Assembly (NCBI RefSeq): GCF_009389715.1
Contig: NC_052399.1
Coordinates: 22,577,146-22,641,145 of the forward strand
DNA: 64,000 nt
Direction of reading: 5' to 3'
DNA from: Phoenix dactylifera
Lineage: Eukaryota; Streptophyta; Magnoliopsida; Arecales; Arecaceae
Part shown: piece by piece, positions 1 to 64,000 of the stretch
Layout of the letters: every line of letters starts with the position of its first letter
Numbering within the stretch: position 1 is the stretch's first letter
Position numbers and translations under genes: made by a program
Notes under the pieces: model-generated
Databases searched by the model: none
What the model was told of the DNA's origin: nothing
Seen by the model: the letters and a program-made list of their open reading frames with translations, nothing else

Positions 1-3926
<3,926 letters not shown>

Positions 3927-5529
3927 TTTGTCAATAGAACAAGTTTTAGTGAGGTGGAAATAAATTCATGGCCGCATATATAGATCAGAAATTCAGCCTT
4001 TTTCTCAAGATAGCCTAGCTTTGAATTCTTTGCAGCCCAAATTCTAAGTTAATGCCTAGTTGGCTCTTGTATCATTAGACTGTTGTGTGCTGTTTGCTAT
4101 GCTTGGTTATGATTCCGTATTTATGTATGTAGAAAATCAGATATTCCAGATACCTTGGTAAGCTAATTTAGTGTTTTCTGCATTGTTGTCTGCAACATCT
4201 GTTGTGGAAGAAACGTCTTCGAGTAATATAAATGTTTCAGTGGGAAGCCAGATGGGCGCATGTCTACAAGAAGTTCTTATTAAATATGGCAATTTGTTAA
4301 TAAGACGAGTGCAACTTGCGAAACATCTGAAGGCCGTACAGTATCTGAATGTTTAGTCTGGCCTGGCCTGTGTCCGCACCAGGCTTGGACCATTAATGTC
4401 GTTGCAAGCATGGTTTGAAGAAATTTCTCCTTTTCCACCTATACCCCAGCAAGCTTGGGTGGCTCTAATGAGGCTGTGGACCTTCACGTCTTGGAGACCA
4501 TGATGGGCATTCTTGTGCTTCCTTACCTTGGGTCCCATGGTTAGTAATTTAATTCCTTCAATCAGCATATATCATGCATGTACGGTGCCCTATGATCTTA
4601 AATAAAATGAAGATTTCCTCTCTAAAGTGATAACCTCTGTTTAGTCCAGTTGGTGAACTTTTTGTAGGAACCTGACGTTTCTGCCTATTTCTCATCCCCG
4701 AACTCATCCTCCATTTGCTATCCCCATCTGGCCGGAGAAGTGGTTACGGTATCATAAGTCGATGGGTAGTGACTTTGTTATACATGGTTGAGCACAATAT
4801 ATTGTAGCCTTTGAATTAAGCAAAGAATAAAGCACTTCTGAGGATCTCATCCCCGAACTCATCCTCCATTTGCTAGCCCCATCTGGCCGGAGAAGTTACG
4901 ATATCATAAATCGATGATTAGTTACTTTGTTATACATGGTTGAGCGCAATATGTTGTAGCCTTTGAATTAAGCAAAGAATATAGCACTTCTGAGGTTGTG
5001 GGTGAGCATCCCTTACTCGTGGCATCCGTTGGATGCAAAACTCCTGGTGTGATCCTGACACCAGGTGTAAGCCTTTTTAGTTTACTCTCTCTGAATTTGT
5101 TTTTAGAAATTTTTACTTTATGTTTTTATTATTAAACTATTGTATTATTAATCATCTGTGAAAACCATCCGGTCAGGGCGTTCCGCACGGAAAAAATAAA
5201 AGAATATGCTAACATCACCCAATTTTTACGCTCATTTTGCACCGCACCAGTCTCGGACTGCCACATAAGATCCGCAAATTGTTTGTCCAGCTATCAGCGG
5301 TGAGTGGTGAGGTAAGTCAAGTCGCAGCGTCACTATCTAGGAAGAAGTCATCCATCACAGCCCACCCAGATGCCGCTCGACTGTTTTGCCCTACTTCTCG
5401 GGCACCAAGTTCTGCACCGGTGCGGAGTTCCTTCCATAAAAAGGACGGCAAATACCAAAGAACCGAGGCGAGTTCTACCGCCAGTCTCATTCCAAGGCTT
5501 TTGCAGGTATCCTCGCCTCTCGCTCCCTG
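3927..5529. other. VHA-B 3' UTR and VHA-B/DENR intergenic region
   Basis: Downstream of the VHA-B stop codon this holds the 3' UTR, with AATAAA-like signals (for example AAATAAAATG near 4600), then intergenic DNA. A 155-bp tandem duplication at 4691-4997 is listed separately. Short open frames at 4171-4356 (+) and 4353-4568 (-) have no recognisable domain. The last part (about 5160-5529) becomes GC-richer and leads into the DENR promoter. Confidence 0.6.
4691..4997 (+). repeat. Tandem duplication, unit about 155 bp, two copies
   Basis: The first copy, at 4691-4846, starts CTCATCCCCGAACTCATCC. A second copy with the same start follows at 4847-4997. Both run through CATCTGGCCGGAGAAG, TTTGTTATACATGGTTGAG and GCCTTTGAATTAAGCAAAGA to CACTTCTGAGG. 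The copies differ by a handful of substitutions and a short deletion in the second (GTGGTTACGG versus GTTACG), so the duplication is old. Confidence 0.88.
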
Positions 5530-5536
5530 TATAAAA
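5530..5536 (+). promoter_or_regulatory. Probable TATA box of the DENR gene
   Basis: TATAAAA lies 101 bp upstream of the DENR start codon, in an otherwise GC-richer region. A start site about 30 bp downstream would give a 5' UTR of roughly 75 nt that includes the GA-repeat tract at 5567-5594. Confidence 0.55.
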
Positions 5537-5566
5537 CAAATCGCTCATCGTCTCAGAGAGACAGAG

Positions 5567-5594
5567 AGGGAGGGGGAGAGAGAGAGAGAGAGAG
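5567..5594 (+). repeat. (GA)n tract in the DENR 5' leader
   Basis: A GGGGGAGAGAGAGAGAGAGA-type tract lies between the TATA box and the start codon. GA/CT tracts in plant 5' leaders are common and sometimes bind GAGA-type BPC factors. That role here is inference. Confidence 0.8.
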
Positions 5595-5636
5595 CGAGAA
5601 CGGGGGAAACAAGAGTCGAGGGAGGAGAAGCTTCCG

Positions 5637-8600
5637 ATGGCGGAGAAGCCCCAGCCGGTCCGCGTCCTCTATTGTGGTGTATGCGGCCTCCCGGCGGAGT
5701 ACTGCGAGTTCGGGCCCGACTTTGAGAGGTGCAAGCCCTGGCTCCGCCAGCATGCACCGGACCTCTACCCCGACCTCCTCAAAGGTACCCCTGTGCCCCT
5801 CGCTCTCGCCTTTCCCTCCCCCTCCTTTTTCTTGATCGATGCTTGATTGGTCTCGTTTCCTTCTATTTTGATCTCGGGTTTAGAGGCGACCGAGAAGGAG
5901 GCGGACAAGGCCGCTGATCAGCTGCAGGCGGTGGGGATTTCTGGCGAAGGTGGCGGCGGAGGCGAGGCTTCTTCAGGTACTTTAATTGGTGAATCTTGGG
6001 ATCTCATTGCTTTCTTACTCTGTTCTTTTCTGAAACTTGATCGAGTCCATATTGATGATTTTGCGTAGGGGAAAATAGTGTTACTGGAGGTGGATGAAAA
6101 TTCTTGGCACTGGGGAATTGGAAATTTTAATGTGGAGTTAGGTTAAAAGAGGACCCTCTCTAATATTTTCCAAAGAAAAGTCGTAAGAAGGGATTAATAG
6201 ATGCAATTTCCTATAGCAAAGTTTGTTTTCTTTTGCTCCTTCAAGATCTTTAAACTGTAGAACCAAATAAGGTTGTAGAACCAAATAAGGTTGTAGAACC
6301 AAATAAGGTTGTTTTCCCTACCCATTAACCAGTCTAATATGTTCAAATAGCACTATCTTTTTCTTAGACAGGGTTGCCTTGGCAAAGAGTTGGACACTGT
6401 GAATGTTGCTTTGGTTCATTAAATTTGATCCATATAGATTAGAAACGGTTTGTTGGTTTAACGTTAATATAAGCTTTTTTTTTCAAAGCTCTCTTTGATG
6501 CTTCATGGAATCATCTTGCTAGCCTCCTTAGAATCGCTATATATAATTGTTGCAGTCCTTTTGTTCTCCGCTTAAGTATCTTGAAGTGGGAATGAGAGTC
6601 GAAATCAAATTGTGAACAAGGACAGGGAGTTGCCACCTCTCTCTCCCCCACCCCGGAAAAAAAAAAACCCAACCACCAAAAAAAAAAACAAAAAAACTAG
6701 GAGTGCATATCAAGCACTGCGCTGAATATGATGATATTAATAAGACCTATTATTTTGAGGCTTCATTTTTGGTAAGTGAATTAGTGGTTAAAAATTTTGG
6801 AAGGATAATGATACATCATTTGGACATCAGCAGCATAATAAATATCAATATCTTTCGCTGAGCTATGATTGTCTTGATAGTGTTGTTGGCAAAATATGGT
6901 TAAGAGTGGCTGGAAGTATAAGTAAGTGAGCTCCTTGTGGGAGAAAGATCCTAAAGAAGGTGTGACATTCAATGTAAAAAATTTTGAATATCAAATTATT
7001 TTTCCTTAATGCTGAAACCTGAAGAAATTTTTAAACGCCCCAAAAAACTGGCCACACAAGATGGTTCAATGAGAAATTCATTGTCTTGACAGCAATCCAG
7101 AAGTTAAAGGATTTTACGGTAAATATGACAATCCATATAATATTGGAGAATGTGGTAAAGTATAAAGTATTCTGAGAGGTAAAAGCCACCAAGATACATG
7201 TGTAAACTTCACAATATAATAAAGTCCAAAAAAACTAGGTCTTTGTTACCTAACCTACATGAATGTTATAAATCTTATCCCATCAAAATGCGGTTGGTTC
7301 CCAAAATGTACCAGATGAGAGGCAAATTAAAAGTCTAGTTAGCTAAGCATACAGTTTCGGCAAGTCAAGAATTATTGTTACTATCTTGAACAGTAATTTT
7401 TTAGTTGTTTGATTCCTATTATATTCATTTTGAGTTGACTCAAGGGTTTGATGGATTGTGTTGTGAAAATGAATGATAAGTCAGTCTTGGTTAATAGACT
7501 TTGATTATTGATTATGTTGGCTAGCATAGTTGATAACTCATGTTTGAGGGTAATTATAATGATATGGAACAGCTACCTTGTTAAGCTTGTCATCCCTGAA
7601 CTAAGTCTGATAATTCCTCTATAGTTGAAAGGGGTTAATTAGAAGCTCCAAACCTTTCAAGAAAATGGGTCTTAAGGTTATCGATACATCATTTTTCTAC
7701 TGCTAGTTTCTTCACATGGTCAATCAGAGTATATGTTGTTCAACAAAGCTTCAAGTAGACAGCAGCTTTTGGTTGAACCGTTCATGAGAGGTTTGTAGGA
7801 GTTTTAGCAAGGCTGATGTCATGGCATGGGAAGACTAGTAAACAGCAGGTATCTTTTGATGACTCTTTAACATTTAAAATTCATCCACGAAGAGATACCT
7901 CAAGCAGCCCATTAATCTAGCACCAATTAGGCTGACAGAGTGCTGGCAAGAAAATATAATCTTATTGCTTACCCAAAAAAAACCAATTTTTCAAAGCTAT
8001 ATTCAAGCTTACATGGTTTTATTTTTTATTCAAGAGATCTAATTAGTGGCATTAGGGATGGAAGAGAAGTTTATAGGATATTGAGTGCTTAAGAAGCATA
8101 CTCTGCAAGTTACAAACTGCAGTGCTTAACTTCATGGCACAGTCAACAAAGGCATCACAGATATTTCAAAGACAGAGTTACCTCCATCTTTCAGCACAAC
8201 AGAGTGGAAAATTGGAAAATTTTATACTATTTGCCAAGTAACTGTAGATTTGGATGGCAAGGGAATTTAGAAGATCAATGAATACATGGGGCATTGAGTT
8301 GTCCGATGCACTAAGTAATCATTGCTGTGGATGGTAAAAATAAACAACTGGACTACAAAGAAGAAAAAGAGGTTGTGCACATTGATCTGGAGGATATATG
8401 GATTTTGTTGGTGGATATCAGGTTATAGTCTGTGGCTTCCTCTGATGTTTCTGTGTCATTGGGGTGAATCATGCTTGTTACTCCATAAATGATAACAAAG
8501 CCATATGTGCAGAAATAGGTTGGTGCTACTCCATAATGTATGTTGAGCAAAGAGTGATTAGTTATTATAAGTGAGCACTTAACCGCTTTAGTGGCTGCAA

Positions 8601-11600
8601 TGTTGGAACTTGTAAGCTGTACCTGCTTGAACATTTATGTTAAGCTGCTTTCATGCTTATTTAATTGTCATAGTGGCATTTAGTCCTCTTAACCATCTAA
8701 GAGTAGTGATTGGACGGAAAACGTTGCTGTGTTTCATGCATGACAGTTTTTTACTTCAAATCTAGCAGTAAATATACAATGCCTAATGCACTATCTAATA
8801 CATTTAACGGTTATTATTTCGTCTTCATTATTTGGTGTGCTTTCTTGGGAGTATTGCACAACTTATCATATGTCACATGTAGATGTGATATAAAAAATTT
8901 GTGGATTCCTTGATTAAGTTCTGCACTTGACAATTGAGCCATATATATGGTCATGATTGACTTAAGAATTTACTCACTTTGTATAGGGGAAAACCGAAAC
9001 TTGAAACCTCTAATTCTTTTGTTTGCTTGTTTCTTTTATCCATCTGTTCTCCATTTGCTTTGAGAGCTAATAATATTTTATATTTATTGATCAAAATGTT
9101 CCAACTAACCAAGACATTTTGCTACCACAGACATACACATATAATTTATTAATTCCTGCATAGAGGTTGCTTTTAAATTTATTATATTTTTTCTAACTGC
9201 TTAACCATTTAGTTACCCATTTATATGCTGAATGATGGTTGGCCATCGAATGGACATTTTAGCTACTTTGACCACTTTGATTGGTATTTTTTCATGGTGT
9301 ATTTTCCATGTTGAACTATTTCTATATTTCATGTTAGGTAATTGTTCACTAGTGTATTTACAAAACTTAGGGTTTTTGTTTGATGAATTTGTCCCTACTA
9401 ATTCTGTTAACCTTTGTGCGCTTTGTATATTGCAGGGGCTGCCCTAGGACCTAAGCAAGAAGTGAAACGCCTTCCTGGTGGCAAGATAAAGAAGAAGGTA
9501 ATGTTCCTAAGACTTACTTACCCTTGCTTAGGTTATGAAGATAAAACAATTGTTACTAATCTGACAACAAGAGTTTTGAGATTTTTTTTTGGTAATTAAG
9601 TTTTGAGGTTTATATTTGTAAGATTGATGGACCATTGTGGCATTCTACCTTCATAATTGAGTGGTGATGTACTGATGATAGTCCACCAATCTATATTTGG
9701 CATCTATTTTATTGGCCACAACAGGAAGCTCATGTATGTTGAATGATTGAGGACACCCAAATATAACAACATTTTGGTTCATTTGTAGTTAAACCATAAA
9801 CTATTTAATACCCCCACCCCTTCCCCCTGTTTTTTTCCCTGTAGTTTTATGGACATCATAGCACTTGGGGATAGCTATGTCTAATGTATTTGCTCTTTAT
9901 TTATTGAACATGGATTTGGATTAATGAACTAATAGAAGCCATAAGCTCAAGGATTGACCTTAGTTGGATATGTAATATGTTAAATTTGGAGATACATTAT
10001 ATTCTCGCATTAGTGGAATTTAATTCTGGATTTTGCTATTAGGGTTAGAAGTTGGTGGCTCTTCCATATAATTCCTTGGCATTCTTTTTTACTAATTCTG
10101 GCATTACTGCTCACATGGAAAAACCATGTGGAATTCTATATGATCTATCAGACAGATAGTGCCTTCACCATATCATTCGCTTATGGTCCGGTTTCATGTG
10201 GCTTCACGAATTCGTTTATGTACATATAATTGGCTTGTAGTATCTTCTTTGCTTCCTTTCTTCAAATTTGTGTTAAACATAAATATCATGGCCTTTTTAT
10301 CAAATTTGGTCTGCTTTTAGGTCCTACTTCACAACTGATTCCTGTTCAAGACTAAGTCATTGGAAATATATCTAAGCAACCCAACATTGACTAAGGGCAT
10401 AAGAGCAGTGCATTGCTTTTTGAACCAGATAGCTTAATTTATTGAATTAGCATTCATTGTGTGAAGTTATTGATTTAAAGTTGTTCTATGACTGGCTGTC
10501 AAGTTGATGACAGCCCCTTGTAGTTTAACATGAAATTCTTAACCAACTACATCTCAGCAAGTAGAAATGCCTACCGTAATGTAATGGTTTAAGTCATTGT
10601 ACATCTTTTATTTTCATGTTATGTTGACTAAAATCTGGCTGTAGATATCTTAATGATGAACGTGACTGTCAGATTCTTGTAAAAATGGTTAGGATAATTA
10701 AAAAGTCCTGGATTGCTATTATTTCGTTTGGTTCATGAAAAAATTAAAATTGTTTTTTCTTAATCAGGACTTGGATATCTGAATTATGCACTGATAGGAT
10801 GAATCCTATTCAGATTCTTCTCATGTATTACGTGACTAGCCCGCTTTAGATCATTTTTGATGGAACCCATTTAGTGGATGGTTGTGTATTTAGTTGAGTC
10901 CTGATGAAGACATGCAGCATTTTTTGATTCTTTGTTAGAGTACAAGGATACATTCTTTTTCTAATTAAAATTCCCTTCCTTTCAGGAAAAGCAAGAAGTT
11001 GTTATTGAAAAGATTATCCGCAACAAGCGTAAATGTGTGACTGTTGTGAAAGGCCTAGAGCTGTTTGGTGAGTATTCCTTAGAAGGATTATTAGCACTTT
11101 TTTCAGTTCAAAGTGCTTCAGAAATTCAGCATTATCTACATGTCCATGATCTGTTCGCTAATGATGGAATGGTACTTCAGGTATAAAACTAAGTGATGCT
11201 TCAAAGAAGCTTGGGAAAAAGTTTGCTACCGGAGCTTCTGTTGTTAAGGTGCATCAGCATTTGTTTTTAGAAAAGAAAATGCTTTTGCTGAAATGTTTTA
11301 TATGTCTATACTAACAACTTGGTTTGGATAATTAATTTAAGGGCCCAACTGACAAAGAGCAAATTGATGTCCAAGGGGACATAGCTTATGATATTGTGGA
11401 GTTCCTTACTGAGACTTGGCCAAATGTGAGTGATCTTTATCATCATCCTTCTATTTCATGTGAATTAAATTATGGCATTTATCATGTTACATAAGTTAAA
11501 CATTTTAAAATAGAACATTCTTTTGTCTTAAAACATCATCTAAAAGCTTTTGAATACCAGTTATTAGCACAATGCAAACTTTGTCATAATAAAATTATGG

Positions 11601-11910
11601 CATTTATCATGTTACATAAGTTGAACGTTTTAAAATAAAACATTCCTTTGTCTTAAACATCATCTAGAAACTTTTGTATACCTCAGACACCAGGCAACAT
11701 AGCGTCTCTGCATGCAGGGCCTAACAATATCTACTCAATGACAACATCAGGAGCACACTCCTCTTTTTTTTTCTTTTTTTTTTTTTTTTGCCTACTTGTT
11801 TGAAAGCTGTTTTTTGATGCAAAGGCTAAGTTTTGTTGCTTCCCATGTGCCAGGTGCCTGAAACTGCAATTTTCTTTATTGAAGATGGCAAGAAGGTTGC
11901 TGCTGCCTAG
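5637..11910 (+). CDS. DENR: Density-regulated protein homologue (DENR, SUI1 domain), 197 aa
   Basis: This is a homologue of DENR, which works with MCT-1 on the 40S ribosomal subunit in re-initiation and recycling. Seven exons: 5637-5784, 5884-5976, 9436-9497, 10986-11067, 11181-11248, 11342-11425 and 11854-11910. All junctions keep frame, giving 197 aa, normal for plant members. The N-terminus has a four-cysteine putative zinc site (C13, C16, C23, C32 in VLYCGVCGLPAEYC and later FERCKPWL). A Gly/Glu-rich linker (residues 51-80) follows, then a basic RLPGGKIKKK stretch. The SUI1/eIF1-like fold covers about residues 102-180, including IEKIIRNKRKCVTVVKGLE and FATGASVVKGPTDKEQIDVQ. The protein ends IFFIEDGKKVAAA. 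The start was chosen as the first ATG after the leader and matches the family N-terminus. Intron 2 is 3.46 kb. Confidence 0.95.
5977..9435 (+). other. Intron 2 of the DENR gene
   Basis: A 3.46-kb intron with a GTACTT donor and a TATTGCAG acceptor. It contains an 18-bp triplicate near its 5' end and A-rich runs near 6655-6700. Several short open frames here have no coding features. No transposon ends could be identified. Confidence 0.8.
6256..6309 (+). repeat. 18-bp minisatellite, three copies
   Basis: The unit TGTAGAACCAAATAAGGT occurs three times head to tail (6256, 6274, 6292) with no mismatch, in DENR intron 2. Confidence 0.92.
11468..11685 (+). repeat. Spaced direct duplication in DENR intron 6, period 125 bp
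   Basis: TTATGGCATTTATCATGTTA starts at 11470 and again at 11595. Homology continues through TACATAAGTT, TTTTAAAATA, TTTGTCTTAAA and CATCATCTA, with scattered changes. It lies in the last intron of DENR (11426-11853), which also carries a long T tract near 11765-11789. Confidence 0.85.
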
Positions 11911-12354
11911 TTTTGCATTTTAAGGGAGTAAAAGTTGCCTGTAAAATCTCATATTAGTATATGGAGGAATTTGCCTTTGAGAATATTTGATCATTTCTTT
12001 ATCGTACGTCTACAAAATTATGCCCTTGTTGTCAGATGGATGATTTTCCTGGCCTAAGAAACCATTTTATGTTTTGTCATGACATATATGGGAGTCATAT
12101 GTGGATTTCTCTCCCTGTAGGTTGCCTTGTTCTGTTACAGGGCTTGTTTTTGATCATAAGCAAGTGCACTGTGCAATAAAAAATGTTGCTTGTATCAATG
12201 CTATTTTTCTGCTCTTTGATGTTTTTTCAAGATATCTAGCTTCTCTTTGCTCCAATCCGTGTCGGCTTTCCATCGACAATGACTCTGGACACAGTTCTGT
12301 GCTCTAGCCGACCACTATCAGAGGCTCTGATCAAGTGATGGTGTTAGTCGGCTA
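11911..12354. other. DENR 3' UTR and downstream flank
   Basis: The probable 3' UTR follows the TAG at 11908-11910, with an AATAAA at about 12175-12180. It ends at the left target-site duplication (GTCGGCTA, 12347-12354) of the hAT-like element. No coding potential was recognised. Confidence 0.55.
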
Positions 12355-13409
12355 TAGGGCTGTCAACAGGCCGAGTTGCTCGGGCTCGGCTTGGGCCCGG
12401 CTCGAGCTCGGCTCGTTAGTCAAACGAGCCCGAGTCCAAAATGAAGCCCGTTTAAATCCGAGCCCGAGTAGCTCACGAGCCCGAACAAGCCCAAATGAGG
12501 GCTCAATTTAATTAACAATTTAATTGGGTTCCAATTAAACTTGGACGCAAACCAATTAAATTTTATTTAGCTTAATCAATTTAAATCCCAATCTGATTGA
12601 ACCCAATTGGATTTAGATCAGACCCAATCCGAGCTAACCTAAATTCATTTAATTTTTTTAAATCGAATTGGATTGGTTTGGGTTCGGACTCAACCCGTTA
12701 ACCCGAACCCAACCTGTTAACCTTTTTTTTCTTTTAATCTCTTCTTTTTTCTTTTGGTTTCTCCAGAGTCCAGAACCTTCCGTCTTTCCCTGCTTCCAAG
12801 TTCCAACCCCTCCTTTCTTCTTCGTTCTCCTCGCCGGCTCGCCCCCAAGCCTGAAGCTGATGCCCCCCTCCCCTCCGACGACGGCTATGACGAGGACGAC
12901 GACGATGATGATGCCGTACACCCGATTCCAGCTCTCCGAGAAGCTCCGCCGCCTCCTCCTCTCCCTTCTCCGCCCCCGATGACGACGCCGTACACGGTAT
13001 ACTCGATTCAGCTCTCCCTTCTCCTCTCCAGACTCCGGCTCTCCCTTCTCCGCCCTCGATGACGACGCCGTACTCCCTCCCCTGTGGCCGTGCACCCGCG
13101 GCCGTGCCTGCGGCCGACGCCTGTGCCGGCAGTGCTCGTGGGTGCCCCCTTCTTTCTTCTCTTCTTCTTTTCTTTCTTTCTTTCTTTCTTTCCTTTGTTC
13201 TTCTCTCCTCCGAGCCTCTGACGAATGATGGGGATGGGGATGGGGCGGGCGCAGGCTTGAGCAAACGAGCCCGAGCCGGGCTGTACCAAGCGAGCCCGAG
13301 CTCAATACAGGGCTCGGTATCGAGCCCGAGCCCGAGCCTGGAATTTTCTAGAACGAGTCGACCCGAGCCCGCGGAGGCTTGGGCTCGGCTCGGCTCGTTG
13401 ACAACCCTA
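12355..13409. mobile_element. Non-autonomous hAT-like element, 1055 bp, GC-rich interior
   Basis: The left end TAGGGCTGTCAAC and the right end GTTGACAACCCTA are inverted repeats (12 of 13 match). The next bases on both sides are rich in GAGCCGAG/CTCGGCTCG motifs. Flanks are GTCGGCTA (12347-12354) and GTCGGCCA (13410-13417), an 8-bp target duplication with one mismatch, as hAT transposases make. No transposase is encoded. The interior goes from AT-rich (about 12480-12730) to a CT-rich, GC-rich block (about 12730-13230) with a CTTT microsatellite near 13163-13192. The boundaries come directly from the sequence; the superfamily call is inference from duplication length and TIR style. Confidence 0.85.
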
Positions 13410-13591
13410 GTCGGCCAATACGGACATGGAATAGCATTAAATGTTTCAACATGTAACCAAATTGACCTGTGATGTATGGGCTGGCTCCACTACTACCTCT
13501 GGACTCGATAAGCTCGAGTGTTAATTCTTTAGGCTACGTTTGGGAGAGTTTTTGGAGGGCCAAAAAGTACTTTCTAGCTCTCCAAAATTAT

Positions 13592-13775
13592 TTTTGAATA
13601 AAAAAAGATATTTTGTAAAAATTTCGGAAAGTTGTTTTTGCTTTTCTAGAAAGCTGAAAACAGCTTTTTGAGAGAAACTTTATTTTGGAGCTTTGCGAAA
13701 AAGCTGTTTTCAGCTTTCTAGAAAAGCAAAAACAACTTTCCGAAATTTTTACCAAATATCTTTTTTTATTCAAAA
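13592..13775. repeat. Long inverted repeat: 78-bp arms, 28-bp loop
   Basis: The arm at 13592-13669 is the reverse complement of 13698-13775, with about one mismatch (TTTTGTAAAA against TTTACCAAAT). The arms contain TTTCGGAAAGTTG, CTTTTCTAGAAAGCTG and AAACAGCTTTTT, a sequence style seen in plant foldback and MITE elements. Left of it is GGCTACGTTTGGGAGAG (about 13532). AGCTTTTTATAAAAGCTC-type sequence recurs near 14290-14330, so the hairpin may be one end of a larger element reaching to about 14370. Confidence 0.88.
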
Positions 13776-13849
13776 TGCCCATCCCGCCGCCTCTTCCTCT
13801 TCCATCCATCCCCCTCCTCTTCCTCTCCCACCCATCCTGCTCCTCTCTC

Positions 13850-14215
13850 TCTCCCCCGCCGCCGCCCACGACGCCCTCCCCCTCTTCTCTCTCCTCTTTA
13901 GCTCCATTTCCCCTACCGCGGCCCCCTCTTCCTCGCCGCCACCTCCGACGCCCTCCGCCTTTTCTCCCTCCTCCTCTGCCGTTCCCTCTCCCCTGCCGTT
14001 GTCCCCGACGCCCTCCTCCTCTGTCGCTCCCTCTCCCTCGCAGCCGCTCCCAATGCCCTCTTTCTCTTCTCCATCCTCCTCTGCTGCTCCCTCTCCCCCG
14101 CCCCCGCCCCCGATGCCCTCCGCCTCTTCTTCCTCCCCTGACTGCCTCTCTCTCTCCCCCGACCTCCTCTCCCTCTCCCCCGAAGCTTCTTCTTCCGGCT
14201 TCGCCGCCCATCCTC
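13850..14215. repeat. CT-rich degenerate minisatellite, about 60-bp unit
   Basis: Pyrimidine-rich on the + strand. The landmark CGACGCCCTCC or CGATGCCCTCC recurs at about 13871, 13948, 14008, 14053 and 14113, separated by CTCCTCTGCCGCTCCCTCTC-like filler. Both strands have long open frames only because the composition excludes stop codons. It lies between the hairpin and AGCTTTTTATAAAAGC-type sequence, so it is probably transposon cargo. Confidence 0.7.
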
Positions 14216-15180
14216 CTTTTACTTAGTTTGTTTATCAAACACATGTTAAAGTGCCACGATACTTTAAAAATGTAGTTACCAAATCACAAGCAGCTTTTTA
14301 TAAAAGCTCTACTTCACAAAGCTCTACTTCCAAAAATTTTACTGCCAATAGCTCCTCAAAAAAAGGAGCAATCAACATTCAACTGTCAGCGCCTCGAACT
14401 CAGTCCACTAGAGTTAGGGATCATTGGTTTGATACCAAGACACATTTTTTTAATCTTTTAAAGATAGGCGGAAAGGGTTGGTGAATGATGGATGGATGGG
14501 AAACGTTTTTTTTTTTATGGGAAATATGGATGGATTCCTAGTCCTTTATTTTTTCTTATTCAAAAGAACTGTTGGATGGGTGGGACTGTTGCATTGATTT
14601 ATTTTATTTTAAACCATCAATCGATTATATTTTTATTTTTTTTCGATTTTACCCCTATTCAAATTGTGGACAAGGTCAGGAGAGAGAAGATCGGGTAAAA
14701 AACTTTTTCACCCGTTGTAGCTGCTGTTCTTGGAGACCATTCATCAAACACAGCTTGATGTATCGGTATAAAAACAAATGGTTATGATTGAGAGCGTGCA
14801 GTCATGTGGTGCTATATGTCCCTAAATTCAAACACCCCATGCACCTTTTCCCAAACAAAAATGCTCTGGTACATGCATCTATGAGATAGATTTTCTAACA
14901 TCCATTTTAAGAAGAAAATCTAAAAGTCAAAACAGAACCGAAACTTCTACTAGTATTGAAGACCGATAATCATATAACTTAAAAATAAATAAATAATAAA
15001 TAAAATTGCACCCATGAAGAGAGGCCATCATCCCACAGCCTCTCTTCTTCCTTACCAAGCTTCTCTCCATCCGTCCTCTTTCTTATAAAACCATCTCCTC
15101 CCTCCTTAAGGTCTTTCCCTTTTTTTCCAAATTTCTTTCTCCTCCTCCGAATCCCTCTCTCTTTTTCTCGATAAAAAAAA
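14216..15180. other. Intergenic DNA
   Basis: Contains AGCTTTTTATAAAAGCTC-like sequence (about 14290-14340) that may be the right end of the hairpin element, T-rich runs and no recognisable gene. A CT-rich stretch at about 15040-15170 has TATAAAA at 15084-15090 and looks promoter-like, but no start codon or gene follows it. Confidence 0.5.
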
Positions 15181-15870
15181 TTATGGTATATATCAGGAAG
15201 CCGATGAGTATGTATTACTTAGTCATTTGTTGTATATTAATGAACATCATATTTTGGAAACCGTATATCGATTTACCTAAAGATATACATGAGATGTTGG
15301 ATGACTATTTTGTTAGGTGTATATCATCTGGTTATGTATAATATATTCGTAAATATTATATTTTAGAAACAATATATCAATTTACTTGGAGTATGTATTG
15401 GGATGCTGGATGATTATTTTGCTAAGTATATATCACTTAACCATGTATTGTATATTGGTGAATATCATGTTCCGAAAATTGCATATAAATTTACTTAGAG
15501 ATATGTATTAGGTTGTTGCTGAATATATATCAAAAAAAGCTTATAGTGAGTATAGGAAAGCCAACGAGTACATAATTTTCGTCCATATATAAAACACTAT
15601 ATTCTGCAAATTGTATATCGATTTATCTATATGCACATATTGCAATGCTAAATGATTATTTTACTAGATATCTATTATCTAGCCATCTAGTGTGTTTTGA
15701 TAAATACCATATTGACTATTTTGTTGGATATGTACTATTTAAAAACTATATATATATATATTGATCAATATTATATTTTTAAAACTGTATACTAATTTAT
15801 ATAAAAATATTAAATAATTGCTTTGATGAATATGTATCATTAAATTATGTACTATATACTATATTTTCTT
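15181..15870. repeat. Decayed tandem array, about 109-bp unit
   Basis: Diverged copies begin near 15214, 15323, 15432, 15674, 15733 and 15836. The shared order is an ATCACTTAGCCATGTATTGT-like start, then TATTGATGAATATCATATTT, GAAACCGTATATCGATTTAC, GTATGTATTGGGATGC and TGATTATTTTGCTAGGTAT. The first three are exactly 109 bp apart; later ones carry insertions and deletions. The array sits 335 bp upstream of the TM9 start codon. Confidence 0.75.
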
Positions 15871-16204
15871 AGGCGCGCATCGGACACGAACAATCTCCAA
15901 CAAGGAGAGCTACACAACCCTGTGAAATATTTTCAGGAATCTTAATTTTAATTTATATTTTTTTCTCCTTTTTCTCACGTCAGAAAGATAATAACAACAC
16001 TTCGCGTGCGATTTCTAAAAAACAAACGATGCCGGAATCCACCTAATCATTTCCGTCCAAATACGTCGTTAAATTGTATTATGCTATTTTATTTTTTTAG
16101 TTTAATTTAATTTTATTTAAAAATCTTCCTGTTCGTTCCCTTAGCCTTTACCCTTTTTGGACGGCTCTCTCTCTCCGTTCTCTCTATCTCCGCACGCGCT
16201 CGAG

Positions 16205-19200
16205 ATGGGGAACCTGGGCGAGATCGCGGCGCTCCTCCTCTTCCTCCTTTCATTTCTTCTCATCTCACCGCCGACCCACGCCTTCTACCTCCCCGGCGTT
16301 GCTCCTCGCGATTTCCAGAAGGTAATTACATTATTTTTTTTAAAATTTTTTGATCGAAATCATTATGGATCTAGCTAGGGTTCGAGGCCTAATGGCGTAT
16401 TCGTACGTCTCTCAGGATCTTGGTGTTTTCTCTCTTTTTCGTTTTCTTTTCTTTGTTTCTGGGTTTGAAGAGCTTAGATTTATGGTCCGCTTCTCCGTTG
16501 AAGAGTTCGCACGCTCAGTCGATCAGCTTGTAGATGCTTGAATCTTGCTTTTTTTTTTTTCTTGAATTGTGATATTGGAACAAGATTGTTGGGTTTGATA
16601 TCTCTTTTTACAGAGAGAGAAATAACGGTTCTTGATATTCTCTGTAGATCTCTAGATTTGAAGTTCAATGGAAATTTTAAGAATTTTACCAGATTTAGCT
16701 GCGGTGTGATTCCTTGTTCTTGGACACGGCATGCAATATTTGCTATAAAACGTGATGGGTTGATTTCTTTTCCTGATTAATGCAAATTAGACCAAATTAA
16801 CGGTTGCCTTAGTGTAGCTTGGGCTCTGCTATTTCTGTTACACTCCGAAGTGTTCTGTTGGGTTTTCTCAGTGAGGGTGTTTTGTTGCTTAATAATTTTA
16901 ATGATGCCACCTTCTTTCAGTCCTTTGGTTACTAAAGGACACTAAGTTGTAAGATGAATTTTCATTTATGGATCAGAATTATAATTAGTGAGTGAAGAAT
17001 GCAATTTTGTAGGAGATGTCTTAGGCAGGGATGAATATTTTGCTATGTATGTGGTAGAATGAGGAGCAATAGTTATTAACATGATAGCATTATATAAAAA
17101 ATTCTGATTATGATTTACGCTACCTTCAATATTGGTGTTCAATATGACGAGCACTTATAACTATAGTTTGGCACATCAATGCCTTCGTGAATAAATACAG
17201 CTGATTTATAAATTGTAACACAAAATCAAATAACTGAAAATATAAAGTACTGAAATTAGGGTTCAGAACATAGGACACCTGATAACTTATGATTGGTGAT
17301 TTCTACAGCACTGGTTTCTATTACATTCTATATGACTTTCACTTTTCTGTATGAAATCATATGTTGTTTTCATTTTCAGAAGATAGAAATGCAAAACACC
17401 TTCTGTCAAATAATTTCAGAGCATACAAGTTAAGGTTTGTTATCTGTGTTTACATCATCAATTTAAGTTTTCTGTGCCCCTTTTTGGGCAAAGTTTTCAT
17501 TTTCAGAAGATAGAAATGCAAAACACCTTCTGTCAAATAATTTCAGAGCATACAGGTTAGGGTTTGTTATCTGTGTTTACATCATCAATTTAAGTTTTCT
17601 GTGCCCACTTTTGGGTAAAGTTTATTTGTTGCATTTACAATTTCTCAGTTCTACATGGAGGAAGAATATATCTTTAAAAGGAAGAGCATTTTTAATTTTG
17701 TTAGTAATTGTTTTCTTTCCCTTCTTAGTTTTGGGTTGGATGGTTGGTAGTTATTCTACATGGGATGGTCATAAATTCTAGATAGCACAATCCTGGTTGG
17801 ATGGTTGGGCTTTGTTTGGGCTTCTACCTGACAAGTCCTGGTGATTCTAGCTTCAGGCCGGCTTGCTCAGAAACCAAACTAGGCCCAGCCTGTTCTTGCC
17901 TATTGACATCCTTAATGGAATGGAGAAGAAAAGAAACAAACAGAAACAAAAAAAAGGGTGTCATCCTGGCCTGTTAACCATTTTGTTGGAAGGAGATAGC
18001 ACAATCCTTCCCCTGCTGCACCAAAGAGGCACTATGGTTTGAGCTTCTAGGTCTTAATAATTTTCTGTGAGCAGCAAACTTTCTCCATTTCATTGTACAG
18101 TATTCTTATCCATGTTAACTACTTAACTGTGATAGGGCTTAATTGTTAAGGATAGGATTATAACTAAGCTTACTATTGTTTACTGTAGCCTTTTTGACTA
18201 CTTTTTTTTGTAAAGAGCATATGCAAGTCTACAGTTTTGTTGTGTTCCTTTTCCTGGTTATGTCAATCATTGTCCATACATTTATTTTCTTTCTGCAAAA
18301 ACCTGTCCAAAATATCACTTGCTGTTATAATCATTGGTTCCTTGGCTGTATGTGATTTTTTCGAACATTTTCAATACCTGGTGTATGATGTAGTTACATA
18401 CGAGTATCGTCTGGTCACCAAAATGAAAGAGAAAAAGATAGACCTAAATGTTTTCTCCATGTCCTGCTTAGATACATCTGTTTTTGTCTCTAAAGATAAC
18501 CTGGAAAATAAATTGAGGTAGATTGTTTATTCTGGATTTTCAACAGATCCAATTAATATTCATACAACTTTTCTTGAAGTATATGTTTGATATATTGCGA
18601 ACACTTTCCCTCTTACTTTTTTCCCCTGGGTATCAGAATGGGTATGATTCTTTGAAGCTACGTTATCACCTTTTCATGCTTTACTACTTAACATTCTGTA
18701 TTTGCACTTTTCTATTGAACTTAGTATCAGTATCATTTTGAAGTTTTCCTATGTAGTGTCTATTATTATCCTAATACAAACATTTTACGATTTTTCCTTT
18801 TTCTTCTTTCATGCAGGATGATGAGCTTCAAGTGAAAGTAAATAAACTTTCATCTACAAAGACACAACTTCCATATGATTATTACTTCTTGGATTATTGT
18901 AAGCCTCCCAAGATTATGAACAGTGCTGAAAATTTGGGGGAGGTTCTCCGTGGTGATCGCATTGAGAATTCTGTCTATGCAGTGAGTACTCACCAACTTT
19001 TTAGTCTAATAAAAAATGAAATACACCTGTAAATATGTAGTTGGAAAGTTATAAATTTGGCAAAGATCAAGTACTTTTTAAAGAGAAACTATGAAATGTT
19101 GAAAGTAACGGTTGAATCTTTTTTCACTTGCTTAACCATTTTTTGTCTCTTTGGCATGTATGACTTACAACTCAGTTTAAAATGAGAAGGGATGAGACTT

Positions 19201-22200
19201 GCAAAGTAGCTTGCCGCACAAAGCTTAATCAAGAAGCTGTAAAAAAATTCAAGGAGAAGATTGATGATGAGTATCGAGTGAACATGTAAGTTGTCTATAT
19301 GTGTTGGCTCTTCACATATACAGTGATTAAATTTGACACTGTATTTTGTATGCTTTATGGTTATATCAATATGCGTATAGCTACAACTTTTCCCTACTGT
19401 TGCTGGTTCTATAACAAATTCATAGCTTAAATTCAAATCCCGATGTATATCAGCTTAGCCTCATTATTTGCTCTCTGTAGGATCTTGGATAACCTTCCTG
19501 TTGCAGTTCCTAGACAAAGAAGAGATGGAAGTCAAGTACCAAGTCATGAACATGGTTTTCGTGTTGGTTATAAGGTAAGCTAATTTACTTCTGTAAGAAA
19601 CAAATATGGTTTTCTCTATGTTGAATTATTTGTTATTTTGTGATAGTTAACATGCATTGTATTTTGGCCAGCTCAAAGATGGTCATTATTACATAAATAA
19701 CCACCTGAGTTTCAAAGTCATGTACCATAAAGACCCAGAAAGTGAGGATGCTCGTATCGTAGGTTTTGAAGTGATTCCAAGCAGGTGCGGATGCTTTTAT
19801 GCTGATATATAAAATTATAATTGTATATTTATTCTAATTTATGCTATTATATGTTATTATTCTGGATTGTTTATTGCCATTTTTCTAAATTGTGTCTACT
19901 GTTTAACAGTAGAAAGGAGCAGCAGAAATGGTTAAAGATATTGTATTTTCACTTTTAGCTTGTCTACAAGAAATGACCAGTGCAAAATCAATGCAGAATC
20001 GTAATGTAATAAAATCAGAATTGTTAATCAGATATTTAAGGAGTATCAAACCAGCGATATTCATGCACTGTAAAGTGAAGTATTTTGCAAATTTGTTTTC
20101 ATGCTTCTGAATGGTGGTTCTTGCATTTTCATGTGTTGTGCAAGTTTTATTTTCTCTTGATAGCTAATGTTATCTTCTAAACAATCCTTTCAAGACATGA
20201 GTGGGTTGACGGGGTCTACCTACTCAACCAGCAACCAGTCAATTGGGACAACTAACAGGTTAGGCAACATAGAAACCCTTAAAATTCAAAAACATCCAAC
20301 TCAGTCATCGCTAAACCACTTGAGCCATGTGGATTGAACCAATTTTCACCTGTCCCATTAGTCAATGAAGTTAACAAACTGTACGTTATACCCTGATGGA
20401 TTAAATATGTCTTTGCCCTCCCTCTTTTCCCCTCTTTCCATATGTCCAACAGCCTTGACCTCTCCTACCATCCTTTTCTCCACTTTAGACACAGGCCTTT
20501 TTATCTTTCTATCTACCATGCACCTAACTTCCCTTGTAGATTACTGCAAGGACCAATTCCTTGAAGAAGGCCCAACCAAACTTGGACTTAAATAGCCCGG
20601 GAAGCCCAAGGTTTAAAATAGCAGCCATCATATATAACAGAAATTGTAACGTTTTCGGCCCCTCTCGGGTATACTATATATAATAAAGAAAAAAAATCTA
20701 ATGGCTATTAAAATAGATTGTTTAATACTACGATCGCATGTTATAGCATAAATAATAACTGATGTCTTTCATTATACTATTCGCTTAATAAGTATGTTTT
20801 TCAATTTTTTTTGCTAAAAATAGTTTTATCAACTGGAAACAATGATTTGGACAATAATATTATCATTATTTTATATTATAATATCATTATAATGGTCATT
20901 ATAATAATTATTTAGTTAATATTAAATAACTTAGAATCGTAGTGGATGGGGTGAATAATAATTATTATAATGATCAAAAAGTATCTTGATAATATTTTGT
21001 TAGCCATTAATGAAACCTCAGGTGAAGCCAAATCAGCAGGAAGCCTTCATCTTACCAGGCTGCTAGGATATAACCCGTGCAATGCAAGGTTTATGATTTT
21101 TCTCCTTTTTCCTACCTTTCTTGAAATGCAATATAGCAATTTAAAAATTTTCGAATAGAAGGCTTTAATAGACAAATTTCTGTTACACATTAAGCAATGA
21201 ATTTTAATAATATCTGAGTAGAAACTTCTATCTTTAATTCTTATTGTATGTTCCTTCAAGTGTATGTGATAGATAACAGAGTATCTTACTATTATCAGAA
21301 TTAAATATCAATCATACCTATATAATTGATATATGTACAATTGATACTTGAAATTATTAGCTAGCTAAAATAGATAAGTATTTACTTATCTAGATTATTA
21401 TTACTATATCAATTTAGATATTTGACGGGAGTTTTTGCTCTGTTATCATTAAAGTTGTTGCTTATTGTGCAATAGAACTTTGGTTATTGAAGCCTTCTAT
21501 TTATTATAATTCGGGATATTGTTATACTGCATTTCAAGAACCACTGGGAAAAGGAGAACAAGTCATAACCTACACATCTTGTGGGACCGGTGTTAATGAG
21601 TAGAGGTTTTCCATGAAGGCTTGGCTTATGCAGAGTTCTTTGTTTGCTATGTAGATGCCGGTATTAATGATGGAAATTTATCAAAATTTGTTCCTTAATA
21701 TGCAACAAAAATTTGGCTATTGAAGCATTATATTTATTATAATTTATAACATTGCTACGTTATATTTCAAGAACAATTGGGAAAAAGGAGAAAATATTGT
21801 ATCCCATGCATAGCGCGGGTTATATGCTAGTTGTTTTGAAACATTGGTTCTAACTGCCTTCAAATGTAGGTAAAAACTTTGTATTTTATTTGTATCCTGT
21901 TTGACCCACAATTCAAGCTTTCCGATGTATTGGCAATCTTGTATCGGAAAACTGATATGATGATAAAAGTTTGACTACATATGTAAAAGATTTTTACATA
22001 TTGATTTATCTAATGAAATGTATAATTCCAAATTAACTTTTTATCAAAAAAAGTAGTCATGAACCTCTTTATTATTTAATTATGTGTTTCATTAAATTTT
22101 ATTCTTGGCATGACTGATTGCATGGTGTTGCATCTTAACAAACACATAACCAACAAGCCCTCTGTTTGTTGGTTGATTTACATCTCAACTGTTTCACTAT

Positions 22201-23629
22201 CCTGAACCTTTCTTTTTCTGTCTTTAATCGTCATTTTGCTTTTTGGGTACAGTATAAAACACGAATATACTGAGTGGGATGATAAAAATCCTAAATTGTC
22301 AACATGCAATCCGAACATTAAAATCGCTCCAGGTAGTCATAGTCCGCAGGCAGTTGCTGCAGATACATATGTCATATTCACATATGATGTTACCTTTGAG
22401 GTTTGTACCCACTTTTCTAAACTCATTGTAGTTTTCCAAGTGCAATCTTACCTTTACTTTAACTATTGCAGATCAGCCAAATTAAGTGGGCATCTCGCTG
22501 GGACACTTACCTTCTCATGAATGATGATCAAATACACTGGTTTTCCATTATCAATTCTTTGATGATAGTTCTCTTTCTGTCGGGCATGGTGGCCATGATC
22601 ATGATGAGAACCCTTTACAGAGATATAGCTAAATATAACCAGTTGGAGACTCAGGATGAAGCCCAGGAAGAAACCGGATGGAAATTAGTCCATGGTGATG
22701 TCTTTAGGCCACCCATCAACTCTGGACTGCTCTGTGTCTATGTGGGAACGGGGGTACAGTTCTTTGGGATGACCTTGGTCACTATGATATTCGCATTGCT
22801 AGGTTTTCTTTCTCCTTCCAACCGTGGGGGTCTAACGACTGCTATGGTTCTTTTGTGGGTTTTTATGGGTCTATTCGCCGGATACTCCTCAGCTCGGCTT
22901 TATAAAATGTTTAAAGGTACAGAGTGGAAGAAGATTACCCTAAAAACTGCATTCATGTTCCCCGGAATTGTCTTTGCCATCTTCTTTGTTCTGAATGCTT
23001 TAATCTGGGGTGAGAAATCATCTGGTGCTGTTCCTTTCGGGACCATGTTTGCTTTGGTATTCCTCTGGTTTGGTATATCAGTGCCATTGGTTTTTGTTGG
23101 TAGCTATCTAGGTTTCAAGAAGCCAGCCATTGAGGATCCAGTAAAGACCAACAAGATCCCTAGACAAATTCCTGAGCAGGCCTGGTACATGCAGCCAGCA
23201 TTCTCTATTCTGATTGGAGGCATTCTTCCATTTGGTGCAGTCTTCATTGAGCTCTTCTTTATCCTGACATCCATATGGCTGAACCAGTTTTACTACATTT
23301 TTGGCTTCCTCTTCATTGTCTTCATCATTCTTCTCATAACTTGTGCTGAGATAACGATCGTGCTCTGCTACTTCCAGCTATGCAGTGAGGACTACCATTG
23401 GTGGTGGAGGGCATATTTGACTGCAGGTACTTCCGCTCTCTACCTTTTCGCTTATGCTGTCTTCTATTTCTTCACGAAGTTGGAGATAACCAAGATGGTT
23501 TCCGGTATCCTTTACTTTGGGTACATGTTGATTGTGTCTTATGCTTTCTTTGTTTTAACGGGGACAATTGGCTTTTATGCCTGTTTCTGGTTCGTCCGCA
23601 AGATATATTCATCTGTGAAAATAGACTGA
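16205..23629 (+). CDS. Transmembrane 9 superfamily member (nonaspanin), 634 aa
   Basis: An endomembrane (Golgi/endosome) nonaspanin of the TM9SF/TMN/EMP family. Seven exons: 16205-16321, 18817-18981, 19176-19285, 19481-19574, 19672-19784, 22253-22400 and 22472-23629. All join in frame, giving 634 aa, typical of the family. An N-terminal signal peptide (LLLFLLSFLLISPPTHA) is followed by the family start FYLPGVAPRDF. The lumenal domain has SSTKTQLPYDYYFLDYCKP and SAENLGEVLRGDRIENSVY. The large last exon encodes WASRWDTYLLMNDDQIHWFS and nine membrane spans. The C-terminus VKID fits the KXD/E COPI-binding Golgi-retention signal reported for plant TM9 proteins. ATG 16205 is the start that gives the signal peptide. 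The ORF is intact. Confidence 0.96.
16322..18816 (+). other. Intron 1 of the TM9 gene
   Basis: A 2.5-kb intron (GTAATT donor, CATGCAG acceptor). It holds a 127-bp tandem duplication (17371-17625) and some GGCTT/GGCCC-rich sequence near 17800-17900 that resembles hAT-type ends seen elsewhere in the window. Short open frames here lack coding support. Confidence 0.8.
17371..17625 (+). repeat. Tandem duplication, 127-bp unit, two copies
   Basis: CATTTTCAGAAGATAGAAAT starts at 17371 and again at 17498. The copies are near-identical through CACCTTCTGTCAAATAATTT, GTTATCTGTGTTTACATCAT and TTTTCTGTGCCC to TTTTGGGCAAAGTTT. Only a few substitutions separate them, so the event is fairly recent. Confidence 0.93.
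19785..22252 (+). other. Intron 5 of the TM9 gene
   Basis: A 2.47-kb intron (GTGCGG donor, GGTACAG acceptor). It is strongly AT-rich from about 20640. It contains the inverted Helitron-like pair (21062-21830). Sequence at 20190-20600 differs in composition and may be another insertion, but I found no ends. Confidence 0.8.
21062..21830. mobile_element. Inverted pair of Helitron-like 3' ends (about 770 bp)
   Basis: The left side (GCTAGGATATAACCCGTGC, from 21062) is an imperfect inverted copy, over about 140 bp, of the right side ending GCGCGGGTTATATGCTAG (21830). Both outer ends read outward as a GC hairpin (GCACGGGT or GCGCGGGT) followed by TATATNCTAG, the form of plant Helitron 3' termini (hairpin then CTAG). 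The right end is followed by T. A further direct partial copy of the right arm lies at about 21470-21570. No helicase is encoded. It could be two non-autonomous copies inserted in opposite orientation, or a different foldback element. Confidence 0.55.
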
Positions 23630-24965
23630 TGGTATGATGGCAGAGATGAGTTTGTGGTCTGGGAAGCATTTGGAAACAGATGTGGCTGGGGGATGTTTCA
23701 AGGGGACAGAAAAAGAAAGCATTTCATGCTTGCAGTTTAAAATACGAGAATTAGTAGTATTTCTAGAGTCAGTTTAGTATGTTAGTATTTCTGCTTGATT
23801 TAGAAGTGGCTTCGTTCCTGGATTGTTCTTGTATGAATTTATGCACCTTCGCAAAGAAAGATCTATATGAGAAGCTGCAGATAATGTGGGCACCTTGGCC
23901 CATGCATGTTTATTGAACATCGTTTTTAATTTTCCCCATTTTTTCTTTACATTTTAGGCGCATTTTGAGATTGTATATGTTAGTATCATTTCTCTAAAAG
24001 AGTTCAGTTGATTGATCGAAGCTGGTTCTTCCGGGCTATTGCACTTAATATGTTTTACATATCTAACTTTTAACAGATCAGCCATTGGCTGCTCTTGTCA
24101 AAGCAACCAGCCAAAGGCAGACAACAAATCAGTAACATAAGCTTATCATCGATATGCTTTAGATGCATGGGATTTCCTAGAGGGAACCCCTTTTGTTTGT
24201 TAAAAAGAGAGGGTGACATTTCTTGGTGAAATTCCATGGGTTTGGATTGTTTAATTTAACTTTTTCTTTTTTAAGCTGAAGGGGGAGTTTGGTTTGCTTT
24301 GTTAAACTGGATGGCTTATATGATTCCATCCCCTGATATCAGCATATGTAGAGGTGTCTGGCTATGTAATTGTCCTATTTAATCAGCGCAGTAATTGCCT
24401 AAGCTGCATTTTGATACTTCTCTACAACATGTGTAGCTTTGAATCCTGAAAGAAAATTCTAAAAATTTTGAACTTGGTTGGAGCATAATAATTAAGCAAG
24501 AAACTCAATTCGGTGGCAAGCAAGTCCAGGGTGTTGGACCTTTCTGTGGTGCCCCTATACTTCCCGCTAAGACCAGTTCAGGTCCGAAGGAGTAATAACA
24601 TTACGCATCGACGCCAATCTTTGCCGTATCCCTCCCTGACAAGCAAACGGTGCATTATCCACTATTGTGCCCTTTATGATGGCAAATGATGTTGGTTGTT
24701 GCACCCATTTTTTAATTGTCATGATAATCTACTTAGGGCTTGTAATTTGGTGGGTAAAGATGATTCGAAAGTTGATCAATTTTTTTATTAACCAATTTAT
24801 TCATGTTCTTACGCTTTTCTAATTTTTATATTGCTAATTTATTTTTTTTAGGCAGTATTTATTCATGAAATGAAAGAATAAACTTATCCATCTAAGAAGT
24901 GAGTAAATTAATTTCCCATTATTCGATAAAATAATTTTTTTATTTTATTTCTAAAATGCCCTTAG

Positions 24966-25004
<39 letters not shown>

Positions 25005-25421
25005 TATTATGAGAAATATGAATAGCTTTTAGCGGTAGGAATGTAGGAGAACATCAGATTTGAAAATTAATTTTTAGTGCATAGAAGAATATGATTAAAT
25101 TATTTTTGTATTTAAATAATCTTCGATAAATATTTAGCTAGAAAAATATAGATTTTTAGATGAATTTTTTATGCTCTAAAAAACCGGCCGATGGCCTCTT
25201 CTTTTATCATTACAACAATAAATAAGAGGTCATAGGAATATTCCTTTTTACAACAATAAATAACGACTTTGATTTTCCCAAGTCTTGAATGAAAAATCCT
25301 CGAGTCAAAATTATAGACTGCACCCCGAGATATAACTGTGTATATCAAGTGAAGGCAACTGTGGATGTCGTGTTTCTCCAAACTTACGCAATCCCGGCTA
25401 CGGAGGGCGTATGAAGAATGA
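23630..25421. other. TM9 3' UTR and intergenic DNA
   Basis: The first few hundred bases are the probable TM9 3' UTR. After that the sequence is AT-rich, with a (TA)n run at about 24968-24998. No gene or transposon ends were recognised. The - strand open frame at 25169-25585 overlaps the decayed gene that follows and has no family features. Confidence 0.5.
24968..24998. repeat. (TA)n microsatellite
   Basis: An uninterrupted TA run in intergenic DNA between the TM9 gene and the next locus. Confidence 0.9.
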
Positions 25422-27369
25422 GGAAATACGAGCAACCTGGTTTGGCGGGCGTTCCCCTCTCCCCGAGATGAGCGGTTAGACTTGTTGTTTACTAAATTGA
25501 CCTCGACTCTCCGGCAATCCGATGCCGCCAACAGCATTAAAGACGACGACGATGAAGCAATCTCCTCTCTCGCTGCCTCCCTCAATTCCGGCGATTAGCG
25601 CACGGGGTTTTGAACGCTCTGATGTGCTTCAAAACCCCCGAGGTACGTTCCTCCTCTTAATTCCTGCTTGTTTTCCCTACCTTTCTTGAACCATAACCAT
25701 TCTACTTCCAGGTGTGTACCCCACAGATCGACTGCCTGGTTCGCGCCATCATATCTGTGCTCTCTCCGTCCATCCCTTGCAAGATCTTGCTGTCCGAGCA
25801 AAGGGGTGGCGCGGAGTTGCTGAGGGTTGGAAGTTCGATCTTCTCCAGAGATTGCTACGACCTGATTCGAGTCTGCGGTGATGTTATCGAGATATTGGAG
25901 AGTCATGGCGGTACAATTCGTTCAGTTTCTAGAATTAGTCCATCTTCATCCTCATTGGCTCATTCCTTAACTTTTTCTTGTTGGATTTTCTCGGATTCTT
26001 GATTGGCAAAAATATTTCAAGAAGTGGCGGTCTTGAGTAGATTCGAACACTAGAAGAATCGATACTTATGATTACATTAGATTTTTTTTCTTTTTTTTAT
26101 AAATAAGAAGATAAATTTATTTGCTTCTTTTGTTTCCTTTTCCTACTTTTTGCCTTATTCCAAACTCAAAGCGCGGTGCTGCATTTTCATTAGGTATCTG
26201 TTTGATTTCTTTGTTTTTTTTACTTTCCTTTTATTTTTTTGTTTGCATTAGCCAGCAGGAGCATTTTTACTGGTTACTCTAACTTAGGAGGGATTGGATT
26301 CATAAGAAAAGCTTATTGGGCGTGTGGTCAGGAGGGTGGCAAATACGCAATCACTTCAACCACAAAGAAGGATCATATTCTGACCTTTTACTATGAGATT
26401 TGAAGTTTTGGTTTGCTGAAACTTGCAAAAATAATATTTTTCGCTCACCATACCTATTTAGTCCCCTTGATGCTCTTGCAGTCTTACCCTAACCGCATAT
26501 ATACTATACACCCTGCAGTCATTAACAAGTCTTTCTTTTCTTCTCTACATTTGCTTTTCTTTTTTAAACAAGTTTGTTATATATAAAATCAAGATTATTC
26601 GTGATTGTTGTGATGTTATACTCATTTTTTACATGGCTTTAATAATTGTATGCATCTTGTTTCTAAGCTTTTGCTTGCTTCCACCCTCCCACCATATCAT
26701 TGGTTTTTTACTATTAAATGGTTGGTCTTTGAATTTAGTAGAATGTCCCTGATATAGAAGGCTTAATTTTTTTTTACTGTCATTTGTTCCTTATTCTTAT
26801 TTATGGTTCAGTGATACTTTGCTTTCCAATTATACTTCTAGAGTTTCCAAGTTTGGGGTTACCAAGAGTGTGCACTATTAAAATCTTGAAGTTTTTTTAA
26901 AAAAATCAAAATATCAAATTTGACATTTCTTTTAATCTGTAGTATCACCATTTTTGGAATTTTGTCTGAGCAAAATCTTCTTTTGCCAAAAACCACAGTG
27001 CATTCCCAAACTCTAATTTATGCTATTCTATAAGCAGTCGTATCATCATATAATTAACAATGCCTTCTCCATTTATCTTCATTAGTTTATGAAGAAAATG
27101 AAGGAATACTTTGTGATAGAAGAACTGCAATTTCAAAGCCGATGTGCTTCTTGCCTAAAGAAAGACCTTCCAGTAGTCATGAAATTGCAATGAGGTAAAG
27201 TTGTGCTGAACATATTAATTCTCAAGAGTTTGGCTGTGCACTAGTCGACCAATGAATGGTTTGTCGGTTGAGCACCTTTGGATTATTGATCTTTGTGTTT
27301 TATGTGAATTTATACGACTAGGTTTTTCTGGATATTTGTATTGGTCACTTGTTATTAAGAATAGAACAC

Positions 27370-27435
<66 letters not shown>

Positions 27436-30400
27436 TTCAACCTTGTTAAATCACAATGTAGAGCCCTTTCCCTCTCTCTATCATTTAATTTATGATATTG
27501 TGCATTGCTGGTCCAATTGAAGATTTTTTTCTAATTTCTGGCATATCTTCTGTTCCTTTTATATTGCAAAAATTAAGTGAAAGATAATTTCTCAGCTAGT
27601 TTCTTAACAATCAGACTAATGTAAACTTAGAATACTTGAAGGCCATCTTCCATCATCTGTCAGAGAAAAGTTTCCTGTGCTTCTTCCCTTTTAGTAATGT
27701 CAATCAAAAGTGATGTAACTTTTGTTTATATCCTGCTTGATGGTTATATGTCAATTAATTTTTAGAAAAAAAGCATGCCATTATAGTCGTACCCTATAAA
27801 TTCGTTTATAGATGCCATGTAGCATGGCGTCATGACTTTTTCTTGCTGTTAGTCTGGCTTGCTGATTGGACTTTTTTGGTCAAGTCTTGCCTCGACATGT
27901 TTTTCTGTATTATGGTCTTTCCACTTGTACAATTGTAGTATTTATTTTTTGTAAAGAAATCTGAGGGACAGTTTTACTCTATACTAGTAGCTGCAGAAAT
28001 GAATTTGGTGTTGCTGATGTATATTTTGCTTTGATTCTTTGTGCTAGATTACTTCTGTGATATCTTGACCCACTAACTTTAAAGCATGGCATTTCAGAAA
28101 TATTACATGAAGCCATTCAAAGACAATTTCTTTGCTGGTGGAAAGAATTGCATGATCGGACGGCTTGTGTAAGATAATTATATGCTTCGTAACTTCTCCA
28201 ACTATCTTTATAGAGACAAGGGCACTATTGCCTAGTTGGTATCTTTTGATGTGAATTCCATTTTTTTCAGAAGGTTGGTATTCACCTGTCTTCCATTAAT
28301 GCTGGAAGGTATAGGGTATTGTATTGCATAGCAAGATCGTTTCTTTCTCTTTCTTTTGTTTCTGTTTCTTACCTTAAGAAGTTGACTGACTATGAGATTT
28401 CTTATTCTGTTTGCATTTTGTTCTCATATGCTTGTATATTGCTTGTACCTGCACCATGTATGTATTCCTGCATCTATGAGCTCCACAAGAATCTTTCATT
28501 GTTGGGCTTAAGCCCAATGCACCTTTCTGTTGGAGGTTCTGTTCTCAACTCTCACCTGGTTTTATATCTGTGAATGAAACTGCACATACATTAGCATGTT
28601 AGTTGATACTATATAGTGTCAAGAAGTTTCTTCTCCTTCAGAATGCTCTAATTGCTATTCCTTTTTGCTGAACTTTAAATGTTCATCTCAGTTCTAACTT
28701 ATGGATTTAGACCCAATTAGATGCTCCTCTGGTTTACTGATATACTTTGTGATTGCATATCAATCTATTACTTTCCAGTCATAGACACTTTCAACAGTGA
28801 TTATTACCAATATACATTCCAATTTTGTCATAATGGTTTAAATCCCGAACTAGCATATTATTACACATATCATTGTTTAATTGAGTATGTTTTTCCATTT
28901 TTATTTTATATTGTTTTTTTGGCATTAAATAACTAGGTTTATTGCTCTTGGTTTGTCTTCCTCTGCTTACCTGCAACAGTAGAAAAGATAACATGCAACA
29001 ATGGAGGCAGTGAAACAGTATATATAATATTCTTTTATTTATTGAGACAGTGTGGGCATTATATGCATCTTAAATTATGTTGGCTATCTCCATTTGGAGT
29101 CCTGATTCTTTATGGTTATGTAGCTCAGGAGGTGCGTTAGTGTTGAAAAGGTGGTATACATGTTAGGATTTTCAAACTCCAAAAAACAGTATTCAAGGAT
29201 ACAACTGTATACATTTGGGATATGCACAATACACATTATTAGTTTATTGAAACACTAAAATAATAATTCAGCTGTTTATTAGGCACCATTATCAAACAAA
29301 AACAAATGAATCCTAATAAACCTTGAGTCAAGGTCATCTATACATCATAATTCTGCTGAATTTTAAGTCCGATCTATGTTTCTCAATGTGTTTTTAATCT
29401 ACTTAAATAGAGATAAGAGAGAAAAGAGGCATTAGTTTCTTTTATATGGTTTATTTTGTTGTAGGACTCTTCATTTAAACCAAATATCATGCCTGTTTTG
29501 TTAGACCTTGAAAGTACGATCCGATCTCTATTATGTTGGCATCTGTTCTGTTAGGTGCTAGATTTTGTGTTTCTTGCTTAAAAAACTCTAGCATAACTAG
29601 AAGTGTGCTTGAGAAGAATGACATGCCATTGACCTGTTTGATTTAGTTGGTATTTTGATTGTATGAAGTTCTGCAGCATCCTGCATAGATTTTTTTTGGA
29701 TGCTTCAAGTGTTTTTCGGAAGTTCTAAGATATGTAAATGAAGTTGCTGAGCATAATAGAGACCTTCTATTTCATCATCTCTGTTGGAAGCACATAATAT
29801 TGATGGTGCAGTAACAAAACTAAAAAAGTTTATTTGAAGGGACCTGTTTTTTGCTCACTCACACTTGTTTGTTTCTGATTTTTCTTTTTTTTAAATCTTG
29901 CTTTATTTGAATTTGTTACTGGGGATGACAGTACAATCCTATTACATTTAGTAAGATGTAGAGACTTTAAGTTAAAGTCCTGGACATTACTTATCATTAT
30001 TATATAGTGTTTGCGTCTTATTAGTGGGTTACTTTAAGCAGGGGCTTGCCTTCTGTATTAAATCTTCAAATTGGAATAATCTCATCAATATTAGACATTC
30101 TTTCAAGGCCAATATGGTGGGCCATATCAATGGAAATTGGAATAAATATCCATATTCCTATGCCTATTTTCCAAGGAGACATCATTAACTTCTGGCTATG
30201 GTAACTGGACACATTTCGTGCAAAAGCTTTCTGGATCTAGTTCATTATTAAAACCAGATTTGCTCCCTTGGCCAAACATTCAGACCCAACTGCTTACCAT
30301 CCTTCACATGGGATTTTTGGGCATGAAGCATTGGTGCATCTAGTAGATAATGATTCTGCCGGGTGTTCACATATTGTCATTCCAATTGAAGTCTGAGTGC

Positions 30401-31432
30401 TGTCTTTGGTTGTTAAGCAAACTGACTACCCTGAGCCATTTTAAATTGTCCTGCTGCAGGACAATGTTGATACTTGATAGACTTTCCTGCCTAGTTCTAT
30501 TTTGTAACCGCCTTAATCTTCCATGAAAAAGATGCCCTAGATTATATATCTAAGGTATTATGTGGTGGAGTAGAAACCAAGACAGTATACAATGAGGAAA
30601 TACATCCAGCTGCTACTCTATTCCTTTCGTGGATTTTGTGCTGGATTGTTGAAGCCCAGTGTGTCATGCATTTTGACCAGACACATGAATTGTCAATGTC
30701 TTGGACCATGAAATATAAAGAAAATTGTAGCTATGAATGATGATCATGCTGAGATTTCCATCACATAAGTACACTTACTCGCAGTAAGAAGCTGAGAATA
30801 CCCAAGTCCAATGCTTGTGACTAGTTGCATATGTGTGTGGAAGAAGACAGAGCAACCACAATTGGAGTATGACTGAAAAATTTTGATGGTTATTGTGTCA
30901 ACTTTTCACTAGAACAACCAATGGCCACGTGTCAACTGAAACAAAATTAAGACAAAGTACTAGCTTGTACCCTAATTTACTATTTGTAAAAATTCCTTTG
31001 GGCATATTTATTACAAATCCTAGTCATATTGATGAAAAAGGTAGTGAAACTGCTGCTTCAGTATGCTGCCACGGGTGAATTATTACAGTTGAAAGAGATG
31101 CAGAGGAAAGCCAATGATTGAGTTGGTCATGGTGAGTTCACTTCCTGATCCCCAGGTGATGCATGGAAATGGGCTTTGAATGGGGCTTGTGTCCTATTTA
31201 ATTTCTAGATTTAATGGAAGATATGTCAGTGATGTTGTTTGACTGTGAAGATATTAAGGTTGATTCTTTTCACCAGATGAAAGGCAAAGCCAGTAGGTAT
31301 TTGCTCAAATGTGTAAAATTATTGGTTGAACATGAATGCCATGAATTCCGTGATGATGCAATTGGAGTAAAAGATGCTATGTTGGACCTTTACAGCAGAT
31401 TAGTGAAGTGGAGATATGGTTTAAGGGTTTGA
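25422..31432 (+). pseudogene. Unidentified gene, probably decayed
   Basis: I do not recognise the family. The clearest exon is 25712-25910 (VCTPQIDCLVRAIISVLSPS, later IFSRDCYDLIRVCGDVIEIL). It splices in phase to 27086-27194 (YEENEGILCDRRTAISKPMC, then FLPKERPSSSHEIAM). Upstream, an open frame from 25422 reads LTSTLRQSDAANSIKDDDDE and then SSLAASLNSGD, and meets TAG at 25596. The frame that continues into 25712 (LNALMCFKTPE) is shifted by one base, so a frameshift lies near 25590-25600. The upstream frame has no ATG. Candidate later exons are 28098-28168 (ILHEAIQRQFL) and 31209-31432 (LMEDMSVMLFDCEDIKVDSF, ending LYSRLVKWRYGLRV and TGA), but 28098 does not match the phase left at 27194. Either exons are missing or the gene is broken. 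The protein looks helical, without known motifs. Confidence 0.45.
27371..27431. repeat. (GA)n microsatellite, about 60 bp
   Basis: About 30 perfect GA units lie between two candidate exons of the unidentified locus. The Arg-Glu open frame across it is an artefact of the repeat. Confidence 0.95.
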
Positions 31433-33540
31433 GGAATATTAGTTATTTGATGATGTTGTTGACAACTTTGCGAAAAACTTCATAGTAGTAGAATAAAGAA
31501 GGTACTGTCCTTTATATTATCACAGTGTATGTGGCTGTAGGTTTTATTATTACAGTCCTACCAGTCTTATGAGAAGTTTGAAAATCAGATTCATCCAGGT
31601 GTCTGCTTATTACCCAATATCTCTGTCAAGGTTTGCTATCAATGAGTTGCATTGCCTTATAATAGCAGTTCTAATCAACCAAAAGCCATTTAACTTAGAC
31701 TTGAGATGTTTGAGACATTCACTTTTCTTTTTGTTGTAGAACCACCTGCATTGATTCATTGTTCTGCAGTCAGTCTATATGCGAAAAGATCACTTTAGGA
31801 CGGTTTTGGTACTTACTAATGCCTTATTTACAATGTTTACTTAATTATGGACTGTCTGTAGCCCTTTATGTGTATAATAAACTCACTAGTATTTGTATCG
31901 ATCATGCAGAAATGAATATATGATCTGCAGCAATTTTGCCATCCCTTACCATGTTGAGAAACCAATTCATCAAAAAAAAGTTTAAGTTGATAAGAAATAG
32001 GTCAAGAATGTATCTGGCTGACAAATACTCTATCTATATCACCAACTTTTTGATATGTTAGGCCCTCCATGATCACATCAACGTTGCAGTAATAGTAGCC
32101 AAGCCTCTTCATATATGATACAAATCAAAGATTTACCATGCAGGGAACGTAATCTGACTAGGATAATTTATTTGTTCGCGTCTCGTGATATCGGTCCTTC
32201 TGCAGCAAGATATCCCGCCTGCAAGACGGCTTAACCCACCACCATCTCAAAGCACAGTGTGTGTCAAGCCACTTAAATTATCTAATAATACTATCAACCT
32301 TCTCTTATTTGCATCATATAACTTGCCCGTTGCCATTGCTGGGAATCAAGAATGTCCAAAGATTTCTTGGCAGAACCTTACAGGGAATTAAACAGTCTGC
32401 TTCATTTTAGGAGATTGGAGACAATTCCATTCACCTACTTGGGTGGGTTGTTGCTTCGTTTGCTGCCTGAGAATGCAGCAGCAATGCTAAAGGTGGGACA
32501 TGTATTACTTTGCTTCCTTCAATTGAGTAGTTTTGGCATGCAAACTTCTTAACATAATGCATGCAAGATTTAAGTAAGAACCAATATAATATTTAACATA
32601 CGCAGAATGCATTTGTCAATTCTTGGTTTGTGGGATTACAAGCATATGTCAAGATCTCATTGCTTAAAGAACTCTACACACCCTTGCACCGGCATAAGCA
32701 TATAAAATCTATGCAAAAGAAGTCCCAAGACCACTCGTAGACAATGATGCCTCACCAACTCAACGAGATAACAATTCTCAACCATGTTTTTTTGCGTGAT
32801 GAAAGATGACGTTGGAAAAAAAAATAATAAAAAGCTTGGACTTAAAAACGCAACTTCTACAATTAAACCATGCTAATCACTCGCTAACGAGACCATTCTC
32901 AGGAATATTCGATTCCTAATCCATATAAGAGATCTTGTGGTCGCATTAAATTTCCCATACACAATAATAGTTGTCTCTGAATTGAAACACGGCAGTGATA
33001 CTTCGTTTGCATGCACTTGCATTTAAGCATCAACTTTCCAAGAGTTTTTTTATTTTTACTCCTGGACCGGAGACTTTTACTTTTTCTATCAAAGGTCGGC
33101 GGTCCATTATTGTGAATCTAAAAATCTTGGCCGTCCATCATGGGCAACTTGGAGAGGGAGAATTTTATTAACAGAGAAAGTCGGTAAATGGAGCCAAGTA
33201 GTCTGATATTAGAGGTAAAACCACGTGAGGAATCCAGCGGTTCGGGTTGTACCTCTCGGGCGAAAGATTGATCGATCCGCTTTCGCAGCATCGACCGTTG
33301 GATCCCACACGGAACTCCTGCGGTCTCGGATTACACAGATCTCGAAGCGGCTATTGCAAGATCCAACGGTGGAGTTTCGCTAAGGAAGGTGAATCCTTCT
33401 TTCGTGCGAAAGATACAACCTCAGTCCATCCTCTAAGCTCTAGGCTGGGCTCATATCAAAGCCACTTTCGGTTTCCCTACTACAAAGAAAGAGTGAATAA
33501 TACAGAAATAATTCCTCTCCTTTCCCGTCGCGTCCCTTGA
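31433..33540. other. Intergenic DNA and eIF4A promoter region
   Basis: AT-rich to about 33100, then more mixed composition leading into the eIF4A leader. A short frame at 32352-32552 contains IPFTYLGGLLLR, vaguely like LINE reverse transcriptase C-terminal sequence, but too little remains to call an element. The promoter itself shows no canonical TATA box that I would commit to. Confidence 0.4.
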
Positions 33541-33693
33541 GGAGCCCTCCTCCGCTTGTCTCTCTCTCTCACCATAAAAGAATCGACTTTGCACGCTCTC
33601 TCTCTCTCTCTCTTCCTCCTCTCCGCTCCCGACTTCGAATCGCTTCCTCCTTTCACCGGCTCCGAGGGTCGACTGATCTCTGGAGAACTATAG
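33541..33693 (+). other. Probable 5' UTR exon of eIF4A
   Basis: A CT-rich leader (CTCTCTCTCTCTCTCTTCC, about 33597-33618) ends at a strong donor, ACTATAG|GTAATC, at 33693/33694. The next plausible acceptor before the eIF4A ATG is TGTAGCAG at 38147-38154. The transcription start is not known; the left boundary given is approximate. Confidence 0.6.
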
Positions 33694-36600
33694 GTAATCA
33701 GATTTCGGAATCTCTATTTTCGATCATTTCTTTTTGGTTTATTCTGCTGGGATTTAAGAGGCGGTTAGGGTCTGAAGGCATCGAAAGATCCGAGCTTGCA
33801 TCTGATTTTTGATCTCTTTGGGCTTTCTTGTTCACTCTAATCTTTCTCATCTAATTGATGATTTCGAATCTGATTTCTGTTCTCTTATTAGGGTTTGTTC
33901 TGATCTCATTGCTCGTGATTCGTTTAATTTCTACTTGATTTTGTGTGTGGATCTGAGGAAAATTTTGTCGAGTTATTGTGAACTTTATGTTTAATATTCT
34001 TTTTTTTCGATAAGGTCATATTGACGTGTCATGGATTGTTTGCAGATTTGATATCCAATGTGTACTCCGCGTTTTACATTAGATCGTAAGTTTTAAAGAT
34101 TTGCGAACTGGCGATTTGACCCAGAGAAAAGGTCTTGGAAGCATAAAGAATTTCTAGTTTTTTTGTTTTTCCTTTTTTTAAGAAATTGGAAAAAGGTTGA
34201 GGGGAAGGAAACGCTCAATTCTGAATGCTAATATCGTGGCCACTGAAAGTCGGAAACTATAAACTATTTTTTTTTTATTGATTCTAAAAGGTAGGGAAGT
34301 AAGTTATGAAGTTGCTGATTATGGAAATTTAATCTGGTGAGGTTTGGTGAGCTGGTGTGTGGGCTAGGGAACTTTTTCGTCTCTTTCATGCCACATGTAA
34401 GTTGGTTTTATTTTATGGGTTTCTATTGAAGGGACAATGATTATCATTTTCTTTAATTGATTCATCCATTGGGTTTGACTTCTTGGTGCTTTGAAATGTT
34501 CTCTTTTGACATATAGTCAAGGCTTGGAAGAGGGTGTACCTATTAAATGCTGAATTAGTCGTGGGCATAACCCCATTCTCCAATCCTACTTTCAATCTAA
34601 TGCTGAAGGGACAAGTCGTGAGGAAGTCTGCTTTAGTTAACTGATCTGATTTTTCTCTTAGGTCACTAGGCAGAGTTACTGAAGTTAGCCTTTTGTCATT
34701 ATTACCACAAGTAGACTATAGTAGTTGGAATTTAGTTTTCAGTCATAAAATTTACATTCTAGATCACAATATTCTGCTGACAGTCAGTGACTTTTCCTCA
34801 AAAATAATTTAGATATGCTTGCTTTGAAAGGTTTGTATTTGTTGATGATATTATAAACTCATGTTTATTAGATTTTTTTTCAATACAAGTAATGTGTTTG
34901 GAAGATATTCTCTTACTCATTTACCTTTGTTTAAGATTGGATTTGTTTGTTTGACTACTGAATCGCGCCGGACAGTATGGAGGTATGCTATTATCAATCT
35001 GGAAGGGTGAAGGTATCGACATGGGAGTTGGGTACACTCTCATACCAACCATGGTTTATTTGTTGTGTTGAGTTCAACAATGTTCCATTTGTCAGCATGG
35101 GGGCGTATCGTACTAGACTATACTAAGGTACCACCAATATGGGGCCTAGTACCCAGACATAAAACATGAGGCTGATAAAATAGGACTTCACATATTATAT
35201 GTGTGTGTGTGCACACGCGCACATGCGCGCATATATGTGTGTGTATATATATTAGAACATCTTACTTGCCAATAGAACACTTGGATGAATTAGCCAGCTC
35301 CCATGTCGATACCTATACATTCTTACATGGGTACATATTTGTACATTCTTAAAGCCTGGGAAACTACAAATAGAACACCAGGATGAATTGGCCAGCAGCC
35401 ATCTGATTGAGCCTTTTGATTCAGAGTTAATTTCATTTATCTAGTTTTTGCAACATAAGGATCTCTATATTTAGGTTTTGTCGCTTTCTTTTTAAAAAAA
35501 AGATGGTTCATCTTTCTGTGGAAAATTATTTTTTTTTGGAGTATTAATGATCTTGCTATTATGTTTTTATTTTGTAGGTGCAAACTGTCTGCAACTACAT
35601 AGTTAAGAACTGTTCATATTAAATGATTTTATGTGTATGATATGTGCACTCTTCTTTTATGTGGATAATGTTTGATGGGAACACTTGCATTGTTTATAGC
35701 AAAAGCATGAGTTTCATGATTTTCCTTAGTTTAGATTGCTAGTTTTAATTGTGAATGATATTGTTTTGTTCTACCTGATTTTGCTATGCCTTTTCTTTTT
35801 GATGCTTTAAGTCGGCCTTTTAATTTTCCACTTTTTGCAGAAAAGTCTGAGTGCTTAATTTTAGGATGTTGTAAGGAAATGGAGAATAACTTCATTTTCA
35901 TTTTCTTCCAAAAATGGCCCTCTTGTTTTTTTAATATAAAGATCCATTTTGGACCCCCTGCCTCTTCTCTCTCCCTGATATTTTTGATTCTTGCTATATG
36001 TCTTTGTTATTATACTAGTTAGTCCAAGTCAATTGGATCCAATAACCATGCTGCATGTAAATTTTTTTTTGTATTGCTTTGAAAGTCTGTAGGAGAGGAA
36101 ATATTTTTTAGCTAAAGAAATTTAAATCTAATCTAAAATCTATGTAAGAAGCCTTTTCAGCTTTCACATTATGAATTCATTGTCTCTGTGTCACACAGGT
36201 TACATTATAGTTGTTTTTGGCTCCTAGTTTATTCTATTTGAAAAATGGGAGAGATTTGCCTTCTGTTTTCATCGTCATCGTCAAATTGCAATAAGGCACA
36301 TGTTTTGGACATGACCTTTTTTTTCTTCTTACATCGAAACATGAGATCCGTCCAGATATAGTGAGGACCTGGAAACTTTTTCCCTCTTTTTACATATAAA
36401 GACATGATATTCATCCAGACATGGCAAGAAAACATGGAATCTGGGGATTGACAATCATTGACAATGCACTCAAACCAGTCTGGTTTCTCAAAAAGGATAA
36501 CCAAGACTCTTTGCCATTCTGCTTGGCTTCAAGTTTTTCCAAGGTAAATAGGGATAGGAGTGGCAACTGATTTCATTTTCTGAATGATGAGACACTCCAT

Positions 36601-38154
36601 TCTAGAATATGAAGCTTTCCCTCAAGAAGAGTTATAAGTTGCTAAATTTTCAGTGACTTCTGGTGGTTTCCATTTCGAGGATGTGCTGACCCTTTTGGGC
36701 CGTCACATGCATAACCAACAAATTATGTGCTTGATTTACGGGTTTTTCTTAGATAAAGAAAGAACTTTTGAAAGTCTAATTTTAAGTGCATTTGAACTTC
36801 ATTATTGAGGTTTGGCCTTTTTTTTTGTCACATATTGTGGTCCGTGCATTCTGTGTATGGAAAGGAATATCAATTATCCGAGCATCTAACGGTTCTTTGC
36901 ACAAGATTGGCATCAGTGTTATAGCAAGCAAGATTTAATAACCGGGACCTGCAAAGTTATTTCATTGATTACTTTGCCTTCCCTTCCTAATTTATTCATA
37001 TTTAATCCATCGAAATATATCATTTTCATGTTTCTAGGATGTATAAGTAAAGTAGATTTTATTATCTCTAGAACACCAGATTTTCATGGTTTATCCTGGA
37101 TTTGCTGAGATTATTTTCTAACTTGTTGTGTTCCTTTCAGAATATCTGGAGTGTCTTTAGTGTTCAATAGGTTTAACATATTTTTCTGCATATAACTTAA
37201 TTAGTTCCTTTGACATATATCGTGCTCTTAGTTGGTAAGCTGTTCGTTGAAGTTTTTCAATGTCACCAACTTGAATTCCTGGTCATTTTTGTTATTAGTG
37301 ATTCAATATCAACAAGATTTTATATGCTATGTTCACTGCCATTGTGAGTATTATCACCTTCTCCTCTAATTTGTTTAATAATAATTGTTCTAGTTAGACC
37401 AATATCAGAGTAAACATGTTTGTTGGTGAAGATCTTGGTTATCATTATTTAAAGAAGGTTCATTTAAGATTCAGCTTGCTGCATGTATGTTGAGATAAGA
37501 GCCTTAAAAAGTGCCTTCAGTTCCCTGTGTTGGTTGATCCACATGCATCAAATAGAGAAGTTCATTTGAGGTGAACATTATGTGTTTAAAACCTTGCAAA
37601 GGAGGCATATGTACTAGGTCTTGTTTAATAACATTACTAGTTAATATGGCAGCATGCATCTAGTTTATGATGCATATGTTAGTATATTATCCATTCATTG
37701 CATAAAGAGTCACAGAAGGTTAGCCTATCCACTCTATAGACTGTCTAAATTTGTTTGAAGTTTATAAATCTTGACTCATGGTGATTTGCAAGCCTCGGAC
37801 TCGACCGTGTTCTCCATATGGCTTGCTTCTAACTTCCTCATATCCCTTATTGCGAATTTACTTTGTTGGCTTTTTTCTGGGAGCCAATTGACGGCGCTTG
37901 CCCTCTTTTTGGTTTTAAAACTTAGAACTTGATTATGTGATGTGTCTTTTGTCCATATGTTCTATGATACATGATTGTTGTATGTAGCCTTAGAGGTAGT
38001 TGCTTATTATCCAAAGATGAGATGTCAGGTTCTCAAATAATATAAAATTAAGATTAAAGACTTTGTGTGTTACAATAATATCGTACAGCATTTATTATGA
38101 CTTTTTTTTGTTCTTCTTTACATTTTGTCACTATATTGTGGCTTCCTTGTAGCA
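33694..38154 (+). other. 5' UTR (leader) intron of eIF4A, about 4.5 kb
   Basis: AT/T-rich non-coding sequence between the CT-rich leader exon and the exon carrying the eIF4A ATG. It contains a 57-nt alternating purine-pyrimidine tract (35196-35252) and, at about 34970-35170, GTATCG/GGTACC-rich sequence that looks repeat-derived. Leader introns are common in plant eIF4A and other highly expressed genes and often boost expression. That role here is inference. Confidence 0.6.
35196..35252. repeat. Alternating purine-pyrimidine tract (57 nt)
   Basis: Strict Y-R alternation runs from TATATGTGTGTGTGTG through CACACGCGCACATGCGCGC to ATATATGTGTGTGTATATAT. The central CG/CA part is the kind of sequence able to adopt Z-DNA under supercoiling. 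Confidence 0.85.
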
Positions 38155-38157
38155 GAC

Positions 38158-41100
38158 ATGGCAGGATTGGTACCGGAAGGATCTCAATTCGATGCTCGCC
38201 AATATGATACCAAGATGAATGAGCTGTATTGTCTTTTGCCTTTTCCTTATATTTTGTCTTTAAAAATAACTGTCAGTTCATGGAATTTTATGTAAGTTAT
38301 CAAGATTGCTTATGTTCAAATATGCTTGTGCCGAATTGTAGGCTTACGCAAGATGGCCAAGAATTTTTTACCTCATATGATGAGGTCTACGACAGTTTTG
38401 ATTCCATGGGTCTTCAAGAAAATCTTTTGAGAGGCATTTATGCATATGGTAGAACAACCTATTCCCTTGTTCTCATGTTAATGATGTGCCTTTAATTGTG
38501 AAAATAGTTTGTTGATGACACCATTTCTTGATTAATGTGCTATTTGTTTAGGTTTTGAGAAGCCCTCTGCAATTCAGCAAAGAGGAATTGTTCCTTTCTG
38601 CAAGGGACTTGATGTTATTCAGCAGGCACAATCAGGGACAGGGAAAACTGCAACTTTCTGTTCTGGAATTCTTCAGCAGCTTGACTATGGATTGGTTGAA
38701 TGCCAGGCTTTGGTTCTTGCTCCAACTAGAGAATTAGCACAGCAAATTGAGAAGGTTATGCGAGCACTTGGGGACTATCTTGGTGTGAAAGTTCATGCTT
38801 GTGTAGGAGGAACTAGTGTTCGTGAGGATCAACGTATTCTTTCGAGCGGGGTTCATGTTGTTGTGGGTACACCAGGTCGTGTATTCGACATGTTACGGAG
38901 GCAGTCTCTCCGCCCTGACTATATTAAGATGTTTGTGTTGGATGAAGCAGATGAAATGCTTTCACGTGGTTTCAAGGATCAGGTTTATTTTCTGCCCATT
39001 CCTTTTTGCTGCAAAATACTGATATTCTTTTTGTTTTGTTCATTCAAGAATGGTATACAGAGATAAAATAAGTGAAATTATTTCATTGCAGATGACAGTA
39101 TTTTAATTTTACTAGTGTTAACCACTGCTTATAACTTGGATAAAGTTCTATTTCGATATCGATAACCTTTAAAGTTATCATTTCATGCACCAGACTTGAA
39201 GCATTTTTTGTGAATGCATAAGGCTTAAAGGTTTTTTTTAAAAAAATGCAAAAGGCCAGGATCCAGCATGCGTGGCCTGCTGGACTATGAGGCCTCCTGT
39301 AACTTGTGAGGCAGAATTTACGTGTTTGTCATAAAAAAATTAATTTATGGGCACTACACTAGTGAGAGCATTGAAGGGTTTTCATGTGGAAGGCTTCTTG
39401 CCCACCTGCATAGCCTCCCAAAAAAGCAAGAAATTCAACCATATAAATTCTTTACATTGCATGCATGGCACATGTGGGATATTATTTTATCATTTTTCCC
39501 TGTAATTGCACATATTTGTAAATTATTAGGTTTCACCTTCCAAGTTTATTTTACTATGTTGTATTTATGTGGTACTAGTACATTTTAGTTCTTCCTTTTC
39601 CTGAATAGGAAAATAACCTACAGATGTACTATATACTATTTGTCATGGTTGATGTATGGTGCTATGCTAGTTTTTTTTTTTTTTTTTTTTTTTTTTTGAA
39701 TGGTGATGCTATGCTATTTGTTGATAATAGTAACAAAAGTTGGGTTTTGTGCTAGTTGTGGATAGTAGTTGCAAAGCTTGGGTTTTTTCTCTCCAATCTA
39801 TAGTGTCACAGTACTTTGTAACTGGGAAGAAAAGAATGAAGATGATTCTTCCCCACTTGTTTTTCTGAATGTCAGATTTCTGATTAATTCATTATGGTGA
39901 TTTTTTTCACAGAAAATACATGTATTGTTTGATGCATGTTTGGTGCCATTTACTTTAAAAGAAAACGTATATGAATCCTGCAATTTATGCAGATGTATTA
40001 TTTTGGAAGTATGAAGGATGTGCTACTGTTTATAATATAGGGCTCAAGACTCCAATATTTCTGAGTATGCAGGTTTGTATAATGACTTGTAGGGTCAACT
40101 TTTCAGTGATTTACAAAATCGTGAACTTTTGAATTGCTGGAGAATTTTTTTTTAAAGACTGGAAGGTATGTGAACTAATCAACCTCACAGTTTACTATGT
40201 CACTGATATATAACCAGAGATACTTGTATCCATGATTTTTTTTAATATGGCAATTGAGATATCATAAGCTTTGCATGGCATAATCAAAAGTTGAATTTTG
40301 ATCATTAGTACCCTCTATTTTTGGTGATATTCACGTTGCATGCTTGTTGTTTACTAAGATTCTAAACTTCTGTGGACTTTGTCATTTTTCTTCTATGTTG
40401 TCTCTGAATGTGTAGAGAAAAAAGGACCTTGTTAGCTGTTCATGGGCCATTTATTTACTAATTTAATTTTGGTGGTTCTGAGAGAAAAAAATCGGATTAT
40501 GTGTATACTTAGCTGCTACAGTGTCTGTCGTATCTTGTTGTTTACTTTTAGTATCCATGTCTTACTCAGGAATCTGCATTAGAAATTTATAATGAATTAG
40601 AGTTCTTGTACATGGTTTTGGAATGCAAATTCTTGCTGCTACTTTTCCTTCAGTCTGCTTACTGAAAATGGAGCCTTTCCACTCATGTTTTAATAAATTT
40701 CCCCCTCAGATATACGATATCTTCCAGCTTCTTCCTTCAAAAATTCAGGTTGGGGTATTCTCTGCCACAATGCCCCCTGAAGCTCTTGAGATTACTCGCA
40801 AGTTTATGAACAAACCTGTTAGGATCCTTGTAAAGCGAGATGAGCTTACCTTGGAGGGTATTAAGCAGTTCTATGTCAATGTCGAGAAGGAAGAATGGAA
40901 GCTCGAAACCCTCTGTGACCTCTATGAAACCTTGGCTATTACACAGAGTGTGATCTTCGTTAACACCCGGCGCAAGGTGGACTGGCTTACTGACAAGATG
41001 AGGAGCAGGGATCACACTGTCTCAGCTACCCATGGTGACATGGATCAGAACGCCAGGGATATTATCATGCGGGAGTTCCGTTCTGGTTCTTCTCGTGTAC

Positions 41101-41345
41101 TTATCACCACTGATCTCCTTGCTCGTGGTATTGATGTCCAGCAGGTTTCTCTCGTCATAAATTATGATCTGCCAACCCAACCAGAGAACTATCTCCATCG
41201 TATTGGACGAAGCGGACGTTTTGGAAGGAAGGGTGTTGCAATCAATTTTGTCACCCGTGATGATGAAAGAATGCTGTTTGACATTCAGAGGTTCTACAAT
41301 GTGGTGATTGAGGAGCTGCCATCCAATGTCGCCGACCTCCTCTGA
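38158..41345 (+). CDS. EIF4A: Eukaryotic initiation factor 4A (DEAD-box RNA helicase), 413 aa
   Basis: The ATP-dependent RNA helicase of the cap-binding eIF4F complex, which unwinds 5' UTRs for 40S scanning in the cytosol. Four coding exons: 38158-38225, 38342-38448, 38552-38982 and 40710-41345. They join in frame to 413 aa, the standard plant eIF4A length. Motifs by residue: Walker A AQSGTGKT 84-91, PTREL 116-120, DEAD 189-192, SAT 220-222, ARGID 340-344 and HRIGRSGR 365-372. The protein ends SNVADLL as in canonical eIF4A, not the eIF4A-III exon-junction paralogue. The first ATG ([19 protein letters not shown]) is the family start. A long leader intron lies upstream. No damage was seen. Confidence 0.98.
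38983..40709 (+). other. Intron 3 of eIF4A coding region
   Basis: A 1.7-kb intron with a GTTTAT donor and a CCCCCTCAG acceptor. It has a long T run at about 39670-39697 and otherwise unremarkable AT-rich sequence. Confidence 0.85.
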
Positions 41346-44138
41346 TTAGTTTTTCTTGTCAAACTTGATATGTAGTCTATAATGTCTTATTAGTTTTATT
41401 AATAATCTTGTCACAGTTGCCTCTATTTTTAGTGGTATGATTACCAAAGACCTTTGAGTGGTGTCAGGTTCATTTGCAATGATGGTGATTAAAAGCTAAT
41501 AATCGTTTGCCCCGTCTTTGCAAATTTTGTAGCAGCTTAGGTTGCATTTTATGTCGTGGTGACCTTGAAGGAGGGACTTTGGATCTGCTTGTGTTATTGA
41601 AGCTTGGTTTGATTGTTTTCTAAATTTTATGGCGGGAACTATTATGTATTATGATTACGTGATATTTTGTGTTGATGCTTCATCTGTTTATTGGTTCTGG
41701 GCTTTTTAGTAGGCTCTCCTGAAGTTTTGTTCTGCACTTGATATGGTACTTAGGCTGTCTTAAAATTGTAAACATCCTTGTACTCATTTTTGGTCTTGCA
41801 TATTCTGGATGGGCAGGTTTCTATGATGAAGATTGATTTAAAAATTGTGTTGCTAGTTGGTTATTTAGGTGCGGGTATCTCCAGGCCCCTCTTCAGGGAA
41901 CTTGAGGCATAAATTCTTTTGGTTCAAGTGGTCTCCGGGATTGTTCCTAAGATGGAGATGTTTAATTGTTGAAGATGGAGAATAGGCTAGTCTATGGTGG
42001 TAGTATTGATGTGCTATATTCACCTGGGTTTGGGATCCTCTGCTGTGCTTCCATTTATTTTGGTCCATATAGTAATCATTGGTGATTACCTAGGGAATCT
42101 GTTAAGGTGATTGTCATGTGTTCGATTCCATTAATTATTTTATTACAGTTGCTTGGTCACTGCCGAAAATTTCCAAGGTTTCTCCATTTCAGTGAATAGA
42201 GTTATTGATATTAGAAAATGAAATTGTAATAATTTTAGATGATTAATAGATTAGTGTTATTAATATTAGAAAATAAAATCATAAATAATCTAAAATAATT
42301 GTTTTCTTAATATTTAATTATTTAATTATTATTTTTTTGTGACAAGTCAATCTTTAGGTGGATGTGGTGTCATTTGTGATGACGACGAAGTAGAGGTCTA
42401 GAAGAAAACACACTGAAATCCCTCCAACCATGCCTGAGAAATATTATAATACCAAAATAAAAAAATTCTTAACTAGTTCATAGAAATTATTTTTTTGCTG
42501 AACCCAGCAGCGGAGGAAGGTTTGCTTCCGGCTAGGGGTAGTAGAGAATGCGGAGCTTGACGGCAGCAACACTGTACCGACACTTTCGGCCTCCTGGATG
42601 CTGTAATTATTCTCCACCGTCGCTAACTCCACCGATGAATCCGGGCCCCTTCGCCGCAACAGCAGCGTCAAAGCTCTCACCTTTGGGGTCGTGAACCCAT
42701 CGAACTCGGCCGCCGTCTTTTTGAACTCCGCAACTCCTCCAGAATCATCGGTCAGACCGTACGGAGGCCCGCTCGCTCCGGCGGCGAGCAGCACCATAAG
42801 GATGGATACCTCAAATGCAGCTCCCATCGCCTCCTTCACTGCAACCGGCTATGCTCAATCGATGAGGGTGGACATGAGGAGGTTGAGGTTCTATTTCAGA
42901 ATGCGGAGCCCCGTGTGAATCCTTGCTTTGGTGTCGTCGCCCGATTAGAGGTCTTCATACCATACGATGCAATGAAGAAAAAATAAATCCTGAAGGCGTC
43001 ACTGCAGAAGGGGTGATGGACAGCAGTAGCATCAGCACCATCGTGGGAGCAGCACTAGACGGTAGAGGAGAAGAAGAGAGGAAGAAAGAGAAAGTTGTTG
43101 GTGATTGTAAGGATCTTGATCTAGCAGAGGATGAGGAAGATGGTGGAGAAAGGTTGGTTCTAATTAATTAAGAAGGGAAGGTTATTCCAAAAATATTATT
43201 CTAGGAATAGCGAAGTTATTACATTATTGCGTGATGACCATATGGTAACTAACATGGAGATGGACGATCAGAAAAATAGACACAAAATGATAATCGAGAT
43301 GAATTAATTAAAAATTTTAAAAAAAATTTAGGGCCAAAGTGGTCTCCTATAAAGTAGGGGCGTCTTAATGCTTTTTTTTTTTTTCTTTTTGTGTATTTGT
43401 TAACAGGATTCCATGCAAAAAACCATCAATCTTATAAAAGAAGAATACTAGATTGATCTTGAGATGAACAAAGTTAATCTTTGAGAGTACTGTTCCTTCC
43501 GTTTTATCCTGTGCTAGCCGATCATTTATAAAGTAGATCCTTGTTGCAAATTGTGATTTATTTTATTTTATAAAGTCGATCCTTACTGTATTTAAGCAAA
43601 GTCTCTACTGAATTTGGTCGTTTGGAGATTCTGCCTCTTACACTTCTATTAGATATTCAGGGAGAAAACATTGACGTATAGCGTGATAAACCTTATGTAC
43701 TGCATGGTTATGTTGCTCTTAACAAAAAAAAAAAAAGGCATTTAAATATATTTTTTTATCTTTCAGATAATTTTATAAAATATATAATTATATATTTTAA
43801 AAAAATTAAGATCTGCCAGCTATGTCTGGTTCCGACGCGAAAGCCCCAGCCCTCCGCTTACAACGCCCGCGTGCGCTTGCTCGCTCACGCACGATAGTGT
43901 AAGATCGCGCGTCACCTCCTCTTCTTCCACTGACAGTCTCGCGGTCAAGTTGGCGTAAAGCTTCAGGAGGCGCCCCCTCCTCAACCACCGCGTTAAGTCT
44001 CTCTTGATTCCTGTCCAAGAAATCCAATTTGTTCCAACTTCTTACTTCCCACTCCTGCGATCCCAATCCCGAACCCTCTCCGCTTTCTCCTCCGGCTAAC
44101 TTAAAAGAAGACTTTCCCCGGGGATATAAATCACGGGA
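41346..44138. other. eIF4A 3' UTR and intergenic DNA
   Basis: Probable 3' UTR to about 41850, then AT-rich intergenic DNA. A GC-richer island at about 42490-43170 is described separately. A T/A-rich stretch (43360-43800) precedes the GC-rich 5' region of the galactosyltransferase gene. Confidence 0.55.
42444..42839 (-). pseudogene. Unidentified coding-like fragment, probably decayed
   Basis: A 131-codon open frame on the - strand within a GC-rich island that contrasts with its AT-rich surroundings. It contains FEVSILMVLLAAGASG and GGVAEFKKTAAEFDG, then FTTPKVRALTLLLRRR, a helical, ARM-repeat-like flavour. The same frame continues upstream through stop codons (for example TAG and TGA between 42850 and 42890) into KSGDDTKARIHTGLRIL-like sequence, which argues for a broken copy. 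I cannot assign a family; an ARM-repeat or U-box relative is only a guess. Confidence 0.3.
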
Positions 44139-47100
44139 ATGCCGCCAGCCCCTACTCTCTTATCTTTCTCCTCCGCCAGCCGCGCCTCCCCTCCTCTCCT
44201 CTCCTCCTACTCCAAAGACGAAAAGGGCAAGAAACCCAAACCCTTCACCCCGCCGCTCTCGCCGACCCGCCGCCTCCCCCTTCTCCTCTTCTCCGCCCTC
44301 TGCCTCCTCGTTGGCGTCGGCGGGATCGCATTCGCCGCCGTCGTCCTCCGTCGCCCTCCCAGGACCGTCACCATCTTTCGCTGCGGCCGGGCCGAGGACG
44401 CTCTCAGGACCTTCCGCTCAAAGTCCCTCGCCGGTGGCAAAGATGGCGTCGTCGCGCGGCCCAAGGTGCTCGGGTTCGTTGGGGTCCAGACGGGCTTCTC
44501 CTCGTCCGATCGCCGAGCGGCACTCCGGAGTACCTGGTTCCCTCCCGATCCGGAGGGCTTGGGAAGGTATGATTCGTAACGTCTGTTCTTCTTTGATGCT
44601 TTTGTCCTTCTCTGTTGTCTTCTTTGGCGATCTTGGATCCGAAACTCTGAAGACAGGGGTTAGATGTAGATCGAGAAAGAGGCCTGTCAAGATAGTTATA
44701 ATTGGATATGTTGGGTGATTTTTTGTTTCTATTTTAAGCACTAGGACAGCAGGCAAGCTGGCTGGAGAATGTGTTTGTTAATTTGTTTCTTCGAATATCT
44801 GCTTCTTTAAGATAGAAATTTCCGAACGAGTTAAAAATTTCTGCACTCTGGTATAGAATAAAGAGGTCAAAATAGATCAAGCCAAACTGATGAAGATGAA
44901 GCTTAGAGTGGTGGTGGATGCACGATGGTTTCTGCTCAGTTATACATAGTCATGACCTAGAAGTTCATCTGTTTTTGGTGCTATTCTAGGTTTCAATAGT
45001 GCCTTTTTCTTTTGTTTCTAGTTATTGATCTTGGATCTTGAAATCATAGAAGACAAGGATTAAATGTCGGTCAGAAAAGAGTCATCAAGATAGTTCTAAA
45101 TTACAGTCTTGGACCATCAGTAACTACTTTCTTGTGGTCAACAATGATTTTTATGGAGACTCACATTCCAGAGTGATCTATAAGTTTCTTGCACTAGAAT
45201 AGGAGGCAAAGTGAAAACATATCAATGCAAATCATTTAAGTTTGAGAGTAGCAGTGATTTCAACTAAGCCGAGGAAAATAATGACAGTGGGTTAAAATAT
45301 TGTCCATTCATTATCCCTTGGTGTCAACATTACCTGGATCATCATATTAACATTATTGGATGAGTTCGACATGTCTTGAAGTCAGTCTTGGAAGCCGTCA
45401 TGTAGGCAGTATATATAAGTTATTCTAAGCGCAGACAATGATGGGAAGGGGCCTGTGGGAAAAGCAGGAAATAGGATAACAAGCACTGATTTGGAAAGGA
45501 TCAATTAATTAATAGTTCATATATATTACTTATTTTTACTGTTTAAGTGAGTAATTTACCTATTTAGATAGTCTATCATTTGTATTTAACATTTAGTTAG
45601 TATAGATCAAGAAAATGATATATCTATACAACATGCAAAAAAAATGAAAAATTTTAATGAGCAAATAGCCAATTAAGTAACATGTCGATATTTTATTATA
45701 TGTAGTTCAATGTTAAGTAAATATTTTTTTACATGCATGTAAACCATTTGTATTCGTACAAATGCTTGATCTTTTATTCCTAGTTATCTTACTTCTTTAC
45801 ATGCATCAAAATGGGTTCCTAGCATTGATGTTAGTGTAACAGCCCAACGCAAGATTTAAAAACTCTAACTCAGTTCAGGTTTCGGTCTTTTAGATAGAGT
45901 TTCAGTTTTGACTATTTTGGCAAGTTTAACGGTTTCAACATTTTTGTTCCAAGTTTTGGAGTTTATATGTTATAATTTTTTTATTTTTTTCTAACTTTTA
46001 TAATGTCCCATATTTTCCTTATTTCTATAGTTAACTAAAATTTTCTTTAAGCATATGTCATTCTATTTCGTTTTACTAACCCATTTAAGAAAATAATCCA
46101 TCTTGGAGTATCTCGTTGGGTTTCATGTTAATAACTCATCCAAGCAAGGAAGAACCCTTTTGAGCATGTCTCATTTTATTCCATTTCAAAAAGCCATCCA
46201 AGCAAGAAAACCCATTAGAGCAGATTTGTTTTTCATTTGAATGACTTATTTAAGCAAAAAAAATCCCTATAAATAAAACCCATTTCATTTGATATTTTAT
46301 TTTCATATATCATTTTATTTTGAAAGAAGAGAAACAACTAATTTGGAAAAAAAGTGGTCTAGTGCATGAGACTTCCTTCACGGTGAGGTCTAGGAGGGAT
46401 GCAATCGTAGAGGTTGTTTTCATATTTTGAACCCGTGACATGCAGGTCACAATGGAGCAATCTTATCGTTGCGCTAGGGCTCACTCTCAAACGACTAATA
46501 TAAATAAGAAAAGAAAAAAGAATCATATGAAGATGTGATAATGTAATGCTTTTTAATTAGTAAAGGAACATCAAGATTGTGATAACAGTGCTGCCAAAAC
46601 TAATATAAACTAGATCATTAAATCCTTAGATAAATATGATATCCAATAATATTGCAAAACTTTAGAAATATTAGCAAGCATTAAAGATATATGAATGGAA
46701 TAGAAGATAAAATATCAGTTTCCATTGGTTTCATACAAAAACCAGCCAAAAATTGGACCAAAACTTGCCAAGACTGCCGAATTCCATTAGTTTCGGTCAA
46801 TTTCGGACTGATTCGTTTCGGTTCAAACTTCAAACCTTGCTCGATGTGTGGATAAATTTGACACAACCTGAGTGTATCATGGCCAATAAATAGGGTCGGA
46901 AATAGGCTGGCTTGGCTAAAATAACACCCCTACCCAAGCTCAACCTCAAAAAAAAATTTTGGACTTCAAGCCAGGCCTAAGCTCAAAATAGTTATGAATG
47001 GTTTGGCTGACTAGGGCTCAAGCCTAGCTGGAAGACCATATGGGCCCTGACTAAAATGATCCAGTGTGCTAGAAGCGGGGTGGAGTCGGGCATCCATGGT

Positions 47101-50100
47101 GAGAGAGGAGGAGAGAGAAGGAGGCCCATGGGGGAGTGGACGACAGCGGATGAGTAGGATAGCAGACAAGCAGGTTTTTTGGGATATCCGACCCATCCCA
47201 AACCCTAATAGGACCCATTTAGCAAAACTCTGTAAGGTTTGGGAAAGTTTGGGATTTAAAATTAAAATTCATTAGGATTTGGGATGGGTTTGGAATTTGA
47301 TCCTTGGGTACCCGCTACTCGAACCCGATTATATATAATATATATTTTTATAAAATTTTGCAAATATATATAATAGAGGGATGAGGGGATTATGGACTTA
47401 ATGTTGGTGTTATGGATTATGGTTGTTTTGAATTGAAAGTTTAATGTATTATTGATTTTTACTTGATATTAGTTTTATTCATGTCATTATGAAAAGGTCT
47501 TCCCCTTATCCCCCTCCCCCCCTCTTTTTTTTGTGTAATTCCGAGTTGGGTACCCTACTCGACCGAAATAATTTGATCCAAATAAAGATTAATGGGGGCG
47601 GGGGAGGGTTGGGTACCCAATAGATTTACCATTTTTTGATGGGATAGGTTTGGAATTTTGGGGCAAATTTTTAATCAAATTTGGAATAGGTTTGGATAGT
47701 AGGATTTTAAACAGGTTCGAATATGGGTGGGGCAAATTTTGCAGGTACCCTACCCATTGCCATTCCTACGGATGAGGTGAGAAGGATTTGGCGGTGAAGC
47801 AGTTATTGGTAGGGGGTGGACACTTTGCACAGGAAGAAGTTTGTCGGTGATAGAGAGAGAGTAGTGACCATTGGGGTAGGTTTTGGAAAACACTGGAGAT
47901 ATCTATTTAAGTTATTTGACTTAGACTTTGAGCTTGGGCTTCGAGTCGAGTTTCAGGCTTGGGCTGGCCTAAGGATAAGCCCAAACTTGGTGCAACATCT
48001 ATTCAAGTTCTAGATATGAGGCTTAGGCTTGACCTAAATCACCCCAAGCTAGGCCCAAAGCTCGACCAGAAGTTGTCCCAACTTGAGCACATCCTAACCC
48101 TAGCAATGATGGAGTGTCGTTGATGCTAAATAGTCACAGCTTTATAGCAATCTTAGAAATGATGTACACTCTTTGCGAGGTTATGTTGATAATGGGGTTT
48201 TGGAAGCTCATATGATTGACCACTTTCAAAATTACATGTCTCATTGTGTGCTTTAGTAAGTCAAAGGCTTTGGCTTGGAAAAAACCTCCAAGTGATACTC
48301 TACACCCAATCGAGAGCAACCTTGTGGCAAACAAGGGTGAAATACTTAGCTAGAACAACTAATTAGGGATTAAAGTACATAAAAGCAAAAGTGCAATCTT
48401 TTCCACATCTTATATTAGCATGACTGTTTTGTAAACAGAGTGAGAGAGATATTTGTCAGTGTTGTTTTAATCTAGTTATGATTTTACTTTGGAATCCATA
48501 GTGATGTATATTTCTTCAAAGGCATCAAAGGTGGGCTGTCTTATCTAGCACGTTATCTCGATAATAACACCTTTGATTTGAGCATATGACAAAATCATTA
48601 GTTTGGAAGAACTTGTGTTGGCCACTTAGTTAACTATTTTATGTTGCATTTGATGTTATATGTTGCCACTAAAAGGATTCTCAAATCATGACTTTGGAAG
48701 AACTTGTGTTGGCCACTTAGTTAACTATTTTATGTTGCATTTGATGTTATATGTTGCCACTAAAAGGATTCTCAAAGGCCATAAGACGTTTGCAACAAAA
48801 TGGATTTTTAGGCAGTAAAACATATATAGAACTACTAAAAGTCTAAAATCCAAGTCAAGAGTGATTTTGATAGATTGCATCCTGATTTATTGACAATCTC
48901 TATTTTTCCTGATGGCATCTTGATTTATTGACAATCTTTATTTTTTCCGTTCTTAAAATTTGCTCATTATTGACCGAAACTTGTGCATGATATGAGCTAA
49001 GCTTTCTCAGTCGGAGATGCAAGCATTAACTTGTGGCCACATTGATTATTATCATGTGAGCAAGCCGATGATTACTGCTCCAAGATTGATGGATGGAGTG
49101 CTTGTCTTAATCTCTAGTTTGTAGTCTATGTAAAGAGAACTCTTTTAGTTAGGTGGATTTGGAGTTCAGGAAATGAAAATGAATTTGTGAGGAACCAAAT
49201 TAATGGAAGATAAAGCAATGATCAAAAGAAATAAATGAAGTTCTTTGGATGATCTTATTGGTGAGGGAAGAATTTGTTCGTGATGTGGGTTGAAAACTTT
49301 TGTTTGGTTATGAATCACAATTTGGATGGAATAAGAAATTAAATTCTCATTTGATTTGTTTTATGCACATGTTATATCATAAGCTCTTGCTTCCATGATT
49401 TAAAAAGTTGGTTTCAATTTTGGCTGGACAAAATTGATTTTTTGATTTCAGCTGTTTCAGTGGTTTCACCTTTGTTGTTTGCATCTTCACTTAAAAATTG
49501 AAAAAACTAAAAACTTTTAACAAAATTGAAGAACAAATAAAGAATGGTGGAAAAAAAATCAGTCAACAAGAATATACTAGACTATTTGAGAAAAAATATA
49601 TTACTTTTACATTGAAACAACTGGAAAATTATCTTTTGAAAAGAGTGCACTATATCATTCACCATCTAGCATATGCAAAATGTAAATGTTTATGAAATTT
49701 GAGCTCTGGAATAGTTGAACCTATGTAAAGAAATAATAATAATAATTTTAATTTCTTTGGAATCTAATATCACAATGCTTCCTTGTTTCAAAACCTGCCA
49801 AATTCAAGTTTAGCATGGAGAAGATTATTCCGAACATTTAAAAATGTGGGAAAATGCAGATAATCTGAATTAACAGCCTATATATGTATTATAAGTTAGT
49901 TTGGACCAAAACTTCGTTTCGTATCAGTTTTGGCATAAAACAAAAGGTTTTGGTTTTGGTTTTGGTTTTGGTTTTGGAGTTTTGAGTGAAACTTCAAATG
50001 GACCTTGATTGGTACTAATATCTGTTGCCCGAGTTGGCAGCAGGTGCAGGGGCATGGATGCAAGGGAAGCAGATCTTCTGAAAACACTTAGGAAACAGGT

Positions 50101-53100
50101 GGACTGCAAGTTTTGGGGGATTTTTAGTGACTTTTAGATAGAAGTTCCCTGCTACTAAGCTAGCAAGGTACTAACCCATGGATGTTGTTGTGTAAATATT
50201 GATGTGGTAGGGGACGGGACAGGGAGGGTAGTACTTGACAGTAGAGATGGTGAGAAAATTAGGACTACTTTACCATGGCATGTTAAGATTCTGAGTAATT
50301 TTGATAGATTAATTGCCATTATAACTTTTTCTTCTTGAAGCAATAATTAGTCTTTTGAGATTACTTAAATATTTGCTAGCGTCGTCATAATAGTCTTAAA
50401 TATTTGCTATCTTCATCATAATAGTTATAGTGAAAATCTTTAGAATACAATTGTATGAATGAAGCAAGCAATTACTATACACATTAACAAATTCCTTTCA
50501 AAAAAATTTCTCTTATCATTTACAGCTACAACTTTTTGAAATTCTCACTTCAAATTGAATAAGTCCATATGTGAATTGGCGAAAAGATAAATAAATCAAA
50601 TCCATATTATATATTAACTTGCTTGTGAGTTGTGACGGATTTGGGTTGTAGAATGTTTGCATTCAAGACTATAGTGTTTGGCTTCATTTTGGACTCAATA
50701 TAATGGTGCTTATTTGTATTCTTCGTTTCATTGCTTTCCATCTCATTAGGTAATATTGTGATGTTAGGATGTTGGTCATACGTCATACTACAAGATTGAT
50801 ATTATAAGATGCATAGCTAATACTGAATCATAGATCAACAAGGGACTATGCCAATGCATGGGCGAACTAGATAGAACCAGCAGGTTAAATACCACTTCAT
50901 ATTGTAATACATGTTATCACCCATATGAATTACTCAGACTTAGTTACCTACCGAATCATTCTACTAAAGGTGATTATTACAATCATGATAGACTTATAAG
51001 GTTTTTCTCTAGAATATCAAGCTGGTAGACAATTTTAAGCATAGAATTCAATCTTGCAATTCGAAAAATCAATTGATTTCACTTTGTTAGCTTGGAATCT
51101 CTAGAACTTCGGTACCATTGCTCTTGGTGAGCAAATTAAGATAAGACTTGGCCATTCTTCTTAGAAGAACCGCTCAAAAGAAAAGAAAATGCAAGTTCCG
51201 CAGATTACAAAAGTTATGACATCCTAAGACATTCAATGTGGAACTTTTTGTATGTCATATGATGATGTTAATCCAACTAAAATTTACCCTATCTCCCAAA
51301 TCTTAGTATAATACTGAATATGTAGCTCCAAAACCAGTAACATATAATATCAGTTATGAGATGCTCTTATGTTGTAAATAAACATGTTCAAGGACCAGAA
51401 TTCCTGCCCGGCCTTCTCAAGCTCAAAACCTTTGAACATGCCTAAGTCTGGATTTTAAGCTCGACGGCCAGGCCGAGCCTGAATATAAGCCTGCATGTTA
51501 AATGGGCCAGACTTGGATTTAGATCTGAAAGCACGGCCAAGCCCAGCATGGCTTGAATTTGTACAATACTATACATGTGACATGGAGGCTATAACCTAGC
51601 CCATAAGTGATAGGTGAACCTAGTTCTTTATTCATTAGGGAATAAAGAATGAGGTGGCTAGGGTTCCTTGGTCCACCACCTCTTTTGAACACCGAGCTGA
51701 GCTCCTCCGATGAGTCTCAACCCCACATGCTCCTCTTCTAAGTAACGAGTCAGGCTCTATCTACTCCCTTCTCCTACACTCAGCCCACAAACCCCAGCTT
51801 ACCAGAGAGACCCTGCCTTGCCAAACAGACCCCGGCATGGTGGTGGTCACCTCCAGCAAGGGCAGCGTTGGCAAGACCATCACTGCCAATGTCGGCCTCT
51901 CCCTCACCCATTTTTATTTGTCCATTGTCACCGTCGATGCTGATGTTGGCCTCTGCAACCTTGACCTCCTCGGCCTCAAGAACTGCATCAACTAAACTGT
52001 TGTCGAGGTCCTCAAAAGAGGTTGTTGCCTCTACGAGGCCGTTGTCCGTGGCTGCCCTGCCCCTCCCTCAAACTACTTTGCATCTCCAAGCCTCACTTCA
52101 AGGCCCTCACTTAGGTCGCTAACATCCTCCGGTCTCACCTCTTGGGCCACCCCGCCTCATCCTCACCAACTGCCTCTCTGCCATCCATAGCAGGTTCATC
52201 GTTGCCATTGAGAACCCTCGATATCACCACCCTTTGCAATTGCAACCTGGTCATCAGCCTCCTCAAGTCAACCACATCTGGGAGATGATGATGATCCTCT
52301 AAACTGGGTTCTAACTGATTTTGTAAGAGGATGTCAGTGCTCAACATGCAGGAAATACTTGGCCTTGACATTGCTGAGGATTCTGAGGTGATTAAGAGCA
52401 CAAATTGAAGTATCCTCTTGTCCTCAACAAGCTGCCTTTGGTGCCTAGGTTGGCATTTGAGCAGGCCACATTGAGGCTGGTCTAGCAGGACACAGTAACT
52501 GTGGTAATTGTGGAGGAGCCCAAGAAAGGACACAGATGCTCACAAGTTGTTCAATGAAATGCCATAGTGAGATAGTCTCCTAGAACATCCTGGTCGCTTT
52601 AATTTTTAAAAAATTGGAAAATAAAATAGGTTAAGGAAGCCCAAGACCCGGCCCGAAGCTCAAAGCTCGAGCCTAGGAAGTAGGCCCGAAGGATGGGCTG
52701 GGTCGGGCCCGATCCTGACTAATTTTAGTTATACCTTGGGCTAAGCCCAGCCCACCAATTGAACCGATCTAATTGTAAAGATTAAGAAGGATGAGGCTTC
52801 ATTTTCCAAATCAAGCTGAAGGGAATCCATGTGATTATTGTTAGCAAGTGGGAAGGCCAAATATTTTGAACCTATAGCTTATTATCATCTCTAAGTAATT
52901 CTATGTATTGCTTGTTATCACTCTTACATGCTGGAATTTATACTTATTTATATCTCACTAATCATCCACCATATATTTCAGCTTGGAACGTGCTACTGGA
53001 TTAGCTTTTAGATTTGTGATTGGGAGAACAAAAGATTCAAAAAAAATGGCTGATCTTCGGAAAGAGATTGACATGTACCATGACTTCATGCTTATAGATA

Positions 53101-56100
53101 TTGAAGAAGATTACATAAAGCTGCCTCAAAAGACGTGAGAGCTGGGCCTCTGTTAGTGTTTTTTCTTCGCATCATGACCAACAATGCTTGAGCTGTAATT
53201 CCTTTCTTGTTTGCTTTTTTCCCTTTTCCAGGTTAGCTTTTTTTAAGGCAGCTTTCAACCTTTTCGATGCAGACTTTTACATCAAAGCTGATGATGATAT
53301 TTATCTGAGGCCAGGTAAACTCAACTTTATTGATTCTCTTTTTTTTTGAAAATGTTCCAACAGTATAAATTATCCGCTCTTGATTTGCCAGATCGGCTTG
53401 CAACTCTTCTTGCTAAGGATCGACCCCATCGTCTCACCTACATTGGTTGCATGAAAAAGGGCCCAGTCATCACTGATCCAAAGATGAGATGGTAACTGTA
53501 ATTGTGTAGTAATTTTGTTCTGGCCTTTCAGCTGCATTGGCAAATGCTTCCGAATATATTATTTTCTACTAAACAATTTATTTTTGTTTCTTTTGGTTTC
53601 ATTAAAATCACAGGTATGAAAGTTCAGGCCATTTGATTGGAAGTGAATATTTTCTGCATGCATATGGTCCCATATATGCCCTGTCTGCTGAGGTGGTAGC
53701 TTCACTGGCAATTGCAAGAAATAATAGGTTAGTTATATCTTAATCTGTTTGCTTAAAATAATTTTATGAATTGAAATTAGAATGTTACTTTTGTTCTTCT
53801 GATTCATGTCTCTGTGTAATGGATTCAAATAATATAAATACCTAACTAGCAAGAAATAACATGCTATAGTTGAAAATATAATTATGTTATTTTTGGTCTG
53901 TATTTTATTTTCTTTTATCTCCTTCAGCCACACTCGAGGTAAGTACTGAATATAATAGATATACTGGTTCATCAAAATTTTCGTTTGTTTGTGAGGTTTA
54001 TAGCTCTACAATGATGGCATACTTGCCTTTGGATCATCAGTATAATTTCTATTGAGACTAGAGACATAAAGTTTTGAGAGTTTCTGCTAAAATAATTTTC
54101 TGGAAGCTGTAGGTGAATGCCTATTCTGAGGTAATAAGGCAGCTTGTTAGGGGTATGATATACTTAGGTTTATACCTTCGGGGTTTGCCAGCTTTATTAA
54201 AAAGAAACACAGAAACATGGTGCATCTTCGTGCTATATCATCCCTATTCTTTGTGCTAGAGACACAACTTCTCAAATACATGCAAAGCGGGATAAGAATT
54301 TTTTTTCTTACTTCATATACATTATGCATTCAGCTACACCTCTTCAAACAAACTATTAGAAGTGGATATCCATGATGTATCAATTTGTAACTAAATTAGA
54401 TAGTGATCGCTGACTGATGTGTTTCATTAGCTTGGAGATGAGAAAACATATGGCTTCATCTAGCTGTTAAGTATTATTGCGACTAAGTTGCATTAAAGCT
54501 ATATTTTGCAACTGAATTATATTAAAAGTATAAATGAAATTTACTTGCATGAAGTTGTAGCTGGAATAGTACCATATCCACGTGTGAATTGGAATAAAAA
54601 TTAGCTGTCCTATAAGATGGAGAGGAAGTAAGAGTGCCCAAGAAAGTTTCACTAAAGATATCATATACGATAAGCTGAGTTGATGGTGCCATTCTTTATG
54701 CATTTTTTTGTTTCCTAAATTTAAACAGGTTAGGGAAGTTAGGGATATGGATGGATCTGCAAGTGGCATGCAAATTAGAAAACTTGGTAGTGTTAAAGAC
54801 CTTTCTTAAACATGGTGGAGCTTCTCCATCGCTATGTAGTATTGCTTTCCCCAAGAGGACCTATGGAAAGGCTTGTAAGTAAATTAGGTTCAAGTTGCGT
54901 CAAGGATGACATGAAGCACATCCAGAATTTGAATTCTTGGGCCTCCTGACCCAACCCAGCAATCCAAAATGGCAAATTCAACCTTGCCAAGAACTGGATA
55001 TTTGTCTAGATAACCTAATTAGATTGATCCAACAATCTTAAATAGCAATGGGTTGCCAAAGGCTATATCCTCAAAAAACTACAAGAAAACTCCACAAAGC
55101 AAAGCATAGAGACTTAGCGCAAGGCTCAGTGATGCTTTTGTTTAGTCCCACGACACCTAGAGAGACAAGTGACTAGCGGAAAAAATAAAAGAGGATAGAG
55201 GTTGAGAGGAATGGGAGAATAAAAAAATACATAAAGAATGGGATTTAGGTGGGAGTTTGTACAATCCATTGGAAAGGGGAAGGCCATTGGGGGGATCAAA
55301 TTAATGAAAGGGAAAGTTAAGGAAGCGAACAGGTGGGGAGGCTCTCTTTTATCTTTTATTGGTATGACCAGGCTTTGTCTTTAGTTGGTTTTATATGTGC
55401 TAAGTAAATGGCCACATGTTAATGGTACCTTTAAATTAAGAAAAGAATTGTATGAAGGAAACAAAATTTCATGGAAAGCAATTAAAAAAAGGAGGGGGGG
55501 AGGAGGATTTCTAGATCATGGAGTGGAGGGCATGGTCCTAATCAAAAGATCGCAATCCCTAGGCATCTTCAGGTTAGACCCTTTGACTTCCTAGCGGATA
55601 GACTTGCCAAACTAGTTTGAAGGCGGATTCTACTTGGTGATGTATACTGGAAGCTTCCTTGAATTTGTTGGCCCTTGAAAACTCCTCTTTATTGCTCATA
55701 TTCAAGGCTTGGATATTAGAGATCCATTTGTCATGTTACTTCCATATTCTTATCAACAAACCAATCCTCAAAACAAATTTTGAAGAACTGATAGAAAGTT
55801 TCTTAGAGATTGAAGGGGGAGATAGTCAAAATTGGGAGATAGACTTGCCAACTAGTTTTATAAGTGTTTCATTCTCCCTTCTCCCATTACTAAGTGAAGA
55901 GGTTATTTTCTAAGAGTTAGAAGTTTATTTAACTCTCCTCTAAGGGCAAAATAGTCATTAAACCCAAACCTGTTAGTAAAGTAACATACTTAGGGAATAA
56001 ACAAGGAATATTCAGTTCAAGACAGGTTTCATTAACGTGTGGGACTTATATGCAAAGGGTTATAGATTGTGGGATTAATATGCAAATACAAAAGATTCTG

Positions 56101-59100
56101 GAGACTAATATGCAAGAAAAACCCTTTTTTGCAAACTCAATAGAAAACAAAAGTACAAAACAGAAAACTAAAAACTACATAATTAATTTTAGAAGTATTA
56201 AACTGAAAATACCTCAAAGCATACAAGGAAATAAAATAAATAGAAATAATAAATGAATTCTCTTGTGATAACAAAGAAGTGTCCTTCAAGGATTTATATG
56301 CAAGGTTGATGAGCCCTAAATTTGGGGCCTCAGAGAGAGAGAGAGAGAGGCTTGGGGGGTATGCCGTAGGATTGATCATTACTTTGGAGAATTTAGGTTT
56401 GGCCAAGTAAAGGCATAGGCTTTACAATCTTTGCTAGAACTTCCATGATTTTGAGGGCCAAATCTAAACCAATGAAAAGGATTTCACAAATTTTTGAGGC
56501 CATTTTTGGAAAAAAATTTGGAATCAAACCGAAAATTGCAACAATTTAAAGCTATTCTTATAATATGGTAAAAATAATAGTCAAAGTTTTATAAATTATA
56601 TGGAGCCTGTTTTGGACGCAAATATCTAGATTATGTAGGAGCCACCTATCCTTGGTTCGCAAGCAAGAAAACCTCTATAAATAGAGGACTACTTTGTGGT
56701 TTCACTTCATCCATCTTCTGAAGTCCAATTAAATTTGAGCAAACCACCTTATAGATTTTCTTAGCTTTTTTCCTTCTACTTATCTCTCTCATGGTTGTAT
56801 CTCTGTATCTCTAGTGCATTACATAACATGCTTTGTTTAATGCCCATCAATCTCTGCTCTTTATGTTAGCTTAATATGTTTTTTCATTTTCACCATGTTT
56901 GGGTAGTTATGGGACATAGTAGGAGAAGAGAGGTTTTCTTTTAATCATGTTTGGGACGGGCAAGATGATTCCTTTGTTTCTGAAGTTAACAGATTTGATA
57001 TTTATGTAAGAAACTTTATACCTCCTAATGTTGTTATTGATTTTTTTGATGCATTTCAATTTACAGTTTGAGAATGTTCAGCAATGAGGATGTCACTGTT
57101 GGTTCATGGATGCTTGCTATGAATGTCAATCATGAAGATAATCGAGCAATATGTGATCCTAAATGCACATCCACCTCTATTGCTGTCTGGGACATCCCAA
57201 GATGTTCAGGTATGTTTTTTTTTTTTTTTGAAAAAAGAAATCATGTATAATGTTCTGGTTTGAATAAACCTTATTAAAACGCAGCTGTTGATACAAGTTC
57301 TGGATAACCGGCCAGATCTGACCAAATATTAGTGGCTATGATGTCAGACATGTCAGCTTCTGATAGAAACCAGATCGGCTTTCTTCACAAATTTATACAC
57401 AATCGTGGCCCTTTCGGTTTTAGTTGAAGAGCATATAATTTATATTTTTTAAGTTATCCACAAGTTTGAATGCAGGAATATTTGGGCATAAATATCTCGG
57501 TTCCTTGAATGTTTCAATTCATAATGAAATCTGATATAGTGATTGTCTGAAACAAGTATTTAGTATTGTTGTCATGGAGGGTGGGGTTGCACATTGCCAA
57601 TCTGTGCCAAAACCAATAAGCAGATGAATATATGAAATATCAACCTGTGCCTAGTAGCTGATTCCAACCCAATGATGGGTGCTGTTACTTGCCCACCATG
57701 GTGCATGCTGGTCACAACAGACCAGCATGAGCCAGAATTTGAAACTGCGGTCGTAAATGTTTTCTTTCTTAAAGTAGCTGCATTAAATGACCCTTGTAAT
57801 TTTAGAAAATAAAATAGTTAGAATTGATCGCAACATAGTAATTGTATCATGGCAAGTTTTGCAGTAATGCGTTTACATATAATTCTTTCAATCCCCATTT
57901 TCGTATGGACATGTACTGCTAATATAAATTTGTAATTTCTTTTTATTCCTCGTAAGACTTCATCAAACTTGATGTAATGGTTTTTCATGGGAACATCACC
58001 AATTGATTTACTTTATCAATTGGCTGGTGCTTTGGGCAGAGTTCACATTTCACTGGAAATGGAGTTACTTGATTCTGGGTGCTAGTTTCATAACCATAGT
58101 TGGATGCTAGTGAACAAGTATATGATATGACAATTTGAAGATGATTCTTATCTGGAGCAAATTTTCGACCCTAAGTTCAGAAATTGCCCGTTTTAACCTG
58201 CCCTCAGACTAGGTTTGCATTTACCATAGTTGATGGGCCAGAAGTGGGTACTTTGTTTGTTGATGCAAGGCAAGTCCAGTTGGATTTTTCTTCTGAATAG
58301 CTTCCATGCTTTATTTAGTAGGGGAGTGGACCGGGATTATTTTCTTGTCTGGAGAAAATTTTCTACCCTAAGTTCAGAAATTGCTCATTTTAACCTGCCG
58401 TCAGACTAGGTTTGCATTTACCATAGTTGATGGGCCAGAAGTGGGAACGCTATTGTTGATGCAAGGCAAGTCCAGTTGGATTTTGCTTCTGAATAATGCT
58501 TTATTTAGCAGGGGAGTGGACCGGGATGATTGTATGCAATTAGTTCAAAACCTGGAGAAGACTTACTGGAATAGAAAGGGTATATAGATCATCTCTCTAT
58601 CATTGCTCTTCTATTCATTTGGTTGGACATGGCATAAGGAGGCACTTGTCATCTGATTACAATGTAACTTTTGCATGCATGCCCTCAATAGCATATGCTT
58701 GAAGCATGCATGTATTGAAAATACTAGGGATTTGTTAGATTTTGCTTCTCCTAGTATCATTCCTGCACCACACTCCATTATTTACAATTTAATCAAATTC
58801 TTGTATTAGGCACATTTTGTCATTAGATTCTCGTTTCTTATTGATCAAATTGTGAAAAAGGATCTCATAGACCCAATAGTTGGACCATTTATTATAATAA
58901 ACTAGTTGGTTTAACACTCAGCATGATGGCATCAGATGACAACCAGCTAGTATTTTCTCATATGGTTTTGTAATGCTCAACTACAGAATTTCTTTGGAAT
59001 GAATGGCCAAATTTGTCATATTTCTCAGGTTTGTGCAACCCTGTAGAGAGGATGAAAGAACTTCACAATATCAGCATGTGCTCAAAGAGTCCAACACTGC

Positions 59101-59120
59101 CATCAGAAGAAGAAAAGTAG
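44139..59120 (+). CDS. GT31 beta-1,3-galactosyltransferase (type II Golgi protein), 370 aa
   Basis: A probable beta-1,3-galactosyltransferase of the plant B3GALT12/13/14-like subgroup, expected to build galactan or arabinogalactan glycans in the Golgi using UDP-Gal. Seven exons: 44139-44566, 52982-53134, 53232-53314, 53392-53491, 53614-53727, 57067-57209 and 59029-59120. All junctions keep frame; 370 aa is a normal length. A cytosolic Pro/Ser-rich tail is followed by one membrane anchor ([20 protein letters not shown], about residues 46-70). Then come [20 protein letters not shown], the metal/nucleotide-sugar DXD motif in [10 protein letters not shown] (residues 212-221), [20 protein letters not shown], the acidic [13 protein letters not shown] block and the C-terminal [13 protein letters not shown]. 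An in-frame TAA upstream and no later Met in exon 1 fix the start. Introns of 8.4, 3.3 and 1.8 kb make this the longest gene here. Confidence 0.94.
44620..45265 (+). repeat. Decayed tandem duplication, unit about 350-400 bp
   Basis: GATCTTGGATCCGAAACTCT with AAGACAGGGGTTAGATGTAG and CAAGATAGTTATAA (44628-44705) is echoed by GATCTTGGATCTTGAAATCA with AAGACAAGGATTAAATGTCG and CAAGATAGTTCTAA (45029-45103). A later pair (TTTCTGCACTCTGGTATAGA near 44839, TTTCTTGCACTAGAATAGG near 45184) keeps the order. Divergence is substantial. Confidence 0.65.
46343..46493 (-). mobile_element. Au-like SINE, minus orientation
   Basis: On the - strand it reads GCCCTAGCGCAACGATAAG (A-box like), GTCACGGGTTCAAAATATG (B box), AACAACCTCTACGATTGC, CTCCTAGACCTCACCGTGAA, then AGTCTCATGCACTAG. 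This is the same block order as the SINE at 1356-1501. ACTAAT at 46337-46342 and 46494-46499 is a short flanking direct repeat. Confidence 0.7.
46895..48110. mobile_element. GGCTT/GGCCC-rich degenerate transposon block, probably nested
   Basis: The left part (about 46895-47040) has TAGGGTCGG, GGCTTGG, AAGCCAGGCCTAAGCTC and GGGCTCAAGCCTAGC. The right part (about 47930-48110) has GCTTGGGCTGGCC and CCCAAGCTAGGCCC and ends TAACCCTA. This matches the style of hAT-like ends such as the element at 12355. In between, GGTACCC-rich blocks (about 47310-47340, 47540-47620, 47735-47770, ending ATTGCCATTCCTA) look like a second nested element. A convincing target duplication was not found. Confidence 0.45.
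48602..48776 (+). repeat. Perfect tandem duplication, 91-bp unit
   Basis: TTTGGAAGAACTTGTGTTGG begins at 48602 and again at 48693. The copies are identical through GCCACTTAGTTAACTATTTT, ATGTTGCATTTGATGTTATA and TGTTGCCACTAAAAGGATTC to TCAAA. The lack of differences indicates a very recent duplication, or an assembly artefact. Confidence 0.95.
49946..49977. repeat. (GGTTTT)n hexamer tract
   Basis: Five and a third copies of GGTTTT. It differs from the plant telomere unit (TTTAGGG), so it is a simple repeat, not an interstitial telomere. It sits in intron 1 of the galactosyltransferase gene. Confidence 0.9.
51710..52530 (+). pseudogene. minD pseudogene (plastid septum site-determining ATPase), inside an intron
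   Basis: A degenerate but nearly full-length copy of plastid MinD, the ParA/MinD ATPase that positions the chloroplast division ring. Visible pieces in order: a possible transit-peptide start [25 protein letters not shown] (deviant Walker A, one Gly changed to Ser); [42 protein letters not shown]; a [13 protein letters not shown] block matching the CPAGIDAGF region; [20 protein letters not shown] followed by IKSTN; and VVIVEEPKK at the end. TAA at 51993, further stops and several frame changes separate the pieces, so no functional protein can be made. Plant minD is usually intronless, so retro-copy and DNA-capture origins cannot be told apart. It lies in sense orientation within intron 1 of the galactosyltransferase gene. 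Confidence 0.85.
52535..52602 (+). pseudogene. PPR-like fragment joined to the minD copy
   Basis: Immediately after the minD end, the sequence reads [10 protein letters not shown], then two stops. In the next frame it continues as EIVS, stop, NILVAL. This resembles the PPR repeat pattern DAxxLFDEMPxRDxVSWNxLI, with two stops and one frameshift. At only 68 bp, the match is suggestive and not conclusive. Confidence 0.45.
53728..57066 (+). other. Intron 5 of the galactosyltransferase gene
   Basis: A 3.3-kb AT-rich intron (GTTAGT donor, TTTACAG acceptor). It has a short GA run at about 56333-56350 and a cluster of GGNNTNATATGCAA-like repeats at about 56040-56115. No gene or clear transposon ends. 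Confidence 0.85.
57210..59028 (+). other. Intron 6 of the galactosyltransferase gene
   Basis: A 1.8-kb intron (GTATGT donor, TTTCTCAG acceptor) with a T run right after the donor. It contains the 195-bp duplication at 58146-58528. Confidence 0.85.
58146..58528 (+). repeat. Tandem duplication, unit about 195 bp
   Basis: Copy 1 (58146-58340) and copy 2 (58343-58528) share CCTAAGTTCAGAAATTGC, CAGACTAGGTTTGCATTTAC, CATAGTTGATGGGCCAGAAG, GATGCAAGGCAAGTCCAGTT and GGGGAGTGGACCGGGAT. A few small deletions and substitutions separate them. Confidence 0.92.
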
Positions 59121-60564
59121 TTTCCATCAAAAAAACAAAGAAGACAAGCAGTCTGTTATCTAGTTTTAATCGTTAATTGAATGGACTGTTAGTTTGTATA
59201 GAAACGCCAAATGTTCATTTTTCTCAGAAGCTAAGTTATGATATCCTCATTTTATTTTTTTTATCCACTTGTTATTGTTCATGACATGTAATCAATATAT
59301 ATAATCATCGCCATTATATTATCATCTCATGTAACGTCTTGTTATTGTATCATCATCTCATGTAGTTTCTTCTTGTCATCCGGTGTCGTGTTTCCATAAA
59401 ATATTCTAAATTCCTGGTAACAGATATCTGGTGCATAACCCGGCCTCCGCTGTGGTGCGGGGTGGGATGAAGGTGGTTCTCGAGATGTTTAGAACACAGG
59501 GTTATAGGGTGATTCCACTACCATCGTCGACCCGCCATCGTTGCCTCTTGCGGAATTCTTGGCCTGCTGCTCGTGGCTTCAGCACAAGTCATATATTTGA
59601 GAGGCTAATCAGACACCTGGCTTCCTAGCGGAATTTATATATTTGGTTAACGGATTGCTTTATGGACTTTAGACAACGCTTCTGTTTTTCCGAGTTGTTA
59701 GTAAAATCAGCAAAGTTCTAACAGCAAAGACTATAGCTTTTAAAAGAACAAGAGAATACCAGGAATGAAAGCCATTTTCAACATCAATCTACATACAGTG
59801 GTTTCTCGTCGGAAGAGCTCAATCAACAAGGATAACAAACAGGTCATCAACATGCACTCTCTCTTTCATATGGCTCCTCGTGTTACCTTTCAGTTCTCTC
59901 GCGTTTCCAATCTTCATGCAGGCTCTACCGTCTAGCTGCTGGCAGTGAAAGAAAATGCTATTTAGATCACAAATTCCCCGGTGTTAAAAAATGAATGTGT
60001 AACATCTGCTGTGACACCAAAGGCGAGTAATATGGAGCTGCTTTACTAATACTAGGGAATAACAAGCACTCCCATGGTAATGCTGTTATGCCTAAAGAAA
60101 CTGCACCCCATAACCTCAGACGTGGATTCCACCAAATCAAACTAATAAAACAATGTTGATTCCAACAGTTGTTTGGTCCCAACTATCCATTCATCACCCT
60201 GGCAGCAAGCAATCAAAAGCAAGAGCATGTAGCTAGTTCATGGCTCCCAACTTCAAAAATTGAGTTAAATTGGGTATGCTTGAAAACTGTGGAGAAAATT
60301 GTGGTTCAAAGCCACTTCAGGGCTAAAAAATTGTTGTTGGAGTCGTATCAAATCATGCAGTGATATACTACCCAAACTAGAATGCATCTAAAAACTGAAA
60401 CAAAATTTCTTCAGATTCACGTGCTGTCATGTCTTGCATTTCAGATCCAGAGAGGGACCCTCAAATTCCATATAGCAGGCATAAACCCAACTAGTATGTT
60501 GAATAATCAAAATTCTCTTGGTTCTTAAAGAACTCTGGAGCCGCATTTGGGTCAAATTCTGGTA
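59121..60564. other. Region between the convergent galactosyltransferase gene and the minus-strand gene
   Basis: Probable 3' UTR of the galactosyltransferase, then a GC-richer patch with an open frame at 59431-59628 (starting MHNPASAVVRGGMKVVLEMF) that I cannot assign. The rest, up to the minus-strand stop at 60565, is likely that gene's 3' UTR and spacer. Confidence 0.45.
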
Positions 60565-60800
60565 TCAAACATAGACACCAGTTGCAAGGAGCAAGAACAG
60601 AGATCCAAAACCCTGCAACAACAGAAAATATAGATTCGATATCAACATATATATCACGGTATCAGCAACTTTATAAAGTTCACAAGTGGACAGACAAGGA
60701 GCAGTGACTTGGTTCAATTACCAAGAATATAGATGCCATGGCCCCAGTTACGATCTCCTTTGATAGGCTACGGTTCCGTCTGGATGAAGTAGCTTCATAG
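60565..60800 (-). CDS. Small membrane protein, last two coding exons (5' part not found)
   Basis: Minus-strand exons 60722-60800 and 60565-60612 are separated by an intron of 109 bp, with a GTAATT donor and TTGTTGCAG acceptor read on the - strand. They join in phase 0 and encode YEATSSRRNRSLSKEIVTGA, then MASIFL, then GFGSLFLLLATGVYV and TGA. The upstream acceptor is TATTGCAG at about 60801. The 42-residue end is a basic, Ser/Arg-rich segment followed by a single hydrophobic span up to the C-terminus, as in small tail-anchored proteins. I do not recognise the family, and no upstream exon with a start codon could be fixed in 60801-64000. Confidence 0.55.
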
Positions 60801-63800
60801 CTGCAATACACCAGATATCAGCAAGGGAAAAGGACATTCTCAAGCAATAAAATATTTCATGTAATAATGAAATGAAGGGATGCACAACCAAACTAATCAC
60901 TGATTATTAGCATCATCTATTCTAACAGAACTTAAACATGGACATGCACCTCCCAAAATTGCAAGAAAAGCCAGCAATCAACAAGAGCACAAGCAATATG
61001 ATGCCACGGTCAGAGTTGAGCATTTAGCATGCTGAAACATTATTCTAACAGTTTATGCTCCAAAAGAATAATGATGGTAAATCAGAGACCTCGAGCTTTC
61101 TCACTTCTCCCACTACAAGGTAGCAAGAAAGCTTCATGTAAAACCATATCATTCAGTGACCGTCTTTAATCAATTTTATGTTTTTTTCCTTATTCAAATT
61201 AGTGAAGAGATGCTTAAATCTGAAACTAACAGATGATTATATTTCAGTAACATATCAGGGAAAAAGATTAGGCTATCACATCAATCATAAAAAATTTGTC
61301 CTCTTAAACAGTAGGTGCAACAAATGAAGGAGATGATGCATTATATTCCTGAAAAACTTGATCTTAGTGTCCCTGCAGATAGGAAAAACTTGCTCATACA
61401 GCCTCGCAATTCACCTCAGTTAACCTCAATCAAGATAACCATTGCTTATATGAGTTAAAAATGAACTCATGACACAAAATGACAATTTCCTCTGAACTCA
61501 ATTGTTGGGAACAACTGAAGAATAATCTTCCTATAAGTGCCCCGAATTCTTAATGAGAGAGAATCTCTCCTATTACCATGCGCGGAGCCTCACACCCGCT
61601 CGAAATTTTGAATTCCACCATATGAGAGCTATCCCATATAATCCTGAATAGGATTGCCTTTTCTGTCTGGAATCTTTAAGTAGGAAGAGAGTTTTCTCTT
61701 TTACCTGCCCATCAAAATCTTAATGCTTCTGTTTCCTAAATCGTACGTAATTATTGGTAATTAAGGGACTAATAGGTCTAGAGCCATTTGTAAAAAAGAC
61801 TTCCATACATGGGGAAAAAACAGCAATATAAAAAGTCATTTCATATTTGGTTTTCTTCCTGAAGTCGTCAAACAACAAATCATACTCTCACATCCTATTT
61901 TTCTTGTGCTAGTGTAAGATTGTTAGCTATTACATATTTCTTCAAATTATTTTAATACTGATTTTTCTCAGAAAAAAAAATGTCTATTTTCATCCATATC
62001 AAGTCTAGCAATATGAAACTATGGATTGCATCATCACGCTTGAAATCATACATGAAATTTATGTATTGTGGTATCAAAACTGAACCAATTTTATAATAAA
62101 TTATTTTAGAATTTGTCCTCAACAACAAAATAGCGGTTAGCTAAATCATTTACATGATGTAGGAAGTGCACTAACATGTTAGTGAATTTGTTTAATTGCT
62201 AGACTTCCATGAAGGAAAGACCAATTTCATTGCAAAAATTATGCCAAATTGATATTACTAAATTTCAACGAGATTGATATATATTTCTAATGTTTTGATT
62301 GAAAAATATTTTGATAAAACTTAGTTATTATTATTGCCCCCTCTCAAAGAAAATCCTGGCAGCAACTGTTACCATGTCCAATGGTGAGGGAATTATCGAG
62401 GCGGCTTCAAGAACCTCACTGCCATGTTACTCATCGCCGTATGATGGTGGGTTTTTGTTCTGGCAGGTCCAGTTGAGGCACCAGTTGGAAATGGAAACCA
62501 GCTCTGAGACTTCTGAACCCACTTCTGGTGGTGACCAGCACCAACAGCAGTAATGGGTGTCTCTCCCTCATTAAGGGTCGGAGCATTAAAGGAGACATTG
62601 GTTCTCTAGCCAATTAAGCTCAGTGGTTCAGGTTCAAGAGCAATACTGTCATTCTGCATCATTGTGGTTATTTATAACTCACAAAGGCCATGGTTATATA
62701 AATGGAAGCTAATAGATGTAGATAGTGAGCACATCTATACAGGTTTCTTCTGCAAGGATATACGCGAATATACAAATAGGCAGTTTTCTAGGACTATATA
62801 TGCAACATTAAAATCCCAAAATAACATCAATACTACTTTCAATTGATGATGCAATATCTGAAAAGGTGGATAAGCAAAAATTAATTTGAATCATCACACT
62901 TATAGGTAACCCCAATAAAATGAATGTTACTACAAGCAACTTCAAGCAAGAGCTAAAAATACCCGGGGTTGATGTCTTCACTAAAAATAATAATCAACTC
63001 ATATTCTTCTTCAAAAAACCATTTTTTCAGTCATAATATCTGGCCTTTCCCTCCTTGTAGACCTTTTGACCCAAATATTTCTAGCTCAATTTGCAAATAA
63101 ATATGACTTAAAATTTTTCCATATAGTAAATTTCATTAAAAAAAGAATCGTTTGTTTGACCCATACAGATAGGATAAACTCAAGACTGGGAGGAAAGATA
63201 TATACAAATTAGATTGATAGGGGAAATAAAGACAGGCCATATACAATTTAGTATGACTCAATTACTGAAGAAATGTAGTGATTTAATTAGTATGATCAGT
63301 GTACCCATGTTGAAATTAACAATAGCATGGGCTGTGCATGTATGTGCAAGAGCATGAGAATGAATGGAAACAGTGTCTGGGTGGGTGGTTGGGTGTCCGC
63401 ATCCATAGCATGAGAATGATTGGAAAGTGTCTGGGTGGGTGGTTGGGTGTTAATTATTAGCATCGTGATGGAGTATGATTATATTAGTGAAGATAGGGAT
63501 TGATATTAATTAGCATGATCAGCATATCCATATTCAGATTACATGTGTTATTCATATAATGTTAGCCATATGGAATAGCTATGTATTTTGAGTCAAGTTG
63601 GCTAGTTGAACACATGATTTTGTGCATCCACAACAGACACGTTAAAGAAATTTATGGACTGCAAAAATTAATTATGTGAAAACTACTTGAGTTTCTGACA
63701 TGGTCTCAAGTGTTGGCACCCAGCACTGGTTCTATTGAGTTCTGCTTTTGATCTGTTAACTTAAAAAGGAAGTTTAAATCCTTTGTTTTCTTTCCAATTT

Positions 63801-64000
63801 GGCATGGCATGAAACATGCGGTGTCATCCATTAGCCTGAACTCCGCATGACAGTGCCACTTGAATCCTGTTGACCTTTACCAGCCTTAAGAGCTTGGCTA
63901 TGCACCTTTAACTTTTATTATTGATCTAAATTAAACCTTCATACTTACTAAAGATCAATCAAATGCAGTATTTAAAATAAGACCTCACATAGTATTCTGT
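60801..64000. other. AT-rich DNA upstream of the minus-strand exons
   Basis: Possibly introns or the promoter of the minus-strand gene. A GC-richer patch at about 62340-62560 has short open frames on both strands (for example 62299-62553 +, 62431-62613 -) with no recognisable domain. A 66-bp duplication lies at 63351-63455. Nothing else can be supported. Confidence 0.4.
63351..63455 (+). repeat. Direct duplication, 66-bp period
   Basis: AGCATGAGAATGAATGGAAA at 63351 and AGCATGAGAATGATTGGAAA at 63417 are each followed by GTGTCTGGGTGGGTGGTTGG. Looser similarity extends further: TTTAATTAGTATGATCAG near 63282 and TTAATTAGCATGATCAGC near 63507. Confidence 0.85.

Follow-up and report, generated by a model that had tools for sequence, protein, structure and literature searches.

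Rice Pack-MULEs, in work attributed to Jiang et al. in 2004, reportedly capture gene fragments and join them chimerically between inverted ends. Pack-MULEs belong to the Mutator superfamily and have longer ends and 9-bp duplications, unlike the palm element described here. The two are alike in capture and chimeric joining but differ in superfamily. Pack-TYPE elements of maize and rice are described by Gisby and Catoni (2022); among them, Pack-hAT elements have 8-bp duplications and cargo of several loci (PMC8903248). In grapevine, class II elements carry transduplicated gene fragments, including PPR in a CACTA family (PMC2528002). A survey of largely open-access literature returned work on gene capture, among others in rice, maize and grapevine, with nothing on the present family or on capture of minD. 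Searches of the literature for MinD pseudogenes with transposons, or for hAT captures in date palm, gave nothing relevant.

We analysed a 64-kb stretch of date palm DNA (the window). We conclude, with a probability of about 0.92, that positions 51379–52771 are an old, immobile and non-autonomous hAT-like element of the Pack-hAT kind, carrying fragments of host genes. The element shares with the Pack-hAT of maize and rice (PMC8903248) its non-autonomous nature, terminal inverted repeats, an 8-bp duplication and captured coding DNA. Cargo from multiple loci, and related ends with varying interiors, are also shared. The palm element differs in its 12-bp ends and in its minD and PPR cargo, apparently from a pseudogene. 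The grapevine elements are likewise DNA transposons with host gene fragments, including PPR. However, the grapevine PPR fragment belongs to a CACTA element and lies opposite to the transposase orientation (PMC2528002), whereas the palm PPR fragment is in a hAT-like element and joined to minD. The Pack-hAT phenomenon itself is known (PMC8903248), and our data support the minD–PPR element as a clean new example. It leaves understanding of the capture mechanism unchanged. What is documented, by a second copy and by relatives with swapped cargo, is a gene-capturing hAT-like family in a palm genome. The features in the window are as follows.

44139–44566, + strand: predicted host exon 1, galactosyltransferase N-terminal part; no Galactosyl_T match on this exon alone
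44567–52981, + strand: predicted host intron 1, about 8.4 kb, GT...AG, from the joined reading frame; holds the element in sense
51371–51378, no strand: left target-site duplication GTTGTAAA, matching the right copy at 7/8 positions
51379–52771, + strand: probable hAT-like element of the Pack-TYPE kind, non-autonomous and 1393 bp long; ends TAAACATGTTCA / TAGATCGGTTCA
51379–51710, + strand: left subterminal family region; its block at 51556–51708 is common to the C4 and C436 elements
51682–52534, + strand: minD pseudogene, N-terminal region to EEPKK (52513–52527)
52535–52598, + strand: PPR gene fragment, PLS type, with one frame break and one stop
52599–52771, + strand: right subterminal region, GGCCC/AAGCTC-rich and repeated in the genome (at least 31 matches to 52500–52790, self included)
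52772–52779, no strand: right target-site duplication ATTGTAAA, matching the left copy at 7/8 positions
52982–53134, + strand: predicted host exon 2, 153 bp; PF01762 Galactosyl_T, 1.2e-08, over the cut-off

Cargo and host intron

The first-pass annotation described a minD pseudogene fused to a PPR-like fragment at 51710–52602. That interval covers the cargo but misses the ends of the element. GC content is 0.44–0.57 across 51400–52799, compared with about 0.30–0.39 in the flanking kilobase on either side. The GGCCC/AAGCTC-rich flanks that the annotation mentioned are present in the sequence.

The minD part was examined by frame-aware alignment of 51379–52771 with MinD1, using as query what we take to be the Arabidopsis protein. 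The alignment spans 268 residues, 141 of them identical, and runs from the transit-peptide region to EEPKK through 3 in-frame stops and 8 frame changes. Its score of 439 compares with a mean of 41 and a maximum of 59 for 60 dinucleotide shuffles, and with 45.5 for the reverse strand. Alignment is weak over the transit-peptide stretch, from 51682 to about 51780. The MinD blocks of the first-pass annotation, broken by stops and frame changes and ending in EEPKK, are recovered in this alignment. We also scored six of 80 fetched bacterial MinD loci against the same interval. Five cyanobacterial sequences gave 182.5–202.5 and one enterobacterial sequence gave 119. Since plant MinD1 scores far higher, the minD piece is of plant type. 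Consistent with a fragment, the N-terminal minD ORF matches TIGR01968 minD_bact (8.3e-12) with 45 bits, under the whole-protein cut-off of 212.9. The same ORF matches solved MinD-family proteins (best 1e-08). Given its stops and frame changes, the minD part makes no MinD protein. For annotation, minD and PPR matches in 51379–52771 are not genes.

PPR sequence had been claimed within a few bases of minD, and it begins 7 nt past EEPKK in another frame. The piece is about 64 nt long (52535–52598) and reads SEIVS*NILVA after its frame break. No other place in the 64 kb scores as high for PPR: the piece reaches 57, the next best place 40, and the maximum for three shuffled windows is 40.5. When breaks were written as X and the piece was compared with solved structures using phmmer, two designed PPR proteins were matched (3.6e-9 and 2.1e-8). 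These are whole-chain values summed over several repeats, and the best single-repeat i-Evalue is 3.3. Pfam gave no match for three readings of the 22–23-residue piece.

Within host intron 1, the element lies towards the 3' end and in the same orientation as the host gene, which is presumably of GT31 type (beta-1,3-galactosyltransferase). Host exons 1 and 2 join in frame across the GT–AG intron. Three later exon pieces match PF01762 weakly, below the cut-off (0.0056, 0.1 and 0.019). A sense position within an intron of a glycosyltransferase gene, as first proposed, is borne out by the joined reading frame and the predicted exons. Most likely, the element is inert sequence that would be spliced out with the intron. 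A regulatory role for the captured stretch, in which a sense intron transcript would affect minD through small RNAs or as a decoy, is very improbable. It would be helped by the sense orientation within the intron and by a 22-nt exact match to the intact minD on C17 (52411–52432). A regulatory role has been suggested for an antisense PPR capture in the grapevine CACTA family (PMC2528002). However, a sense insertion yields no antisense strand directly. The rest of the minD part has diverged, with 76% identity to C17 over 699 sites, and the longest exact match to the C18 gene copy is 17 nt.

A terminal-repeat family with varied cargo

Within the window, the two ends of the element match each other at 8/12 positions. 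Alone, the best pair of termini and duplications (51379/52771) is not significant, as 5/60 shuffled flanks do equally well. Hence, the ends were fixed by comparison with the family. A self-search of the 64-kb window gave no further copies, returning only a short inverted match inside the element and a 19-nt match at chance level. A fixed-pattern scan of the window for the terminus gave 21 matches with 22.3 expected.

Genome queries with the ends only gave at least 31 matches for the right end and at least 9 for the left end, self included. We compared 18 loci; L098 and L134 are one place among these, and C436 and C205 were counted apart. Both ends match at 11 loci, the right end only at five, and the minD part only at two (C22 and C31). 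In 10 of the 11 loci with both ends, homology starts at 51371–51379; the exception, L132, starts at 51404. Homology ends at 52745–52777 in all 11. Left-end identity is 58% inside and 30% outside the element (55 pairs from 11 elements, including that in the window). For the right end, identity is 50% inside and 29% outside (28 pairs from eight clear-ended elements, omitting L133, L134 and L140). L090 and L132 are in neither count. The 12-bp family consensus, TAGACCTGTTCA, is found at both ends.

Target duplications were scored in register for 11 elements, with 7, 8, 6, 5, 6, 0, 5, 7, 7, 7 and 6 of 8 positions matching. The match is 8/8 at C436/C205, 7/8 in the window and at C10, C12 and C15, 5/8 at C1 and C9, 0/8 at C4 and 5–6/8 in the rest. 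In a control of 110 swapped pairs the mean was 2.9 and the maximum 6, with 12 pairs reaching at least 5. The counts are biased, as ends were chosen partly by this match, and serve as supporting evidence only.

A hAT assignment is suggested by the nature of the ends and by the 8-bp duplication. The 12-bp ends read TAGAC and depart from the TAGNG usual at hAT ends. A genome search for the extended left terminus, allowing no more than one mismatch, gave 58 places, and the reversed pattern gave none. The diverged end in the window is not among the 58. No Dimer_Tnp_hAT domain (PF05699) was seen within 35 kb of any of these termini among the 150 of 1658 candidates scored. Transposition would have occurred in trans, by a hAT transposase from elsewhere. 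The terminus motif alone is no mark of a complete member. Of seven places with a perfect motif, five were read; a second end is clear at one of them and possible at another. These are a 392-bp element at C3 (L144; terminal match 11/12, duplication 5/8) and a possible 503-bp element at C7 (L145; terminal match 10/12, duplication 4/8). The other three places read gave no clear second end.

Between similar ends, the interiors vary. The 1234-bp element at C9 (L129, C9:2374500-2379000) carries a P-class PPR fragment (PF13041 PPR_2, 1.2e-15). At C15, a 1011-bp element (L138, C15:5962000-5967000) carries a probable PMR5N fragment (trichome birefringence-like; 7.6e-05), with 23.4 bits, below the Pfam cut-off of 29.2. 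The elements at C8 (548 bp) and C12 (517 bp) have little between their ends. The C4 element has both subterminal regions, including the 51556–51708 block, with neither minD nor PPR detected. One C4 reading gave matches below the cut-off to RVT_3 (0.0027) and DUF6166 (0.012); the other C4 and C10 readings gave no Pfam match.

The first-pass annotation likened the flanks of the chimera to hAT-like ends elsewhere in the window. This likeness did not hold for the place checked, 12355–13409, which has a different terminal-repeat family. That place is a second hAT-like element of 1055 bp, with ends TAGGGCTGTCAAC / TAGGGTTGTCAAC and target duplication GTCGGCTA/GTCGGCCA. Its subterminal regions are GGCCC/GAGCCCG-rich and resemble those of the 51379–52771 element in style only. 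Separately, 13590–13780 holds a MITE-like sequence near GGCTACGTTTGG, in which AGAAAGCTGAAAACAGC... and its inverse form a long, imperfect palindrome.

A second copy of the chimera

We searched the palm's own genome (773 Mb, 2391 contigs) with 51600–52700 and obtained 17 matches. On C436 and C205, the 5' part is found together with the minD part and the PPR-region stretch in one arrangement. The two are 98.6% identical over 5862 sites with the same 8-mer at both ends, and we count them as a single locus. Over 51376–52752, the C436 copy aligns collinearly with the window apart from two inserts in its minD part, of about 0.75 kb and about 3.85 kb. The larger insert (L089 2138-5974) has direct repeats of about 0.4 kb that are 82–87% identical, and is like an old LTR retroelement. 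The C436 element ends in TCAACCTGGCCA and TAGACCTGCCCA, and its target duplication, CTTTCAAA, matches at 8/8 positions. Its PPR stretch is more decayed than that in the window. With a PPR scan score of 41.5, near the level of shuffled windows, the stretch was recognised by alignment to the window. Of 513 comparable sites, 64 set both the window and C436 apart from the two gene copies, and at 56 of these the window and C436 share the same base.

It had been proposed that multiple copies with shared ends would mark a mobile element. The C436/C205 locus provides such a copy, with both ends, minD, PPR and an 8/8 duplication. Rather than a single-copy locus with minD homology only and no PPR match, we find a second copy and a PPR stretch. 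Consistent with this, the proposal that the chimera arose by Pack-type gene capture is supported by the second copy and by the relatives with other cargo.

A plain retro-copied minD pseudogene could instead have landed beside a PPR fragment and GGCCC-rich repeats. The minD gene on C17 is a single open frame, so missing introns do not speak against a retro-copy. In addition, minD pseudogenes with no family-end match occur at C5/C757, C22 and C31. However, the ends, minD, PPR and right end recur together at C436/C205 with their own 8-bp duplication, and the sequence between the minD and PPR parts contains no poly-A tract. For the whole chimera we regard a plain retro-copy as exceedingly unlikely, and it is refuted by the second copy. 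Before its capture, the minD pseudogene itself may well have originated by retro-copying.

Kimura distances between the window and the C436 pieces are 0.32, 0.29 and 0.26, and transitions are about twice as frequent as transversions. The palm substitution rate is about 2.6e-9 per site per year. With this rate, the split between the window and C436 copies is put roughly at fifty million years, a figure that ignores methylation-driven decay. At such distances (0.26–0.32) decayed flanks could be missed. This leaves some room for one old segmental or ectopic duplication having spread the chimera, with the hAT-like ends as older neighbours. We consider that scenario highly improbable. Homology with the window stops at the ends, the two sites carry different flanking 8-mers and other family members have similar ends with different interiors. 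The different 8-mers, and homology stopping at the ends, point to two insertions of one chimera unit.

Origin of the captured minD and order of capture

Two gene copies of minD served for comparison. That on C17 is intact and encodes 326 aa in its single frame. The copy on C18 (L094, C18:6616000-6620500) is near-intact; its transit region, which is poorly conserved, shows three apparent frame breaks that may be decay, mis-assembly or an effect of the alignment. Further minD pseudogenes, with no family-end match as far as seen, lie at L091 (C5:1149000-1153000), L092 (C757), L095 (C22) and L096 (C31). Two minD-like pieces were left out of the comparison: that at C31 is without the two larger deletions of the window and C5, and that at C22 does not extend to them.

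The C5 and C757 pseudogenes are near-identical. Relative to both genes, they have five deletions in common with the window minD, identically placed and 24, 10, 12, 1 and 1 nt long. A further deletion is common to C5/C757 (24 nt) and the window (26 nt). C5/C757 also carries private deletions, retains the minD C-terminus absent from the chimera and shows no family ends. In C436, gaps corresponding to the two larger deletions appear in the protein alignment, whereas the DNA alignment does not resolve the first; the places of the 10- and 12-nt deletions lie outside the aligned C436 pieces. The window and C5 have 457 comparable sites; at 45 of them neither matches the genes, and 32 of these carry the same base in both. 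For all five sequences (314 sites), 10 derived bases are shared by the window and C436 but not C5, compared with 3 shared by the window and C5 only. From these shared derived bases, the window copy seems to be most closely related to C436, with C5 apparently having branched off before the PPR fusion. C5 itself may once have lain in an element. Because the captured minD has at least five deletions in common with the C5/C757 pseudogene, which lies outside any such element, it was probably already dead at capture. The source of the minD part would then be a pseudogene, not a working gene. Such shared deletions speak for something less often inferred, the uptake by a transposon of a gene copy that was no longer alive.

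We infer that PPR was captured first and minD second. A PPR scrap would have joined the right end of the element, and a broken minD pseudogene would then have been captured to its left. The minD–PPR unit would have been mobilised in trans by a hAT transposase from elsewhere, landing at least twice: in intron 1 of the host gene and at the C436/C205 locus. As a whole, a broader account seems improbable to us. In it, the hAT-like family would hold two subterminal regions and swap interior pieces stepwise, with one cargo from a dead gene; capture order would be readable from relatives, and the 22-nt stretch would be usable by small RNAs.

The C1 element bears on the order of capture. It has the PPR and right-end stretch of the chimera, and its PPR reaches further upstream (SKCNGLANARKLLDEIPQRD) than that of the chimera. 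Possibly, C1 lost minD rather than predating the capture of minD, and its diverged right end and weak target duplication (ATCTTGTG/ATCCCATG) leave room for this. We consider such a loss the less likely reading. No minD is detectable in C1, where the score of 38.5 is within the shuffle range. Moreover, C1 keeps extra upstream PPR (SKCNGLANARKLL...) relative to the chimera, as expected if minD later cut in.
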